From IMG/VR virus record IMGVR_UViG_3300031758_000021, positions 1 to 64,000 of that record: a DNA stretch of 64,000 bases; one strand, written 5' to 3'. This stretch comes from a virus. Below the pieces are notes generated by a model. That model was not told the DNA's origin and did not search any database. It saw only the letters and a program-made list of their open reading frames with translations. Within the stretch, counting starts at the first letter, position 1. Every line of letters begins with the position of its first letter. Of this stretch, positions 1-64,000 are shown one piece after another. The position numbers were made by a program, and so were the translations under genes.

Positions 1-1
1 G

Positions 2-271
2 GCAAGAATTAACTCTCTTGTGTCACTTGACCCAGACCAAAAACTTTTAACACTTTCTGTTAAAAATGGAGTAGTTAAAGCATCAGGGAAATCATTTAAC
101 TTAAACTTGTTAAACATTGATGATACTGCTGCTAACTTGACTATTTCAGTTTACAAATCTCAATTTGCTTACTTGGATAAAGAAGACACAATGGTGTATA
201 TGAATGAAGATAGATTAATCTTCCATTCTATTGAAACTGAAACTAAAATGATTATCGGAAAAGCTGACTAA
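2..271 (+). CDS. C-terminal fragment, possible gp45-like sliding clamp
   Basis: The frame is open from the first complete codon of the window, so the gene begins upstream; the GTG at position 20 is probably internal. About 89 residues are visible and look like alternating beta strands. The last stretch (DRLIFHSIETETKMIIGKAD) resembles, by eye, the C-terminal strands of T4 gp45, which end in a similar F-S-x(4,6)-I-x-x-A-D pattern. That and its place beside polymerase and UvsX suggest the DNA polymerase sliding clamp, but the piece is too short to be sure. Its stop codon overlaps the next start codon as TAATG, which implies translational coupling to the polymerase fragment. Confidence 0.35.
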   Translation, partial: ARINSLVSLDPDQKLLTLSVKNGVVKASGKSFNLNLLNIDDTAANLTISVYKSQFAYLDKEDTMVYMNEDRLIFHSIETETKMIIGKAD

Positions 272-1452
272 TGAAATACTGCAAGATCGACCCGACGAAT
301 GCTTCAAAGGAGGAGATCACGGCAGAGATTAATCGTCTGACCAATCTCATGAATTTGAAAAAGAATGAGGAGCAGGCAATCAAGATTTTCATTAACTCGG
401 TTTATGGTGCTACTGCATCACCGTATTTCGTAGGGTATAACGTTAGAGTTGCTGAGGCTATTACACTGCAAGGCCAGGAGGTCCGCGGAATTGCTACCAA
501 GATATTCAACAGATACTTTTTGGATTTTTGGCACCGTGATAAAGAATTGCATAATATCCTTGGCATTACTCGAGCGGATAAAGTTACTCAAGACGTTTCA
601 ATCTACGGTGATACTGACTCTTGTTACATCACGTTTCAAGAAGTTGTTAAAGGTTGTGATTGGGCAGGTGACCCCCGTGATTTATTAAAAGGAATTTACA
701 AACACAGGATTAAAGGTTACATTGAGAAATCATATGCAACTTATGCCGCACAAACAGGAACCGAAAACATACAAGATCTTGAAATGGAAACTATTTCATA
801 TTCAGTTATTCTTTTGAAAAAGAAAAAGTACTGTATGGATATTGCTTGGAAAGATGGTCAGGGCGAAGGTATTAATTATGAACCTTTAGAAAAAATCAAA
901 GCGGTAGGTGTTGAGATCGTGCAATCGTCTACTCCACTATTTGCTCGTAACAAACTGAAAGAGCTTTTAAAGATTATCTTTAAAGAAAAAACCAAACTTA
1001 ATATGCGAGCACTTGCTGACTTGCTGAAAAAAGAAAAAGATGGATTTATCTTAGATAATATTGAAAACATTTCTATGTCTTCGGGTATTACGGATTACGA
1101 AAAAGGAGTTGCTGACGACCGTAAGAAACTTATTCTGAATAATCATTGTCCTATGCACGTCAGGGCTGCAGGTTTTCATAATTACATGTTAAATAACAGT
1201 AAGTGGAAAAACAAATATCAATTAATCAAATCTGGTGACAAAGTTAGATACTATTATGCAAAGACCGACCACGGTGTTGGTGAAAATGTATTTGCTTATT
1301 TACCTGGAAACCATCCTATTGAATTTGCGCCACCTGTAGATTATGATACACAATTTGCAAAGAACATCATTGACCCACTTAATCGTTTCATTAGTGCAAT
1401 AGGTTTACCTCCAATTTCTACGGAGCTAATTGTAAGAACACAACTATTCTAA
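271..1452 (+). CDS. 43: Family B DNA polymerase, C-terminal part (split gp43)
   Basis: This is the C-terminal half of a T4-type family B replicative DNA polymerase. Motif B (K-I-F-I-N-S-V-Y-G) lies near residues 37-46 and motif C (Y-G-D-T-D-S) near 113-118, giving a second catalytic aspartate pair of the palm. At 393 aa it is far shorter than the roughly 900 aa of T4 gp43: the 3'-5' exonuclease and palm motif A (D-x-x-S-L-Y-P) are missing, and the frame does not extend upstream. The start lies in what would be the fingers domain. The N-terminal half must be encoded elsewhere, as in some Aeromonas T4-like phages with gp43A/gp43B. It starts in a TAATG overlap with the upstream gene. Confidence 0.92.
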   Translation: MKYCKIDPTNASKEEITAEINRLTNLMNLKKNEEQAIKIFINSVYGATASPYFVGYNVRVAEAITLQGQEVRGIATKIFNRYFLDFWHRDKELHNILGITRADKVTQDVSIYGDTDSCYITFQEVVKGCDWAGDPRDLLKGIYKHRIKGYIEKSYATYAAQTGTENIQDLEMETISYSVILLKKKKYCMDIAWKDGQGEGINYEPLEKIKAVGVEIVQSSTPLFARNKLKELLKIIFKEKTKLNMRALADLLKKEKDGFILDNIENISMSSGITDYEKGVADDRKKLILNNHCPMHVRAAGFHNYMLNNSKWKNKYQLIKSGDKVRYYYAKTDHGVGENVFAYLPGNHPIEFAPPVDYDTQFAKNIIDPLNRFISAIGLPPISTELIVRTQLF

Positions 1453-1468
1453 AAATAAAATTCTAAAA

Positions 1469-2722
1469 ATGGCTAAACAACTCTCTTTTACAGATCTGGA
1501 CACGGCGCTTACTAAAGTAAATGATAAAGGTTCTATTATCACAATTAACACATTCTCAAAAATTGATGAATGGATTGGGACTGGAAATTACTTACTTAAT
1601 GCTCAGCTTAGTGGCAGTCTGTTTGGCGGTTATCCTAATTCAAGATCTATCTGTGTGGCAGGTGAATCTGGTACTGGGAAAACCTTCTTAACACTTAATG
1701 CTTGTCGTGAGGCTCAGAAAATGGGCTACAACATTATATACATGGATTCTGAGGCTGCGGTTGATGAAGATATCATTCGTAACTTTGGAGTAGATCCTGA
1801 GAAATTCCGTTATCAACCAGTAAGTACTCCACAAGAGGTACGTCACTTTGTTGCTAACTTATGTGATACATTGAAAAAAGCAAAAGATAAAGGAACTGAA
1901 CTTCCTAAGATCATGCTTGTACTTGACTCTTTAGGTAACCTTGCTACCAACAAAGAAAGAACCGACGCAATGAGCGGAAGTGAAAAAAAGGATATGACAA
2001 AGCAACAAGAACTTCGTTCTTTATTCCGTGTAATTACAACGGATCTTGCTGAAATGAAAATTCCGTTTATCTTTACTAATCACACATACGCAAGTATCGG
2101 TTCATTCATACCAGGACAAACTATTTCTGGTGGAGGCGGAGCAATCTATAATGCTTCAGTAATTTTACAACTTTCTAAAGCTGGTCTTAAAGAAGGCGGT
2201 GATGAGGCTGCTGCCGCAGGTGTACAAAAGACAGGTATCATTGTAACATCAAAAGCTGCAAAGAATCGTTTTGCTCGTCCTATTCCTGTTAAGTTCCACA
2301 TCAGTTTTTATAAAGGTATGAATCCATACGTTGGATTAGAATCTTTTATTAACTGGGAAAACTGCGGAATCCAAAAAGGAAAACTTATGGACCAAAAAGG
2401 TTTTGATAAACACGTGGCTGGTAAACCTGCTGAGGCAATTATCGGACCTACTCGTTTTGAGCACACTGATGAAAACGGAAATACTCGAGTTCTTTATCTT
2501 GAACCAAAAGAAACTGCAAGAACTATTGTAGTTCGCCACTTAGGTGCGGAATTAAAACCTTCAGAACTATTTACTTCAAAAGTAATTACTGAAGAAGTAC
2601 TTAGAGAACTTGATGAAAAGGTAATCAAGAAAATGTTCATGCTTCCAAATATTGCTGACTTGTCAGAATTGGAAGAACTTGAAATGGACGACATTATTGA
2701 TGACAACAGTGATGAGGATTAA
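1469..2722 (+). CDS. uvsX: UvsX RecA-like recombinase
   Basis: Strand-exchange ATPase that coats single-stranded DNA and drives recombination-dependent replication in T4-type phages. Walker A is G-E-S-G-T-G-K-T (about residues 65-72) and Walker B is I-M-L-V-L-D-S-L-G (about 150-158). A glycine-rich loop (S-G-G-G-G-A) near residue 220 fits RecA/UvsX DNA-binding loop L2. Length 417 aa compares with 391 in T4, and the acidic C-terminal tail is typical of the family. It lies 16 nt after the polymerase fragment, and the next gene overlaps its end by 11 nt, so polymerase, uvsX and helicase are probably co-transcribed. Confidence 0.95.
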   Translation: MAKQLSFTDLDTALTKVNDKGSIITINTFSKIDEWIGTGNYLLNAQLSGSLFGGYPNSRSICVAGESGTGKTFLTLNACREAQKMGYNIIYMDSEAAVDEDIIRNFGVDPEKFRYQPVSTPQEVRHFVANLCDTLKKAKDKGTELPKIMLVLDSLGNLATNKERTDAMSGSEKKDMTKQQELRSLFRVITTDLAEMKIPFIFTNHTYASIGSFIPGQTISGGGGAIYNASVILQLSKAGLKEGGDEAAAAGVQKTGIIVTSKAAKNRFARPIPVKFHISFYKGMNPYVGLESFINWENCGIQKGKLMDQKGFDKHVAGKPAEAIIGPTRFEHTDENGNTRVLYLEPKETARTIVVRHLGAELKPSELFTSKVITEEVLRELDEKVIKKMFMLPNIADLSELEELEMDDIIDDNSDED

Positions 2723-3041
2723 TCAAAACAAACTAGAAGTTAAGTATGCCCTGGAAATCTACAATGAAGTTCCAGGGTTTCCTTCTCATACGGATCGTGT
2801 GTATGTAATGATACGTGCATTAGAAGAGGGGGACGAAGATGGCACTTGGCTTGACCGCGAGTTTGTAGCTGAAAACATTTGGGGGCAAATGAAATCTTGT
2901 ATTGGAACACTTAAGGAATTTAGAGATTTCTTGGATTCTATTGCAGATGATACTTTACCACCTGATGAATTACTTTTACAAAAAACTCGAACAGAAAGGT
3001 CTAAAGGCTATTACAGGCTAATTAGAAACCCGTGGATGTAA
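2712..3041 (+). CDS. Hypothetical protein between uvsX and helicase
   Basis: Protein of 109 aa that I do not recognise. The start at 2712 (MRINQNKLEV) gives an 11-nt overlap with uvsX; a longer version from 2652 would only read uvsX in another frame. The sequence is acidic and predicted mixed helical, with one well-formed segment around LKEFRDFLDSI and a basic end. Its place between recombinase and helicase suggests a replication or recombination accessory role, but that is inference from position only. Confidence 0.7.
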   Translation: MRINQNKLEVKYALEIYNEVPGFPSHTDRVYVMIRALEEGDEDGTWLDREFVAENIWGQMKSCIGTLKEFRDFLDSIADDTLPPDELLLQKTRTERSKGYYRLIRNPWM

Positions 3042-3058
3042 ACTATTTATACAGTCGA

Positions 3059-3068
3059 GTATATAACT
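3059..3068 (+). promoter_or_regulatory. GATATATA-like motif (weak)
   Basis: GTATATAACT a few bases before the helicase start. It resembles the motif before structural genes but is so close that transcription from it would begin at or inside the start codon, so it may be fortuitous. Confidence 0.2.
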
Positions 3069-3072
3069 TAAT

Positions 3073-4374
3073 ATGGTAGCAACACACTTAGAAAAAATAT
3101 TCTTTCATTATCTCATAGAGAGAAGAGAGCTTCTGGATATCGTTAAGTCAAGATTTTTCGATACTGCAGACATTCGTAAGATATACGAAATCGTACAAGA
3201 ATTTTCTGAAAAGTATACAGATGTACCGACCCGCCAACAGATTAATGAATTAATCAAAATGAAAGGTCTGTCTGATGAACTTGACAGCAAAAAGATAGAT
3301 TATCTTTATGAAGTTAATCTTAAAGAATACGAGGAAGAATGGCTAAAAGAAACTGCTGAATCTTGGATTGAATATAAGAATCTTGACCTTTCCGTATACG
3401 ACCTATTAAATTATCTTAAGACTACAAAAGTTACAACAGAGAATGTTAAAGATGTAGTTCAAAATGCCAAAAACATTATTACTGAAAGAAATAACATTCA
3501 GTTTAATTTTGATGAAGGTTTGGACTTCTTTAATCCTGAATCTCACTTACAGCCTGCCACAGATACTTTTAGCTCAGGAATACCTATGATGGATCTTGTT
3601 CTTGGTGGCGGATGGTATTCTAAAGCACTATTTTGTTTTATTGGTGAAATGAAGATTGGTAAGTCAATCTGGTTAGCAAACGTTGCGGCAAACTCAGTTA
3701 AACTTGGGTATAACACAGCGGTTCTATCTTTAGAGATGCGTGACCGTAAACTTATTAAACGTCTTGGTGCCAACTTGTTAGGAATTAACATGAAGGAATA
3801 TGATAATCTTGCTGAAGATAAAACCTTAATGAAGCAAAAGATTGCTAACATGGGTTATGAAAGTCTGCAGGTTCCAGGTAAACTTTATGTAAAAGAATTT
3901 CCTACTTCATCTGCAGGTGTACCTGACATAGAAAGATACTTAATCAAGATGGAGGAAATTAAAGGTATTAAGTTTAAAGTAATTGTACTTGACTATATTA
4001 ATATCTTGAAGAACTGGAGAAATCCTAACTCAGAGAATACATACATGAAGATTAAGCAAATTGCTGAAGATCTTCGAGCTATGGCAATGAGGAATAACTG
4101 GGCAATCGTTACAGCAACTCAAATTAACCGTTCAGGCTTTGGAAGTACTGACTTAAGTGCAAATAACATTTCAGAATCTGCAGCATTAGGACATACGGTT
4201 GATGCAATGTTTGGTATCATACAAGATGAAATCATGCATGCCAATCGAGAATACATTCTTAAGTTAATTGCAAATCGTAATGATGGGTACAAAAATGCTC
4301 GTCAGAAATTTTTAATTAGTTATGATCTTATGAGAATTACTCAAGATCCTGACTCCCAAATGACATCTGAATAA
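3073..4374 (+). CDS. 41: Replicative DNA helicase, DnaB/gp41 family
   Basis: Hexameric 5'-3' helicase that unwinds the replication fork. The N-terminal 120 residues are helical like DnaB/gp41 N domains. The RecA-like core has Walker A G-E-M-K-I-G-K-S (about residues 191-198), Walker B V-I-V-L-D-Y-I (about 297-303) and a T-Q-I-N-R-S-G segment near 342 matching DnaB motif H4. 433 aa against 475 in T4 gp41. The normal Walker A G-x-x-x-x-G-K-S/T spacing is kept. It is followed without gap (TAATG) by a small unknown gene. Confidence 0.93.
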   Translation: MVATHLEKIFFHYLIERRELLDIVKSRFFDTADIRKIYEIVQEFSEKYTDVPTRQQINELIKMKGLSDELDSKKIDYLYEVNLKEYEEEWLKETAESWIEYKNLDLSVYDLLNYLKTTKVTTENVKDVVQNAKNIITERNNIQFNFDEGLDFFNPESHLQPATDTFSSGIPMMDLVLGGGWYSKALFCFIGEMKIGKSIWLANVAANSVKLGYNTAVLSLEMRDRKLIKRLGANLLGINMKEYDNLAEDKTLMKQKIANMGYESLQVPGKLYVKEFPTSSAGVPDIERYLIKMEEIKGIKFKVIVLDYINILKNWRNPNSENTYMKIKQIAEDLRAMAMRNNWAIVTATQINRSGFGSTDLSANNISESAALGHTVDAMFGIIQDEIMHANREYILKLIANRNDGYKNARQKFLISYDLMRITQDPDSQMTSE

Positions 4375-4799
4375 TGAAAGAAGATAAAATTTTTAACAAT
4401 CGTTATAACACGGGCGACATAGAGTATGAAACCTTTGGGGCAATTAAGGTTCATGACAAATACATCCCCCGTGATACATTTGAAGAATACACAGATAATC
4501 GTTTACAAGAAGACTTGTACGAGATATTCCAAACATCTGACTTTTATGAAGAATACTCAAAGAACAAAAAAGTTGTTCGAGGAGATGTTGCCAAAATCTA
4601 TTATTACTTTGATGACAACTTAAGAAATTCTAAAGGGATACCGCCTGTAGAAAAATTCGTTGCCATTGCAGAATTTATGAGCATATCATATGATTTACTA
4701 TATGAAGAACTTGCTCCGGTATACAAAGAAGCGTTACTTAAAGAATTGGATGTAAAATACAATATCTTTAAAAAGAAAAACATTAAGAGATTATTTTAG
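4374..4799 (+). CDS. Hypothetical protein after helicase
   Basis: Acidic protein of 141 aa with many Tyr and Glu and a basic C-terminus (KKKNIKRLF). I do not recognise a family. It starts in a TAATG overlap with the helicase gene and ends one base before gp47, so it is translated from the same message. A helicase loader or primase partner would fit this position, but no motif supports either. Confidence 0.7.
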   Translation: MKEDKIFNNRYNTGDIEYETFGAIKVHDKYIPRDTFEEYTDNRLQEDLYEIFQTSDFYEEYSKNKKVVRGDVAKIYYYFDDNLRNSKGIPPVEKFVAIAEFMSISYDLLYEELAPVYKEALLKELDVKYNIFKKKNIKRLF

Positions 4800-4800
4800 T

Positions 4801-5904
4801 ATGCTAAAAATCGACGCAAAAAGAATCTGGCTAATATCCGATACACACTTAGGAGTTAGAACAAATTCTCGAGAGTGGATGGATACGATTGAAGATTACT
4901 TCATGAATCATTTTATCCCTACTCTAAAACGAGAATACCAACCCGGAGATGTTCTTATACATTGCGGCGACGTATTCGACTCAAGACAGTCAATTAATCT
5001 GTATGTTTTAAACAAAGGTATGGCAATCTTTGAGGAGATTACAAAAATCATGCCCGTTTATATGATCATCGGTAATCATGACATATTCATGAAGTACTCT
5101 AATGAAATTAATTCGTTAAAAGTATTCAAGCACATGTCAGATATTCATATTTATGAAAAACCTACAGTAGTTCAACTTGGACCTCGTAAAGCACTATTCA
5201 TGCCGTGGGTTGATAGCCCTGAAGAATTTGCTGAAATTGTAACAGATCCTGCATATCATGCAGAGATTATGTTTTGTCACACTGACATTAAAGGAATGTC
5301 TTTCAATAAATTTGTAAAAATTGAAGAAGGTAGTGATCCTGACCGCTTTGCGCACTTTCATCGAGTTTATTCTGGACATATACATTATGCACAGAAATAC
5401 AAAAACGTAAGAATGCTTGGGTGCCCTTATGAATTAACTCGTTCTGATAGTGGAAATACCAAATCTATTTGGAGACTTGATTTGGAATCTGATGAAGAAG
5501 TTAGTTTCCAAAATAATCATTCACCAAAATTTGTTAAGTTTAAATTGGATTGGGTTTTAGAGCAGCCTATCGGAAAACTTCAAAAACTATTTGAGAACAA
5601 TTATGTAGATGTAATGGTAACACCTCAGTGGTCCTTAAAGTTTCCTTTTGGTATATTTGCTGACAAGTTCACAGGGTACCGTAAAATTAACCCTATCATA
5701 ACCTCAGGTGATGATGATGTTACCACAGAGGACGGAGAGATCATTGACGCATATGAAGAGATTAACTTATCTAGACTTATAGATAAACATATTGAATCTT
5801 TACCGTATTCAGAAAATATCAAACAATCATTAAAAAATGTAAGTTCGAGACTTTATCAAGAGACTCTTAAAGAACTTGAAGAAAAGCGTTCATATGAAGA
5901 TTAA
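4801..5904 (+). CDS. 47: gp47-like recombination endonuclease subunit (SbcD/Mre11)
   Basis: Metallophosphoesterase subunit of the gp46/gp47 complex, which resects DNA ends for recombination. All the calcineurin-type motifs are visible in order: S-D-T-H-L-G (about residues 13-18), H-C-G-D-V-F-D (about 57-63), G-N-H-D (about 99-102), C-H-T-D (about 159-162) and S-G-H-I-H (about 194-198). 367 aa against 339 in T4 gp47. The last 11 nt overlap the start of gp46, the usual pairing of this complex. Confidence 0.94.
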   Translation: MLKIDAKRIWLISDTHLGVRTNSREWMDTIEDYFMNHFIPTLKREYQPGDVLIHCGDVFDSRQSINLYVLNKGMAIFEEITKIMPVYMIIGNHDIFMKYSNEINSLKVFKHMSDIHIYEKPTVVQLGPRKALFMPWVDSPEEFAEIVTDPAYHAEIMFCHTDIKGMSFNKFVKIEEGSDPDRFAHFHRVYSGHIHYAQKYKNVRMLGCPYELTRSDSGNTKSIWRLDLESDEEVSFQNNHSPKFVKFKLDWVLEQPIGKLQKLFENNYVDVMVTPQWSLKFPFGIFADKFTGYRKINPIITSGDDDVTTEDGEIIDAYEEINLSRLIDKHIESLPYSENIKQSLKNVSSRLYQETLKELEEKRSYED

Positions 5905-7570
5905 AAGTATAACCTGGAGTAATTTTGGAAGTTACGGAAATAAACCACAAGAAATTGTGTTTGATGAAAACCAAGGAAACTTCTATCTTATAGTTGGAAG
6001 TAACGGGGCAGGAAAGTCAACAATATCTGATGTAATCAAATTTGGATTATACGGTAGAGTTGATAATAAAAAGATGGGTGATCTTCCCAATCGGTTTAAC
6101 GGAAATATGAAAGTTAAGATTGTAATTGAGAAAACACCTGGAACTATTGCTACGATTGAACGTGGACTTAAACCTGGAATTTTTAAACTCTCAATTAATG
6201 GAGTTGAATATGACCAAGCTGGAAAGAAAAATGTACAAGAATACATAGAGGAAGAAATCTTAGGAATCCCCTTTTATGTTTTTAATAATATGATTTCATT
6301 GTCAATTAATGACTTTAAGAGTTTCATCAGTATGGGTGTAAACGATAAACGTCAAATCATTGACCGTCTATTTGGATTGGAAATCATCGGGCGTATCCGT
6401 TGGAAAGTTAAAATGAAATTGAAGATGCTTAAAGACTATCTTGATAACGTTTCCACGGAAATCGCCGTACTGGAAAGAAGTATACAAGATACCAACGCGG
6501 AACTTACTAGTTTAAATGAAAAACTTATTACAGTAGGTGAAGAAAGGCGTTCGGAACTTCAAACCAAAATTTTACAATTCCAAGAGTTCATTAAAAAAGC
6601 AGCGGATAGATTATTAGAAATCTCCACAAAAGAAAAAGAAGTACAGAATGTTTTAAATACTCTATCAAGTAAAATGGACGAACACCGTACTGATGAAAGA
6701 ATTTGTACACAAAAGATCCATTTATTTGAAAGCGGTAAATGTCCTACTTGTGAAACTGATTTAACCGATGATCATCACAAAAGTATGTTACAGGATTTTC
6801 TTGAAAAGAATGATGCTACTAAACAACTGATGGCAGAGATTAAAACCAAGCAAGATGAATTAACTGAAAAGAAAACTAAAATTCGTACAATGTATTCTGA
6901 AGTGAATGGCAAAAAGACAGCCGCTGAAGTTCAGATTTCTACATTACGTAATGAATTAGCAAAATTAAGTAATGGTAATGTTGATGATGCGCAAACACAA
7001 TCTTTAGAAAAACTTATTAAAGATACTGGTGAAAAGAAACAATCTGCTTTAGTTAAAAAGAGTGAAGAAGAAAAGAAAGGTAACTTCTTTAAAATCGTTG
7101 AAGATATCTTTGGAGACAGGGGCGTAAAACTATCTGCTCTAAAAAGAATTGTTCCATTATTAAATGCTGAAATTCGAAAAGTAATGGCTGATCTTAACAT
7201 GGATTATCGTGTAACCTTTAATGAAGAATTTGATGTTGACATACAACATTTAGGATTTAAGATTTCTCCAGAACAGCTAAGTACAGGTGAAAGAAAGAAA
7301 ATTGATTTTGCTACACTAATTGCGTTAATCCGTTTAATGAAGATTCGTTTTGCTGGGCTTAACCTTACTTTTCTTGATGAAATCTTTTCATCTATTGATT
7401 CTGATGGAATTTATCATATCTTAAAAGTACTTCATAAAACTTGTAGGGAATTAAACTTAAACATATTTGTTATTAATCATAGTCAATTACCAACCGAGAT
7501 TTTTGATTATCGCTTAGAAATTCAAAAGAACAATGGTTTTTCCCACTTATTGGTTGAAAAAATTGGATGA
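5894..7570 (+). CDS. 46: gp46-like recombination endonuclease subunit (SbcC/Rad50)
   Basis: SMC-type ATPase partner of gp47. Walker A G-S-N-G-A-G-K-S-T (about residues 36-44) at the N-terminus, a Cys-Pro-Thr-Cys zinc hook (about 283-286) flanked by two coiled-coil arms, then the ABC signature L-S-T-G-E-R-K and Walker B L-T-F-L-D-E near the C-terminus. The start at 5894 (MKIKSITW) is preferred over 5876 because it gives the canonical N-terminal strand and 558 aa, almost exactly the 560 aa of T4 gp46. It ends 10 nt before the tail-terminator gene, where the late, structural block begins. Confidence 0.95.
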   Translation: MKIKSITWSNFGSYGNKPQEIVFDENQGNFYLIVGSNGAGKSTISDVIKFGLYGRVDNKKMGDLPNRFNGNMKVKIVIEKTPGTIATIERGLKPGIFKLSINGVEYDQAGKKNVQEYIEEEILGIPFYVFNNMISLSINDFKSFISMGVNDKRQIIDRLFGLEIIGRIRWKVKMKLKMLKDYLDNVSTEIAVLERSIQDTNAELTSLNEKLITVGEERRSELQTKILQFQEFIKKAADRLLEISTKEKEVQNVLNTLSSKMDEHRTDERICTQKIHLFESGKCPTCETDLTDDHHKSMLQDFLEKNDATKQLMAEIKTKQDELTEKKTKIRTMYSEVNGKKTAAEVQISTLRNELAKLSNGNVDDAQTQSLEKLIKDTGEKKQSALVKKSEEEKKGNFFKIVEDIFGDRGVKLSALKRIVPLLNAEIRKVMADLNMDYRVTFNEEFDVDIQHLGFKISPEQLSTGERKKIDFATLIALIRLMKIRFAGLNLTFLDEIFSSIDSDGIYHILKVLHKTCRELNLNIFVINHSQLPTEIFDYRLEIQKNNGFSHLLVEKIG

Positions 7571-7579
7571 TATATAAAG
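7569..7579 (+). promoter_or_regulatory. GATATATA motif
   Basis: GATATATAAAG immediately before the gp15-like gene. Matches the candidate late motif, but leaves almost no leader before the ATG at 7581. Confidence 0.3.
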
Positions 7580-7580
7580 T

Positions 7581-9125
7581 ATGGGACAATTTCTTCACAA
7601 GTATAATACAGATAACGTACACTCAAGAGCTGTAATAGTTGGTCTTGTTAATCTCCTAAACACTGTTGTACAATATGATAATGTATTAGGTGATAACACA
7701 TTTGACCGAGTTACCGTTCCGTTCTTTTACAGCATGACTGGTGATGAGCGATTCTTACAAGATTTCTTTTTAGAATGGAGTGATTGTGTGCACCCTAAAC
7801 ATGCGGATGGTAACTATGATGTAATACCAAGAGGTATTGTTACTTTAACATCAAATACAATTAATACATCAGCAATGACCCACCGTTTTGTTCGTGGTAG
7901 TTATGCAAAAGAAATAGACGGACAATTACAAACATATAATGCTTTCTTAAACTCAATTCCATTAGCAATGCAATTTGATGTTGTTATAGAAGCTGATACC
8001 AATCTTGATGCGTTTAAGATTCAACAGTCAATCATTGAAACCTTTTATAAGACTCAAGTTTATTCTGTAAGTTATAAAGGTTTTAGAGTTCCGTGCCAAG
8101 TAGGGTTTCCCGAAGATTACGGATTAGAAAAAACTTTTGAATTTACATATCAAACTGAAAGTAAAATTGAACTCAAGTTTCAGCTTGCAGTTGAAACTTA
8201 CATGCCAGTAATTGACCCAACTACTGAAAGAAACAATTGGAATCGTATTACATCAGCAGGTGGACCAGGAATGGATATAGGAATCATAAATGAAGAAACT
8301 CAAGTTATTTTTGAATACACAAGTCCTACTGCAAATGGCACATACTTATCAGGTAGTTCTCTTCCTATTCGTTGGACAAATTCAGGAGCAATTTTAAGAG
8401 TTAATATCTATTATAGATTTACAGGACAAGATGATTGGACAATGATTGCAGATTCATCAGAAAATGATGGTGCTTTTGATTGGAGTATTCCATTTTTTAG
8501 TAATACGCAAACTCTAGTTAAACAAGATCCTATTAGATCCTATGTATCTGATAGCAGTGGTAAAGGCGCTAAAACTCGCGCTATCATAAATGCAAATGGT
8601 GAAGTTGAAAGAATAATCATTTTTGATGGAGGTTATGGCTATTCAAATCAAGCAATGATTAATGTTTCTCCACTTATTCAACCACCGCCAGGGGCACCAC
8701 CTTTTATTGCGCCACAAATTTCTGCAAATGTAAGTTGTGGGCGTGTAATAGGATTTACAATTCATAGTCCCGGCTCTGGATTTATTCCAACCCCTGTTAA
8801 TTACATTGAACTAAAAATTGAAAATCAGGTGAATCCTGTCCAATCTCAAATTTGTTTAACTGCTGCAACATTTACAGGTGATACCGACCCTTTAGGTCCT
8901 AACCCAACTAAAGTAACAAACTTAAATCCAACCGTTGCTGAACTTGTTTCTCTTGGTGTAAACTTTGATAGTTTTATACAAGGACCAGGTACAGCAAATG
9001 GTACAAAAATCCTATCGCATGACGCGATAAATAATTGGATTGTGCTGGATCAAAACTGTACACTTCTCGTTAATGACGGGGACTATACACTTGATCCGCA
9101 AACTGCCATCTTTGAAATACAATGA
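7581..9125 (+). CDS. 15: gp15-like tail terminator/sheath stabiliser with C-terminal beta extension
   Basis: The first ~215 residues follow the plan of T4 gp15, the protein that caps the contractile tail: an early R-V-T-V-P-F segment, a middle S-I-P-L-A-M-Q-F-D-V strand followed by an I-I-E-T-F-Y helix, and a closing strand ending in Y-M-P-V. T4 gp15 is 272 aa; this is 514. The extra ~290 residues hold an Ig-like stretch (residues ~235-310) and G-x-G-Y beta repeats of the kind also seen in the large sheath insertion. The first gene after gp46, it opens the neck/head block. Assignment rests on remembered similarity, so gp3-type is an alternative. Confidence 0.6.
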   Translation: MGQFLHKYNTDNVHSRAVIVGLVNLLNTVVQYDNVLGDNTFDRVTVPFFYSMTGDERFLQDFFLEWSDCVHPKHADGNYDVIPRGIVTLTSNTINTSAMTHRFVRGSYAKEIDGQLQTYNAFLNSIPLAMQFDVVIEADTNLDAFKIQQSIIETFYKTQVYSVSYKGFRVPCQVGFPEDYGLEKTFEFTYQTESKIELKFQLAVETYMPVIDPTTERNNWNRITSAGGPGMDIGIINEETQVIFEYTSPTANGTYLSGSSLPIRWTNSGAILRVNIYYRFTGQDDWTMIADSSENDGAFDWSIPFFSNTQTLVKQDPIRSYVSDSSGKGAKTRAIINANGEVERIIIFDGGYGYSNQAMINVSPLIQPPPGAPPFIAPQISANVSCGRVIGFTIHSPGSGFIPTPVNYIELKIENQVNPVQSQICLTAATFTGDTDPLGPNPTKVTNLNPTVAELVSLGVNFDSFIQGPGTANGTKILSHDAINNWIVLDQNCTLLVNDGDYTLDPQTAIFEIQ

Positions 9126-9146
9126 TAAAAATGTATTAATGATGGC

Positions 9147-9156
9147 GAATATATAG
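9147..9156 (+). promoter_or_regulatory. Candidate late promoter motif
   Basis: GAATATATAG 26 nt before the ATG of the next gene, in the short intergenic gap 9126-9181. A leader of about 20 nt would result. Confidence 0.45.
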
Positions 9157-9181
9157 TATAGATTAAAAATATCAATAGAAA

Positions 9182-10768
9182 ATGTCAAATCTTAAGAAAA
9201 GAGTAGAAGCTCTTCTTGGCGCTACACAAATATCAGAAGTTCGTGAAGCATGTTCAGAAGCAATTAACAAGTTTAGCGGAAGCATTTCAGCAACTTCTCC
9301 GTATAGCCAAAGAAGTTTTATTGAAGAAACTATTGCTAATTCATTAATAGAAGCTATTGCATCTGTGGATGAACCGGTTGTGCAGGAGTTCATCAATGTT
9401 GAGAACCGTTTAACAGGAATGAATAACCTTGGGGTTCGTAATGCAATCACGGCAGTAATGGAAGACGATTTGTCTAAACACGTTTCTGTTCGTTACATTA
9501 TAGAAAACTTACGCCGTCTTCAGGAAGTTCCTGAATGGATTGCGGCTGATATGGCTGTTGAAGCACTATCACAATTTGAATGGTCTCCAGTTGTTAAGGA
9601 GCAATTAAACATTCTTAAAGAAAATACCTCTAAATACGCAGAAGATATTAAAATTTACAAAGCAGTTGCTGAAGCAAAAGCTACAAGTTCTGGATATCTT
9701 ATGGCTGGTTTAGAAAAACCAATCGATGCTTACCTTAATCAAAGAACTGCTACTAATAGAGCTAAACTGATGGAAGCTCTTAACAAGTTGTCTTTTGACC
9801 CAGGAATCAAACAATTATACAATATAGTTGCTGAATCTGCTAACGGTTTCCAAATTAAAGCAAACAGCAGCGATGCATACTTCAAAAATGTTTACTCTCC
9901 AGTATATGTTAATGAAGGTAAAGAATATTTTGCAGTATTTGGAAAAATCTTTGTTAAAGAAGGTGAATCTGTAAATGTTATTTCTGATACTGATAAAGGA
10001 TTACTTCCTGAAAACTTTGAATGGTTAGCAAACTATCTTATTCAATCAAATGTTGAAGTATCTGAAAGCGGAGTTAAAATATTTTCTCGTGATAAGAAAG
10101 TAGAAATTATTGAAGAAAACGGTGCACCATCTGTAAAAGTAAACGGTAAAGCAGTTACTAATTCTGATTTTGAAAAAATTTACTTAAACTCTGGAATCTT
10201 CAGAATTGAAGAAAGAGAAGTTTTAGCTTCTGTTTATAAAATTGTTGAAAACTGGGATTCTATCTTCGAACTTGATTTTGTAAAATCAATCTTCTCAAAC
10301 TCAAATCCTCACCGTCGTGTAGATATCTTCCGCACTGGTGACAAAATACATATGAACAAAATTAATACTTTAATGTCAGAGAATGTTTTCGTTGCTGACT
10401 GTAACGGAACACAATCTCGTAATGAAGTATTAGAGTTTATGAACTATGACTTAGGAAACACTTTCGCTGACTTACTTAACGTAGACGAAAAACAAATTAA
10501 AGAACTTGAGGCTAAGAAAGCAGAAATCCTTGAGGCAATTAACTATCTTGAAGAACGTAAAGCCAAGATTGATGCAATAGCAAATCCTGCTGTTCGTGAG
10601 TCTGAAGAAATGACAAACATTTATGAAGCAATTAACGATGAAATCTCTACACTTAAAGAATCATATGCTAATGTGCAACAAGAACTAAGAGATTTTACAA
10701 CAATCTCTGAAGGTGTTGGTGCAAATGTAAACGATGAAGTTGAACATTTAAAAAAAAAGCAAGAGTAA
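9182..10768 (+). CDS. Large unknown protein, probable virion or head-related
   Basis: Protein of 528 aa that I do not recognise. The first ~230 residues are mostly helical, residues ~240-340 are beta-rich, and residues ~430-520 form a strong coiled coil. It sits between the tail terminator and gp55/gp4, so a structural or assembly role is likely. It ends in an A-run: the frame reads TTA AAA AAA AAG and stops three codons later, while the -1 frame stays open for another 210 codons. The real product may therefore be a 741-residue fusion. Confidence 0.7.
   Translation: MSNLKKRVEALLGATQISEVREACSEAINKFSGSISATSPYSQRSFIEETIANSLIEAIASVDEPVVQEFINVENRLTGMNNLGVRNAITAVMEDDLSKHVSVRYIIENLRRLQEVPEWIAADMAVEALSQFEWSPVVKEQLNILKENTSKYAEDIKIYKAVAEAKATSSGYLMAGLEKPIDAYLNQRTATNRAKLMEALNKLSFDPGIKQLYNIVAESANGFQIKANSSDAYFKNVYSPVYVNEGKEYFAVFGKIFVKEGESVNVISDTDKGLLPENFEWLANYLIQSNVEVSESGVKIFSRDKKVEIIEENGAPSVKVNGKAVTNSDFEKIYLNSGIFRIEEREVLASVYKIVENWDSIFELDFVKSIFSNSNPHRRVDIFRTGDKIHMNKINTLMSENVFVADCNGTQSRNEVLEFMNYDLGNTFADLLNVDEKQIKELEAKKAEILEAINYLEERKAKIDAIANPAVRESEEMTNIYEAINDEISTLKESYANVQQELRDFTTISEGVGANVNDEVEHLKKKQE
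10750..10759 (+). other. Slippery A9-G run, candidate -1 frameshift site
   Basis: Nine A then G. In the upstream frame the heptamer at 10753-10759 reads A AAA AAG, the classic -1 slippery sequence used by dnaX. One slip back joins the 528-aa frame to the downstream frame. One missing A in the assembly would look identical. Confidence 0.5.
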
Positions 10769-11010
10769 CGGGTACTAACCAAGCTGATCGCACTCTTACT
10801 ATAGAATTTGAAGACGGATCTACAAAAATTGTAAATCCTACTGAAATAGAAGTAACTAAAAAGGCCTCTCAAGCTAAACCGGGAAATGACCTCGAGCTGA
10901 TTACTCAGCAAGACGGCGGATCGGTTGGAGTTCGAGAGGCCAAAGAGTATGTAAAGGGCAAAATTCGTCAAGACGCTGTTAACTCAGGATTAGCTCCTGA
11001 CACAGAGATT
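10760..11010 (+). other. Open frame without start codon, linking two genes
   Basis: No ATG-initiated gene covers this stretch, but the frame of the downstream CDS is open through it from 10744 to 11010 with normal-looking coding content (segments such as TIEFEDGSTKIVNPTE). It has no plausible start codon of its own, so it is most simply the middle part of a protein made by -1 frameshifting at 10753-10759, or a single gene broken by a homopolymer error. Confidence 0.6.
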
Positions 11011-11394
11011 ATGATTAAGGCTCTTGACTTTACAAGTAAAGGTGATGATGAAGAAGTTGAAGTAATACATGGTGACACTCGTCTTAAAATCAAGAAGAAC
11101 TTGGTAGAACCTACAGAACTTTTTGAAACTGGTGTATATAATTCTGAAATGGATGTAAACTCAAACCCTAAAACCGGAGAAAATACTCCTGATAAGGTTG
11201 GAGCTGTTATCGATAGATTAACCGAACGTATAAATGAAATCGTTTCATCACTTGAAGAATTACAATTATTTGTGAAAGATAATTCATCTCTTTCACATGA
11301 ATCACTTGATAAATGTATTGCTGAATTATCCTCTTACGTAAAAGCACTCGAAGACGAAACCAATGACGGTGCATCTGTTATAATCAACAAATAA
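11011..11394 (+). CDS. C-terminal part of frameshifted protein, or separate small protein
   Basis: From the first ATG this encodes 127 aa, acidic, with a helical segment near the end (IDRLTERINEIVSSLEELQ) suited to coiled-coil formation. The frame is open upstream to 10744, so the ATG may be internal and the true product an extension of the 528-aa protein. I do not recognise the family. It ends 3 nt before the late sigma gene. Confidence 0.6.
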   Translation: MIKALDFTSKGDDEEVEVIHGDTRLKIKKNLVEPTELFETGVYNSEMDVNSNPKTGENTPDKVGAVIDRLTERINEIVSSLEELQLFVKDNSSLSHESLDKCIAELSSYVKALEDETNDGASVIINK

Positions 11395-11397
11395 TAA

Positions 11398-11742
11398 ATG
11401 GCAAATTACGTAGAACCCGAAGAACTTAAAAAAGAAGTTCTGTTATCATTAGAAAAAGGAGAATTAACTCCAAGAGCTATCGAAATATTCCAAAGGATGG
11501 CAAAAGAAATGTCGAAAAAATTTCGATATAAAGATGAAGAAGACAGAAAAGATTGTATTGCTTTTGCAATGATGGATGTAATCCGTTACTGGAAAAGTTA
11601 TAATCCAGAGAAATCGAAATATCCTTTTGCTTATTACACGCAAATGTTAAAGAACGGTTTCGCAAAAGGTTGGAGAAAGATTCACCCATTAAGTTCGCTT
11701 GACCAAGTTTCTATCAACAACGAAAATTTCTATGGCATCTGA
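11398..11742 (+). CDS. 55: gp55-like late-transcription sigma factor
   Basis: Small sigma factor that directs host RNA polymerase to late promoters in T4. The segment from residue ~35 to ~95 parallels T4 gp55: an M-S-K-K-F-R-Y core (T4 L-S-K-R-F-N-F), a D-C-I-A-x-A helix, then N-P-E-K-S-K-Y-P-F-A-Y-Y-T-Q (T4 D-E-T-K-Y-K-N-P-H-A-Y-I-T-Q), which is the region 2 promoter-recognition core. At 114 aa it is shorter than T4 gp55 (185 aa) and lacks much of the C-terminal part that carries the clamp-binding tail in T4. It likely reads the GATATATA motifs. Overlaps gp4 by 11 nt. Confidence 0.75.
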   Translation: MANYVEPEELKKEVLLSLEKGELTPRAIEIFQRMAKEMSKKFRYKDEEDRKDCIAFAMMDVIRYWKSYNPEKSKYPFAYYTQMLKNGFAKGWRKIHPLSSLDQVSINNENFYGI

Positions 11743-12226
11743 TATAAAATCAAACAAGCCTACGGCCAAAAGCAAATTCCGCCAAGGCTATTACACTCTT
11801 AATAACCCAGACAAGTATATAGGTGATCCCACAAAGATCATCTATCGCTCGTCCTGGGAATATAAGTTTTGTAGGTATTGTGATGATTCAACAAATGTCT
11901 TGAAGTGGTCATCAGAGCCATTTCCTATCAAGTACATAAGTCCTATAGATGGAAAGGAACATGACTATTACATTGACTTTTACATGAGAGGTATTAAAGA
12001 CGGTCAAGAAATCGATTATCTAGTAGAAGTTAAACCTGAAGAATCTTTAAAGAAACCAGTGTTTGAAGGAATCCAAACAATGCAAAAGTTAAAGAACTTT
12101 AACTATGCAGCTAAAACATTTATCATTAATACTGCAAAATTTTCAGCTGCTAAAGCACATGCTGAATCTATAGGTTATAAATTTATTATTGTAACAGAAG
12201 ATTTCCTATTTAAAGTAACGCGATGA
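11732..12226 (+). CDS. 4: gp4-like head completion protein
   Basis: T4 gp4 (also called gp50) is needed to complete DNA-filled heads before tails attach. Matching features: K-Y-I-G-D-P-T-K-I-I-Y-R-S-S-W-E near the N-terminus (T4 K-Y-R-G-D-P-K-K-I-T-Y-R-S-N-W-E), then D-F-Y-M and V-E-V-K-P, which resemble the D...E-x-K of a nuclease-like fold, and a closing I-V-T-E-D. The start at 11732 gives 164 aa, close to 150 in T4; the earlier codon at 11699 lies inside gp55 in another frame. The end overlaps the next gene by 4 nt (ATGA). Confidence 0.88.
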   Translation: MASDIKSNKPTAKSKFRQGYYTLNNPDKYIGDPTKIIYRSSWEYKFCRYCDDSTNVLKWSSEPFPIKYISPIDGKEHDYYIDFYMRGIKDGQEIDYLVEVKPEESLKKPVFEGIQTMQKLKNFNYAAKTFIINTAKFSAAKAHAESIGYKFIIVTEDFLFKVTR

Positions 12227-12960
12227 CAGATTTTTTTGATAGGTATGACAGGAATCCAAATAAAGCAGAATTAAGAAAAACTACTTACGAATACTTTAAT
12301 GACAAGTATATCGAGAATCCGTTTCAAAATTATTGGATTATTGAGCAAACAGAACGTTTTAAAGCAAAAGGATTAAAATTCTTTATGCCTGGGCGAGTTT
12401 ACACTTACCAGTATATGCCTGAAGGTGCTGACGTGTTGGATTTTTACGATAAACGTCCAATGGTTTATATCATAGGTGAATATGTTTCAAAATCTACAGG
12501 TAAACGCATAGTTCAAGGAGTGAACCTTAATTTCCTTCCAGAGAGTGTTAAAGCTAAGTTTATAGATACCGCTTTCCGAATCTTTGGAGACGCATACAAG
12601 AAGGCAGATGAAATGAGTGATGAGGATAGATTAGTATCTATGATGCAAATAAATAACTTAGTCACAAATTGGTATTTTATGTCACTTAATTTTGACAAGA
12701 ATGCAAAAATAGGTTTATCTTTTGCCGTTAGAAATTACGAAATTAAAAGAATAATGAATCCTGTTTTAATTGAGGTGGAAGATTTTGAAATGATTCCTTA
12801 CTTTGTACCTAAAGAAATGATGGGATTACCAATAGGTGGAATTTATGCGCTATACCTAAAAAACAGAATTGAACTTTTACAAAATAGTGAAAGACGAAAT
12901 AAAGATGCAAACCGCGCTTTACAAGCTCAGAAGAAATTCAAAAAGCCCGGTGGAAGTTAA
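12223..12960 (+). CDS. Conserved T4-like phage protein of unknown function
   Basis: Protein of 245 aa. A beta-rich core (P-G-R-V-Y-T-Y-Q-Y around residue 58, R-P-M-V-Y-I-I-G around 80, G-V-N-L-N-F-L-P around 100) resembles a family I associate with T4-like virion or DNA-end proteins, but I cannot name it securely. The C-terminus is basic and helical (about residues 205-240). It lies between head completion gp4 and portal gp20, so a head or neck role is likely; T4 gp2, the DNA-end protector, is one positional candidate. Confidence 0.6.
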   Translation: MTDFFDRYDRNPNKAELRKTTYEYFNDKYIENPFQNYWIIEQTERFKAKGLKFFMPGRVYTYQYMPEGADVLDFYDKRPMVYIIGEYVSKSTGKRIVQGVNLNFLPESVKAKFIDTAFRIFGDAYKKADEMSDEDRLVSMMQINNLVTNWYFMSLNFDKNAKIGLSFAVRNYEIKRIMNPVLIEVEDFEMIPYFVPKEMMGLPIGGIYALYLKNRIELLQNSERRNKDANRALQAQKKFKKPGGS

Positions 12961-12961
12961 A

Positions 12962-12973
12962 GAATATATAAAC
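12962..12973 (+). promoter_or_regulatory. Candidate late promoter motif before portal
   Basis: GAATATATAAAC 17 nt before the portal ATG, in the 30-nt gap after the preceding stop codon. Confidence 0.5.
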
Positions 12974-12990
12974 TAAACAACTAAACATAT

Positions 12991-14610
12991 ATGGCAGGTT
13001 TTATCGATAGAACAGGAGTCAATCCAATTTTCGGACAGTTATCTAAGAGTCTGAAAAACCTTGCAAACCTTGGAATGAGGTATGAAGACATGGTTATCCG
13101 ACAGTCTAGAGCAGTCGGTGTAACTGAAGCAGAATTTGGAAATCAAGGTTATCTTCCTGAAGAATTCTTATACTCACTTGCATTATCCGATGTAGGTTCA
13201 AAAAAGTTTATTGCTTTCTTTGACAAAGATTACAAATCTCGTAGAGAATATCTTCGTAAATTTGCAATGAACGGTGAGATTGAGTTTATTCTTGATACAT
13301 TATCTGATGAAGCAATCGTTTATGATGAAGGTAATTATTTTGTAAAACCTGATGTTTCAAAAGTTAAAGAAATTCTTTCACCAGATACAGTTGATGAAAT
13401 CTGCGGTGAAATTAATACAGAGTTTAAAAAGATTTACTCTCACTTCCATTTTAATGAAGGGCATGATGGTTGGGGTTACTTTAGACAATTTTTAATTGAC
13501 GGTTTCCTTGCCTTTGAGATTATCTTTGACCCAGACGGTAAAAACATTGTAGGTTTTAAAGAATTAGACCCTACATCATTACGTCCTGGTGTTGAAAAAT
13601 CCGGAGACGGGAACTATAAAAAGATTTGGGTTCAGTACGAAGATATTCCTTCAATGAAAAGGGTTCTTCTTGACTCACAGATTATTTACATATCGTATGC
13701 TAAAGGTAACTTTACTTCTCGTGTATCTTATGTAGAAAGATTGGTACGTTCTTTTAACCTTTTACGTATCATGGAGAACTCTAGAATTATTTGGAACATT
13801 ATGAACTCATCGTTCCGTATGAAGATGGTAGTTCCTATTGGCACAAAATCTCCGCAAAAAGCAAAAGAATCTCTAGCAGAGATGATGTCAATCTACAAAG
13901 AAGATATTTCTCTTAACTATGAATCTGGAGAACTTGCAGTAAACGGACAACCGTCAATGCAGTTTTACAAAAACTACTTGTTCCCATCTAAAAATGGTGA
14001 GCAACCTGATATCTCAGTTATTGGTGGTGAAGGTTATGATCTTAGTAATAACGATATCGTTAAATATTTTAAGATTAAACTTCAAGAAGATTCTAAAATA
14101 CCATTCTCACGTTTTGACCAAGGTGAAGGTGGAGGAACAGTTAATTTCTCTGCAGACAGTACTAACCGTGATGAAATCCGTTTTGCAAAATTCATTAATC
14201 GTTTACGTTCAATCTTTCAAGAAGTTTTACTTAAACCTTTGTTTATTCAAATGGGTCTTCTTTACCCAGAACTTGCTGAAGACGAATTATTCAAATCTAC
14301 CCTTGCTTTAAAATTTAACGCGGACAATGTCTTTGAGGAAATGAAAACAATGGAGATCATGTCCAAACGTATTGAATTTGTAACTTCAATGATGGGTATC
14401 ATGGTTAAACGTAAAGATGCTTCGGGAATGGATGTTGATGTACCTTACTTCAATGCACAATTTGTTGTTGAGAAATATCTTAAATTGGATCCTTCTGATA
14501 TTGCTGAAAATAACCGTCTTAACAAGAAACAAGAAATTGAGGATCTTGAATATATGAAGAAACAACAAGAAATTCAAGCAGGCCAAGATGGCGGAGCTGG
14601 CGGATTCTAA
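12991..14610 (+). CDS. 20: gp20 portal protein
   Basis: Forms the ring through which DNA enters the head and to which the neck attaches. 539 aa against 524 in T4. Recognisable pieces are L-D-P-T-S-L-R-P-G (about residue 195), the stretch S-Y-V-E-R-L-V-R-S-F-N-L-L-R (about 245), R-M-K-M-V-V-P-I-G (about 275, T4-type portal clip region) and F-S-A-D-S-T-N-R-D-E-I-R-F-A-K-F (about 390, matching the T4 D-E-x-x-F-x-K-F stem helix). The C-terminus is a charged helix ending in a Gly-rich tail. A GATATATA motif precedes it and a terminator hairpin follows. Confidence 0.92.
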   Translation: MAGFIDRTGVNPIFGQLSKSLKNLANLGMRYEDMVIRQSRAVGVTEAEFGNQGYLPEEFLYSLALSDVGSKKFIAFFDKDYKSRREYLRKFAMNGEIEFILDTLSDEAIVYDEGNYFVKPDVSKVKEILSPDTVDEICGEINTEFKKIYSHFHFNEGHDGWGYFRQFLIDGFLAFEIIFDPDGKNIVGFKELDPTSLRPGVEKSGDGNYKKIWVQYEDIPSMKRVLLDSQIIYISYAKGNFTSRVSYVERLVRSFNLLRIMENSRIIWNIMNSSFRMKMVVPIGTKSPQKAKESLAEMMSIYKEDISLNYESGELAVNGQPSMQFYKNYLFPSKNGEQPDISVIGGEGYDLSNNDIVKYFKIKLQEDSKIPFSRFDQGEGGGTVNFSADSTNRDEIRFAKFINRLRSIFQEVLLKPLFIQMGLLYPELAEDELFKSTLALKFNADNVFEEMKTMEIMSKRIEFVTSMMGIMVKRKDASGMDVDVPYFNAQFVVEKYLKLDPSDIAENNRLNKKQEIEDLEYMKKQQEIQAGQDGGAGGF

Positions 14611-14616
14611 CACATA

Positions 14617-14632
14617 AATTTGTTAAAAACAT
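14617..14632. promoter_or_regulatory. Degenerate copy of the early-promoter palindrome
   Basis: AATTTGTTAAAAACAT matches AAGTTGTTAATAACTT at 13 of 16 positions and lies at the same distance, within 1 nt, from the downstream TATATTTG as the palindrome does in the other composite elements. Confidence 0.4.
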
Positions 14633-14635
14633 TTG

Positions 14636-14666
14636 GTTCTGTAGTAGCAATACTACGGAACTTTTT
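14636..14666 (+). terminator. Rho-independent terminator after portal gene
   Basis: Stem GTTCtGTAGTA (14636-14646) and TACTACgGAAC (14651-14661), 11 pairs including one T-G, closed by a GCAA tetraloop and followed by TTTTT. It ends the head block. Confidence 0.8.
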
Positions 14667-14669
14667 GTT

Positions 14670-14677
14670 TATATTTG
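14670..14677 (+). promoter_or_regulatory. TATATTTG -7 element, early-type promoter
   Basis: Exact match to the Bacteroidota TAnnTTTG consensus, 24 nt before the exonuclease ATG. The -33 position falls inside the terminator stem and is not a clear TTTG, so the promoter is probable but weak. Confidence 0.4.
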
Positions 14678-14701
14678 CATATAATTTAAAACTACACATA
14701 T

Positions 14702-15382
14702 ATGAAATATTTAAGTATAGATATCGAGACGACCGGTATTGACCCTGAAAATGACCAAGTCTTATCAGTAGGTATTATCTTAGAAGATACATCAAAGAAA
14801 CTGCCATTTGATGAAATTCCAAAATTACACATAGCAATCTTAAGAGATAGAATCTCTGGATCTCCGTACGCAATTAATATGAACGCTGATTTAATTGAAA
14901 CGATTAACAGCTATCAGACTGCTGTAGACCAAGATGAGAAAAATGATATGGTTCATTTCACTGGCATGCAATTTATGAAGGAGGAGGAAGTTGCTGAAGC
15001 AATTTATCAATTCTTATACATAAATGGTATCAGCAGTGAAAAAACAACAGAGATTAACATAGGTCAACAAGTTAAATGGATTGAAGGACATTTGGTTCCT
15101 GTAGTTAACTTAAGAACTAAACCCGTCATTGTAACAGTGGCTGGTAAAAACTTCGGAACATTTGATAAGCTATTCCTTGAAAGACTTCCTAATTGGAAAA
15201 AACTTATTCGTATCCAACAACGAGTAATAGATCCTGCGGTTCTTTTTGTTGATTGGGCTAAAGACAATTCTTTGCCTAACTTATCGGAATGTAAAAGCAG
15301 AGCAGGATTACCAGAAATAGTTACACACAATGCAGTTGAAGATGCTTGGGATGTAATTGAATTATTAAGAAAACAATATTAA
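14702..15382 (+). CDS. DEDDh-type 3'-5' exonuclease
   Basis: DnaQ-fold exonuclease. Motif I is S-I-D-I-E-T-T-G (Asp 7 and Glu 9), motif II is G-K-N-F-G-T-F-D near residues 150-157, and motif III is H-N-A-V-E-D-A-W-D near residues 211-219 with the His and Asp of the DEDDh class. 226 aa, with an insertion of about 60 residues between motifs I and II. Possible roles are proofreading, RNA turnover or DNA processing. Proofreading deserves attention because the polymerase piece in this window lacks an exonuclease domain, though that domain may be on the missing half. Next gene is the clamp loader. Confidence 0.85.
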   Translation: MKYLSIDIETTGIDPENDQVLSVGIILEDTSKKLPFDEIPKLHIAILRDRISGSPYAINMNADLIETINSYQTAVDQDEKNDMVHFTGMQFMKEEEVAEAIYQFLYINGISSEKTTEINIGQQVKWIEGHLVPVVNLRTKPVIVTVAGKNFGTFDKLFLERLPNWKKLIRIQQRVIDPAVLFVDWAKDNSLPNLSECKSRAGLPEIVTHNAVEDAWDVIELLRKQY

Positions 15383-15410
15383 GAAATTAAAAACTAAGGT
15401 ATACCATTAA

Positions 15411-15420
15411 GTATATAAAT
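15411..15420 (+). promoter_or_regulatory. GATATATA-like motif (weak)
   Basis: GTATATAAAT just before the clamp loader ATG at 15424, too close to give a normal leader. Confidence 0.2.
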
Positions 15421-15423
15421 TAC

Positions 15424-16371
15424 ATGAGCAAACTATTTACAGAAAAATATCGTCCACAGAATTTGGACCAAATGATTCTACCAAAAAGAATCAGACAATC
15501 ATTAGGTAACGGCGAATTACATCAGAACTACTTGTTCTATGGTTCAGCCGGTTTAGGTAAAACCTCTTTAGCAAAAGTGTTAGCAAAAAACTATCCAACA
15601 CTTTACATTAACGTATCTGACGAAAGTTCAGTTGATGTAATCCGTGATAAGATATCTACATGGTGTTCTACCATTAGTCTTCTTGATGGCGCTGAAAAAT
15701 TTAAAGTGGTTATTCTTGACGAGATGGACGGAGCAAGTGATCAATTTTACAAAGCTCTTAGAGCAACGATTGAGAAATTTGCTAATAACGCAAGATTCAT
15801 CGGAACTTGTAACTACATTAATAAAGTACCAGACCCAGTTCAATCTAGGTTTACTTGTATTCCTTTTGACTTTTTAAGTAAAGAAGAAGAAAAAGAAGTA
15901 ATGGTTGAGTTTATTAAAAGATCATACCAAATCTTTACAGCTTGTGGAATTACTATTAGTAAAGAAGCAGTAATTGAATTTGTGAAAAGGAATTTTCCTG
16001 ACATGCGTTCTATTGTAAATAAAATTCAAACTTTCCATGTTCAAGGTGTAAAAGAAATCCAGCCTGAAGATGTTCGTAAATTAAACTATTCATATCGTGA
16101 TGTATTTGATCTTGTGCTTGGTGCTCCAAATTCTCAAGAGAATTACAAATTCTTAATGACAAATTATAGTAGTAAAGTTGATGATGTTCTTCATGCATTA
16201 GGTCAAGAGCTTCCAGATTACATAAGAGATAATCATCCTACCAAATTTGCAAAGGTACCGCAAATCTTAATTAAGATTGCTCACTATCAAGCACAACGAG
16301 TACACGTGATTGATCCTTGCATTACAATGCTTGCAGCAGTATTTGAAACTCAAATCATTTTAAATTCTTAA
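15424..16371 (+). CDS. 44: gp44-like clamp loader AAA+ ATPase
   Basis: Large subunit of the sliding-clamp loader. Begins with the family signature E-K-Y-R-P (residues 6-10); Walker A G-S-A-G-L-G-K-T (about residues 40-47), Walker B V-I-L-D-E-M-D (about 95-101), sensor 1 G-T-C-N-Y (about 125) and the S-R-F arginine-finger motif (about 139-141). 315 aa against 319 in T4 gp44. T4 pairs it with gp62; the gene immediately downstream is instead a KTSC-domain protein, and a gp62 candidate may be the gene at 22366. Confidence 0.93.
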   Translation: MSKLFTEKYRPQNLDQMILPKRIRQSLGNGELHQNYLFYGSAGLGKTSLAKVLAKNYPTLYINVSDESSVDVIRDKISTWCSTISLLDGAEKFKVVILDEMDGASDQFYKALRATIEKFANNARFIGTCNYINKVPDPVQSRFTCIPFDFLSKEEEKEVMVEFIKRSYQIFTACGITISKEAVIEFVKRNFPDMRSIVNKIQTFHVQGVKEIQPEDVRKLNYSYRDVFDLVLGAPNSQENYKFLMTNYSSKVDDVLHALGQELPDYIRDNHPTKFAKVPQILIKIAHYQAQRVHVIDPCITMLAAVFETQIILNS

Positions 16372-16373
16372 TT

Positions 16374-16703
16374 ATGAAAAGCGAATTACCAATTAGCTCT
16401 GATGAACATGTTTCATTAGACCAAATCATGAGAGACTATGCTCGTGAATACGTTCCTGAAACTAAACAGTGGACATCATCTTTATTAAAAGAAACTACAT
16501 ATGATGCTTTAAAATATGAGTTTACAGTTACGTTTAATAATGACAAGAAATACAAATACTGCAAGTTCATGCCTGAAACATATAGAGAATTTTGCGCCGC
16601 GGAATCTCAAGGTAAATTCTTTTTAGCCGAAGTTCGTGCTAAATATAAAGATGGTGAAGACGTAATCAAAATTGAAGATAATGAACACGGCAAAAGACCT
16701 TAA
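16374..16703 (+). CDS. KTSC-domain-like small protein
   Basis: Protein of 109 aa. Residues ~45-95 match the KTSC domain pattern (named for its similarity to a lysyl-tRNA synthetase C-terminal segment): a strand L-K-Y-E-F-T-V-T-F, then K-Y-K-Y, an F-x-P-E-T-Y helix start, and a G-K-F-F-L-A-E-V-R closing pair. Function of the domain is not established; it often binds nucleic acids by prediction. It starts 3 nt after gp44 and overlaps the next gene by 23 nt, so all three share a message. Confidence 0.65.
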   Translation: MKSELPISSDEHVSLDQIMRDYAREYVPETKQWTSSLLKETTYDALKYEFTVTFNNDKKYKYCKFMPETYREFCAAESQGKFFLAEVRAKYKDGEDVIKIEDNEHGKRP

Positions 16704-16932
16704 GAAATTTATTGCTGAAAAATATCCAGCATTAAGTCCAAAGAAATTTGACATTGCAAAAATTGGACCGAGAATGTATATCTATTTTATAGACAGAGAA
16801 GGTGATTTACAAAGAGAACGAGTTTGGCAAGGACCGCTTCCAATGGTTAATGAATTAGCAATCTTACGTAAACAGCTTGACTCAAGAGTTGAAGAGCTAA
16901 TGCAAAAATGGAATTATGTAATAGCTGAATAA
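16681..16932 (+). CDS. Hypothetical small protein
   Basis: 83 aa from the ATG at 16681 (MNTAKDLKKF); an upstream TTG at 16672 is less likely. The sequence is basic and predicted alpha/beta, ending in a helix (ILRKQLDSRVEELMQKW). Not recognised. It closes the clamp-loader message before the first composite early promoter. Confidence 0.65.
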   Translation: MNTAKDLKKFIAEKYPALSPKKFDIAKIGPRMYIYFIDREGDLQRERVWQGPLPMVNELAILRKQLDSRVEELMQKWNYVIAE

Positions 16933-16933
16933 T

Positions 16934-16948
16934 AGTTGTTAATAACTT
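16934..16948. promoter_or_regulatory. Palindromic element of composite early promoter
   Basis: AGTTGTTAATAACTT, an imperfect palindrome ending 12 nt before the TTTG box. The same sequence sits at the same distance in several other promoters of the window. Confidence 0.6.
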
Positions 16949-16960
16949 ATTAGATTAAAG

Positions 16961-16992
16961 TTTGCCATTGTGAAAACAATTGGTTAATTTTA
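16961..16992 (+). promoter_or_regulatory. Bacteroidota-type promoter of the NAD+ island
   Basis: TTTG at 16961-16964, 20 nt, then TAATTTTA at 16985-16992, close to the TTTG / TAnnTTTG consensus. Predicted start lies about 14 nt before the ATG at 17013. Confidence 0.75.
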
Positions 16993-17012
16993 ACTATCTA
17001 AATAAAAATAAT

Positions 17013-17915
17013 ATGAACATACTTAATTTAGCAGATTCTACAAAATCCGAAATTGGATTTAAAATCTCAAGCTTTCCTGACGGTCAACAATCTATTACGA
17101 TTGAGCCAAGTGGGTATTCTTTTAATAACAAAATCAAATCAGTTCAAATCAAATCAAGATTAAACTCATTTCGTGATTTGGAATTAATCATTTGTGCAAA
17201 CCAAGCATTACTTGAACTTGGTGCAAAATCTGTTAGTCTGTATGTTCCGTATTTCTTAGGTGCAAGATCTGATAGAAAATTCTTAATAGGTTCTACAAAT
17301 TACCTTAAGACTGTTATTTGCCCAATCATTAACTCTCAGAATTTTTCAGAGGTGCATGTATTGGATCCTCATTCCGATGTTCTTGAAGCATGTTTAAATA
17401 ACTTCAAGAAAACTGATAACACAGGGTTAGTTAAGTTTGCTTTAACCAAGATTGATAATAAAAACGGCGCTCGAGAAACCTTACATCTTGTTTCTCCTGA
17501 TGCTGGTGCATTAAAGAAAATTTATCATGTGGCTGAAACATTCAGTATTGATAAAATTATTGTGGCAAATAAGCACCGTGATGTTAAAACCGGTAAGATT
17601 ACTCATACTGAAATACCACAAAGTAATTACGGAGCAGGTCCACAAAACTTTGTTATTGTTGATGATATTTGTGATGGCGGTAGAACCTTTATTGAATTAG
17701 CAAAAGCAATTCGTGAAATCCGACCACAAGAAATATTTAATGATACTATAACATTAGTAATCACACACGGTATCTTTTCAAGCGGTCTAAAGGAACTAAA
17801 CAAATTGTTTGATGCAATTTACACAACTAATTCAATCCGTCCTGAAAATGATTCAGAGTTTTCAATCCAAAACGATAATGAATTACATAAACTTAACGTT
17901 TATAACGTATTCTAA
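17013..17915 (+). CDS. PRPP synthetase-like pyrophosphokinase, candidate ADPR-PP synthetase (Adps)
   Basis: Type I PRPP-synthetase fold, 300 aa. Visible are Y-F-L-G-A-R-S-D-R-K (about residues 79-88, like the Y-F-G-Y-A-R-Q-D-R of Prs), L-D-P-H-S-D (about 117-122, metal/ATP site), V-S-P-D-A-G-A (about 158) and the PRPP-binding loop V-D-D-I-C-D-G-G-R-T (about 216-225). Ordinary Prs pyrophosphorylates ribose-5-phosphate. In the NARP1 pathway a phage homologue (Adps) acts on ADP-ribose, and its partner Namat, a Nampt homologue, makes NAD+ from the product plus nicotinamide. A Nampt homologue lies 1.2 kb downstream, so Adps is the favoured reading; sequence alone cannot tell the two substrates apart. 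True start is the ATG at 17013; 16980 is a TTG within the promoter. TAATG overlap with the macro gene. Confidence 0.8.
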   Translation: MNILNLADSTKSEIGFKISSFPDGQQSITIEPSGYSFNNKIKSVQIKSRLNSFRDLELIICANQALLELGAKSVSLYVPYFLGARSDRKFLIGSTNYLKTVICPIINSQNFSEVHVLDPHSDVLEACLNNFKKTDNTGLVKFALTKIDNKNGARETLHLVSPDAGALKKIYHVAETFSIDKIIVANKHRDVKTGKITHTEIPQSNYGAGPQNFVIVDDICDGGRTFIELAKAIREIRPQEIFNDTITLVITHGIFSSGLKELNKLFDAIYTTNSIRPENDSEFSIQNDNELHKLNVYNVF

Positions 17916-18556
17916 TGGCTATAGGTATTGGACTCCACTGTTGGTATTGTGAACACGGTCCTTGTAATGGTGAATGTAAAATAGATCCATGCCAAGAATC
18001 GCCAATCACTAATGTATTAGAAGAAGCAAAACTAAAAGCAAGATATTCTGAAGTTACCGGTGATCTTATAGCCTTAGCTAAAGAAGGTGCTTTTAATGTA
18101 ATTGTTCATGGCTGTAATTGTCATTCAACTATGGCAGCTGGTATTGCTCCACATATGGCTCAAGCTTTTGGCTGTGATAAATTTAACTTAGAACTTAAAG
18201 GTCCAAGCATAAACAAATTAGGTTGCATTGACTATGAAACCTTTGTAATATCTAAAGGTGGTCTATGGAATCGCAAATTGGATTCTAACATTAACAATGA
18301 TCCTGAATTAACTGTTGTGAATGCCTATACACAATATCGTTATGGCAAGAATCATATAGACGGCGTTTCCAAACCCGTGGATTATGAAGCAATCACAATC
18401 GTAATGAGAAAACTAAATGTTGAGTTTAAAGGACTTCATATAGGTCTTCCTAAAATTGGCGCTGGTCTTGCTGGTGGCGATTGGGAAAGAATCAAAAAAA
18501 TTATTCAAACAGAATTAATTGATTGTAAAGTAACAATCGTAATCTTACCACAATAA
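17915..18556 (+). CDS. Macro-domain protein (ADP-ribose binding or hydrolysing)
   Basis: Macro domains bind ADP-ribose and often hydrolyse ADP-ribosyl esters, ADP-ribose-1''-phosphate or related products. Core from residue ~40: S-E-V-T-G-D-L (the adenine-binding V-x-G-D-I/L), V-H-G-C-N-C-H (about 64-70, the N-A-A-N-like ribose loop), A-G-I-A-P, and G-L-P-K-I-G-A-G-L-A-G-G-D-W (about 178-191, phosphate loop of the TARG1/Poa1 type). An N-terminal extension has a Cys-rich cluster (H-C-W-Y-C-x(4)-C-x(3)-C, residues 8-20) that may bind metal. Coupled by TAATG to genes on both sides, so it belongs to the same NAD+/ADP-ribose operon. Confidence 0.88.
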   Translation: MAIGIGLHCWYCEHGPCNGECKIDPCQESPITNVLEEAKLKARYSEVTGDLIALAKEGAFNVIVHGCNCHSTMAAGIAPHMAQAFGCDKFNLELKGPSINKLGCIDYETFVISKGGLWNRKLDSNINNDPELTVVNAYTQYRYGKNHIDGVSKPVDYEAITIVMRKLNVEFKGLHIGLPKIGAGLAGGDWERIKKIIQTELIDCKVTIVILPQ

Positions 18557-19029
18557 TGAAAACCACAAATAAATACGTATTCTTCTGGAGTGGTATTTAC
18601 TCTCAATGGCATAAAGCAAATATGACTATTGACGGTATCACTTACAATTCATGTGAACAATACATGATGCACCAAAAAGCCTTAACATTTGGTGATACGG
18701 AAATTGCTAAACTTATCATGGAAGAATCTAATCCAAGAGAGCAAAAGAAATATGGCCGTATGATTAAAAACTTTGACAAAAGTGTTTGGGATAAAGTTTG
18801 CCTAAGCATTGTAATCAAAGGAAACTATTTTAAGTTTAAACAAAATCCTGATCTTAAAGCTGCATTAATGCTTACAGGTAAAAGAATCATGGTTGAGGCA
18901 TCACCACTTGATAATATCTGGGGTATAGGAATGGCTGAAGACGATCCTAATGTTGAGTATCCAATGTGTTGGAAAGGTCTTAATCTTTTAGGCCAAGCAA
19001 TTACAATAGTTAAACAAGAACTTTTATAA
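18556..19029 (+). CDS. NADAR/YbiA-family N-glycosidase
   Basis: NADAR proteins act on N-glycosidic bonds of ADP-ribose derivatives; characterised members include YbiA, acting on riboflavin intermediates, and enzymes that remove ADP-ribose from guanine in DNA. 157 aa, full length for the family. Motifs: F-F-W-S-G near the start, C-E-Q-Y-M-M-H-Q-K-A (about residues 33-42), and E-A-S-P-L-D-N-I-W-G-I-G-M (about 115-127), which is the family signature. Joined to the macro gene by TAATG. In this setting it may repair ADP-ribosylated nucleic acid or process an ADP-ribose derivative; the substrate is unknown. Confidence 0.88.
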   Translation: MKTTNKYVFFWSGIYSQWHKANMTIDGITYNSCEQYMMHQKALTFGDTEIAKLIMEESNPREQKKYGRMIKNFDKSVWDKVCLSIVIKGNYFKFKQNPDLKAALMLTGKRIMVEASPLDNIWGIGMAEDDPNVEYPMCWKGLNLLGQAITIVKQELL

Positions 19030-19042
19030 TTGTTAATAACTT
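19028..19042. promoter_or_regulatory. Palindromic element of composite early promoter
   Basis: AATTGTTAATAACTT, ending 12 nt before TTTG at 19055. It overlaps the stop codon of the NADAR gene. Confidence 0.55.
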
Positions 19043-19054
19043 CGCACCAAAATA

Positions 19055-19086
19055 TTTGCTTAGTATCTTTATTTTGGTTAATTTTA
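19055..19086 (+). promoter_or_regulatory. Bacteroidota-type promoter before Nampt-like gene
   Basis: TTTG at 19055-19058, 20 nt, TAATTTTA at 19079-19086; 27 nt of leader region before the ATG at 19114. It gives the Nampt-like gene its own promoter within the island. Confidence 0.75.
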
Positions 19087-19113
19087 ACTATTAATTTAAA
19101 ACAAATATAAATT

Positions 19114-20631
19114 ATGTTATCTAAATTACAAAAGACTTTTAGAGCACCTGCTCCTTATTATTCTGACGGATATAAAGTTGGTCATAAAAGAATGCTTGCC
19201 CCAGGCACGGATTTCTTATACGGAACTTGGATCCCAAGAAGTACAAAACATGCACCAAAAGGAATTGACAAAATTCTTTCCATTGGTCATCAATTAACTG
19301 TTCGTTGGTTACATGCTGAATGGCAAGAGAATTTCTTTAGCATGCCACGAGAAACTGCAACCAAATTTGGAACTGACATGGCAAAATACTTAGGTATGCC
19401 ATACGATGCTTCGCACTTTGAAGCACTACACGATTTAGGATACTTGCCTATTAAAATCAAAGCCTTACCTGAAGGAATTGAGACCGATGCAAATATTCCT
19501 CATATGACTTTCATTAACACTGTACCTGGCTTTGCTTGGTTAACATTATATCTTGAAACTATTATCTCATCTTTAGCTTGGAAACCAGCTACTTCTGCAA
19601 CTATTGCATTACAGTATAAAAGAAACCTTGTAAAATGGGTAACTAAAACTGACCCTGAAAATGCTTGGTTAATTCCTTACTTATGCCATGATTTCTCAGC
19701 TCGTGGATTATCTCCTTGGGATAGTTTATCTTCTGGTCTTGGACACGCCTTTTCTTTTATGGGTTCTGACTCAATCGTGGTCATTCCAGCTGCCCGTTAT
19801 TTCTATGATGAATCTGAGGATGAAGTTTGCATAGCTTCAGTAAATGCTTCTGAGCACTCTGTCTCAACTACCAAAATTTTTACCGTAGGTGAGCAACAAA
19901 TGATATCCGATTGGTTAACAGAATTTGATAAAGGAATCCTTTCTATCGTAGCGGATACCTTTGACCTATGGAAATTAATTACTGAGTATTTACCAGCAAA
20001 CAAAGATCAAATCATGTCACGTGATGGTAAACTTGTAATTCGTCCTGACTCTGGTGACCCAGTAGATATCATCTGTGGTAAAAGCTGGAATGCTGAACAA
20101 AATCCATACGATGAAAACGTGGATTCCGCTGAAAAAGGAGTAATTGAATTACTTTGGGATATCTTTGGCGGTACTATTAATGCTCAAGGTTACAAAGTAT
20201 TAGACCCACATATTGGAGCAATCTATGGAGATTCAATTACACTTGACCGTCAAATTGAAATCTATACAAGATTAGAAGCTAAAGGATTTGCTTCAACTAA
20301 TATTGTTTTAGGTGTAGGTTCATTTACATACCAATTCACTACACGTGATACTTTTGGGTACGCTGCAAAAGGTGCTTGGTTTGAGAATAACGGAAAAGGG
20401 ATTGACATCTATAAAGAACCAATAACTGATGATGGTACTAAAAAATCATTAAAAGGTAAATGTGCTGTGATTGAAGAAAACGGTGTATACACTGTAAAAA
20501 CACAATGTTCTGCTGAAGAAGAGAACACGGGAGTATTACAAACAATATATGAAAACGGAAACTTCTATAACCAAACTACTTTGACTGCAATCAGAGCTAA
20601 AATAATGGAATTGACTAATGCAAGTAATTAA
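19114..20631 (+). CDS. Nicotinamide phosphoribosyltransferase-like enzyme, candidate Namat
   Basis: 505 aa, full length for the Nampt family (human 491). Motifs: Y-S-D-G-Y-K-V-G-H-K (about residues 16-25), D-F-S-A-R-G (about 194-199), G-H-A-F-S-F-M-G-S-D (about 210-219), A-S-E-H-S-V with the catalytic-type His at residue 248 (human His247), S-I-V-A-D-T-F-D-L-W (about 279-288), and I-R-P-D-S-G-D-P with Arg310 and Asp312 (human Arg311, Asp313). Ordinary Nampt makes NMN from nicotinamide and PRPP; the phage homologue Namat uses ADPR-PP and makes NAD+ directly. With the Prs/Adps-like gene upstream and no NMN adenylyltransferase in the window, Namat is favoured. Confidence 0.85.
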   Translation: MLSKLQKTFRAPAPYYSDGYKVGHKRMLAPGTDFLYGTWIPRSTKHAPKGIDKILSIGHQLTVRWLHAEWQENFFSMPRETATKFGTDMAKYLGMPYDASHFEALHDLGYLPIKIKALPEGIETDANIPHMTFINTVPGFAWLTLYLETIISSLAWKPATSATIALQYKRNLVKWVTKTDPENAWLIPYLCHDFSARGLSPWDSLSSGLGHAFSFMGSDSIVVIPAARYFYDESEDEVCIASVNASEHSVSTTKIFTVGEQQMISDWLTEFDKGILSIVADTFDLWKLITEYLPANKDQIMSRDGKLVIRPDSGDPVDIICGKSWNAEQNPYDENVDSAEKGVIELLWDIFGGTINAQGYKVLDPHIGAIYGDSITLDRQIEIYTRLEAKGFASTNIVLGVGSFTYQFTTRDTFGYAAKGAWFENNGKGIDIYKEPITDDGTKKSLKGKCAVIEENGVYTVKTQCSAEEENTGVLQTIYENGNFYNQTTLTAIRAKIMELTNASN

Positions 20632-21088
20632 ACCTACTAGCTCTAATCAATCCCAGGACAATTACCCTGGGATTTTTTTAGCTGGTTCCATAGATATGGG
20701 TTCGTCTGTTGATTGGCAGACAGAGGTACAGAATAAACTCGATGATTGTGAAGTAACATTCTTTAATCCTCGAAGAGATGAATGGGATTCTTCATGGGAA
20801 CAAAGAGCTACTAATCCAGAGTTTAATGGTCAAGTAAATTGGGAAATGGACAAATTGGAAGAAGCTGATATAATCTTTATGAACATCTTACCAGAATCTA
20901 AATCACCAATTACTTTATTGGAATTAGGATTACATGCTAATAGTAATAGACTAATAGTTTGCTGTCCGGACGGATTCTGGAGAAAAGGTAATGTTGAAAT
21001 AGTTTGTCATAGATTTAACGTTCCATTATTTAATGATTTTGAAACTGCGGTTGCTGCGTTAAGGTCAAGAATAAAACAATTAAAATAA
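20618..21088 (+). CDS. Nucleoside 2-deoxyribosyltransferase-like protein
   Basis: 156 aa. Matches the Nuc_deoxyri_tr2 type: an opening strand G-I-F-L-A-G-S-I (about residues 18-25), then F-F-N-P-R-R-D-E-W-D, W-E-M-D-K-L-E-E-A-D-I-I-F, S-P-I-T-L-L-E-L-G-L with the catalytic-type Glu, and a closing C-C-P-D-G-F-W-R-K-G-N-V. The fold cleaves or exchanges N-glycosidic bonds of nucleosides; members also act on other nucleotides. It overlaps the Nampt-like gene by 14 nt and ends the island. A strong terminator hairpin is embedded in codons 11-21; a later start would remove the first strand, so the long form is preferred. Confidence 0.8.
   Translation: MQVIKPTSSNQSQDNYPGIFLAGSIDMGSSVDWQTEVQNKLDDCEVTFFNPRRDEWDSSWEQRATNPEFNGQVNWEMDKLEEADIIFMNILPESKSPITLLELGLHANSNRLIVCCPDGFWRKGNVEIVCHRFNVPLFNDFETAVAALRSRIKQLK
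20649..20679 (+). terminator. Terminator hairpin embedded in a coding start
   Basis: AATCCCAGG (20649-20657) pairs perfectly with CCTGGGATT (20666-20674) and the stem runs into seven T (20673-20679). It is placed as expected for a terminator after the Nampt-like gene (stop at 20631) yet lies inside the next gene, so transcription of that gene must read through it. Confidence 0.75.
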
Positions 21089-21110
21089 TGCAAAAATAAT
21101 TGGACAAAAA

Positions 21111-21142
21111 TTTGCATATGTGAAAACTATTGGTTAATTTTA
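21111..21142 (+). promoter_or_regulatory. Bacteroidota-type promoter before RNase H gene
   Basis: TTTG at 21111-21114, 20 nt, TAATTTTA at 21135-21142, with 29 nt before the ATG. No good copy of the upstream palindrome is seen here. Confidence 0.7.
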
Positions 21143-21171
21143 CCATATAATAATAAACAACATATATTTAT

Positions 21172-22278
21172 ATGAATCTAATATTTGACGGGAATTACTT
21201 ATTCTACAAAACACTGTTTATCTTCGGTGGTTATTCAAATGGCAAAAGGCTACTTGATGATAAAAAAGATCAAGATATGTTCATGCGTAAAATCGCAACT
21301 GACATGTCACACGCTATCCGTAACTTCGGAAGTCCTGACAAAATAATCTTTACAATTGACGCAAGATCCTGGAGAAAGGAGGTTCTGATTGAAGACGGCG
21401 CATATAAAGGTACTCGTACCAAGGATGAATCTAAAATTAACTGGGACCAGTTTTATAAAATGATGAATGAGTTTGGTGAGATCCTAACCAAAAAAGGATT
21501 TATCGTTTCTCGTGAAGATCGCGCCGAAGGCGATGATCTTATGTATTTATGGGCAAATCATTTATTTCAACAAGGACAAGACAGTGTTATCATTACCGGT
21601 GACGGTGACTTAACACAATGTGTTCGCATGAACGAGAAAAACTTTGTCGTATGCTTTAATCCAAATTCTAAAAATCGTAAGATCGTTGCTCCTATTGGAT
21701 TTAAGGAATGGCTTAAAACCGAAAGCTATGATTTATTCGATGCTTCTACTTATATGGGAAGTAATAAGGATTTAATTGCAGATGCTATGCACGCTATTCC
21801 TGTTGAAGAAATAGATCCAGCATTTATGATTTTCTGTAAAGTAATTACTGGAGACGCTGGTGATGCAGTGCCACCTGTTTGGACATGGGACGCAAAAGGT
21901 AAAACATTTAGAGTTACCCCGGCCAAAGCAGAACGTATTTATGAAATCGTAAACCGTACTAAATTCATTGATGACATCTATCATTTACCTGAAAGAGCTA
22001 TGGAAGTTGCTAACGGAATTGCTTCAACTTGTAAACAGACTGTTGCCGCGGATGTTATTAAATCTCGTCTTGAGCGTAACATAACTCTAGTTTATCTTGA
22101 CGGCAGAGTTATTCCACAAGACATACAAGATAATTTCAAGATCTCATTTGAGAAACATAAAAATGATTCGTTGCCTGCAGCTAATTATGATATGACTCAT
22201 TTACTATCTGGAACCAACTATGTGAATGGACCTAAGATTGTGGTTGAGGCTGATATCTTCAAAGATTTTGGAATGTAA
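21172..22278 (+). CDS. rnh: T4-type RNase H, 5'-3' exonuclease (FEN family)
   Basis: Removes RNA primers during lagging-strand synthesis. Acidic residues of the 5'-nuclease fold appear in order: I-F-D-G-N-Y (residues 4-9), T-I-D-A-R-S-W-R (about 61-68), the Y-K-G-T-R helical-arch segment (about 78-82), A-E-G-D-D-L-M (about 118-124), T-G-D-G-D-L-T (about 140-146) and T-G-D-A-G-D-A-V (about 226-233). 368 aa against 305 in T4 Rnh. It is led by its own early-type promoter. Confidence 0.92.
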   Translation: MNLIFDGNYLFYKTLFIFGGYSNGKRLLDDKKDQDMFMRKIATDMSHAIRNFGSPDKIIFTIDARSWRKEVLIEDGAYKGTRTKDESKINWDQFYKMMNEFGEILTKKGFIVSREDRAEGDDLMYLWANHLFQQGQDSVIITGDGDLTQCVRMNEKNFVVCFNPNSKNRKIVAPIGFKEWLKTESYDLFDASTYMGSNKDLIADAMHAIPVEEIDPAFMIFCKVITGDAGDAVPPVWTWDAKGKTFRVTPAKAERIYEIVNRTKFIDDIYHLPERAMEVANGIASTCKQTVAADVIKSRLERNITLVYLDGRVIPQDIQDNFKISFEKHKNDSLPAANYDMTHLLSGTNYVNGPKIVVEADIFKDFGM

Positions 22279-22365
22279 TTCTAAAAGATTAAAACTATCC
22301 TAACAGTAGCAAATATAATCAATAAATAACAATGCCTCTAGGGTCATCTAATAAACATCTACTCA

Positions 22366-22773
22366 ATGGATTTATTCGAATTTATTAATACAATGTTCAA
22401 ACAACAGGAATTTAAAAAGATTCCTATGCATGAACGAGCAAAGCATTTCTTTATGATTAATCGTTTTGCATCAATTAAGTTTCCGGTGCAAGCAGCTTAC
22501 TTTAATCATTTAAGAATTAACCCAGGGCAGACTGTTTCATATTGGCAGGATAACTGGAGTAAAATGTATAGCCGCACGCCTTCGTGGATGTACGTCAAAA
22601 CAAAAAAGGTTAAAGAGGACAAAAAAGCAAAAGCAGAGTTTACAGATGAAACTGTAAAATGGTATTGTGATAAGTTTCAAATGTCCCGCCGTGATTTTGA
22701 CACTTCGGTAAAAATTCTTGGTGAAGAATTCATTTCAGAAGTAAAACAGTATGAAGCACTCATAACACAATAA
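22366..22773 (+). CDS. Conserved phage protein, possible small clamp-loader subunit
   Basis: 135 aa, basic and helical. Segments H-E-R-A-K-H-F-F-M-I-N-R-F-A-S-I and F-P-V-Q-A, then M-Y-S-R-T-P-S-W-M-Y, recall short proteins in T4-like phages annotated as the gp62 clamp-loader subunit, but I am working from memory and T4 gp62 itself (187 aa) does not align clearly. The clamp loader gp44 is encoded 6 kb upstream without an adjacent gp62, which makes this a reasonable candidate. The gene ends just before a long hairpin. Confidence 0.45.
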   Translation: MDLFEFINTMFKQQEFKKIPMHERAKHFFMINRFASIKFPVQAAYFNHLRINPGQTVSYWQDNWSKMYSRTPSWMYVKTKKVKEDKKAKAEFTDETVKWYCDKFQMSRRDFDTSVKILGEEFISEVKQYEALITQ

Positions 22774-22776
22774 TAC

Positions 22777-22826
22777 TTGCCAGCATCCATGAATATATAC
22801 ATAAAATACATTCAGGATGCTGGCAA
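22777..22826 (+). terminator. Long hairpin, terminator-like, containing the next start codon
   Basis: Perfect 12-bp arms TTGCCAGCATCC (22777-22788) and GGATGCTGGCAA (22815-22826) extended inward by TGAAT/ATTCA with one bulged A, followed by TTTT. The right arm contains the ATG of the next gene (22817), and the loop contains the GATATATA-like motif. Confidence 0.65.
22791..22800 (+). promoter_or_regulatory. Candidate late promoter motif within hairpin loop
   Basis: GAATATATAC, 16 nt before the ATG at 22817. A transcript starting just downstream would lack the left arm, so late message would escape the hairpin. Confidence 0.45.
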
Positions 22827-24814
22827 TTTTATCTAATCCCGGAGACTTTGTAAAAATCACTCAGGATAAGCCCTTTCATTACGTTACACAACTTACAGGC
22901 TGGTGCGATGACATCACTGGAGTGGCTGTACTTAAAAAAGAATTTCGTTGGGGCGTATCAAACAGAGTTCGTGCATCTTGGATAGAACTGACTACACAAA
23001 ACTTACAATCCATAATCTTAAATCCTGACGATACATTATTCGTTGATTTCCGTATAACATTAATTAGTGGCGGACCTGCTACAATTAATAGTATAGAAGT
23101 TAACTGTATTCAATCAGCCGATGCTAAAGATCCTTACTTAGGATTCGTTCCAATGTTTACAGTTTCTGAAAGAGGAAACATTAGTAACTTAACAAAGATT
23201 GCTAACTTTACTTTTAAACCCTATGCAGTTAATCCTGCAGTTGCATTATACAAACAACTATCATACGGTATTAATCAATTATTTGGGCATGATGTTTTAT
23301 ATGCAAGAGCTGTTCCGATGGCAATTGGTAAAGATGTAACATTACATGAATGGACTTTATACGATGTTGATGATCCTAAGTGTATTAAAGTTATTGTACC
23401 TAAGAATGAGTTTCCTGATAATAAGATTCTGTTTAATCCGATGGGTCTTGACTTTGAGATGCCGTTTGAAATTCAAATCGTTAAAGATTACTACGAAGAA
23501 ATCTTTGGTATAGGAACAGGGCCTCAAAAACGAGACATCATATACTTTTCATTAACAAATAGGATATATGAAATAGACACTTCATATCTTTACAAAGATT
23601 TAATGCAAAAGGAAATCTATTGGAAGATATCGTTGAAAAAATATGCACCTAAAGCTAACCGTTATGAGCCACAAGATTTACGTGAGCAATTTGACGAACT
23701 TACTTGGGATAGTGAAGAAAGATTTGGAGAAGAAGTTAGACTTGAAGCAATTCAGATAACAGATCCTCAACAATTTGATCCGAAGATTGGTTCTGTTGAT
23801 TATGATCCAACTCGTTTACAGATTAATGATAAACTTATCATATCACAATTGAAATTACCAAATTATACAAACATACTTTCAGAATCACAATATGATCTAC
23901 GATCTCTTTATGATTCCAATTTAACAGTTCAACCAACTGCCGTTGAATATCGCGCTAATGTGGATTTCCCAGCTACCGTTGATAGATCATTATGCATGTG
24001 GTTTAAAGAACTAAAACTTACTATACCATTTCCTAAAGATAATGTTAAAGGTTATCTTACATTAGGATCTGCTGGACCACTGACAACTCCTTTAACGTAT
24101 ACGATTGCGGCTAAAAGAAATTATGCAGTTGGTTCTTACATAAAAATAAGCCACTACAACGGATTAGCACTTTATGGTGAAATTGCGTCAGTGACTGCAG
24201 TAACTGCGGGTTATGTATACACGCTTAATGTTAAAAATGAAATCATTCAGTACTTAAGTACTTATTACTCAAATTGGGCATCTTCATTTTCTAACACTGG
24301 TTACATTGCAGAAGCAACTAATGAACAAATTTTATTTAACGGATATTCAAATGGAGCAGGTTGGAAAATTTCAATTTATGCAAGCCGATACATAATTTTT
24401 AAAGATTCACAAAAAGAATACCTTAACATTCTTAATGCAAATCTTGTAGAAAATTATTGGTATGCAATATTTGTAAATATGTCAAACTTTTATAGACAGT
24501 TAACGATTGACCTTTGGGTTAGAAAGTGGAACGAAGAAACTCCACAGCCTGAACTTACAACAGATCTTGAGAATATATACAGTAATACAAGCATGCCATT
24601 TGATGCAATAGATAGAAGTTTAAATTCTAAGTATAAGTTAGTTGGAAGTAATCTTGCATTAACTAATTTACGTTTATATGATAAAACGGAAACGGATTTA
24701 GATAAACAGTCTATCATATTAAATGAAACTATTGTTCAAGATGCACAATTTGGAATTATCATTGACAACGCAATACCACGTTTAAGACTTCCGTGGATTG
24801 GCAAAACTAAGTAA
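22817..24814 (+). CDS. Large virion-associated protein, unknown
   Basis: 665 aa, beta-rich. I do not recognise the first ~380 residues. The C-terminal ~250 residues look like a concanavalin/LamG-type sandwich (segments such as W-K-I-S-I-Y, L-T-I-D-L-W-V-R-K-W, L-A-L-T-N-L-R-L-Y-D), often used for binding sugars or as a structural decoration. It lies directly before the terminase genes in the place where T4 has neck proteins gp13/gp14. The start at 22817 is the only Met near the open frame's beginning and lies inside a hairpin. Confidence 0.6.
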   Translation: MLAILSNPGDFVKITQDKPFHYVTQLTGWCDDITGVAVLKKEFRWGVSNRVRASWIELTTQNLQSIILNPDDTLFVDFRITLISGGPATINSIEVNCIQSADAKDPYLGFVPMFTVSERGNISNLTKIANFTFKPYAVNPAVALYKQLSYGINQLFGHDVLYARAVPMAIGKDVTLHEWTLYDVDDPKCIKVIVPKNEFPDNKILFNPMGLDFEMPFEIQIVKDYYEEIFGIGTGPQKRDIIYFSLTNRIYEIDTSYLYKDLMQKEIYWKISLKKYAPKANRYEPQDLREQFDELTWDSEERFGEEVRLEAIQITDPQQFDPKIGSVDYDPTRLQINDKLIISQLKLPNYTNILSESQYDLRSLYDSNLTVQPTAVEYRANVDFPATVDRSLCMWFKELKLTIPFPKDNVKGYLTLGSAGPLTTPLTYTIAAKRNYAVGSYIKISHYNGLALYGEIASVTAVTAGYVYTLNVKNEIIQYLSTYYSNWASSFSNTGYIAEATNEQILFNGYSNGAGWKISIYASRYIIFKDSQKEYLNILNANLVENYWYAIFVNMSNFYRQLTIDLWVRKWNEETPQPELTTDLENIYSNTSMPFDAIDRSLNSKYKLVGSNLALTNLRLYDKTETDLDKQSIILNETIVQDAQFGIIIDNAIPRLRLPWIGKTK

Positions 24815-24815
24815 T

Positions 24816-25475
24816 ATGAGAAAAATACCAGAAGACAAAAAGCGAGAAATGGAACTTCGCGATGAACTGGAAAAAATGTTATCCTCGGGAATTGAAGATA
24901 TTCAATTAAGTATTGAAGACGCAAAGAGTATGTTACCTGCACGTGAAGGTAACTTTATGGATTACGAAAGAGTAAAAACATATTCTGATAGCAATTCCGA
25001 AACGATTGTTAATTCTATCGCAGAGTTTTATTTAAACCCTGAAATCATTTCAAGTATTCCGTATGTAAAGCAAAAAAGTGTGGTTGATAAAATCACAGTT
25101 TCAAATTTGCTTTTCCAAATGAAAACCGCAGAACATGCAATCATTAAATTACTTGAAGAAATTGACGGAGGTAATTTACACCCACGTACATTTGAGGTTC
25201 TTGCTTCACTGCAAAGATCTAAAATGGAAATTGTTAAGCATCTTGCGCAATTCATGGTAATCATGGAAAATAACTACAAGAATCTGAAAGAAGATTATAG
25301 AGTTAAGATGAGTGATGAACCACTATTAATTGACCAAGACGCTGAAATTGAAACAACACCAGGAACTTATCAAATGAGAGGTGGTAAAGCTCTTATTGAA
25401 ACTCTTCGCGATGCAATACCAGAGCGTAGAGCAGGATCAACACCAAATGACAACAACATAACAAATGTCGAATAG
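24816..25475 (+). CDS. 16: Small terminase subunit candidate (gp16 by position)
   Basis: 219 aa, mostly helical with an acidic N-terminus. The start at 24816 follows the previous stop by one base; the alternative 24798 is a TTG inside the upstream gene. Central helices (about residues 90-160) fit the oligomerising coiled coil of gp16-type small terminases. No sequence motif is diagnostic. The call rests on its overlap of 11 nt with the large terminase gene, the usual gp16-gp17 arrangement. Confidence 0.6.
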   Translation: MRKIPEDKKREMELRDELEKMLSSGIEDIQLSIEDAKSMLPAREGNFMDYERVKTYSDSNSETIVNSIAEFYLNPEIISSIPYVKQKSVVDKITVSNLLFQMKTAEHAIIKLLEEIDGGNLHPRTFEVLASLQRSKMEIVKHLAQFMVIMENNYKNLKEDYRVKMSDEPLLIDQDAEIETTPGTYQMRGGKALIETLRDAIPERRAGSTPNDNNITNVE

Positions 25476-27288
25476 AGGTAAGATTTGGAATAGCAAGAAA
25501 ATTGCTGAAGAGGTTGATAGAATTGAACGCGGTTTAACTGCGGATTATTCACCATTTTTTGACGGCAAGATTGATATGAAAGCGCCTGAACTTGTATATG
25601 AATATACAAGAGAAGAGCTTGAGGAATTAGCAAGATGTGCTAATGACGTAGTTTACTTTGGTAACAAGTACTGTTACTCTATGACGGATGAAGGTATTCG
25701 TCAAATTAGTTTAAGACCATATCAGGAAGATATGCTTGCGGCATTCCAGGATAATCGTTTTGTGGTAATGCTTGCATCTCGTCAGATTGGTAAAACTGTA
25801 ACATCATCGATTTTCATTGCATGGTATTTATGTTTTCACTCTGATAGAAATATCATGGTAGTTGCAAATAAATTAGCTACTACTTCTGAAATTGTTGATA
25901 AGATTAAAACTGTTCTTAAGAATTTGCCATTCTTTATGAAACCTGGTATTACTGCAGGTGGTGTAACAGGTATGAGGTTTGATAATGGTTGCCGTCTATT
26001 CTCACAAGCAACAACAAAAACAGCAGCTATCGGTTTTACCATTCACTTATTATTTGCCGATGAGTTTGCGCACATTCATTCAAACTTCTTATTACCATTC
26101 TATCGTTCTATTTACCCTACACTTGCATCATCTCAAATTTCAAGAATTATTATATGTTCTACGCCAAATGGCATGAACTTATTTTATGAAATTTATCAAG
26201 GTGCGATTGAAAGGAAAAATAGTTACTTCCCAATTCGAGTTGATTGGTGGCAAGTACCTGGCCGTGATGAAGATTGGAAAGCTCGAGAAATTGGTAACCT
26301 TGGTTCTGAGGAATTATTTAATCAGGAATACGGTAATCAATTCTTAGCGTCATCAAGATTACTTTTTGATAGCCATACATTAATGTTAATGAAAAGAGTT
26401 TCTAAAGAGTTTGTTTGTAAAGAGACAGATCCTTTCTTGGATTATCCTGACTATAATAATAACTTAAAATGGTTACCGGCTTTTGATCCAGGTGATGCTT
26501 GGAATGGAAAAGACAAATATGTGTTTGCAGTTGACGTAGGTGATGGTGTAGGTCGTGACTTTTCAGTGATTAACATTTTTAATCTAGTTCCGCAATCTAT
26601 TGCATCTGTTAGAAAAACACGAGACTGGGATGATGAAACAAGTTTCTTTAGACTTAATCAAGTAGGTGTGTTCCGTTCTAATATGCAATCTGTTGAGGAA
26701 CTTGCAAAAGTCTTAGAACTATTAGTGTTTGAATTATTTGAACCTGAAAATTGTAAAATAGTATTAGAGATTAACTTTAAAGGTAACATCATATTTGAAA
26801 AGTTATCTAAAAATACAGAGTTTTTTCCGGAGATATTTTTATACACAAGACATTCAATGGCAAACACTAGTTTAAAGATGGGTGTTAAAATGTTAAAAGA
26901 TAACCGTGAAACATTCTGTCGTGAATTACGCAACCTAGTTAAATCTAAGAAAATCACAATAAATGAAAAGAGAACCTTTGATGAATTAAGTTCTTTCGGT
27001 ATTTCATCGTCAGGAAGATATGAATCTCAACTTGCTCATGATGATGTAGCAATGACTTGCGTTAATCTTGTATCTCTATTTGATACTACAGATTATTTTG
27101 AGATGGTTGAGGATAAATATGATAATACATCTGAAATATATAAACTAGCTGTAGAAAAGGCAATGTCTCAAAATAATAAAGGTGAAGACGATTTCTTATC
27201 CGCGTTTAAAACTATTAAGTCTTTTGAATCTCCAACACCTTATGTTTTACCAAAAGACGCAATGTCGCACAACTACAGAATGCGGTAA
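25465..27288 (+). CDS. 17: Large terminase subunit (gp17)
   Basis: DNA-packaging motor and headful nuclease. 607 aa against 610 in T4. ATPase: adenine-motif region R-P-Y-Q-E-D-M (about residues 84-90), Walker A A-S-R-Q-I-G-K-T (about 104-111) and Walker B L-L-F-A-D-E-F-A (about 194-201), with the C-motif C-S-T-P-N-G (about 232-237). Nuclease: F-A-V-D-V-G-D-G (about 353-360) gives the first RNase-H-fold Asp, and a final acidic cluster S-Q-L-A-H-D-D-V-A-M (about 521-530) matches the family's closing motif. Confidence 0.96.
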   Translation: MSNRGKIWNSKKIAEEVDRIERGLTADYSPFFDGKIDMKAPELVYEYTREELEELARCANDVVYFGNKYCYSMTDEGIRQISLRPYQEDMLAAFQDNRFVVMLASRQIGKTVTSSIFIAWYLCFHSDRNIMVVANKLATTSEIVDKIKTVLKNLPFFMKPGITAGGVTGMRFDNGCRLFSQATTKTAAIGFTIHLLFADEFAHIHSNFLLPFYRSIYPTLASSQISRIIICSTPNGMNLFYEIYQGAIERKNSYFPIRVDWWQVPGRDEDWKAREIGNLGSEELFNQEYGNQFLASSRLLFDSHTLMLMKRVSKEFVCKETDPFLDYPDYNNNLKWLPAFDPGDAWNGKDKYVFAVDVGDGVGRDFSVINIFNLVPQSIASVRKTRDWDDETSFFRLNQVGVFRSNMQSVEELAKVLELLVFELFEPENCKIVLEINFKGNIIFEKLSKNTEFFPEIFLYTRHSMANTSLKMGVKMLKDNRETFCRELRNLVKSKKITINEKRTFDELSSFGISSSGRYESQLAHDDVAMTCVNLVSLFDTTDYFEMVEDKYDNTSEIYKLAVEKAMSQNNKGEDDFLSAFKTIKSFESPTPYVLPKDAMSHNYRMR

Positions 27289-27317
27289 TATCTTTTAAAA
27301 ATTGATAGTTTTACTAA

Positions 27318-27327
27318 GATATATACT
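27318..27327 (+). promoter_or_regulatory. Candidate late promoter motif before tail sheath
   Basis: GATATATACT, 48 nt before the sheath ATG. The 87-nt gap after gp17 holds no hairpin. Confidence 0.5.
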
Positions 27328-27375
27328 ACGGATTGAATAATAATAACAATCAAAGAAAAATAACTAATAAGCAGA

Positions 27376-30300
27376 ATGGCCAAAATCACACTTGATCTTA
27401 ATAGATTTAAGGCATCTGGTGTCTACACAATAGAGTTTGACGCATCAGAAAGAATCGTTGTGACTACACAGACTATCCGTCTTGTAGTAGGTTTCTCTCG
27501 TAAAGGACCGTTTAACGCTCCAGTATTTTTACGTGATGTAGCAACATCTCGTAAAGTATTTGGTGAAGTTGACTCCTTCCTTGAGAAAAGAGGTTCTTTT
27601 TTCCACAGAGCAATCGAAACTTGTTTACAGACAGCACCGGTATTCGGATTAAATCTTCTACCGTTGAATAACATCCCGGTAAACGAAGGTGGAGACGCTG
27701 TTGACTATCGTTCTTTTGCTATTGCAGCAAACGAATCAAACGGTAACTTAACAAGAGCGCTTCTTTCATCTTTTTACAACAAAGAACGCTTCTGGTTCCC
27801 AGATGAAGCATACTTACAAGCAACAGTAGACAGCAAGCCTGCCAACCGTGGCCGTTTGTTTAACTTCGTTAATCTTGGACAAGAAGTACAATCAATCATC
27901 GTTCGTAAATCAGACAATGCATCGTTATACAATATAACAGCTGATGATTACTATGGAAGAGGAAACGTTCCTTCATACATCCAACCTAACGATTATCTTT
28001 CAGATTATTTCGTTGACGTTTATGTTGTGAAAGGAGACTGGACAAATTTACAATTACTTTCTCAAGATCCAACGTATTCTAAATACTTTGACTTAAGAGG
28101 TATCAAATCAAGCAACTTCTTTGAGTTCTTAAGCCTTGACGGTGTAACAATGACTGGATCTTTTACAGGAACTATCATACCTGACTTTATTGATAACAAC
28201 GGTTCTAACCAATCTATTGATGTTATCCTTAATTCAGCAGTTGCATTAACAGGAGTATTCTGTAACTTGAATAAAGAAGCTTTTGATGATTACGATAATT
28301 CAGTATATAAAGTTGACATGGTTGGAAACAGCTTAATTAACACAACTGATGACGTGATTGACTTCTTATCATACAATACACCAATTAAAACTCTTTTAAC
28401 TTTCACAGGTTTAAAAAATACAGTTAATTTTGGATTTGATCCAACGCTTCAAGTAACTGACGTTTCATTATCACCAATCGTATATGTTAAGTCATATCCT
28501 TTCGGCGGTGATAAAGGTTTATTTAATAACGTATTAGTTATTCCTAAGCCGTACCCGTCTGATACAACTTTTACAGTTGCACAATATGATGCTTTATCAG
28601 CTGCTCTTACAACAAATTCATTAATTAAAACTTTTGGTACTGATACTATTAACGATAGTTCTTTACCTAATGACTTTGTTAAAATTGACAATATCATTGA
28701 CACTGGTTCATCACTTGAGTTACAATTAAGCACTCCTCTTCACGTTGATGCTGCTTATGAAAATTCAGGTGTTCTTTTAGCAGATGGTCCAGAATCAAAT
28801 TACATTATGAAAACTGTTGCTGCTACTGTTCCGACTCTAGCAAATACTATTGAAGTAATAGAGCCAGCAAATACTGGTGATACAATCACAACTATTTCTA
28901 CACTAACACAAACAACGGCAAAAGGGCAAGCAATTACTGCTATTGGTAATACTTGGACTCCTCCAACTATTGGGCGACCTGCTTTTCAGTTTGATGATGG
29001 TACATTAGGACAAACGGGTGGTGCTTATACACCGTCTACAACATTTACCGCTATTGCAACAACGGGTGGTGGTACTGGTTTAACTGTGGATGTAATTACT
29101 GACGGTTCTGGTAATGTTCAAGCAATTGGCGGTGTAACTGTTAATGCGGGTGGTAATGGTTACTTCATTGGTGATACTATTACTATTGATGGCACTCTTC
29201 TTGGAGGTCTATCTGGTCAAAACGTAACTATTGATGTTTCACTTATTGTAGGAGCTACATATGCTGGTGTTGCCACAACAACAACATCGGTTAATGGTAC
29301 AGGTGCTACATTAACTGTTACTGTTAGTTCACTGAATGTTTATGGTATTGCTTTACCAGCTCTATTAACTTCTGTTGGATCACAATATCGCCCAGGTGAT
29401 ACATTAACTATTGACGGTGCTTTAATTGGTGGAGTATCAGGAGCTAATGATATTACTCTTATTCCAATTGCAACTACAGGTTTCTTACCAGTTACATACA
29501 CAAATATTGCCGCAACTGGAGGAACTGGTTACAGTGCAATATTTAATGTAACATATAATAACCAGGGTGCTGCTGTTGTAACTATTGCGCAAGGTGGTGA
29601 AGGTTACACTTTAAATGATGTACTTACCCTTCCTTCTGCATCTTTAGGAGGTGCTCCTGCATCAAATGGAACAGTAACAGTAACCGGTATTTCTACAGGC
29701 CCATCACTTACACAAGATGATATCGTATTAATCCAAGCTCCAGGATATGCTAAGTATTTTGAAGTTGACACTGTATCACAACTAGGTGGTGTCATGACTG
29801 TTACATTTAAAACAACAGGTTTAACTAATGGCGCTCCATTCTATCAAAGTAAATACTGTACTGCAGGATTCCCGTTTGATGAATTTGCATCTTACTTACA
29901 ACCTGGAGATATTACAGTAACAATGTTTGATACACATGAGCCTGTTGCTATAAACTTAATACCAGATCTTGATATCAACGGTAATAATGATTTTGGTTAC
30001 ATTGCTTCTGTAAATACTGTTTACTCAAAAATTGCAGGTTTAGGTCAAACTGAAACTAAAGATGACAAAAATAAAGTAACTCTTTATAATGTAACTCAAG
30101 GTATTGATATTAATACAGGTTCTGATGATTGGCATATCGTTGATGAAACTGGTGTATTAGCTGCATATGATATTGATAACACTTCTGGTGATTTCAAATC
30201 TGTTCGTATTGTAGGTACTGCAACGGCTAATGAAAATCCTTTTGATACTGCACCAACTGTTTCAGGTGATCTTATTAAAGTTACATTACCAGGCGGTCAA

Positions 30301-32082
30301 CAATTTTATGTTGAAGTTAATAATACAGCAACAAACGTACCAACTAATACATACAATGGTTCTGCTCCTTCTACAGGAAATTCTATTGCATCACTTGCTG
30401 TTTACGAATCTTATCCAGGTAACAAACTTGCTAAAAACATTGCAGGTAGCCTTGTGATTGACGGTGACCGTATTAAATATGGTTCTGGTTCTTCACAATA
30501 CAATTACTTGAATGTAACAAATTCTTGGAACGCTGATAAAGATACTTATACTAAAATTGCATATGGTTTATCTGGAGCAAAAGTTGAGCAATACACAGCA
30601 AACACATTATTAAACAAAGCTGATAACACATTTGCTGATGTTAACCTTACATACGATGGTTCTATAGTTTATACTGATGGATCTAATGCAACTAATGATA
30701 TTGCAATCTATTCATCTCTTGCGAAAAACCTTAGTGAACAAATTGCGATTGAAGCGCCAGGACTTTACGGTGGTGGTAAAAAATTCAAATTAACTCCAAC
30801 AAATGCTGCTAGCTTAGAAATTGGTGATTACGTTGTAAACAACAATGTTGCTAATCCTATTCTTATTAGAGTAACTGCTAAGGTTAAGAAACTTGATCCA
30901 GCTACTGGATTACCATTCTTCGAATATACAGTTCTTGATACTCCTCTTGTTGATATTACATCAGGTACATCAAAAATTACTAAGTTTGCGCCAATCCAAA
31001 AATTCTGTGATCGTTACCAATTTACAAGGCTTTCAGGATTTACATTGACTGATTACCACTTACCTGGTACTCCTACTCAATTAGAAAAAATATACGGAGT
31101 TCTTGAGAATACAAATCTTGCAGTAACACTTGCAGATAAAGATGTAATTGCTTTCCGTTATATCGTTGATACATTTAACGGTGGTCTTGAGCCTAACATG
31201 GGTCCAAAACAAGTATTAAGTAGATTAGCTATGAATCGTCAAAAATGTTTAGCTCTTCTTAATGCGCCATCATGTGCTCAGTTCCAAAACAGTACTGACC
31301 CAAGATTTACAGACTTGCCTGACCCGGCTGCTGGAAATCCAAAACCAGTTCTTAACACTACGTATATTGCTGATGGAGGTAACCTTTCATTAGGACCATC
31401 GTATATCTGGGGGTTACCTGATGAAGGTCAAGGAGCTAAATTCATTGGTGTATTCTCACCTAACGTTATTATCCGTGAGAACAACAAAGAGATCAGCGTT
31501 CCGCCAGCTGCAGACGTATCAAACAATTTCGTAAGAAAATTCATTAACGGTGAACCATTTGCAATCGTTGCTGGTCCACGCCGTGGTGTAATCTCTAATC
31601 CGAAATTTGTTAGAATGGAATACGATTACTTACTTTCTGATAGAGAGAATCTTGAACCAAAAGGTATTAACCCAATCGTTACAGTTAAAAATGTTGGTCC
31701 GATGATATTCGCAAACCAAACAGCTTACCAACGCACGCTATCCGCATTTAATAACTTACACGTTAGAGATTTACTTATTACGATTGAAGAAGCGATTGAA
31801 GAAATCTTACAACAATACTTATTTGAGTTTAATGATGCTTCAACACGTTTAGAAATTCGTTCTATCGTAGAGACTTATCTTGACACTGTAAGAAATGCTG
31901 GAGGTGTATACAATTACGCTGTTATCATGGATGATACGAATAATACGCCAGCAATTATCGACCAAAACTTCGGTATAATCGATGTTGCTATTGAGCCTGC
32001 TCGTGGAATCCAGAAATTTATTAACCGTATGACAATACTTAAAACTGGAACAATCTCTTCTGGAGGTTTTACAGCAGCCTAA
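27376..32082 (+). CDS. 18: Tail sheath protein gp18, greatly enlarged
   Basis: Contractile sheath subunit. The N-terminus (V-V-G-F-S-R-K-G-P-F-N-A-P and the following F-G-E segment) and the C-terminal ~350 residues (L-N-A-P-S, S-Y-I-W-G-L-P, R-R-G-V-I-S-N-P, F-A-N-Q-T-A-Y-Q, ending F-I-N-R-M-T-I-L-K-T-G) match T4-type sheath proteins. At 1568 aa it is more than twice T4 gp18 (659 aa). The extra mass lies between residues ~200 and ~1200, including three related beta repeats at ~555-770 with G-x-G-Y / G-D-T-x-T-I-D-G signatures. Such insertions would sit on the outer surface of the sheath. Confidence 0.9.
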   Translation: MAKITLDLNRFKASGVYTIEFDASERIVVTTQTIRLVVGFSRKGPFNAPVFLRDVATSRKVFGEVDSFLEKRGSFFHRAIETCLQTAPVFGLNLLPLNNIPVNEGGDAVDYRSFAIAANESNGNLTRALLSSFYNKERFWFPDEAYLQATVDSKPANRGRLFNFVNLGQEVQSIIVRKSDNASLYNITADDYYGRGNVPSYIQPNDYLSDYFVDVYVVKGDWTNLQLLSQDPTYSKYFDLRGIKSSNFFEFLSLDGVTMTGSFTGTIIPDFIDNNGSNQSIDVILNSAVALTGVFCNLNKEAFDDYDNSVYKVDMVGNSLINTTDDVIDFLSYNTPIKTLLTFTGLKNTVNFGFDPTLQVTDVSLSPIVYVKSYPFGGDKGLFNNVLVIPKPYPSDTTFTVAQYDALSAALTTNSLIKTFGTDTINDSSLPNDFVKIDNIIDTGSSLELQLSTPLHVDAAYENSGVLLADGPESNYIMKTVAATVPTLANTIEVIEPANTGDTITTISTLTQTTAKGQAITAIGNTWTPPTIGRPAFQFDDGTLGQTGGAYTPSTTFTAIATTGGGTGLTVDVITDGSGNVQAIGGVTVNAGGNGYFIGDTITIDGTLLGGLSGQNVTIDVSLIVGATYAGVATTTTSVNGTGATLTVTVSSLNVYGIALPALLTSVGSQYRPGDTLTIDGALIGGVSGANDITLIPIATTGFLPVTYTNIAATGGTGYSAIFNVTYNNQGAAVVTIAQGGEGYTLNDVLTLPSASLGGAPASNGTVTVTGISTGPSLTQDDIVLIQAPGYAKYFEVDTVSQLGGVMTVTFKTTGLTNGAPFYQSKYCTAGFPFDEFASYLQPGDITVTMFDTHEPVAINLIPDLDINGNNDFGYIASVNTVYSKIAGLGQTETKDDKNKVTLYNVTQGIDINTGSDDWHIVDETGVLAAYDIDNTSGDFKSVRIVGTATANENPFDTAPTVSGDLIKVTLPGGQQFYVEVNNTATNVPTNTYNGSAPSTGNSIASLAVYESYPGNKLAKNIAGSLVIDGDRIKYGSGSSQYNYLNVTNSWNADKDTYTKIAYGLSGAKVEQYTANTLLNKADNTFADVNLTYDGSIVYTDGSNATNDIAIYSSLAKNLSEQIAIEAPGLYGGGKKFKLTPTNAASLEIGDYVVNNNVANPILIRVTAKVKKLDPATGLPFFEYTVLDTPLVDITSGTSKITKFAPIQKFCDRYQFTRLSGFTLTDYHLPGTPTQLEKIYGVLENTNLAVTLADKDVIAFRYIVDTFNGGLEPNMGPKQVLSRLAMNRQKCLALLNAPSCAQFQNSTDPRFTDLPDPAAGNPKPVLNTTYIADGGNLSLGPSYIWGLPDEGQGAKFIGVFSPNVIIRENNKEISVPPAADVSNNFVRKFINGEPFAIVAGPRRGVISNPKFVRMEYDYLLSDRENLEPKGINPIVTVKNVGPMIFANQTAYQRTLSAFNNLHVRDLLITIEEAIEEILQQYLFEFNDASTRLEIRSIVETYLDTVRNAGGVYNYAVIMDDTNNTPAIIDQNFGIIDVAIEPARGIQKFINRMTILKTGTISSGGFTAA

Positions 32083-32123
32083 GGATTAACAATAGAATTA
32101 GCAAAAATAAATAAAAGATAAAA

Positions 32124-32681
32124 ATGGCAGGACTTCCACATTATAGAAACTCCCAGGCGGCAATGCAAAAATTCGAACCGTTGTACAACGCACAGTTCGA
32201 GGTTCTTCTAACTCCGCCTGCAGCCGTTACTGGTTGGACACTGGTAATGGAAAACTGTACAAAAGTTGAAGGAATTGAAACTAACAGATTACCAGAACAA
32301 GTAAAGCAAACATACAAATCAGCAACTAGAACTTTTGCTGGTGGTATGGTTACTGACGCAGTTCTTGAAATCAAATTAGATTTTGAGGTTAACTTAGATG
32401 ACAGCAACTCAGCTTATGTGTATAAAGCACTTCGTAAATGGTGTGACCTTATATACGATCCGCTAACTGGTAAGATGGGACTTAAGAAAGATTACACAGG
32501 TGGTCCAATGATCATCAATTATTTTAACAAAGCGGGGGATATCTTCCGTCAAGTTAAATGTCCTGTGGTATTTCCTAAAACACCGCTTCCTGCAATGGGA
32601 TCTGACTTTGTGGATAATGGAATCTACAAAATCACAGGATTTTCACTTACTGCAGATTACTGGGAAGAAACAATTCTTTAA
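32124..32681 (+). CDS. 19: Tail tube protein gp19
   Basis: Inner tail tube subunit. 185 aa against 163 in T4. It begins with a helix-prone segment and continues with the typical F-E-V-L-L-T-P strand, V-E-G-I-E-T-N-R-L-P, a long strand pair around F-A-G-G-M-V-T-D-A-V-L-E-I-K, and the closing I-T-G-F-S-L-T-A-D-Y. It directly follows the sheath gene as in T4 and is ended by a clear terminator. Confidence 0.93.
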   Translation: MAGLPHYRNSQAAMQKFEPLYNAQFEVLLTPPAAVTGWTLVMENCTKVEGIETNRLPEQVKQTYKSATRTFAGGMVTDAVLEIKLDFEVNLDDSNSAYVYKALRKWCDLIYDPLTGKMGLKKDYTGGPMIINYFNKAGDIFRQVKCPVVFPKTPLPAMGSDFVDNGIYKITGFSLTADYWEETIL

Positions 32682-32701
32682 GAAATTTAAACTTAATAAT
32701 A

Positions 32702-32729
32702 AGAGGGTTCGCAAGTTCCCTCTTTTTTT
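32702..32729 (+). terminator. Rho-independent terminator after tail tube
   Basis: AGAGGG (32702-32707) pairs with CCCTCT (32718-32723) across a 10-nt loop and is followed by six or more T. Confidence 0.8.
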
Positions 32730-32761
32730 GTGCCTAAATTTAAGAACCATTACATACCTGT

Positions 32762-32772
32762 GATATATAAAC
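32762..32772 (+). promoter_or_regulatory. Candidate late promoter motif before hub gene
   Basis: GATATATAAAC, 23 nt before the ATG at 32796 and downstream of the tube terminator, so it would restart late transcription. Confidence 0.55.
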
Positions 32773-32795
32773 TAAATCTAAATAATATAGAATAT

Positions 32796-33758
32796 ATGTC
32801 ACAAGAAACAGAGAATGTAAAAGATCTACTTGAAAAAGAAGCGGCTCTTTTAGTTCAACAAGAAGAACAAGCTATTACCGAAGAAGCTAAACCGGCTATT
32901 ATTGGTAAAGCACAGAAATTTGTAGAATATGAAGATGATGAAGTGTTAGCAGCAGAAATTGGCTGGAAGAATATGCCAATGGAATCTCTACCTTCACAAG
33001 GTATGTTTTACAGAGCTGGAACACAAGTTGCTTTAAGAGCAGCAACAGTTTCAGAAATCCGTCACTGGTCAACAATCGATGATAATGACTTATTAGGTGT
33101 AGATGATATGCTTAACTTTATCATGGAAAAATGTGTTAGAATTAAAGTGCCTGGAAAACCTGGTACTTATAAAGATCTTTTAGAAATTGACCGTTTTTAC
33201 CTAATCTTTGCAGTGCGTGATTATACATTTAAGAATGGCGAGAACCGTTTATTTGTAAGTGTATCTGATGAAGATGGCGCAGACCAAAAAATTGAAGTAA
33301 CTAAAGATTCATTGGATTATTTTAATCCTGATGAAAGAATCATGAAGTATTACAATGCTGAAGATCAATCTTTTCACATTCAAATGAAAAATGGTGAGAA
33401 CTTCAAAATCTATTTGCCATCTCTTGGTATTATGTCATTCATCAAAAACTTCATTAAACAAAAACAACAAGCAGGACAAACATTTGATAAAACATTTATT
33501 AAGTATGCTCCGTTTTCATTTAGTGATTGGAAAGTATTAAACCAAACTTCATATGATAGAGCAGTTCAAGAATCTTTTACTTGGAGTTTACAGAAAATCT
33601 CTGTAATGGACAAACTTGTAGAAATGTTATCAGATTCAATTAATCCTGGTATCAGATATCAAACGTCCGGAGGAGGGGAAGGGAAAGCGCCCTTAAACTT
33701 TCAAGGAGGAATCAAATCTATTTTCCTTATTTCAGATATCTTTGACGAACTGGTTTGA
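32796..33758 (+). CDS. 26: gp26-like baseplate hub assembly protein
   Basis: 320 aa from the ATG at 32796; the upstream GTG (32730) lies before the promoter motif. Residues ~60-200 match the T4 baseplate protein family typified by gp26: L-P-S-Q-G-M-F-Y-R-A-G (about residues 65-75), A-A-T-V-S-E-I, and the D-R-F-Y-L-I-F-A-V-R-D-Y segment (about 133-144). T4 gp26 is a 208-aa chaperone for assembling the central hub. Position directly before a small chaperone-like gene and the tape measure fits that role and resembles the gpG/gpT pairs of other tailed phages. Confidence 0.72.
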   Translation: MSQETENVKDLLEKEAALLVQQEEQAITEEAKPAIIGKAQKFVEYEDDEVLAAEIGWKNMPMESLPSQGMFYRAGTQVALRAATVSEIRHWSTIDDNDLLGVDDMLNFIMEKCVRIKVPGKPGTYKDLLEIDRFYLIFAVRDYTFKNGENRLFVSVSDEDGADQKIEVTKDSLDYFNPDERIMKYYNAEDQSFHIQMKNGENFKIYLPSLGIMSFIKNFIKQKQQAGQTFDKTFIKYAPFSFSDWKVLNQTSYDRAVQESFTWSLQKISVMDKLVEMLSDSINPGIRYQTSGGGEGKAPLNFQGGIKSIFLISDIFDELV

Positions 33759-34011
33759 GGCTGAGTTCATTTTATTAAAAGTATTAAAACTCCAGCCTTC
33801 TGAATTAGATAGGCTGGAATTTTACCGAGCTGAAATTCTTATGGAGAATTTGAAAAACTTCAATGAAGAAGAAGAAGGTAGACGTAAGAAAGAGGAAGAA
33901 TCGCAAGGTGAATCTGCAAGTTCACTAATGTCTGCTGCAAGTAATAGTATGCCTAAGATGCCATCTATACCAAACTTTAACATGCCGTCTATGCCAAACT
34001 TTAAGTTTTAG
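33742..34011 (+). CDS. Small tail-assembly protein (gp51/gpT-like position)
   Basis: 89 aa if begun at the TTG at 33742; the first in-frame ATG (33841) would leave only the tail. The first ~45 residues are helical (F-I-L-L-K-V-L-K-L-Q-P-S-E-L-D), the rest is charged then a low-complexity P-K-M-P-S-I-P-N-F-N-M-P repeat. It overlaps the gp26-like gene by 17 nt in the +1 frame. The lack of an ATG, the overlap, and its place right before the tape measure suggest a tail-assembly chaperone extension; the end of the upstream gene reads GTT TGA, a conceivable +1 shift site. Confidence 0.6.
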   Translation: MTNWFEAEFILLKVLKLQPSELDRLEFYRAEILMENLKNFNEEEEGRRKKEEESQGESASSLMSAASNSMPKMPSIPNFNMPSMPNFKF

Positions 34012-34018
34012 ATGATAT

Positions 34019-34028
34019 GATATATACA
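34019..34028 (+). promoter_or_regulatory. Candidate late promoter motif before tape measure
   Basis: GATATATACA, 19 nt before the ATG at 34048. Confidence 0.5.
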
Positions 34029-34047
34029 AAAAGACCCCAGACCATAG

Positions 34048-37000
34048 ATGTCAGTAGCCACTGAGGCAAATACCAGCCTAAAAGCGTTAGTTCAATTAAC
34101 TACAAAGATTGAGAGTTATCTTAATCCCACTAATAGTAAGAAAGGTGGCGCTGAAGGTAAAACCACTAAGTCTAAGGAAGGTCCTACTAAAGGACCGGCT
34201 ATTGATTCTGCTAAAGAAGCAATGGCAATTGGTGGTATGGCTACCTCAATAGCAAAATTAATTGTTGCAACTAATGTTCTTAGTTCTAAAGCAGGTGTAA
34301 AAGTTAAAGACTTCTTAGTAAACTTTTCCGAAGGACTTAGAGATGCCGCCAACAATATTAAAGATGTTAACGGCATTGAACTAATTGATGCAATGACAAA
34401 AATGTCTAAAAGCATATTTTCATTTGCATTAGGAATGACAGCCGTTGCATTATTAGCCCCCGCAGTAGCACTTGGAACAATTGTCTTTATCCTGGCAATT
34501 AAAGGAATACTTAACGCTTTAAAAACAGCTAATGCAGCGGCTGGTAGAGGCGCAACTGCATTAGCTACATTAATGGGCATAGGCAGAGGTATTGCACTCT
34601 TTGCATTAACAATGGTAGGTATTGCGTTAGTTGCTCCGCTATTTGCATTTGGTACATTAGTATTCATACTAGCAATCAAAGGAATCTTATCAGCATTAAA
34701 CACTGCAAATAGATTTGCTGGAAGAGGTGCAACCGCACTTTCCACTTTAATGAAACTTGGCAGATACATTGCTATCTTTGCTTTAACAATGGTTGGTATT
34801 GCATTAGTTGCTCCACTATTTGCATTAGGTACATTAGTTTTCATATTAGCCATAAAAGCTATTACGTGGGCTATAAGCGATATGGGTAAAAAATCAGTAA
34901 TGATTAATAGAGGAGCCAAGGCTTTAACTAATATAGTTAAACCTATGCTATTCTTTGGAATAGTTATGGTAGCTGCTGGCTTTGCTGCCCAATACATAGC
35001 TATGGGAGCACTTGTATTAGGACTTGCTATTGGATTTGTTTCAATAGTAATGAATGAGGTAGGAAAGAAATCAATACAGATTAATAAAGGTGTTAAAACG
35101 CTAGGCAGTATGGCTAAACCTCTGGCATTTTTTGGGGTAGTTATGGCTATTGCTGGTTTAGTATGGCAACAGATTTTAAAGGGATCGGTTTCACTTGCTG
35201 CCGCTATGACAGTTATTGGTCTTGCAGCTTATGGACTTGGTAAATTTGATAAAGATATTAAGAAAGGATCAGTAGTTTTAGATTTATTAATTCCACCTAT
35301 GATAGGCTTTGCTGTTGGTGTTGCAATAGTGGGTAGTCTTGTTAAAGATGACCCCGTTACACTTGGCCTTAAACTTGCTCTAATGGGTGCAGCTATAGTT
35401 GGTTTAGGATTAGCCGCGGCTGCTTTAGGTATTCCTGTTGTAGCAGCATTTGTTGAATTGGGTGCAGGTGTACTTATATCATTAGCTGCGTCACTTGTAG
35501 TTTTTGCTGGTGCACTTTGGTTATTATCAAAAGCTGATTTTACAAAAGAAAAAACTGAAAACCTTGGATATGCTATTGCTGAGATAGGTTTTGCACTTGC
35601 AAAATTTGGATTAGTTGCAGTACCCGCTGCTATTGGCGCCGCGGTTCTTATACCTGCGTCACTTGCTCTTTTACCACTTACATATGCATTGTCAAAATTT
35701 AAAACAATTGACTGGCAAGAATCTGATGGTGAGGCTTTAAAAAATGCTTTAAGCAGTACTGTCCAAGGATTTGCACACGCACTTGATGGATTAGGCATAA
35801 AAGGTATACTTAAAGCAATGGCAGCAATCCCAATGATTTCGTCAATGGGTAATGCTCTTGTTTCTTTAGCCGCTGGTGTAAAAGCAATGGCAACTTTATC
35901 ATTCACAGAAATGGAATATGATAAAGATGCTAAAAAACTTGTACCTAAAAGAGTAGTTAAATTAACTGATGCTGAAATACAAGCGGTTGGTCCAAATACC
36001 GCAATGATACTTAATGCGCTTGCAATGCCACTTACAAACTTTGGTATGTGGTCAACAATGGGTGAAACCGGGTTTGGTCCTTTTACCATTGGAGCCGGTT
36101 ACATGGCAAAAGGTATTAAAGCAGCAGCAGGCATCGGAAATGTTATCTCTAGTATAGCTAAAGGTGTTGCTGACATGGCTCAGCTTAATGTTGTTGATTA
36201 TGAAGTTAGAGAAGGCAAACTTGTTCCTAAAGCAGTTCGTAAATTAACTCCTGGTGATTTTATACTAGCAGCATTAAATACCGCATTAATTTTAGACACA
36301 TTGGTAACACCTCTTTCAACATTTGGAAAAGAAGCTGCAAATGGTGAAGGGCGACTGTGGGGAGATGGGTATGTTACTAAAGGAATAGAAGCTGCAGGAA
36401 AGGTAGGAAATGCAATCGCATCTATTGCAAAAGGTGTTTTTGATATGGCAAGTCTCGACATTGTGGAAAACGAGGTTGTTGATGGTAAGCTTGTTCCTAA
36501 AGCGGTTCGTAAATTAAACGTCGGTGACTTTGTATTAGCAGCTGTGAATGTTGGACTTATTCTTGAAACATTAACAAAACCACTTACTGATTTTGGTAGA
36601 GCTTATAAAGATGGTAGTTCATGGTTTACTGATAGCGCGCTTGAGGCTGGTATAACTGCAACTGGTAAGATAGTTGATCCTATTGCTAAAATGGCTGATA
36701 TGATTATTAAACTTGCAGGTGGACAAGCAACTATTAATGAAGTAATTAACCCTGGGACTAAAGATGCAAAAATTGTTCCTAAAGGTGTAATAACTTTTGC
36801 TGACGCGGTTCCGATGGCAATTAAAAATGTAAAGAAATTGCTATGGGCATTTCCAGAATTATTTGCTAACTTAGGTATATACATTGACAAATGGGAAGAT
36901 GAAATTGATACTGCTATCGAGTTTATGCCAAAGATGTCTTCTGCATCAAAAGATATACTTGATGTTTCTAAATCTTATCTTGAAATTACAAAGAACATTG

Positions 37001-37590
37001 AGGAGTCTAGTAAGTCAGGAACAAACATTTACGGTGTAATAAGTGGGTTTGCTACTTCATTAACATTAATAGGTATTTCTTTTAATAAAATGGACAATAA
37101 TAAACTTACTTTGTATAAAAAGTTTGCATCAATTACAGAAGGTATGACAAAGATTACCACACCTTTTGAAAAGTTCACTAAAACGTTTGGCCAGTTTACA
37201 AAAGATATGGGTGCCTTTGTTAAAGTATGGGACGCATTTGGAAAAGATGACGCTACCAACTTAAAGACATACGCTGATTCATTAAAAACTATAGCAAGTG
37301 TGGACGCAGGAAAATTATCATCGGTCACAAAAGCGCTTAAAGAACAAGCACAAGCTCAGGCAGACTTAAACAATTCACAGAAAACTACACCAAGTGGTGG
37401 GGCTACCACTGCTGACGGAAAAGGCGCTGCTGCTAAACCAGCTGAGAAGGCTAAGCAATCTACTTTTGGCGCAGCACAAGCTGCTGCAGCTGCGGCTCCG
37501 CCACCAGCTTCTCAGTCTAATAATCTTGGTGGAGGTGTTATTGCTCGTCTAGAAGTAACGAACCTTTACATAAATGGTAAGAAATGGTAA
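34048..37590 (+). CDS. 29: Tail tape measure protein (gp29 analogue)
   Basis: 1180 aa with long helical, alanine-rich, strongly hydrophobic stretches, as expected of a tape measure that sets tail length and enters the cell envelope at infection. Residues ~130-370 contain four ~60-aa repeats built on G-T-L-V-F-I-L-A-I-K-G-I-L and G-R-G-A-T-A-L. Residues ~600-920 contain four ~90-aa repeats marked by K-L-V-P-K-x-V-x-K-L. The C-terminus has a coiled coil and an Ala/Pro linker. T4 gp29 is 590 aa; at ~0.15 nm per residue this would give a tail near 175 nm. Lies after the hub chaperone genes. Confidence 0.85.
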   Translation: MSVATEANTSLKALVQLTTKIESYLNPTNSKKGGAEGKTTKSKEGPTKGPAIDSAKEAMAIGGMATSIAKLIVATNVLSSKAGVKVKDFLVNFSEGLRDAANNIKDVNGIELIDAMTKMSKSIFSFALGMTAVALLAPAVALGTIVFILAIKGILNALKTANAAAGRGATALATLMGIGRGIALFALTMVGIALVAPLFAFGTLVFILAIKGILSALNTANRFAGRGATALSTLMKLGRYIAIFALTMVGIALVAPLFALGTLVFILAIKAITWAISDMGKKSVMINRGAKALTNIVKPMLFFGIVMVAAGFAAQYIAMGALVLGLAIGFVSIVMNEVGKKSIQINKGVKTLGSMAKPLAFFGVVMAIAGLVWQQILKGSVSLAAAMTVIGLAAYGLGKFDKDIKKGSVVLDLLIPPMIGFAVGVAIVGSLVKDDPVTLGLKLALMGAAIVGLGLAAAALGIPVVAAFVELGAGVLISLAASLVVFAGALWLLSKADFTKEKTENLGYAIAEIGFALAKFGLVAVPAAIGAAVLIPASLALLPLTYALSKFKTIDWQESDGEALKNALSSTVQGFAHALDGLGIKGILKAMAAIPMISSMGNALVSLAAGVKAMATLSFTEMEYDKDAKKLVPKRVVKLTDAEIQAVGPNTAMILNALAMPLTNFGMWSTMGETGFGPFTIGAGYMAKGIKAAAGIGNVISSIAKGVADMAQLNVVDYEVREGKLVPKAVRKLTPGDFILAALNTALILDTLVTPLSTFGKEAANGEGRLWGDGYVTKGIEAAGKVGNAIASIAKGVFDMASLDIVENEVVDGKLVPKAVRKLNVGDFVLAAVNVGLILETLTKPLTDFGRAYKDGSSWFTDSALEAGITATGKIVDPIAKMADMIIKLAGGQATINEVINPGTKDAKIVPKGVITFADAVPMAIKNVKKLLWAFPELFANLGIYIDKWEDEIDTAIEFMPKMSSASKDILDVSKSYLEITKNIEESSKSGTNIYGVISGFATSLTLIGISFNKMDNNKLTLYKKFASITEGMTKITTPFEKFTKTFGQFTKDMGAFVKVWDAFGKDDATNLKTYADSLKTIASVDAGKLSSVTKALKEQAQAQADLNNSQKTTPSGGATTADGKGAAAKPAEKAKQSTFGAAQAAAAAAPPPASQSNNLGGGVIARLEVTNLYINGKKW

Positions 37591-37609
37591 ATTACAAAAG
37601 TAAACTGAA

Positions 37610-37619
37610 GAATATATAG
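37610..37619 (+). promoter_or_regulatory. GATATATA motif (close to start)
   Basis: GAATATATAG, 3 nt before the ATG at 37623. Too close for a normal leader, so weak. Confidence 0.25.
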
Positions 37620-37622
37620 AAT

Positions 37623-37955
37623 ATGGAAAGAACATATATGAGATTCTCTGATTGGGAAGCAAAGAAATACGATGCTGCGGTTAAAGAAGACGCAGAAGAA
37701 ATTAAAACTGCTGCTGAGCCTTCGGCAAATGCAGCTTTAATTGCTCAGCTTGCTGATGTTGAAAAAGCTCGCAAAGAAGCTGTTCGTAATAAAGAATCAT
37801 TCCAATCACAAATTTTAGAAATTGAAGCAAGACTTATCAAGATAGAAATTGAAAGAAATGATTTAATCAAAAAGAAACAAGACTTAGAGCATGCTAAGAC
37901 TATTGCTTTAACTACATCAAAAGAAGGGAAGACTAATGTCAAAGAAGATAAATAA
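37623..37955 (+). CDS. Small coiled-coil protein after tape measure
   Basis: 110 aa, highly charged. Residues ~40-100 form a near-continuous coiled coil (heptads around KARKEAVRNKESF and IEARLIKIEIERNDL). Not recognised. Immediately downstream of the tape measure, so it may be a tail or baseplate assembly factor. Overlaps the next gene by 20 nt. Confidence 0.65.
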   Translation: MERTYMRFSDWEAKKYDAAVKEDAEEIKTAAEPSANAALIAQLADVEKARKEAVRNKESFQSQILEIEARLIKIEIERNDLIKKKQDLEHAKTIALTTSKEGKTNVKEDK

Positions 37956-38166
37956 TACACCTGACTTTGCTACATTTGAAGCAGAGACTGCAGAATATAA
38001 AGCACCAAAATATTTAGTTCAGCCTGCGCCAGGCGACACTGGGTTTTATATGTTTAAGAAAGCATTTGATAATCAGAAGTCATTCTTTAAACCAAGAATT
38101 GCAAGTTCTAACAAAGAACTTCCTGATAGCAACGGTCAAACGCCTGATGAACAAGAGGAAAATTAA
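37936..38166 (+). CDS. Hypothetical small protein
   Basis: 76 aa, hydrophilic, with an aromatic centre (G-F-Y-M-F-K-K-A-F) and an acidic tail. No family recognised. The 20-nt overlap with the coiled-coil gene and the terminator just downstream mark it as the last gene of the tail message. Confidence 0.65.
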   Translation: MSKKINNTPDFATFEAETAEYKAPKYLVQPAPGDTGFYMFKKAFDNQKSFFKPRIASSNKELPDSNGQTPDEQEEN

Positions 38167-38192
38167 GAACTTCTAATCTATTATAGAAATTA

Positions 38193-38220
38193 ATGTATGG
38201 TAATTATCATACATTTTTTT
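38193..38220 (+). terminator. Rho-independent terminator at end of tail block
   Basis: ATGTATG (38193-38199) pairs with CATACAT (38208-38214), 8-nt loop, then a run of T to 38220. Confidence 0.75.
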
Positions 38221-38300
38221 GTATGTCCGCAAATGTCCTCTATATATCTGTAAAGAACTTTATTTAACCTGTAGAATATAATCTACAAAAATATCCTTAT

Positions 38301-38537
38301 ATGATTGACTTTGAGAAAACAAATCTATTAAGACAAAAAATAGCCGACGAAAAAATAAATGATGGATCTGAAAGACCTAATCATTTTGCTTTCTTGTTAT
38401 TATTTGTTGCAAAATTCTTAGCCATTTATGGCACACTATGGTTAATCTTAACCAAGTTTAATTACACTCCATTTAACTTTTTAGAAACTCTGGTAATTTA
38501 CCTTACGTTTATGTCTACTTTATGGAAAAGAAAATAG
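38301..38537 (+). CDS. Small membrane protein, two predicted TM segments
   Basis: 78 aa: a charged N-terminal ~27 residues, then hydrophobic segments at about residues 28-47 (FAFLLLFVAKFLAIYG) and 55-73, ending in K-R-K. A short two-helix membrane protein like this could be a holin or antiholin, but nothing confirms it and no lysozyme is adjacent. Overlaps the guanylate kinase-like gene by 16 nt. Confidence 0.6.
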   Translation: MIDFEKTNLLRQKIADEKINDGSERPNHFAFLLLFVAKFLAIYGTLWLILTKFNYTPFNFLETLVIYLTFMSTLWKRK

Positions 38538-39058
38538 TCCTTATTGGAAAATCTTGTTCAGGTAAAACTGAACTGGCGGCAATGTTAGAAAAAACCGGCT
38601 GTCGTCCTGGCATATCAACCACATCAAGACCCATGCGCCATAATGAAATTAATGGTGTTAGTTATAATTTCATACCACGTGCAAATTTTGAAATGATGAT
38701 TGATACTGATCAATTTATTGAGTGGGATGAATTTAATGATTGGTATTATGGTTTAACAAGAACTGATTATGAACATTGTGATCTTTTAGTATTAACACCA
38801 AGAGGGCTGGAAAAACTTATACATGCAGTAGGTAGAGAAAACTTGGTTGTTATTTTTATGCACACTCCTGATAAAGTTCGTTTAGACAGATCTATACAAA
38901 GAGGAGATGATCCTAAAGAAGTTAATCGTCGTATGAAAACTGATGATGCTGACTTTGCTGACTATATTAAAAGTGAAGATTGGGATTTAGCAATGGATTA
39001 TCGCATGACTGATAAATTTAGATTTTTGTCTAAACTTTTTTCAGATTTCAAGAACTAA
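38522..39058 (+). CDS. Guanylate kinase-like nucleotide kinase
   Basis: P-loop kinase of 178 aa. Walker A G-K-S-C-S-G-K-T (residues 9-16), then S-T-T-S-R-P-M-R (about 33-40), the GMP-binding S/T-x-R-P motif of guanylate kinases, G-V-S-Y-N-F (about 46-51) and F-I-E-W-D-E-F (about 65-71), which match the family's G-x-x-Y-x-F and F-L-E. The lid region keeps an R-G-D-D segment. Likely phosphorylates GMP/dGMP to feed the nucleotide pool. It is slightly short against the ~200 aa bacterial enzymes. Confidence 0.8.
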   Translation: MEKKIVLIGKSCSGKTELAAMLEKTGCRPGISTTSRPMRHNEINGVSYNFIPRANFEMMIDTDQFIEWDEFNDWYYGLTRTDYEHCDLLVLTPRGLEKLIHAVGRENLVVIFMHTPDKVRLDRSIQRGDDPKEVNRRMKTDDADFADYIKSEDWDLAMDYRMTDKFRFLSKLFSDFKN

Positions 39059-39069
39059 TGAACCACAAT

Positions 39070-39080
39070 GATATATAAAC
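39070..39080 (+). promoter_or_regulatory. Candidate late promoter motif
   Basis: GATATATAAAC, 18 nt before the ATG at 39099, in the short gap after the kinase gene. Confidence 0.5.
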
Positions 39081-39098
39081 TATAAATAAAATAGACAT

Positions 39099-39425
39099 AT
39101 GCAAAACTACGTAGTAACTCCTGAGTTTAAACAAAGAGTAACAGACATTCTAAACACTAAAAAATTTACTCAGGTATTTCCATTTATGAATTTGATTAAC
39201 CGTGAAGGTTTTCAATATTCTGAAACTGAGTTAAACCAACTTGTACAATTCCTTGGAGAATTTTCATACAATGAGGTTGCTGAATTATTTAACAGATTAC
39301 CATCTATTGTTACACAAGTAACTGATGCAGATGGTCAAGAGGTTGGTATTTCAGGAGAACCAGAAGCAGCTGCTCCTAAAGCTGAGAAAAAAGCTAAAAA
39401 AGTTGAAGCTGAACCAGCAAACTAA
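39099..39425 (+). CDS. Hypothetical protein with Ala/Lys-rich tail
   Basis: 108 aa. The first ~70 residues are helical and hydrophobic-patterned (F-P-F-M-N-L-I, L-V-Q-F-L-G-E-F), the last 25 are a low-complexity A-K-K-x-K-K-V-E-A-E tail of the kind found on nucleic-acid-associated phage proteins. Not recognised. A late-type motif precedes it and a hairpin follows. Confidence 0.65.
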   Translation: MQNYVVTPEFKQRVTDILNTKKFTQVFPFMNLINREGFQYSETELNQLVQFLGEFSYNEVAELFNRLPSIVTQVTDADGQEVGISGEPEAAAPKAEKKAKKVEAEPAN

Positions 39426-39441
39426 TTTATCTTAAACAACT

Positions 39442-39469
39442 AGCAGGACGGAAGCAATTCTATCCTGCT
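39442..39469 (+). terminator. Hairpin after small gene, possible terminator
   Basis: AGCAGGA (39442-39448) pairs with TCCTGCT (39463-39469), 14-nt loop. There is no good T-run, so termination is uncertain. Confidence 0.4.
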
Positions 39470-39471
39470 TA

Positions 39472-39487
39472 AAGTTGTTAATAACTT
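39472..39487. promoter_or_regulatory. Palindromic element before ECF sigma gene
   Basis: Full AAGTTGTTAATAACTT copy. The TATATTTG that follows lies at exactly the spacing seen in the other composite elements. Confidence 0.6.
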
Positions 39488-39499
39488 TATCCTTAATTG

Positions 39500-39531
39500 T
39501 TTTTTATTTCACAATAAAATTATTATATTTG
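39500..39531 (+). promoter_or_regulatory. Early-type promoter of ECF sigma gene
   Basis: TATATTTG at 39524-39531 is an exact TAnnTTTG; the -33 position at 39500-39503 reads TTTT instead of TTTG. 38 nt before the ATG. Confidence 0.6.
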
Positions 39532-39569
39532 TAAAATAATTAATCAACTAACTTAACCTAACAGTCTCT

Positions 39570-40220
39570 ATGGCACTAACTAAAAATTCTCAACAGCCTT
39601 CTATGTCAACTAAACCGAAATCACTTCAAGAAATGGGATTAGCATTTTTTGAGTCAAGATCCGAAAGGGATTTTACAAATGTGTATCATCGCCTTCGCCC
39701 AAGCATCTCATATTACTTGAGAGAATTGGTTCCTAATCAAGATGATCGTAACGAGGTTATCGCAACAGCATTTGCTAAAGTTTGGCAAAAGATTCACCAG
39801 TATGATCCATATTGGAATTTCAGTACTTGGGTTTATCGTATTGCTCGAAATGAGGCTCTTCTATTTTTTAGAAGTAAAAAGAAAACATATTCATACGATG
39901 CTATGCAAGAGATGGGTATAAACATGGAAGCTAAAGGTCCTATTACTGAGTCTGACGCTTTCTTATCTGATGAAGATCATCCAGTTGATTTGCTATATGA
40001 TATGGCAGTTGAAGAAATTGGTAATCTTCCAGAATTATACAAAACAGTTTTAACACTTCGTGAAATTGATAAAATGAAATATGAAGAAATTGCTGACCAA
40101 CTTGGTTGGAAACACAATACTGTTAGAACTCGTATCCGTAAAGCTCGTGAACTTGTTAGGGCTGGTCTTTTAAAGAAAGACCCTAATTTAGTTAAATTAT
40201 ACAATCAAGAAATATCATAA
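39570..40220 (+). CDS. ECF-type RNA polymerase sigma factor
   Basis: 216 aa with the two domains of an extracytoplasmic-function sigma factor. Region 2 spans residues ~35-105: a D-D-R-N-E-V-I-A-T-A-F-A-K-V-W segment for core binding and F-S-T-W-V-Y-R-I-A-R-N-E-A for -10 recognition. Region 4 spans ~140-195 with the helix-turn-helix Y-E-E-I-A-D-Q-L-G-W-K and T-V-R-T-R-I-R-K-A-R. The form is closer to cellular sigma-70 relatives than to T4 gp55, which is also encoded at 11398. It may redirect host polymerase to a second set of phage promoters. Its own promoter is of early type. Confidence 0.9.
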   Translation: MALTKNSQQPSMSTKPKSLQEMGLAFFESRSERDFTNVYHRLRPSISYYLRELVPNQDDRNEVIATAFAKVWQKIHQYDPYWNFSTWVYRIARNEALLFFRSKKKTYSYDAMQEMGINMEAKGPITESDAFLSDEDHPVDLLYDMAVEEIGNLPELYKTVLTLREIDKMKYEEIADQLGWKHNTVRTRIRKARELVRAGLLKKDPNLVKLYNQEIS

Positions 40221-40221
40221 T

Positions 40222-40677
40222 ATGAAACTATTCAGATTTAGAAATCTAAAAAACTTTCTACAGGATGTAAAAAATTACACTGTCCTTAGATTAGCTATTC
40301 GTAAGTACCGCGGTACACCGGATTGGGAAAGATTCAATTTACGAGTTGATTGGGTTGGCCGAATCTACACCGTGTTTAATCCAAGTCCAGCTGATGCAGG
40401 TGATGATAAACAAATGCTTGACATTAAACTTGGTGAGCGAATGATTCCTTGCCATAAGTTTATTGACACAATGGGATTAAGTGAAGTGGTTGCAGTATCC
40501 GGTGAAAAGATTCCTGACTCTGACTCTTATCTTATTGTGTATTATCCTATCTTTAAATACTTATCTGTTTGGAAAGTATTTTTAAATGCTTTCTATCTTA
40601 CACTTATATTGATATTCCGTTCGAATATCGCAAGTGCAATTAACTGGGTTGTAGAATTATGCAAAACGCTAATCTAA
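40222..40677 (+). CDS. Hypothetical protein with C-terminal membrane segment
   Basis: 151 aa starting one base after the sigma factor stop, so probably co-translated with it. The N-terminal ~110 residues are soluble and basic-aromatic; residues ~115-135 (V-F-L-N-A-F-Y-L-T-L-I-L-I-F) form a likely transmembrane helix. An anti-sigma role would fit the neighbour and the membrane anchor but there is no recognisable anti-sigma motif. Confidence 0.6.
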   Translation: MKLFRFRNLKNFLQDVKNYTVLRLAIRKYRGTPDWERFNLRVDWVGRIYTVFNPSPADAGDDKQMLDIKLGERMIPCHKFIDTMGLSEVVAVSGEKIPDSDSYLIVYYPIFKYLSVWKVFLNAFYLTLILIFRSNIASAINWVVELCKTLI

Positions 40678-40686
40678 ATTCACCAA

Positions 40687-40697
40687 GATATATAAAT
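40687..40697 (+). promoter_or_regulatory. Candidate late promoter motif
   Basis: GATATATAAAT, 18 nt before the ATG at 40716. Confidence 0.5.
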
Positions 40698-40715
40698 TAA
40701 GAAAAAACAAAAACC

Positions 40716-41273
40716 ATGACAAAAGAAGCAACTCTTACTATTGAGAAAGCACCTGTTGATATTGACGGGAAATTAGAACAAAGACAAAAACTTGCAGCGG
40801 ATCTTGAAAAGAAATTAAATAATTTCCGCGCAGAATTAGAAACAAAAACGTATCTTGTAGAAGGTCAGATTACAACAGCAAAAGCTTTACATGACTTTAT
40901 TACCAACGATGCTAAATGGAATTTTTCAGAATCAATGGGAATCATTGAAACAAGAAAGCAGCTTGATGTTATCATCAAAGATCTTGAGACTGGAAAACGT
41001 AAAGAAATCATGTTATCTACATTAGCTCTTGAGGCTATTTACTATTTCTTATCAAAAGAAACTGGTGTAGGATTAAGTTCAGCATTGCATTACTTTAACA
41101 CAATCTTAAAACCTGTGACAGATGCTTTATCTCGCGCTAAACAAGATAAAGAAAAGAAAGATCAGTTGGAAAGAGATTTAGGACAAGTACAAAATGCTAT
41201 TGACCAAGGAGCAGTATCAGAATATGAAGATCAACTTATTGCTGAAATTGCATTAGAAAATGAAGCAGAATAA
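40716..41273 (+). CDS. Coiled-coil protein, unknown
   Basis: 185 aa, almost entirely helical: charged coiled coils at about residues 20-55 and 145-180, and a more hydrophobic centre (L-A-L-E-A-I-Y-Y-F-L-S). Not recognised. It heads a set of three genes with 2-nt or overlapping junctions, the other two being membrane proteins, so it may belong to a membrane-linked complex. Confidence 0.65.
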   Translation: MTKEATLTIEKAPVDIDGKLEQRQKLAADLEKKLNNFRAELETKTYLVEGQITTAKALHDFITNDAKWNFSESMGIIETRKQLDVIIKDLETGKRKEIMLSTLALEAIYYFLSKETGVGLSSALHYFNTILKPVTDALSRAKQDKEKKDQLERDLGQVQNAIDQGAVSEYEDQLIAEIALENEAE

Positions 41274-41275
41274 AA

Positions 41276-41566
41276 ATGAATAAAATAAACGAATTACTCG
41301 ATAAACGTTTTCAACAGATTGCTATCATCTTATTGGTAGCAATCTTTGTGAGAACATGTGGTTCAGGTGATGTTAAAAGTATTAACAAAAGACTTGACAA
41401 AATAGAGGCAAGACTTGATTCTTGCGCATCTCAAAAGGATTTACAAATAGAAGGATTAAAAGCTGAAAAACGTATGATCCAATCTACTGACCGTAAGATC
41501 CTTGATGTTAATCGCCAAACAGCGATTGATGCTGAAATTACTAAACTTGAAAGTGAAAAAAGATAA
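41276..41566 (+). CDS. Membrane-anchored coiled-coil protein
   Basis: 96 aa with one N-terminal transmembrane segment (about residues 14-27, IAIILLVAIFVRT) followed by a long coiled coil. The Cys right after the membrane segment (R-T-C-G-S-G) has no lipobox, so lipidation is doubtful. A spanin-like role is conceivable. The next gene overlaps its end by 14 nt. Confidence 0.6.
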   Translation: MNKINELLDKRFQQIAIILLVAIFVRTCGSGDVKSINKRLDKIEARLDSCASQKDLQIEGLKAEKRMIQSTDRKILDVNRQTAIDAEITKLESEKR

Positions 41567-42428
41567 ATTACTACACGGATTCATAATTACAACTTTTGTA
41601 AGTTTGTATCTAATTGTGAGTGTTATTTCAACTATTCACGTTATTGATTTCTTTAGTTTATCGAATCCGCAATGGCTTTCTATTTCATTAGCGATTGCTT
41701 TTGAAATTGGAGCAGCTGCATCTCTTGCATCTCTTATAGTATTAGATAAAATGAATAAGTCTCTAGTTTGGGGCTTATTCATTATTTTGACTTGTATGCA
41801 AATGATGGGTAATACATATTATGCCTTTACAAATTTACAAGACTACCAATCTTGGGTAGAATTATTTGGACTTGTAGATGAAGATCCTCTTTACCAAAAA
41901 AGAATCCTTTCTATTATAAGTGGTGCAATCTTACCACTTGTTGCTTTAGGTTTTATTAAGTCTCTTGTTGATTACATTCGTCCAGCGATTGAAGATGATG
42001 TAAACATACATGAACAACTACATGAAACTACGCAAGCACCTGATTTAAAAGCTGAACAAAAAAGAGTTGCACAAATCGTTGAAGATTTAAAAGCAGAAGG
42101 TAAACTGCCAACGGCAGATCATACCGATGATGAACCAACGGCTCTTGCTAATTCTAAATATCGTTTAGAAGATAAAGAAGAACTTCCATTTATTGAAGAT
42201 GCTTTAGAAATTAATGGTCTTGATGCCTTACCTGAAAAAGAAACTGAAATTGTTGCACATTTAGAAGATGCAAACGTTTTAACAGGAACTCCGGAAGAAG
42301 CAGTTAAAGAGACTAAAAAATTACCGCCAACTATTGCTCCGGTAAATCAAGAAGAGATTCTTAAAGAATTTCAAGAATCTTCGGAAATAGATAATATAAA
42401 TGGTAGTGAAAAAAAAAGTTTGATTTAA
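41553..42428 (+). CDS. Polytopic membrane protein with acidic tail
   Basis: About 291 aa from the GTG at 41553 (overlap of 14 nt); ATG codons at 41502 and 41529 would give longer forms reading more of the upstream gene. Four transmembrane segments in the first half (around F-I-I-T-T-F-V-S-L-Y-L, I-S-L-A-I-A-F-E-I, W-G-L-F-I-I-L-T-C and I-I-S-G-A-I-L-P-L), then a long acidic hydrophilic tail. Not recognised. It ends in a 9-A run after which the -1 frame stays open for 33 codons. Confidence 0.6.
   Translation: MKKDKLLHGFIITTFVSLYLIVSVISTIHVIDFFSLSNPQWLSISLAIAFEIGAAASLASLIVLDKMNKSLVWGLFIILTCMQMMGNTYYAFTNLQDYQSWVELFGLVDEDPLYQKRILSIISGAILPLVALGFIKSLVDYIRPAIEDDVNIHEQLHETTQAPDLKAEQKRVAQIVEDLKAEGKLPTADHTDDEPTALANSKYRLEDKEELPFIEDALEINGLDALPEKETEIVAHLEDANVLTGTPEEAVKETKKLPPTIAPVNQEEILKEFQESSEIDNINGSEKKSLI
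42409..42418 (+). other. Slippery A9-G run, candidate -1 frameshift site
   Basis: In the frame of the membrane protein the run reads GAA AAA AAA AGT, giving an A AAA AAA heptamer at 42410-42416. A -1 slip replaces the last four residues by a 33-residue extension. Confidence 0.4.
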
Positions 42429-42514
42429 ACTCTTACTTTGATTTAGAATACACGCCAGAACCAAAAGCAAAAAAGAAAGTTAATCCACAGGTTCGTCCTG
42501 GAGTTAATGCGTAA
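42416..42514 (+). other. Open frame reached only by frameshift
   Basis: Encodes a basic tail beginning K-F-D-L-N-S-Y-F-D-L-E-Y and ending V-R-P-G-V-N-A, stop at 42512. It has no start codon in its own frame; the ATG at 42400 lies in a different frame and stops after eight codons. Either the membrane protein is extended by frameshifting or one A is missing in the sequence. Confidence 0.5.
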
Positions 42515-42531
42515 AAAGATCACATACTATA

Positions 42532-43656
42532 ATGTCACTTAAACCACCTATTGTTTGTCCTCCAGATTGGTCAATACTTGCATTCAGAATTTCTGAATGT
42601 AAATTAGCAAGCGTTGTGAAAGGGGTAAATAAACTTGCTGCCTTAGACCTTAATAATTTATATATTCCGATAGCTGAACACACAGAAGGAACATTAACTC
42701 TTAAAGGAGGAACGGAGCGTTTACTTAACATTGATGATATTGCTGAATACGGCCCTCTTAATGAGCAGTTCAGCTTTGACGCATTACTTGCAGCTAACCC
42801 AAACATTTTTGATGACGGAACATCTCATGAATATTCATTATATGATGAAAACCTAAATTTCTTAGAGTCTTTATCATTTACTATTGATATAAATGATCCC
42901 GACTATAGTGACTTTCCAACAGCTCTTACTACCGCCTATGGTAATTCTACTGTAATCAAATCTAAAGTCACTTTTGATGCATCTACATCATTGACAACAG
43001 GTATATTAACTGTACGATCAATTACAAGAAACATTAAACTTCGCCACGTATTCACATTTGATACTAGTGGTGTTGACTTACCTTCGCCAGGAACTTTACT
43101 TGTGCCTTACACAAAATATCCTAAAGGAAGAGTTAAGTATATTTTAGTTTTTCCCGATTATGATAAAGTAGATGTTACAACTTGCGGATGCGCAAATTCA
43201 TCAGGTGATATGAAATCTAATCAAAAGTTTTTCCAATACGTTAATCGTGGAGAATATGATGAGGTGAATAATCCTGATACTAATGTAATACTTACAGTTG
43301 GTGCTACAAATGTTAATTGTGAATGGGATTATCCAGCAGTAACTGACCACATTGGATATCATTTTGGTGTTAATAGTTTAATGAAAGTTGATAATGGTAT
43401 TCCTTTTAGAGCTAACATAGAATATTTGAACGGTAAAGACATTCAGCTTGACGCCCCAGTTAACATAGCATACGATGGAGAATTAATTTCAAATGTATAC
43501 GGTCCTGCAACGCCAAGATGGAGAAACGTTGGGGATTTCTTATTCTTATCAGGAGCTACTGACATTGAAGATGCTGACCGTTGCTTTATAGAAACGATTA
43601 TACTTAAAAACCCACATACCTTTGATATACCGATAAGATATATGATTGGTAGATAA
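42532..43656 (+). CDS. Probable virion protein, unknown
   Basis: 374 aa, beta-rich, with few charged helices. A C-G-C-A pair occurs near residue 215. No family recognised. Repeated short beta segments (F-D-A-S-T-S-L-T-T-G, V-F-T-F-D-T-S-G) and its position shortly before the fibre genes suggest a baseplate or fibre-attachment protein. Confidence 0.55.
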   Translation: MSLKPPIVCPPDWSILAFRISECKLASVVKGVNKLAALDLNNLYIPIAEHTEGTLTLKGGTERLLNIDDIAEYGPLNEQFSFDALLAANPNIFDDGTSHEYSLYDENLNFLESLSFTIDINDPDYSDFPTALTTAYGNSTVIKSKVTFDASTSLTTGILTVRSITRNIKLRHVFTFDTSGVDLPSPGTLLVPYTKYPKGRVKYILVFPDYDKVDVTTCGCANSSGDMKSNQKFFQYVNRGEYDEVNNPDTNVILTVGATNVNCEWDYPAVTDHIGYHFGVNSLMKVDNGIPFRANIEYLNGKDIQLDAPVNIAYDGELISNVYGPATPRWRNVGDFLFLSGATDIEDADRCFIETIILKNPHTFDIPIRYMIGR

Positions 43657-43668
43657 TACTAATGAATT

Positions 43669-43986
43669 ATGGCTATTATTGCATCTAAATATTATCCTAT
43701 CTCTGACATATTTTTTAGAGATGGTGGTGTAAAACCTGTTAACCTAATACCAGGTGAATATATCATACACCATGATGAACCTTACATAACGGGTTTACAT
43801 ATTTTTAATTGGAGCCCAACATCTTGGTTAACAGTTGAAACCGTCACAGGACAAGTTATTAGGTTCCCTGCTACATCTTTAGTAGAAGGAGCAATTTATT
43901 ATTTGAAAATAAATAAACTTTGTGACGTTGGACCAAATTCTACCGAAACCCAGGTAATGGGGATTTCAACTTCTGAGCGCATATAG
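43669..43986 (+). CDS. Hypothetical small beta-rich protein
   Basis: 105 aa, beta-rich, with a segment G-Q-V-I-R-F-P-A-T-S-L-V-E-G-A-I-Y-Y that looks like a decoration or adaptor fold. Not recognised. 12 nt after the preceding virion-like gene and probably co-expressed with it. Confidence 0.55.
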   Translation: MAIIASKYYPISDIFFRDGGVKPVNLIPGEYIIHHDEPYITGLHIFNWSPTSWLTVETVTGQVIRFPATSLVEGAIYYLKINKLCDVGPNSTETQVMGISTSERI

Positions 43987-44033
43987 GCAGCTTTACCTTT
44001 ACCTTTTATTGTTTTCATACAGACTTCTATATT

Positions 44034-44043
44034 GATATATAGT
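44034..44043 (+). promoter_or_regulatory. Candidate late promoter motif before fibre cluster
   Basis: GATATATAGT, 17 nt before the ATG at 44061. Confidence 0.5.
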
Positions 44044-44060
44044 AAAAATAGTGTTGTGTC

Positions 44061-50765
<6,705 letters not shown>

Positions 50766-50778
50766 TAAATTATAAGAT

Positions 50779-51825
50779 ATGGCAACAGTTATTTTAACAT
50801 CAGCAACAACACGAGGTACCGCAAGAATGGTTACCTCAACTGAAGGGTTTCCACTAGATTCATGGGAAATAGACTGCCGCGACGGCGCGGGTGGTACGCC
50901 TACAGCAGCACAAGGTAATTTAAACGCGGGTGTTAATGTACAGGACACTTATGTAAGTGGACTTGATTTAACTACTAGAAGATGCGGTAGATATTTCATG
51001 GCTTTTGATACTACTGCTTTAACTGAAACAGCACAATCCGCAATCTTATGGGTTTTTAAACAAACCACAGGATTAAATAACGGAGATATCATCCCAGTTA
51101 AAGCAACTGCCCCAACAACTACAACTAATATTGTTGGTACTGATTATAATGCTATTTTTCAATATGAAACGGGTTATGCTATGAACGCCAACACCGTTGG
51201 CAATGTTGTAGATTATGCAGATAGCGTAACCACAGTTTGGAACAATGGTTGGAACGCAATTCCGCTGAATGCGGCAGCAGTTGCAGACCTTAACACTTTA
51301 GCGCAATTTAAGTTAGCACTTGTTGACTATACATATGATTACTTATACACAAGCCCCACGCCAGGAGACCCTGGAACAAGTGTTGGTAATGCAATAAACG
51401 GAGGTACAAACGCTCCGTATTTAGAAATAGAAACTGGGTTAGGACAATATGTATTAAGTATTGATCCAAATGCCACATTAAAAGTTAATTCAGTGCCAAA
51501 GGCTAACATAAGACTTGTTAATCGTGTAGGTGCTTATACATTTTTTAGAGCAACAACTGGAGGTGCAAATAGTTCATTGAATCCAGGATGTCAAATACCG
51601 TTTCCTGGAACAACTCCTTTATATTGTACAGTTCCATATACAAGTCTTGCAGTAGGAAATTTTGTTTTTAATGATTATTTACTAACTTCTCCATTTAACG
51701 GTGGCGATCTATGGTTTGCTTTGTGGTTTAGAATTGGTGATAACGGTTGGATTGATAGGTTATATCAAATATCAGCTACTGGCCAAATCACAAATATTTC
51801 TGCAGCTGGTGCTTGTCTATTCTAA
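50779..51825 (+). CDS. Fibre-cluster virion protein, DNRLRE-like
   Basis: 348 aa following the long fibre gene by 13 nt. Residues ~45-215 resemble the DNRLRE beta-sandwich: R-C-G-R-Y-F-M-A-F-D-T-T-A-L near residue 70, N-G-W-N-A-I-P-L-N near 150 and a closing A-P-Y-L-E-I-E-T-G near 215. The last ~125 residues are a second beta domain. Probably an accessory fibre or adhesin subunit. The family call is by eye. Confidence 0.55.
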   Translation: MATVILTSATTRGTARMVTSTEGFPLDSWEIDCRDGAGGTPTAAQGNLNAGVNVQDTYVSGLDLTTRRCGRYFMAFDTTALTETAQSAILWVFKQTTGLNNGDIIPVKATAPTTTTNIVGTDYNAIFQYETGYAMNANTVGNVVDYADSVTTVWNNGWNAIPLNAAAVADLNTLAQFKLALVDYTYDYLYTSPTPGDPGTSVGNAINGGTNAPYLEIETGLGQYVLSIDPNATLKVNSVPKANIRLVNRVGAYTFFRATTGGANSSLNPGCQIPFPGTTPLYCTVPYTSLAVGNFVFNDYLLTSPFNGGDLWFALWFRIGDNGWIDRLYQISATGQITNISAAGACLF

Positions 51826-51865
51826 TAAGAGTAAAACTATTAAGGATTAACTTAATATAAATAAC

Positions 51866-52444
51866 ATGACATACTATATACCAACGGGTGAATTTCCGTT
51901 ATACATTAATCCGTATTTAGTCTTGATGGAAAAAGCAGGATACGCCAGGGAAGAAGATCCTAATGTAGCAGACTTCTTATTATTGCCAGGAGGTGCTGAT
52001 ATTGGAATGAGAGATGGTCGAGATGAATATGAAATCTATCTTTACAATAAATACCGAGAATTAGAAAAACCTATTATAGGAATATGTAGAGGTTTGCAGT
52101 TAATGATTTATTTAAATGAAAAAGGACCAGGATTGCTTGAACACATTCCTGATTACACAAAAGAAATACTTCACACAACCATCACAGGTGATTGGAAAGG
52201 TGAAAGCGCTTGGCACACAACAGAACTTGGATTATTTGTAAATTCGCGACATCATCAAGGGATATTTCAAAAAGATGTATCTGAATATAAAGTTATAGAT
52301 ATGACAAGTGATAGAATCGTTGAAGCAATAGAGAATAAAGAAAGAAAAGAATTTGCAGTACAGTGGCACCCCGAACATTCGGAAATGAATGACACTCCTG
52401 CACAAGAATGGTTTATATGCAAGTTACACAAAATACTCAATTAG
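51866..52444 (+). CDS. Class I glutamine amidotransferase-like hydrolase (peptidase C26)
   Basis: 192 aa. Catalytic triad visible: nucleophile in G-I-C-R-G-L-Q (Cys about residue 74), and Q-W-H-P-E (His and Glu about residues 168 and 170); S-R-H-H-Q near 129-133 is typical of the gamma-glutamyl-GABA hydrolase (PuuD) branch. There is no partner synthetase domain, so it probably hydrolyses a gamma-glutamyl compound or releases ammonia. It sits between fibre genes and small unknown genes; its phage role is not clear to me. Confidence 0.82.
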   Translation: MTYYIPTGEFPLYINPYLVLMEKAGYAREEDPNVADFLLLPGGADIGMRDGRDEYEIYLYNKYRELEKPIIGICRGLQLMIYLNEKGPGLLEHIPDYTKEILHTTITGDWKGESAWHTTELGLFVNSRHHQGIFQKDVSEYKVIDMTSDRIVEAIENKERKEFAVQWHPEHSEMNDTPAQEWFICKLHKILN

Positions 52445-52449
52445 ATGCA

Positions 52450-52758
52450 ATGAAATTATATACCGTAGATAAACCGATACCAAATTGGGTCCTTGAGCAT
52501 AAAGAGGATATCTACCGTGATGTATTAATTCAATGTGAACAAAAACTCTTAAATCCCGACGGTTTTAATCGAGTAGAAGTTGCTTTACTTAAAACTGAAG
52601 CAGGAATAACAAAATTCATTATTAAAGATATCATAGGAATACTTGACTCACTTGAGCGTTCTATGTTATACTTTGCTGATGTTGAACAATACGAGCTTGC
52701 GGCAAGGTCGCGTGATTGTATTGAGAATTGGAAAAAGATAAATACAACATGCCAATAA
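52450..52758 (+). CDS. Hypothetical protein with UVR-like motif
   Basis: 102 aa from the ATG at 52450 (MKLYTVDKPI), 5 nt after the amidotransferase stop; in-frame ATGs at 52408 and 52417 would overlap that gene. The C-terminus (D-V-E-Q-Y-E-L-A-A-R-S-R-D) has the UVR pattern, as in the protein at 44061. Its last bases overlap the next start codon. Confidence 0.6.
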   Translation: MKLYTVDKPIPNWVLEHKEDIYRDVLIQCEQKLLNPDGFNRVEVALLKTEAGITKFIIKDIIGILDSLERSMLYFADVEQYELAARSRDCIENWKKINTTCQ

Positions 52759-53168
52759 CACTAACAGGAAGAAGTATAAACACCGGTAACGGTTCGCCAA
52801 TGATACCTATCGTTGCGAACAATCCTGCGTTTAAAGTAGCAATCGTATCAGTAGACGGAGCGCTGGAAGAAAAACCTAGAGCAAAATCCGATGCAGCTCA
52901 ACAAGACGCAATTAAAATAGGTGATTACATTTTTGGAGAAACTTTATCTGATACTCGAGAAAAAGGTGAAGAAGCCTCAGGAAAAGTATTGGTTGTGTTA
53001 AGAAGTGGTCAAGAAGTATCTGGTTATAAAGTACTTGATAAAAATGGTAAAGAAGTAATCATTGACCCAACTACTGCAGTAAGAGATAATCACAATGGCC
53101 AAATGGATGACGTAGTTGAAACATACGTCCTATCATATGAAAATTGGTTAGCAGAGTCAAAGAAATAA
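52749..53168 (+). CDS. Hypothetical protein
   Basis: 139 aa from the ATG at 52749; the upstream TTG (52728) lies inside the previous gene. A beta-rich segment (A-I-V-S-V-D-G, V-L-V-V-L-R-S-G-Q-E-V-S-G-Y-K-V) suggests a small beta-barrel. Not recognised. It overlaps the preceding gene by 10 nt and is followed by a composite promoter/terminator element. Confidence 0.6.
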   Translation: MPITLTGRSINTGNGSPMIPIVANNPAFKVAIVSVDGALEEKPRAKSDAAQQDAIKIGDYIFGETLSDTREKGEEASGKVLVVLRSGQEVSGYKVLDKNGKEVIIDPTTAVRDNHNGQMDDVVETYVLSYENWLAESKK

Positions 53169-53171
53169 ATT

Positions 53172-53187
53172 AAGTTGTTAATAACTT
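53172..53187. promoter_or_regulatory. Palindromic element of composite early promoter
   Basis: Full AAGTTGTTAATAACTT copy, with the -33 position 12 nt beyond its end. Confidence 0.6.
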
Positions 53188-53190
53188 TAG

Positions 53191-53220
53191 TCCTACAAAT
53201 TTTTATTTGTAGGATTTTTT
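53191..53220 (+). terminator. Terminator hairpin inside a promoter element
   Basis: TCCTACAAAT (53191-53200) pairs perfectly with ATTTGTAGGA (53205-53214), TTTT loop, then six T. It lies between the palindrome and the -7 box of the next promoter. Confidence 0.8.
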
Positions 53221-53231
53221 GTTTAATTTTA
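53200..53231 (+). promoter_or_regulatory. Early-type promoter
   Basis: TAATTTTA at 53224-53231 with standard spacing; the -33 box is TTTT and is part of the hairpin loop. 21 nt before the ATG at 53253. Confidence 0.6.
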
Positions 53232-53252
53232 ACTAATAATTAATTAATCACT

Positions 53253-54296
53253 ATGAGAAACCCAGATTCATTATTCAATCATTTAGTTACCTTTATCAAT
53301 TCTGTTGAAGAAGGGGAAATCTTTCAAGTATCTGATCTTATCAATAAGGTAGGACCACATGAAACTCCAAGTCGTTGGAAAAATTGGAATAACAATCCTT
53401 ACTATACAACTAGGAGTTATCTATCACATGTTAAAAACGTAGAGAAATTCATAACAAGAATTTCATACGGTAAATACAAAGTCATCAAACATTTTCCTGA
53501 TTGGTTTGACTTAGGTCATTTATTATTCTTACGTGGTTATGGTGGATATGACTGGGTGCAGGATGGCAATTACCGCAGAGAATTTCATAACAATTATAAA
53601 GGAATGACCGTTGCGGATATCCTTAATAAACTTGAAGGTAAAACTCCAGCGCCTGTAAAAAAATCACTTCCTAGATTATATAAAACTAATCGTCATGTAT
53701 ACAATCTTTTTATTAAACATGTGAATGCAAACGGACCTTTATTTTTTAGAAGTCAAAATGCTTTATACTGTTTTATAGAAGATTTAAAAAATCCTCAGAA
53801 TAAAAGATACCAAAAGAACGGTGCACCTTACTATGCCGGGGATAAAAACTACAGACCTATTATAGCACATTTAATTGCCGATGGTATCATTGAGCGTGGA
53901 AGTAATATAAATAATAGGTACACATTTAAAGTTAATCAAATTGCTTTAAAAGAACGCTACAGTGCCATCTATTTTACTACTGTAGAAAAAATTATTCCTA
54001 AAACTGAAAACTATATTGAAGATGTGAATAAAACTAATATCTCAATTTTAGCCGGAGAGGAATCTGAGTTCAAACCATCTACAGCAATTCCAGGTAATTC
54101 ACAGTCTACCACAGATTATACTGAAGTACTTAAACTTGCTGCTGCAGAGATCCACTTAACAAATGCAATTCGTGCGTTTCAGGCATGTTCTATAACAGAC
54201 CAACATATGAATGCCCGTCTGTATAATGTGCAAGCCTTGACTCAAGATATTCGCGCAGCAATCATTGACAAAAAAGAATTCTTAATTAACCGATAA
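53253..54296 (+). CDS. Hypothetical early protein
   Basis: 347 aa, not recognised. Residues ~1-75 and ~150-225 each look like a winged-helix unit (the second ends I-I-A-H-L-I-A-D-G-I-I-E-R-G followed by a Y-T-F-K wing), suggesting a DNA-binding protein. The C-terminus is helical. It carries a composite early promoter, unlike the structural genes. The next gene starts 3 nt later. Confidence 0.6.
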   Translation: MRNPDSLFNHLVTFINSVEEGEIFQVSDLINKVGPHETPSRWKNWNNNPYYTTRSYLSHVKNVEKFITRISYGKYKVIKHFPDWFDLGHLLFLRGYGGYDWVQDGNYRREFHNNYKGMTVADILNKLEGKTPAPVKKSLPRLYKTNRHVYNLFIKHVNANGPLFFRSQNALYCFIEDLKNPQNKRYQKNGAPYYAGDKNYRPIIAHLIADGIIERGSNINNRYTFKVNQIALKERYSAIYFTTVEKIIPKTENYIEDVNKTNISILAGEESEFKPSTAIPGNSQSTTDYTEVLKLAAAEIHLTNAIRAFQACSITDQHMNARLYNVQALTQDIRAAIIDKKEFLINR

Positions 54297-54299
54297 TAT

Positions 54300-54593
54300 A
54301 TGAACTACCAATTTCAATCTCCTTACGGTAATAGCCGTTACACATTACAAATTCAATACGGAACCTACAGAGAAGGTAACACATCTATGCAATTAATTGA
54401 TTGTGCTGATGGATTTCCTTTTGCTACTGCAACCGTTAACTTACCAGGTTTAACCGAAGGCGAAGTTGCCATCAAGAACTATTCAGAAAATGAAGGTGTC
54501 TTGGATTTTCTACTTGAAAATAACATTGTTGAATTACCTCACCGCTATGTTGCAAGTGGGTTTGTAAATATTCCTGTATGCAAACTGAAGTAA
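54300..54593 (+). CDS. DUF4313-like protein
   Basis: 97 aa. The centre (A-T-A-T-V-N-L-P-G-L, then I-K-N-Y-S-E-N) and the end (Y-V-A-S-G-F-V-N-I-P-V-C) match a small family I know as DUF4313, found on mobile elements; function is unknown. It overlaps the UvdE gene by 16 nt. Confidence 0.55.
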   Translation: MNYQFQSPYGNSRYTLQIQYGTYREGNTSMQLIDCADGFPFATATVNLPGLTEGEVAIKNYSENEGVLDFLLENNIVELPHRYVASGFVNIPVCKLK

Positions 54594-55552
54594 TTCCATT
54601 TGACAAAAGAATCGGCTATGCTTGTATTAATACACAGCTATCCGCTAAAGGTATCACAACTAACCGTGATGCCATTAAAAGAACTTTTACCACTAAAGGA
54701 TTACCTCACATCAGCAAACTTGCATTGGCAAATGTGACTGACCTACAAAAGGTAATTCATTGGAATGAAGAAAATGGAATTAAGTTTTATCGTATCTCTA
54801 GTGGATTATTTCCTTGGTGGACAGAATATAACTTTGAAGATTTACCAGACTGGCCCAAGATTAAAGGCATCTTGTTAAGTATTGGAAAAGACGCTACAAG
54901 ATTTAATCAGCGTTTGGAATTTCACCCAAGTCATTTTACAATTTTAGCTTCACCTACTGAGGCTACTGTTACTAAAGGTATGAAAGATCTTGAACAGCAT
55001 TCTCGTGTGTTTGATGAAATGGGATTAGAACCTTCTCATTGGAATTGTATAAACATACATGTGGGTGGTGCTTACGGTGATAAAGAATCCGCAACTCAAA
55101 GATGGTGTGATAACTTTTTAAAACTTTCAGAAAACTGTCGTAAAAGAGTCGTTGTGGAAAATGATGACAAAGCCAATATGTATTCGGTTGCGGATCTTTA
55201 TGAAATGATTTACTTAAAGGTTGGTGTTCCTATTACCTTTGATATTTTCCATCATACATTTTGTACTGGTGAATTATCTGCGCAGGCTGCTGCATCATTA
55301 GCCGCAGATACTTGGAAAGATGCTCCTCTTGTTATACACTGGAGTTCATCAAAACAATTATATGAATCTTATGACTCAAAATCAGTAGCACACGCTGACT
55401 ACATTTATGATGAACTAAATGATTGGGGAACTGCTGGCTGGTTTATGTGTGAATCCAAAGCCAAAGAATTAAGTATACAAGAATATTGGAAATCTGGCCC
55501 TCGCCCGCAAATAATTGTTAAAAAGAATGAAGAACAATTAGAACTTGCGTAA
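54578..55552 (+). CDS. uvdE: UV damage endonuclease UvdE
   Basis: TIM-barrel endonuclease that nicks DNA 5' to UV photoproducts and some other lesions. 324 aa, normal for the family. Signatures: R-I-G-Y-A-C-I-N (about residues 11-18), Y-R-I-S-S-G-L-F-P (about 62-70), L-E-F-H-P-S-H-F (about 112-119, metal His), N-I-H-V-G-G-A-Y-G-D (about 153-162), V-V-V-E-N-D-D (about 190-196, metal Glu), F-D-I-F-H-H-T-F-C (about 220-228), and V-I-H-W-S-S (about 254-259). All metal-site His/Glu/Asp positions look intact. Confidence 0.9.
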   Translation: MQTEVIPFDKRIGYACINTQLSAKGITTNRDAIKRTFTTKGLPHISKLALANVTDLQKVIHWNEENGIKFYRISSGLFPWWTEYNFEDLPDWPKIKGILLSIGKDATRFNQRLEFHPSHFTILASPTEATVTKGMKDLEQHSRVFDEMGLEPSHWNCINIHVGGAYGDKESATQRWCDNFLKLSENCRKRVVVENDDKANMYSVADLYEMIYLKVGVPITFDIFHHTFCTGELSAQAAASLAADTWKDAPLVIHWSSSKQLYESYDSKSVAHADYIYDELNDWGTAGWFMCESKAKELSIQEYWKSGPRPQIIVKKNEEQLELA

Positions 55553-55572
55553 ATATAACATTAAACTAACCT

Positions 55573-56817
55573 ATGAAAGATATCGCTGATTTTACTCGAC
55601 AGCTACATAATGTTGAGACTACTCCTGCTATCCAATTAGCATCTATGGGTCCAGCTCGACCTATGATGTTGGAACACCGTCAACTTTTTACAAGACTGTT
55701 TGGTACACCGGATATGCAAGCACATTATGTAACTACCAAGAAAACTTTTGACGCAAATAAATTAATTGAAAAAGTTGAGGCTGATGGTTGGGTTCGGTTA
55801 GCTACACAATTCTATTGTATAATTGAGGAAAATAAACACAAACCAACAGAATGCGTTTATGTAAGGGATAATATGTTGTTATTTTTTGGAATTAATTATC
55901 GTAAGAAAGAAGCAAATCAAAAAAGCGGTCCATATATGCTTGATGAACTTGAAGGAATTGCCGGAGATCTTGTTCAGACTGACCAATTAACTTTCCTTAC
56001 ACTATTTGATTCTAATTCTAAATATGATGATAAACCAATACTAAGTATTTCTGAGGCTCTTAAAGAAATGATTGTCCCTGATAGTACAAGTCCGTCTATT
56101 GGAATTATCTCTGTAGATAACGGTGATTTTTATGTAAAAAGATTTTCACTTGAAGGTAAGACACCAGATTTTACATACCCTGACTTACACTACGGTGAAG
56201 GCTTTGAGGAGTTTCATAAAAATCTGTTGGACCGTCTTGATAAGAATACCAAAGGTCTTGTTCTTTTACATGGAGATCCAGGCACAGGCAAGACACAATA
56301 CATAAGATTATTACTTAAAGAATTAGCTGTCTTAAACAAGTCAATCATATATGCGCCACCAAGTATCTCTGCAAATTTAACAGAACCTGCAATGATTGAG
56401 TTTATCAGTTCATGGATTATGGACGAGGAACGAGACTGCATCTTACTAATTGAAGATGCTGAACCATTATTAGAATCTCGAGATAATTCTGGAAGATCTA
56501 CTGGAATTAGCAATTTACTTAATATGACTGATGGTCTTCTTAACGATATTTTAGGTCTGACAGTAATTGCCACTTTTAATACTCAGATATCAAAAATTGA
56601 TAGCGCATTACTTAGGCCAAAACGTTTACTTGCCCGAAAAGAATTTAAGAAACTTCCAAAAGAAATGTTTGTGACATTAGCGGAAACATTAAAAATGGAC
56701 TTACCGGAAATTACTTATCCTGCATCACTTGCAGAGTTCTATTCATCAAACATTGAAAACACAGTCCTTACACACGGAGTCGTTGTTAAAGAAAATCGTT
56801 TAGGTTTCGGAAAGTAA
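55573..56817 (+). CDS. AAA+ ATPase
   Basis: 414 aa. Residues ~1-210 are unrecognised; the C-terminal half is an AAA+ module with Walker A G-D-P-G-T-G-K-T (about residues 235-242), Walker B C-I-L-L-I-E-D-A-E (about 288-296), sensor-1 I-A-T-F-N-T (about 334-339) and an L-R-P-K-R arginine-finger region (about 349-353). The form resembles FtsH/BCS1-like remodelers, but no protease or membrane domain is attached. It may remodel a protein or nucleoprotein complex; its partner is unknown. Confidence 0.85.
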   Translation: MKDIADFTRQLHNVETTPAIQLASMGPARPMMLEHRQLFTRLFGTPDMQAHYVTTKKTFDANKLIEKVEADGWVRLATQFYCIIEENKHKPTECVYVRDNMLLFFGINYRKKEANQKSGPYMLDELEGIAGDLVQTDQLTFLTLFDSNSKYDDKPILSISEALKEMIVPDSTSPSIGIISVDNGDFYVKRFSLEGKTPDFTYPDLHYGEGFEEFHKNLLDRLDKNTKGLVLLHGDPGTGKTQYIRLLLKELAVLNKSIIYAPPSISANLTEPAMIEFISSWIMDEERDCILLIEDAEPLLESRDNSGRSTGISNLLNMTDGLLNDILGLTVIATFNTQISKIDSALLRPKRLLARKEFKKLPKEMFVTLAETLKMDLPEITYPASLAEFYSSNIENTVLTHGVVVKENRLGFGK

Positions 56818-56820
56818 GCT

Positions 56821-56830
56821 GATATATAAA
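56821..56830 (+). promoter_or_regulatory. GATATATA motif before Hsp20
   Basis: GATATATAAA directly after the ATPase stop codon, 80 nt before the Hsp20 ATG, leaving a long 5' leader. Confidence 0.4.
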
Positions 56831-56837
56831 ATAGTTA

Positions 56838-56851
56838 AAACTCAAGGGTAC
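56838..56851 (+). repeat. Left arm of inverted repeat flanking Hsp20
   Basis: AAACTCAAGGGTAC; its exact reverse complement lies at 57348-57361, just after the Hsp20 gene. Confidence 0.75.
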
Positions 56852-56858
56852 AACTAAC

Positions 56859-56877
56859 GGCTTACCTTAAGGAAGCC
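56859..56877 (+). promoter_or_regulatory. Hairpin in Hsp20 leader
   Basis: GGCTTaCCTTAAGGAAGCC can fold into a short stem-loop about 34 nt before the ATG. Leader hairpins of small heat-shock genes are often temperature sensors, but this one does not cover the start codon. Confidence 0.3.
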
Positions 56878-56910
56878 AAAACATTAACTTTAAAAATAGA
56901 TTTTAGAACT

Positions 56911-57342
56911 ATGACGCACATTACAACAAGAGATTTGGATGAATTTGATATTCTATTCAAAAATTTTTTTAATAACGGATCATTATTTGCTCCTGTAATT
57001 GATAGACGCATTGGACATCCCGTAGACATTTACGAAAACGAAAGTGGTTTACATTTTGAAATTGCAGGAAGCGGTTTAACAAAAGATGACATAAACATTT
57101 TAATTGAGGGCGACGTATTAAGAGTTTCTTATACAAAACCCGAAGATGATAAATGTTGCGAAGTAAACGATTGTAAATATTATCATAGAGGTATAAGTAA
57201 AAAGTCTTTTAACTTAGGCTATCGCATTCCTCTTGCAAAATACAATTTAGGTAAGGCGGAAGCAGCAATGGAACATGGTTTATTAAGAATAGACATTCCT
57301 ATTACTAATGAAGCTAAACCTAAAACATTAAAAATTAAGTAA
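56911..57342 (+). CDS. Small heat-shock protein (Hsp20/IbpA family)
   Basis: ATP-independent chaperone that holds unfolding proteins. 143 aa, standard size. The alpha-crystallin domain spans residues ~45-140: P-V-D-I-Y-E-N-E-S-G-L at its start, I-A-G-S-G-L-T-K-D-D-I (the conserved L-P-G-x-x-x-x-D-I strand pair), R-G-I-S-K-K-S-F, and the closing M-E-H-G-L-L-R-I-D-I-P-I, equivalent to the A-x-x-x-x-G-V-L signature. A Cys-Cys pair sits in the loop near residue 85. Flanked by a 14-bp inverted repeat. Confidence 0.9.
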   Translation: MTHITTRDLDEFDILFKNFFNNGSLFAPVIDRRIGHPVDIYENESGLHFEIAGSGLTKDDINILIEGDVLRVSYTKPEDDKCCEVNDCKYYHRGISKKSFNLGYRIPLAKYNLGKAEAAMEHGLLRIDIPITNEAKPKTLKIK

Positions 57343-57347
57343 ACATA

Positions 57348-57361
57348 GTACCCTTGAGTTT
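57348..57361 (-). repeat. Right arm of inverted repeat flanking Hsp20
   Basis: GTACCCTTGAGTTT, exact reverse complement of 56838-56851. Confidence 0.75.
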
Positions 57362-57435
57362 ACTTTAACATATTAAATTAATACACTTGTAGGCAATTAG
57401 GCTAACAAATTAAAAACATAAAATGGAAGACCCCA

Positions 57436-57660
57436 GTGATAAAGAAAGTAAAACATGCAACCAAGAAGAACCTGGCGACCATAGTACTTATGATTGCAAC
57501 ATTCTTCAACCCGCTTGGATTCGATGCACTTTTCGCTCTTGTGATGAAGTGGACAGGTTCCTTTTGGATTACCGACGCTATTTTTTACTGCCTGTCAGCA
57601 TCATTCTTTGGACTATATTATTTATTGCGCAAGCGTGAAAGATATAAAATTCAAGATTGA
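57436..57660 (+). CDS. Small membrane protein, holin-like
   Basis: 74 aa from the GTG at 57436. A basic N-terminus (K-K-V-K-H-A-T-K-K-N) is followed by two hydrophobic segments at about residues 14-33 and 43-63, then a basic C-terminus, the layout of class II holins. An ATG at 57423 lies one frame away across a CCCC run; dropping one C would give a start M-E-D-P-V-I-K-K, so a base error or a +1 shift is possible. No endolysin is adjacent. Confidence 0.6.
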   Translation: MIKKVKHATKKNLATIVLMIATFFNPLGFDALFALVMKWTGSFWITDAIFYCLSASFFGLYYLLRKRERYKIQD

Positions 57661-57683
57661 CTGATAACACTACAGATTAACTC

Positions 57684-57711
57684 AGGCTATCTAATGTACA
57701 TTAGATAGCCT
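57684..57711 (+). terminator. Perfect 28-bp palindrome
   Basis: AGGCTATCTAATGT followed by its exact reverse complement. It can form an 11-bp stem with a TGTACA loop after the holin-like gene; the T-rich stretch that follows is interrupted. Could be terminator or protein-binding site. Confidence 0.55.
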
Positions 57712-57814
57712 TAGTTGTTTATAATATAGATTACCATTACTTAATTATTGCCGTATCCTACAGGTAATAAGAACTACACGAATCATTCTGTATATAATCT
57801 TAAAGAATACAAAA

Positions 57815-57991
57815 ATGAAAAACAATCCCGAAGTTAGTGCTTTAATTTACTTACAGTTTATTCTTATCTTATTAAAGGTTACAAATGTTCAGCCGTTTGC
57901 TTCATATACATGGCTTTCACTTACAGCTATTTTTTGGATCCCAATGGTAATAGGAACAGCTTTACTATTATTTAAAAGAAAGAAATCTTAA
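57815..57991 (+). CDS. Very small membrane protein
   Basis: 58 aa, ATG at 57815. Two predicted transmembrane segments (I-Y-L-Q-F-I-L-I-L-L-K-V and W-I-P-M-V-I-G-T-A-L-L-L-F) and a K-R-K-K-S tail. Its stop overlaps the glycosyltransferase start as TAATG, so it is translated with that gene. Small membrane partners of glycosyltransferases exist, as do phage lysis helpers; neither is shown. Confidence 0.6.
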   Translation: MKNNPEVSALIYLQFILILLKVTNVQPFASYTWLSLTAIFWIPMVIGTALLLFKRKKS

Positions 57992-59817
57992 TGCACAAGA
58001 TAGCATTCATAACTCGCTGTACACGTCCGGATAATCTATTTAAGATTGCTGAGTCTTTAACGTTGTACAGACCTTTAGGACATGAATGGCATGTTATCAT
58101 TGATGGAAACGTTGTACCTGAAATAGATGAGTACACGCAGCAAATCTTAAATGCAAATGCAACATCATGGGAGATTAAAAAATCGGCGCCAGAAACTTAT
58201 GGCTATGATCTTGTAAACTTTGTAACAGATAATCTTGATAGAGATCTGTGGATTAATTTACTTGATGACGATAACTTACCAAATCCAAAAGTTTTTACTT
58301 GGTTTTCCGATAATCCTACAATCATTAACAGTTCATATGCAATAGTTTTTGGACAAGAGGTAGATGGTAAAGATTTCACAGGTCTTGATATTCGTGAGGC
58401 TAAACCGGAGAACATGCGTTTACAAGGCGTTGATGCTGCGCAAGTCTTTATACTAAATTACTTCTTACAAGAAAAAGGTGGTTGGGATATGGGTTACTGT
58501 GGAGACGGTCTTTTTATTGAGCGAGTTTATAAAGAAGACCCTACTAGGTTTTATCTTTCACAAGTTATTTTAACTTACTATAATAAATTGGAATTGCTTA
58601 AAGCTAAAAGAGGATCTTCTCCTAGAGTTTTATATGTAGGTGAATTGCCAGAGACAAAACAAACAGGAGGTAATCTATATGAATATGAATCTGATGAATT
58701 ACTTGTTCAGCATATAGAAAATGATAATGAAATTGCAAAAGTAATCTATACATTTAATCCTGATGTAATTGTAACAAGATCCGAAGATTGGACAGATTTT
58801 CCAAGTCTTGCTCAAATGCCTATTGAGATTCGTAAAAAGTGGTTGCATTTCTCAAATGAGAAAGATGAGAATAACGGTAATGAAATTTATCATGCAGCAA
58901 ATCATGGTATCTTAAATCGTAATACTGAACTAGCATCAATATTTACGTCATCATATAATACAGGTGAAAAGATTTATAAGACGTACGAATCGTTAAAAAA
59001 TCAAACGTATGTAAACTGGGAATGGGTTATTGTAAATGACTCAACAGATACAACAATGGATCATTTACTTGAAGACATAGCAAAGAATGATCCTCGAGTT
59101 AAAGTGTATTCATTTTCTAAAAAGTCTGGTGGCATCATAGGTGAAGCAAAATATAGAGCAGCAATGTTATGCGATGGAGAATATCTTATGGAATTAGATC
59201 ATGATGATTATTTACTTCCTGACGCAGTTGAACTTATGGTTAAAGCATTCACGGAATACCCAGACGCAGGATACGCTTATAGTGATTGTGTTGAATGCGA
59301 CACTGACTTAAATTCATTATGTTATGGCGATGATTTTGCTTTCAGTTATGGATCTTACTATAAGCAAATGTATAACGGCAAAGAACTTGATGTATGTGCT
59401 TGTACGCCAGTGAATCCTAAAACCATTCGTCATATCGTTGGGGTGCCAAACCATTTTAGATCTTGGAGACGAAGCACATATCATGCTTTAGGTGGACACA
59501 ACCGCAGATTAACTATTGCTGATGATTACGAAATAACAGTCAGAGCATTTTTAATGACAAGGTTTGTAAGAATACCTAAATGTTGTTACTTACAAATGTA
59601 TGATGGCAATAATACACAAAACAGTGATGGCGGTAGAACAAGAAAAGACATTCAACGTAGAGTCCGTTCTATTGCAGAAAAATATAATGAAGACATTAAG
59701 AATCGCTTTGAAGAAGTAGGCATGAAAGATTGGGCTTATGAATTTAACCCAGCATACCCTCTGATGGCGCCAAGTCAATTTGATAGCGGTGATTTTGCAT
59801 ATACTCTCAAACTATAA
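57991..59817 (+). CDS. Two-domain glycosyltransferase (GT-A, family 2-like)
   Basis: 608 aa. The N-terminal ~215 residues look like a first GT-A domain (F-I-T-R-C-T-R-P-D-N opening, L-L-D-D-D-N-L-P as DxD near residue 90, W-D-M-G-Y-C-G-D-G near 165). The C-terminal half is a clear family 2 domain: I-F-T-S-S-Y-N-T-G-E-K-I (about 310-321), V-I-V-N-D-S-T-D (about 345-352), L-D-H-D-D-Y-L-L-P (about 395-403, DxD) and A-D-D-Y-E (about 510-514, catalytic-base region). It may glycosylate host surface sugars, virion protein or modified phage DNA. A composite promoter/terminator follows. Confidence 0.85.
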   Translation: MHKIAFITRCTRPDNLFKIAESLTLYRPLGHEWHVIIDGNVVPEIDEYTQQILNANATSWEIKKSAPETYGYDLVNFVTDNLDRDLWINLLDDDNLPNPKVFTWFSDNPTIINSSYAIVFGQEVDGKDFTGLDIREAKPENMRLQGVDAAQVFILNYFLQEKGGWDMGYCGDGLFIERVYKEDPTRFYLSQVILTYYNKLELLKAKRGSSPRVLYVGELPETKQTGGNLYEYESDELLVQHIENDNEIAKVIYTFNPDVIVTRSEDWTDFPSLAQMPIEIRKKWLHFSNEKDENNGNEIYHAANHGILNRNTELASIFTSSYNTGEKIYKTYESLKNQTYVNWEWVIVNDSTDTTMDHLLEDIAKNDPRVKVYSFSKKSGGIIGEAKYRAAMLCDGEYLMELDHDDYLLPDAVELMVKAFTEYPDAGYAYSDCVECDTDLNSLCYGDDFAFSYGSYYKQMYNGKELDVCACTPVNPKTIRHIVGVPNHFRSWRRSTYHALGGHNRRLTIADDYEITVRAFLMTRFVRIPKCCYLQMYDGNNTQNSDGGRTRKDIQRRVRSIAEKYNEDIKNRFEEVGMKDWAYEFNPAYPLMAPSQFDSGDFAYTLKL

Positions 59818-59832
59818 AGTTGTTAATAACTT
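59817..59832. promoter_or_regulatory. Palindromic element of composite early promoter
   Basis: Full AAGTTGTTAATAACTT copy overlapping the last base of the glycosyltransferase stop codon. Confidence 0.6.
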
Positions 59833-59836
59833 ATAG

Positions 59837-59865
59837 TCCCAGAGTTTGCTACTCTGGGATTTTTT
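59837..59865 (+). terminator. Terminator hairpin inside a promoter element
   Basis: TCCCAGAGT (59837-59845) pairs with ACTCTGGGA (59851-59859), TTGCT loop, then six T. The loop overlaps the TTTG box of the promoter that follows. Confidence 0.85.
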
Positions 59866-59876
59866 GTTTAATTTTA
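59845..59876 (+). promoter_or_regulatory. Bacteroidota-type promoter
   Basis: TTTG at 59845-59848, 20 nt, TAATTTTA at 59869-59876; 25 nt before the ATG at 59902. Confidence 0.7.
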
Positions 59877-59901
59877 TACTTTAATAATAAATCTAAATCT
59901 T

Positions 59902-60021
59902 ATGGCAAGATGCGCTTATTGTGGTAAAACTGTAGAAAACGTAGGTTCCGGTCAAAACATGGGAACTCAATCAAAACCAATATGTGAACGTTGTTATGAA
60001 CATGGCGGTGATGACGATTAA
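59902..60021 (+). CDS. Tiny zinc-ribbon protein
   Basis: 39 aa with two Cys pairs, C-A-Y-C-G-K near residue 4 and I-C-E-R-C-Y-E near residue 28, as in a four-Cys zinc ribbon, and an acidic end. It has its own early-type promoter and lies 29 nt before the RNA ligase. Function unknown; it may bind nucleic acid or a host protein. Confidence 0.65.
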   Translation: MARCAYCGKTVENVGSGQNMGTQSKPICERCYEHGGDDD

Positions 60022-60050
60022 TAAATTACAAAACTATAAAATCAAAAGTA

Positions 60051-61127
60051 ATGGAAAGGAAATTAGCTTCTTTGCAAATCATCAGTGATATCCAACCTAT
60101 TGAAGGTGCTGATGCGATTGAACTTGCAATCGTAAACGGATGGAAAGTTGTAGTGGCTAAAAATGTTGGGCACAAAATTGGCAACATGGTTGTTTATTGC
60201 GAGATTGACTCTTTCTTACCAGTTCGTGAAGAATTTGAGTTCTTAAGAAAAAGTTCTTTCAAGAAAATGGGTGGCCAAGAAGGGTTCAGATTAAAAACAA
60301 TTCGTTTAAGAGGACAGGTCTCTCAAGGACTTATTTTACCAATGAGTATCTTTGGTGATTTTGGTTGGACTGCATATGAAGGTCTTGACGTAACTGAAAG
60401 ATTAGGAATTGTTAAATATGAACCACCAATGCCTGCTCAACTTTCTGGAGTTGCCAAAGGATACTTCCCAAGCTTCATAAGAAAGACTGATGAGGAAAGA
60501 GTTCAAAACTTAGCAAAAGAATACGCTGAAATGAAAACCCGTACATACTACGTGACAGAAAAACTTGACGGTTCTTCTGCAACATATTACATGAAAGACG
60601 GTGAATTTGGAGTGTGCTCTCGTAATCTTGAACTAGCTGAACCTGAAGCATTCGTTGAAGGTATGGTAATGTGTGAGGATGGAATTGAAAGACCACGCCA
60701 GCAAAACACATTTTGGAAAGTTGCCCAAGAAATGAAAATTAAAGAAAAACTTGAAAAGGCGTGTAAAGAACTAGGACGTAACTTATCAATTCAAGGTGAA
60801 CTTATTGGTGAAGGTATTCAAGGAAATCCTTATAAACTTAAAGGACAAACTTTAAGACTGTATAATATCTTTGACATTGACAGTCAAGAATACTTTGGAT
60901 TACCGATGTTCTTAGCCGCCGCTGAACATACATTGGATTTGCCAGTGGTGCCTGTTCTTGATACACACTTTCATTTACCAGAGACTATTGATGAATTAAT
61001 CAAATATGCAGATGGTAAATCTGTTCTGCACGATAAGACAGATCGTGAAGGTGTGGTAATCCGTACTCTTGACCGTAAGTATTCTTTTAAAGCAATTAGT
61101 AACATCTTTCTTTTAGGAGAAAAGTAA
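60051..61127 (+). CDS. RNA ligase, DraRnl/Rnl5-like
   Basis: 358 aa. Nucleotidyltransferase motif I is E-K-L-D-G-S-S (Lys 171, the AMP acceptor), followed by motif III-like I-Q-G-E-L-I-G, motif IV D-R-E-G-V-V-I-R and motif V Y-S-F-K-A-I. About 160 residues precede motif I and resemble the N-terminal OB fold of the Deinococcus DraRnl family rather than T4 Rnl1 or Rnl2. Such ligases seal nicks in RNA or 3'-OH/5'-P ends and could reverse host RNA cleavage during defence. Confidence 0.85.
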   Translation: MERKLASLQIISDIQPIEGADAIELAIVNGWKVVVAKNVGHKIGNMVVYCEIDSFLPVREEFEFLRKSSFKKMGGQEGFRLKTIRLRGQVSQGLILPMSIFGDFGWTAYEGLDVTERLGIVKYEPPMPAQLSGVAKGYFPSFIRKTDEERVQNLAKEYAEMKTRTYYVTEKLDGSSATYYMKDGEFGVCSRNLELAEPEAFVEGMVMCEDGIERPRQQNTFWKVAQEMKIKEKLEKACKELGRNLSIQGELIGEGIQGNPYKLKGQTLRLYNIFDIDSQEYFGLPMFLAAAEHTLDLPVVPVLDTHFHLPETIDELIKYADGKSVLHDKTDREGVVIRTLDRKYSFKAISNIFLLGEK

Positions 61128-61142
61128 AGATGTTAAAAACTT
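61127..61142. promoter_or_regulatory. Degenerate palindromic element
   Basis: AAGATGTTAAAAACTT, 14 of 16 matches to the palindrome and at the same spacing from the next promoter. Confidence 0.5.
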
Positions 61143-61146
61143 TAGA

Positions 61147-61175
61147 TTCCAGAGTTTTCTACTCTGGAATTTTTT
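61147..61175 (+). terminator. Terminator hairpin inside a promoter element
   Basis: TTCCAGAGT (61147-61155) pairs with ACTCTGGAA (61161-61169), TTTCT loop, then six T; a close relative of the hairpin at 59837. Confidence 0.85.
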
Positions 61176-61186
61176 GTTTAATTTTA
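61155..61186 (+). promoter_or_regulatory. Early-type promoter
   Basis: TAATTTTA at 61179-61186 with standard spacing; the -33 box is TTTT. 26 nt before the ATG at 61213. Confidence 0.6.
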
Positions 61187-61212
61187 ACTATCAATCAAAA
61201 AACAATTAATTT

Positions 61213-61434
61213 ATGAGTCCAGAAACATTAAAAGAAGCAAAACATTTTAAAACACAAGCAGGTTGGTGTGCATTACTTATGTGGGTTGCCTCTGCTGCAA
61301 TGACGTACATGTCAATTAATAAACCAACTGATATGGATTGGGTGATTGTCCCAGTAGGTGCTGGTATTTTTACCGTCATATACTTTAACATGAGAAGTAT
61401 GATTAATAAGTATGAATCTTTAACTAAAAAATAA
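61213..61434 (+). CDS. Small membrane protein
   Basis: 73 aa with two predicted transmembrane segments (about residues 14-30 and 41-57). Not recognised. Its stop overlaps the next start (TAATG). Confidence 0.6.
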   Translation: MSPETLKEAKHFKTQAGWCALLMWVASAAMTYMSINKPTDMDWVIVPVGAGIFTVIYFNMRSMINKYESLTKK

Positions 61435-61781
61435 TGATTGATACTACTTACCCCCAAGAAGTTGAAACATACTTAAATGGTATTTATGAAAGTCTTGTAG
61501 ATGACGGATTTTATTTTGATGAAGACATTGTAGAATTTGGTTATGAAGCAACTCGTAAAGTTGCAGGACCAATGTTATTAGAACAATGGCTTAATGGTGA
61601 AATGAATTTTGAAGAAGACGGATGGTTTGAAAAAATGCTTAAGTTAATCATAGTTCATGGACGAATGATGAGTCTTGAAAAGAAAGGATTCGTTGGTTCT
61701 ATTGATGATGAACACGGTGACGAAGTATTCTTTGCAACTGAAAGCGGTAGAGAACTATTAAAGAAAATGGATAAGATCTAA
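61434..61781 (+). CDS. Hypothetical acidic protein
   Basis: 115 aa, strongly acidic and helical (E-N-x-W-F-E-K-M-L-K-L-I-I-V-H-G). Not recognised. Translationally coupled to the small membrane protein upstream; a composite promoter begins at its last base. Confidence 0.6.
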   Translation: MIDTTYPQEVETYLNGIYESLVDDGFYFDEDIVEFGYEATRKVAGPMLLEQWLNGEMNFEEDGWFEKMLKLIIVHGRMMSLEKKGFVGSIDDEHGDEVFFATESGRELLKKMDKI

Positions 61782-61808
61782 AGTTTAACAAAAATTTAAC
61801 ATTCAGAA

Positions 61809-61840
61809 TTTGCTTTGTGTTTATATTTTGGTTAATTTTG
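61809..61840 (+). promoter_or_regulatory. Bacteroidota-type promoter, best consensus match
   Basis: TTTG at 61809-61812, 20 nt, TAATTTTG at 61833-61840, both boxes exact. AAGTTTAACAAAAATT takes the palindrome's place at 61781-61796. 25 nt before the ATG. Confidence 0.8.
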
Positions 61841-61865
61841 CTCTATAATTAAAAACAACATTATT

Positions 61866-62276
61866 ATGGCAGACGATAAATTCTTTTACAAAACAATTAC
61901 ACAAACAAGAGTAACTGTTCTTAATCGCAAAGCTACTACTATAATAGTAGATAAAACTGAAGGTAATACTGAACTTGATTTTATATTGAGTTGTTATACA
62001 CCCGCAAATGCTTTAGCCGGTTACACTGATTATGTAGATCATCGTAAAGATACGTTACCGCAGATTAAAAAATTGATTCGTGAAAGTGTTAAAACTCGTC
62101 AATGCCAAAATGGTTCTTATTACGATATTGACGGAGTTCCGTTTGATACGGTTTTGGTTTATTTAAGAAACGGATCTTGGTCTGCGTACCCTGCATGGTC
62201 TAACGGAAATACTGACTACTTTACAGAATCTCGTAAAAGAATTGCTGAGCAATATAACCAAAGAAAAAGAAAATAA
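61866..62276 (+). CDS. Hypothetical early protein
   Basis: 136 aa, basic C-terminus (Y-N-Q-R-K-R-K). The second half (Y-Y-D-I-D-G-V-P-F-D, W-S-A-Y-P-A-W-S) looks like a small beta domain. Not recognised. Carries its own promoter. Confidence 0.6.
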   Translation: MADDKFFYKTITQTRVTVLNRKATTIIVDKTEGNTELDFILSCYTPANALAGYTDYVDHRKDTLPQIKKLIRESVKTRQCQNGSYYDIDGVPFDTVLVYLRNGSWSAYPAWSNGNTDYFTESRKRIAEQYNQRKRK

Positions 62277-62278
62277 TC

Positions 62279-62425
62279 ATGACTCAAGAAACAAAAATGG
62301 ACTGGAAGAAAATGGGATTTGCTACTGAAGCGGATTACAAAAAATTCTTGGATGACAAAATGAAATCTTTAAACGAAAAGATCATGGAGCACATTGATGT
62401 TTTCAAAAGATTAGCTGATCGTTAA
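62279..62425 (+). CDS. Very small hypothetical protein
   Basis: 48 aa, ATG at 62279, 2 nt after the previous stop. Charged and helical (F-L-D-D-K-M-K-S-L-N-E-K). Not recognised. Confidence 0.5.
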   Translation: MTQETKMDWKKMGFATEADYKKFLDDKMKSLNEKIMEHIDVFKRLADR

Positions 62426-62442
62426 CAACTAAATCAAATCAT

Positions 62443-62610
62443 ATGTACGAACATAAAGTAATTATTACAAAAGACGAATCTGTTATTAATGAAATGCTTG
62501 CCGCTGGATGGTTTGTGGTTTCAGTAACAGCTCAACATGTGGCTGTTTCTACAGCATCAAGTTTAACGTCATCAATTAAAGGTGAATTTTGCTTTGTATT
62601 GAAAAAGTAA
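62443..62610 (+). CDS. Very small hypothetical protein
   Basis: 55 aa, ATG at 62443. A strand-helix-strand pattern (V-I-I-T-K, then M-L-A-A-G-W-F-V-V-S-V) like small ferredoxin-fold proteins. Not recognised. Ends at the base where the next composite promoter begins. Confidence 0.5.
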   Translation: MYEHKVIITKDESVINEMLAAGWFVVSVTAQHVAVSTASSLTSSIKGEFCFVLKK

Positions 62611-62637
62611 AGTTTAACAAAAATTTAACATTTAGAA

Positions 62638-62669
62638 TTTGCTTTGCTTCTTCTAATTGGTTAATTTTA
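62638..62669 (+). promoter_or_regulatory. Bacteroidota-type promoter
   Basis: TTTG at 62638-62641, 20 nt, TAATTTTA at 62662-62669; AAGTTTAACAAAAATT in place of the palindrome at 62610-62625. 31 nt before the ATG. Confidence 0.75.
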
Positions 62670-62700
62670 ACTATCAATATTAATCAAACACAATTTAATT

Positions 62701-62898
62701 ATGAAAGTTACAATCTCTATTAAACATTTGCTATTAGGTATCTTATTTTTAACTTTAGCTTATTTTACTGCTACTGGAACTGTTCAAAATTACATCCACT
62801 TTGCTGGCGGTAAAAATGAATTTGCTTTTCTTGCTTTATCCTCTGTCATGGGGTTTATGCTTGTAGTATTTTCTTTTGAAAAACCTGCAACAAAATAA
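62701..62898 (+). CDS. Small membrane protein
   Basis: 65 aa with two hydrophobic segments (about residues 8-25 and 38-57). The first could also act as an uncleaved signal anchor. Not recognised. Confidence 0.6.
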   Translation: MKVTISIKHLLLGILFLTLAYFTATGTVQNYIHFAGGKNEFAFLALSSVMGFMLVVFSFEKPATK

Positions 62899-62947
62899 GA
62901 ACTAATTAAAAGTTGAAGTATACAACCATTCTAATAAATTAATCATT

Positions 62948-63229
62948 ATGAATATAGACCAAATCATTAAAATCGTTGCTGAGGAATCAGGAATCTCTGC
63001 TAAGGATATCATTAGTCAATCTCGTCGTCAAGATAGAGTTTTAGCTCGACATTTGAGTATGTGGGCTTGCCGCTGGTATTCTGGTGCATCTTTACAAAAA
63101 ATTGCAGCTGCACATAACCGAGTTCAACATGGTTCAGTAATACATGCGTCAACCGCTATTGAAGACGCAATCAAATTTGATAAAAGAATAGCCGAACTTC
63201 AATCAAGAATACTAAACAGACTTAAATAA
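62948..63229 (+). CDS. Stand-alone DnaA domain IV-like DNA-binding protein
   Basis: 93 aa that align by eye along their length to the C-terminal DnaA-box-binding domain: I-I-K-I-V-A-E-E-S-G-I-S-x-K-D-I (matching V-A-x-x-F-x-I-x-x-x-D-L), S-R-R-Q-D-R-V-L-A-R-H-L-S-M-W (matching S-R-x-R-x-x-V-x-A-R-x-x-A-M), the helix-turn-helix S-L-Q-K-I-A-A-A-H-N-R, and V-Q-H-G-S-V-I-H-A (matching x-D-H-S-T-V-x-x-A). DnaA's ATPase is absent. It may bind DnaA boxes and act on host or phage replication initiation. Confidence 0.75.
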   Translation: MNIDQIIKIVAEESGISAKDIISQSRRQDRVLARHLSMWACRWYSGASLQKIAAAHNRVQHGSVIHASTAIEDAIKFDKRIAELQSRILNRLK

Positions 63230-63233
63230 ACCT

Positions 63234-63812
63234 ATGAAACACATTTCATTACAACCGCAATCTGCAGAAACTTGCAGAAAACTTTATGTTAAAGAACACG
63301 CAAAATTTATTCACTCATCTTATACGATTGCTGAAGACCTTGGCAAGAAAGTTACTATTGATGATTTTGATTATACCATTGCAGGTATCTGGGACATTAT
63401 TGGATTCAAGAAAAACATCTTACTTAAAGAAGTAGGCAAAGAAACAAGTTATGCTTATGCTGATAGCAAAATAGTTGCCGAGGCTTTAGGATTTACAAAT
63501 TATCGTAATCTTGTAACTGGTGAACAGGTCCCTTATGATATGGCTGCTGAGTTCCGCATCAAGAAAGCAAACAAATTTAAACTTGAAGCTCTTGAAGCTC
63601 TTGAGGATATTGAACCGGTTGTGGTTGATGAGTTTGAATCTATTGATGATGAGATTGATGAAGACGAAATAATCGTTGATGATGATACATTTGAAAATGA
63701 TGATCTTGATGAAAATCCTGAAGATGAAGATGAAGATCTTGACCCTGTGGTAAAAGCATTACGTCAAGCAGACGATAATGAAGATTACTACAACGATAAC
63801 GAAAATGAATAA
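63234..63812 (+). CDS. Hypothetical protein with acidic tail
   Basis: 192 aa. The first ~115 residues are mixed; the last ~75 are extremely acidic (runs of Asp/Glu such as D-D-E-I-D-E-D-E). Acidic tails of this kind occur on DNA mimics and on proteins that bind nucleic-acid-binding partners. Not recognised. Follows the DnaA-like gene by 4 nt. Confidence 0.6.
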   Translation: MKHISLQPQSAETCRKLYVKEHAKFIHSSYTIAEDLGKKVTIDDFDYTIAGIWDIIGFKKNILLKEVGKETSYAYADSKIVAEALGFTNYRNLVTGEQVPYDMAAEFRIKKANKFKLEALEALEDIEPVVVDEFESIDDEIDEDEIIVDDDTFENDDLDENPEDEDEDLDPVVKALRQADDNEDYYNDNENE

Positions 63813-63815
63813 TTA

Positions 63816-64000
63816 ATGGAAATCTTTGTAACTATAATTGCTACCGATGAGCAGAAAATGGATTTTGAAAAAGATCTAACAAGAAATAACATTTTATTAA
63901 GAATGATGACACCTGACATCGGCAATGAATACCATTATTCTTTAGAAGGTGATTGGAATGGTTACGAAGAACTATTAAAAAATGTTGGTGCATACTCAGG
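63816..64000 (+). CDS. Hypothetical protein, truncated by window end
   Basis: Open from the ATG at 63816 to the last base, 61 codons seen and no stop. Begins M-E-I-F-V-T-I-I-A-T-D-E. Not recognised. Confidence 0.5.
   Translation, partial: MEIFVTIIATDEQKMDFEKDLTRNNILLRMMTPDIGNEYHYSLEGDWNGYEELLKNVGAYS

Follow-up and report, generated by a model that had tools for sequence, protein, structure and literature searches.

A five-gene NAD+/ADP-ribose island in a viral genome as a candidate extended NARP1 module

Phages that carry the NARP1 pathway rebuild NAD+ after host suicide defence through two enzymes: Adps converts ADP-ribose and ATP to ADPR-pyrophosphate, and Namat joins this product to nicotinamide to yield NAD+. 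In the viral DNA analyzed here (a stretch of 64,000 nucleotides, hereafter the window), a Prs-like kinase and a Nampt-like transferase are accompanied by a macro-domain protein, a NADAR protein, and a protein resembling nucleoside deoxyribosyltransferases (NDT). We asked whether the first two are the NARP1 enzymes, whether the other three genes belong with them, and what these could contribute.

Gene content and layout of the island

The five-gene block described by the first-pass annotation is confirmed: five consecutive plus-strand open reading frames span 17013–21088 in the ORF list, and family and fold matches agree with the kinds it had named. One base is shared between genes 1 and 2 and between genes 2 and 3, and 14 bases between genes 4 and 5. 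The island forms two coupled units with the same phage element ahead of each. An exact copy of this 18-base element (TTGGTTAATTTTAACTAT; 16980–16997, plus strand) lies upstream of the Adps–macro–NADAR unit, and a second exact copy (19074–19091, plus strand) lies upstream of the Namat–NDT unit. A diverged copy (21130–21146, plus strand; three mismatches over 17 bases) stands before an exonuclease-like gene at 21172–22278; it is not counted among the six window matches at ≤3 mismatches, against 0.38 expected. Across the record there are 18 plus-strand matches, 17 of which have the next ATG 11–37 bases downstream. Predicted sigma-70-type promoters were uninformative (24 found versus 20.1 expected).

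Gene 1 (17013–17915, plus strand) matches TIGR01251 (E 8e-24) with 84 bits, under that model's cut-off of 113, and phrog_619 at E 4e-66. In a tree of 56 Prs-like proteins, it groups with NARP1-linked Adps, with five housekeeping PrsA proteins separate at 100/100. The tree contains no biochemically tested Adps, only genes beside Nampt-like genes, and its NARP1 rows are so marked by gene neighbourhood. Gene 1 could instead begin at a TTG at 16980, although 16980–16997 is the first copy of the repeated element.

Gene 4 (19114–20631, plus strand) matches NF006629 at E 8e-130, and its nearest solved relatives are 9w5w/9w5x, followed by 9ke8. The Namat clamp helix is described by the motif GSX-phi-X-phi-X-phi-TRD, with aromatic residues at positions 3 and 7, and the clamp loop by Arg, or by Lys or Tyr followed by a stacking residue (available text of PMC12774641). 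Both are present: residues 402–412 read GSFTYQFTTRD, with F404 and F408 aromatic, and the loop is K45-H46, position 45 being K or R in 20/20 aligned rows. Core residues F194, R197, D219, R310, D312, and H248 are each kept in 20/20 rows; their equivalence to SPbetaL1 F189, R192, D215, R306, D308, and the catalytic His was taken from the alignment. Sequence evidence thus places genes 1 and 4 in the Adps and Namat kinds, as the annotation had inferred, and not with ordinary Prs and Nampt, a clustering that would have refuted it, although enzyme activity is unmeasured. An NMN adenylyltransferase elsewhere in the genome had been named as a refutation; the record, 103,151 bases long and possibly a fragment, yielded no such domain (PF01467). 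With the clamp motif, the lack of PF01467 in that record led us to reject a NARP2 reading of the window.

Gene 2 (17915–18556, plus strand) has no Pfam or NCBIfam match at E 0.001 and matches phrog_335, labeled "phosphatase," at E 3e-39. Its AlphaFold2 model has a macro fold of the TARG1/DarG/Poa1p kind (2fg1, Z 17.6; TARG1, Z 17.4; DarG, Z 17.1) with a low-confidence, Cys-rich N-terminal extension of about residues 1–33. The sequence contains HGCN and GAGLAGG, which we take to be the macro ADP-ribose-binding loops. Gene 3 (18556–19029, plus strand) is a NADAR-domain protein (PF08719, E 1.5e-48; 165.5 bits versus a cut-off of 35.1), and the nearest solved NADAR is 8bau. E34, K41, D119, and W122, presumably the catalytic residues, are invariant in 12/12 rows. 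For fold matches, the absence of other families was not treated as evidence.

Gene 5 (20618–21088, plus strand) belongs to PF15891 (Nuc_deoxyri_tr2, E 1e-33), a family for which no function was found in the literature searched. Its AlphaFold2 model (pLDDT 94) best matches 4mcj (Z 21.3), an entry titled only as a putative nucleoside deoxyribosyltransferase. The fold is shared with the DNPH1, MilB, and NDT N-glycosidases (Z about 10–12), and a Ser-x5-Glu pair (S96-E102) corresponds to S98-E104 of DNPH1 and S97-E103 of MilB; the catalytic E102 is kept in 48/48 aligned rows. Residue F20, also kept in 48/48 rows, aligns with MilB F17 and DNPH1 Y24, a correspondence read off the opening residues of alignments with three structures. 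NDT (Y7) and DNPH1 (Y24) have a Tyr here that disfavours a 2'-OH, whereas F17 of MilB goes with ribose use, which the F17Y change reverts; the alignment of F20 therefore indicates a ribose substrate. Wider relatives carry Phe in 66/68 viral and 26/28 bacterial proteins, the remaining four being gaps, so that none of the 96 has Tyr. The argument is not absolute, because a Lactobacillus NDT carrying the Y7F/D72N change was no better at using ribonucleosides. A further motif, CCPxxFxRxGN, distinguishes gene 5 from DNPH1, MilB, and NDT; all 48 viral rows share it unchanged, but bacterial relatives do not. Of the earlier label "deoxyribosyltransferase-like," the fold and catalytic Glu stand and the deoxy specificity probably does not. 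Gene 5 is a predicted riboside N-glycosidase, expected to act on riboside phosphates and probably not deoxy-specific; its activity is untested.

Conservation of the gene set in viruses and bacteria

Comparative genomics shows that the macro, NADAR, and NDT-like genes belong with Adps and Namat in many viral lineages. With the best 80 or fewer loci kept per scan, and with clustering thresholds of 90% for the seed protein or 95% for Namat, all five genes occur together in 41/193 viral loci, spanning 15 clusters and five gene orders, always on the same strand. Loci overlap between scans, and one contig may count as several loci. The NADAR-seeded scan (best 80 or fewer loci) placed a Namat-type gene within about 8 kb in 17/22 clusters, Adps in 16, macro in 15, NDT in 13, and all four in 11; all 17 Nampt-like neighbours carry the GS...TRD motif. 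Seeding with NDT (best 80 or fewer loci; 69/70 used, one without an NDT ORF being left out) placed Nampt/Namat within about 8 kb in 28/50 clusters, Adps/Prs in 21, macro in 17, and NADAR in 7, and this linkage recurs across separate parts of the NDT tree. A thymidylate-synthase control scan found Nampt, NDT, NADAR, and macro genes in 0/48 and Prs in 1/48; the corresponding Fisher P values (4e-11 and 3e-12) assume independent clusters, which they are not fully. A whole-record control gave 1/18 records; that one lies in the contig of a locus with Namat. Because the grouping is conserved across loci, with the thymidylate-synthase control for contrast, we regard it as beyond chance. The co-conservation on which the earlier proposal depended is therefore upheld, but for a minority of NARP1 loci: in the Namat-seeded scan, the 78 loci kept held macro in 22, NDT in 21, and NADAR in 16, and most lacked the extra genes.

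NDT is not always near a partner; none was within reach in 21/50 clusters. When whole contigs were counted, a PF04095 or Nampt-like gene was present in 37/50 NDT clusters and absent from 13. Carriers without a nearby Nampt had one elsewhere in 9/22 contigs, 8/8 isolates, and 5/6 further isolates; the 13/22 contigs that showed none may be fragments. PF04095 was tested in 14 of 45 NDT-bearing phage records, chosen to differ from one another, since the others are mostly close relatives; 13 of the 14 had PF04095 or a Nampt-like gene. Lactobacillus phage 3-521 has NDT, and PF04095 was not found in it. Since many carriers have a Nampt elsewhere, the solitary NDT genes are weakened as counter-evidence but not removed.

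NDT also accompanies Nampt and a NadM-like protein in 5/50 NDT clusters, three of them with macro (one NadM-like protein was checked with Pfam), and NDT-like and macro genes also occur with an annotated NMN adenylyltransferase. One isolate's Nampt carries GGLMTADLDRDT in place of the Namat motif. We therefore rejected NDT as a NARP1-only gene and view NDT-like and macro proteins as partners of phage NAD+ salvage generally. The idea that the three genes extend NARP1 is supported, as they are co-conserved with it, with the correction that NDT-like and macro are not exclusive to it; what the three do is inferred. In the Nampt plus NadM-like context, free ADP-ribose is not a direct substrate.

Flavobacterial chromosomes hold larger sets that include an NrtR-type regulator, KptA, and ADP-ribosylglycohydrolase (ARH), and bacterial operons also carry PARG; these clusters were named from 20 scanned proteins, all but four of them with a Pfam match. 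Among 59 Flavobacteriaceae, NDT was present in three, Namat in seven, and both in two (P = 0.035). This count excludes the centre genome, chosen for having the operon; including it (n = 60) gives P = 0.006. KptA was considered and rejected as a phage source of ADPR-1'',2''-cyclic phosphate: PF01885 was absent from 34/34 viral records, our own included, so this source fits bacterial operons only. The available text of PMC12774641 leaves the role of bacterial NARP1 open, and the flavobacterial operon offers a candidate: recycling of ADP-ribose from KptA, ARH, and NADAR reactions.

Proposed function and competing explanations

Our preferred reading, at a probability of about 0.6, is that the island is an extended NARP1 anti-defence module in which the macro, NADAR, and NDT-like proteins release ADP-ribose and Adps and Namat rebuild NAD+; the chemistry of the three is inferred and no activity has been measured. 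They would act upstream as glycosidases or hydrolases of differing bond preference, NADAR and the NDT-like protein on N-glycosidic links to the distal ribose and macro on O-linked or phosphate-linked groups. The forms that host defences produce, whether cyclic, conjugated, or bound to macromolecules, would thus give up linear ADP-ribose, and its release would both destroy immune signals or adducts and feed Adps.

The extras may instead mainly undo macromolecular ADP-ribosylation, that is, DNA, RNA, and protein marks left by DarT-, CmdT-, and KptA-like host toxins, while NARP1 separately restores NAD+ and the ADP-ribose feed is incidental. The closeness of the macro model to 2fg1, TARG1, and DarG and the ARH, PARG, and KptA genes of the bacterial operons speak for this. 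We nevertheless hold it to be unlikely, though not negligible: judging by structure titles, the enzymes of solved structure closest to the NDT-like fold use small nucleosides or nucleotides; a scan of ten proteins from the island and its neighbourhood found no ADP-ribosyltransferase; and Iyer 2022 (available text of PMC9503650) makes the case from context that soluble derivatives are what phage Macro and NADAR act on. A search of our own record for PRA-PH gave no match and is uninformative.

Explanations that detach the extras from ADP-ribose supply fare worse. Could gene 5 be a deoxynucleotide N-hydrolase controlling nucleotide pools, for instance against the Kongming dITP signal, and a mere neighbour of NARP1? 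The Pfam name, the DNPH1 and NDT structures among its fold matches, and the depletion of NAD+ by Kongming through dITP (available text of PMC12774641) would fit, but the Phe at the specificity position and the ADP-ribose enzymes found alongside it in both phages and bacteria make this highly improbable. We also find it very unlikely that the extras clean damaged or mis-joined NAD analogues arising from forced NAD+ synthesis. Such repair would explain why NDT and macro accompany either salvage route, including the isolate with the divergent Nampt motif; yet the NADAR-seeded neighbours were uniformly of the GS...TRD type, and we know of no precedent for such a need, though none was searched for.

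A bolder extension of the preferred reading remains tentative, and we would not expect it to hold in full. NDTs exchange bases via a covalent glycosyl-enzyme. PF15891 might represent a new class of phage glycosidases directed at immune signals. The bond cut would be the N-glycosidic one in signals built on ADP-ribose (classic or N7-linked cyclic ADPR, His-ADPR); nicotinamide might take the place of the base through such an intermediate, and the signal would yield ADP-ribose or directly NAD+. With NADAR and macro, NARP1 would then be a general ADP-ribose salvage, also run by Flavobacteria under an NrtR-type regulator.

In the survey, PF15891 stands out as a family that often accompanies phage NAD+ salvage, its chemistry predicted from one residue, and the presence of the extras in many viruses and some bacteria suggests a larger pathway from immune signals and debris to NAD+.

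Relation to described systems

The domain set resembles the phage Macro/NADAR/SLOG neighbourhoods of Iyer 2022 (PMC9503650), for which a division of labour among ADPR-processing domains was predicted and NADAR was noted beside NadM/NadV. As far as the available text goes, Adps/Namat chemistry and a PF15891 gene are not described there, and its main text has no mention of "deoxyribosyltransferase," "nampt," or "prpp synth." The available text of a preprint (PMC13232231) describes RyDEP, a glycosidase gene within the NARP1 of mycobacteriophage DyoEdafos that converts 2'cADPR and 3'cADPR to ADPR for Adps. The island has three unrelated folds instead; a scan of ten proteins, those of the island and some neighbours, found no RyR/R12 domain (PF02026), most of the record being unscanned. 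By analogy, the extras would work as RyDEP does, with other enzymes. The two core enzymes and the Namat clamp are common to the island and NARP1 itself (available text of PMC12774641); the described forms have two genes, and the island adds three, between and after them. NARP1 was published as a two-enzyme cycle from free ADP-ribose, and the recurrence of the five-gene form suggests that ADP-ribose tied up in signals or adducts is recovered by phages as well.

Gene arrangement and the Adps–Namat pair

Five consecutive ORFs occupy 17013-21088 on the + strand of the window; the full virus record containing it is 103,151 bases long. Genes 1 and 2, and likewise genes 2 and 3, overlap by 1 base, and genes 4 and 5 by 14 bases. 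A repeated element, TTGGTTAATTTTAACTAT, lies upstream of gene 1 (16980-16997) and again upstream of gene 4 (19074-19091). The gene after the island also has a copy ahead of it (21130-21146), diverged at 3 of 17 positions. The window holds 6 matches to the element versus 0.38 expected; record-wide, 18 matches occur on the + strand, with the next ATG 11-37 bases on in 17 of them (ATGs unconfirmed as gene starts). The element is a probable phage promoter or leader, a role that is inferred. Given the overlaps and the copies before genes 1 and 4, the island looks like two tightly coupled units—Adps–macro–NADAR and Namat–NDT—each with this common phage element ahead of it. Copies also occur at window positions 53219, 61174, and 62657, followed by further ones to 94214 of the record (L256 and L257, two further parts of it), and an ATTTGC block often stands upstream of the element core.

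The first-pass annotation had inferred genes 1 (17013-17915) and 4 (19114-20631) to be Adps and Namat, an assignment upheld by the clamp motif, core residues, and a 56-protein tree. Among solved structures, gene 4 comes closest to 9w5w and 9w5x (E ~1e-118), with 9ke8 next. We equate 9w5x with the SPbetaL1 Namat of PMC12774641 by inference from its sequence, whose residues agree with the numbering of D13, Y15, R40, F392, Y396, and D400 in that paper. The gene 4 sequence GSFTYQFTTRD satisfies the Namat signature given there, and K45-H46 stands at the loop position of R40; the same paper describes a Lys form of the loop, with a stacking residue after the Lys, as in gene 4. Core residues F194, R197, D219, H248, R310, and D312 are invariant in 20/20 aligned Namats. 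In the tree, whose Adps rows were named from their neighborhoods and in which phages wV8, phi92, and Vetrix substitute for tested systems, gene 1 falls among the Adps of NARP1 loci and apart from five housekeeping PrsA, which separate at 100/100. A search for an NMN adenylyltransferase elsewhere found no PF01467 domain in the record, which is possibly a fragment. The motif, the tree placement, and this absence, the last limited by the possible incompleteness of the record, identify genes 1 and 4 as a NARP1 rather than a NARP2 pair.

The macro, NADAR, and NDT-like genes

Gene 3 (18556-19029) is a NADAR protein (PF08719, 165.5 bits) with its conserved polar residues intact. Gene 2 (17915-18556) has no Pfam match; its structure model (pLDDT 83, with low confidence across roughly residues 1-30) matches 2fg1 (Z 17.6), TARG1 (17.4), DarG (17.1), and Poa1p (15.7), and on this modeled fold it is a macro domain.

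Gene 5 (20618-21088) belongs to PF15891, and its model (pLDDT 94) best matches 4mcj (Z 21.3, 46% identity), followed by YtoQ (Z 13.1) and an Enterococcus protein (Z 12.5); MilB, NDT, and DNPH1 enzymes score Z about 10 to 12 and a SPARTA TIR complex Z 10.4. It had been called deoxyribosyltransferase-like: the matches to MilB, NDT, and DNPH1 bear out the fold, and with Phe rather than Tyr at position 20 the enzyme is probably not deoxy-specific. F20 lies opposite DNPH1 Y24, MilB F17, and NDT Y7, the three structures agreeing; this equivalence derives from offsets of the first aligned residue pairs (15-19, 15-12, 14-1), without a superposition of our own. F20 and E102 are invariant among 48 aligned viral NDT-like rows, and S96 is Ser in 47 of the 48, spaced as is the phosphate Ser of DNPH1. 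Across 68 viral and 28 bacterial relatives, the F20 position is Phe in 66/68 and 26/28 (the remaining four are gapped there), and 94/96 have Glu at the E102 position. According to the DNPH1 paper, the MilB Phe accommodates ribose, and F17Y reverses the preference (PMC10603095; also PMC4081090). TIR NADases usually carry Phe or Ala at this position (PMC11204291). From the Phe at F20, the conservation of E102 and S96, and the MilB precedent, gene 5 is predicted to be a riboside-phosphate N-glycosidase. As a counterpoint, Lactobacillus NDT Y7F/D72N gave no gain on ribonucleosides (PMC11647913). We found no function for PF15891 in the literature searched, which left most subscription journals outside its scope, so absence remains unproven.

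In Tunturiibacter phage Tunturi_5 (L171, 5950-9738), an NDT-like match lies inside a 3.8-kb ORF annotated MutT/NUDIX that adjoins the portal gene and may therefore be packaged in the virion. Elsewhere in the record containing the window are a YAcAr SLOG protein (L257, 4175-4519) and a DUF4326 protein (L257, 13990-14316), both ADP-ribose-network domains in Iyer 2022 (PMC9503650). The record also encodes two RNA ligases (window 60051-61127; L256 5698-6768; PF09414 with PHA02142 OB-fold; PF09511), and RNA repair could thus be relevant to this phage as well.

Co-conservation in viruses and bacteria

A neighborhood survey supports the earlier proposal that the extra genes belong with the pair: they travel with Adps/Namat in 15 clusters, though in a minority of NARP1 loci. 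Among 78 Namat-seeded loci, Prs/Adps accompanies 71, macro 22, NDT 21, and NADAR 16, which makes the extended form the less common one. NADAR seeds (22 clusters) recovered Nampt-like genes in 17, Adps in 16, macro in 15, NDT in 13, all four in 11, and none in 4, with the GS...TRD motif in 17/17 Nampt-like neighbors. NDT seeds (50 clusters) gave Nampt/Namat in 28, Prs/Adps in 21, macro in 17, NADAR in 7, NMNAT-like in 5, and none in 21. Macro seeds found a Nampt-like gene in 12/16 loci and only a Prs-like gene in one more; close relatives of the window account for 7 of these loci. As a control, the same phage's thymidylate synthase recovered Nampt, NDT, NADAR, and macro in 0/48 clusters and Prs in 1/48. 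The full five-gene set occurs in 41/193 viral loci spread over 15 Namat clusters; the genes share a strand in every case and come in five orders; 10/15 clusters keep the window order, mostly with other genes interspersed. In the NDT tree, whose bootstrap has not yet settled, NARP1-linked NDTs split into two or more distinct groups, and NDTs tied to NARP2 or otherwise to Nampt make up additional ones.

In a set of five loci (L129, L132, L136, L139, L117), NDT accompanies Adps-like and Nampt-like genes, and no Namat motif was found; L129 and L132 have the Nampt-like gene split across two ORFs. Between Namat and NDT, L008 encodes a large SPFH/Band 7 protein (5598-7493; PF01145, E 1.6e-28); its relatives are in L009, L010, L012, L016, L018, L020, L031, L064, and L089, and the gene recurs in 10/67 NDT loci.

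Among 30 records with NDT but no nearby Nampt, PF04095 is present elsewhere in 17 (9/22 contigs, 8/8 isolates), about 6 to 40 kb from NDT in 7/8 isolates and far apart in Lak-C1. Five of six further NDT isolates also carry it; the searched isolate record of Lactobacillus phage 3-521, an NDT carrier, contains no PF04095. In Sinorhizobium phage Phosso, an annotated NMN adenylyltransferase lies two genes from NDT. Across 50,697 phage records searched, Nampt occurs in 1,915 and NDT in 45; according to Iyer 2022 (PMC9503650), 22% of medium phages and 33% of jumbo phages carry NadV, so genome-level co-occurrence in large phages is less striking than 1,915/50,697 implies.

In bacteria, the best 80 loci retrieved with a Namat alignment, mostly Bacteroidota, include Prs/Adps in 69, NADAR in 31, NDT in 28, macro in 15, and all five in 2. 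Recurrent neighbors, identified from 20 scanned proteins, include a Nudix regulator whose winged helix is of the NrtR type, KptA, ADP-ribosylglycohydrolase (ARH; fused once to NADAR, in L243), DUF4291, a metallophosphatase, and a 2OG oxygenase. KptA was absent from 34/34 viral records, so these phages did not take this part. Four Bacteroidota chromosomal loci (L243, L207, L231, L191) cluster Adps, Namat, NDT-like, and NADAR genes, adding ARH, macro, KptA, DUF4291, and the NrtR-type regulator in varying sets. Across 60 Flavobacteriaceae genomes, 4 carry NDT and 8 carry Namat; 3 have both, and there the two genes lie ≤7 kb apart. The center genome was chosen for having the operon; without it (n = 59), the counts are 3, 7, and 2 (P = 0.035), weak support for an NDT–Namat link.

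Proposed role of the extra genes and known systems

Sequence comparison shows a NARP1 pair, conserved residues that remain intact, gene overlaps downstream of a common element, and co-conservation; enzymatic activities are inferred. We propose that the macro, NADAR, and NDT-like enzymes would liberate ADP-ribose. The NADAR and NDT-like folds cleave N-glycosidic bonds, macro domains process groups at 1'' or 2'' positions (Iyer 2022, PMC9503650), and the three would jointly cover most known ADP-ribose linkages. The main alternative is that they remove ADP-ribose marks from DNA, RNA, or protein as a repair function, one directly supported for NADAR (PMC11833690); such repair is compatible with ADP-ribose release. 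NDT and macro genes also occur beside Nampt and NadM-like proteins, which argues that the extra genes' job includes removal of a signal or adduct besides feeding Adps.

We found no description of the five-gene set in the literature searched; most subscription journals lay outside that scope, and absence is unproven. NARP1, bacterial NARP1 (PMC12774641), and RyDEP (PMC13232231) are already published, and Iyer 2022 (PMC9503650) predicted phage Macro and NADAR roles and placed NADAR near NAD+ salvage genes. The closest worked precedent is RyDEP, a glycosidase encoded inside a NARP1 operon, which supplies its product to Adps and Namat.
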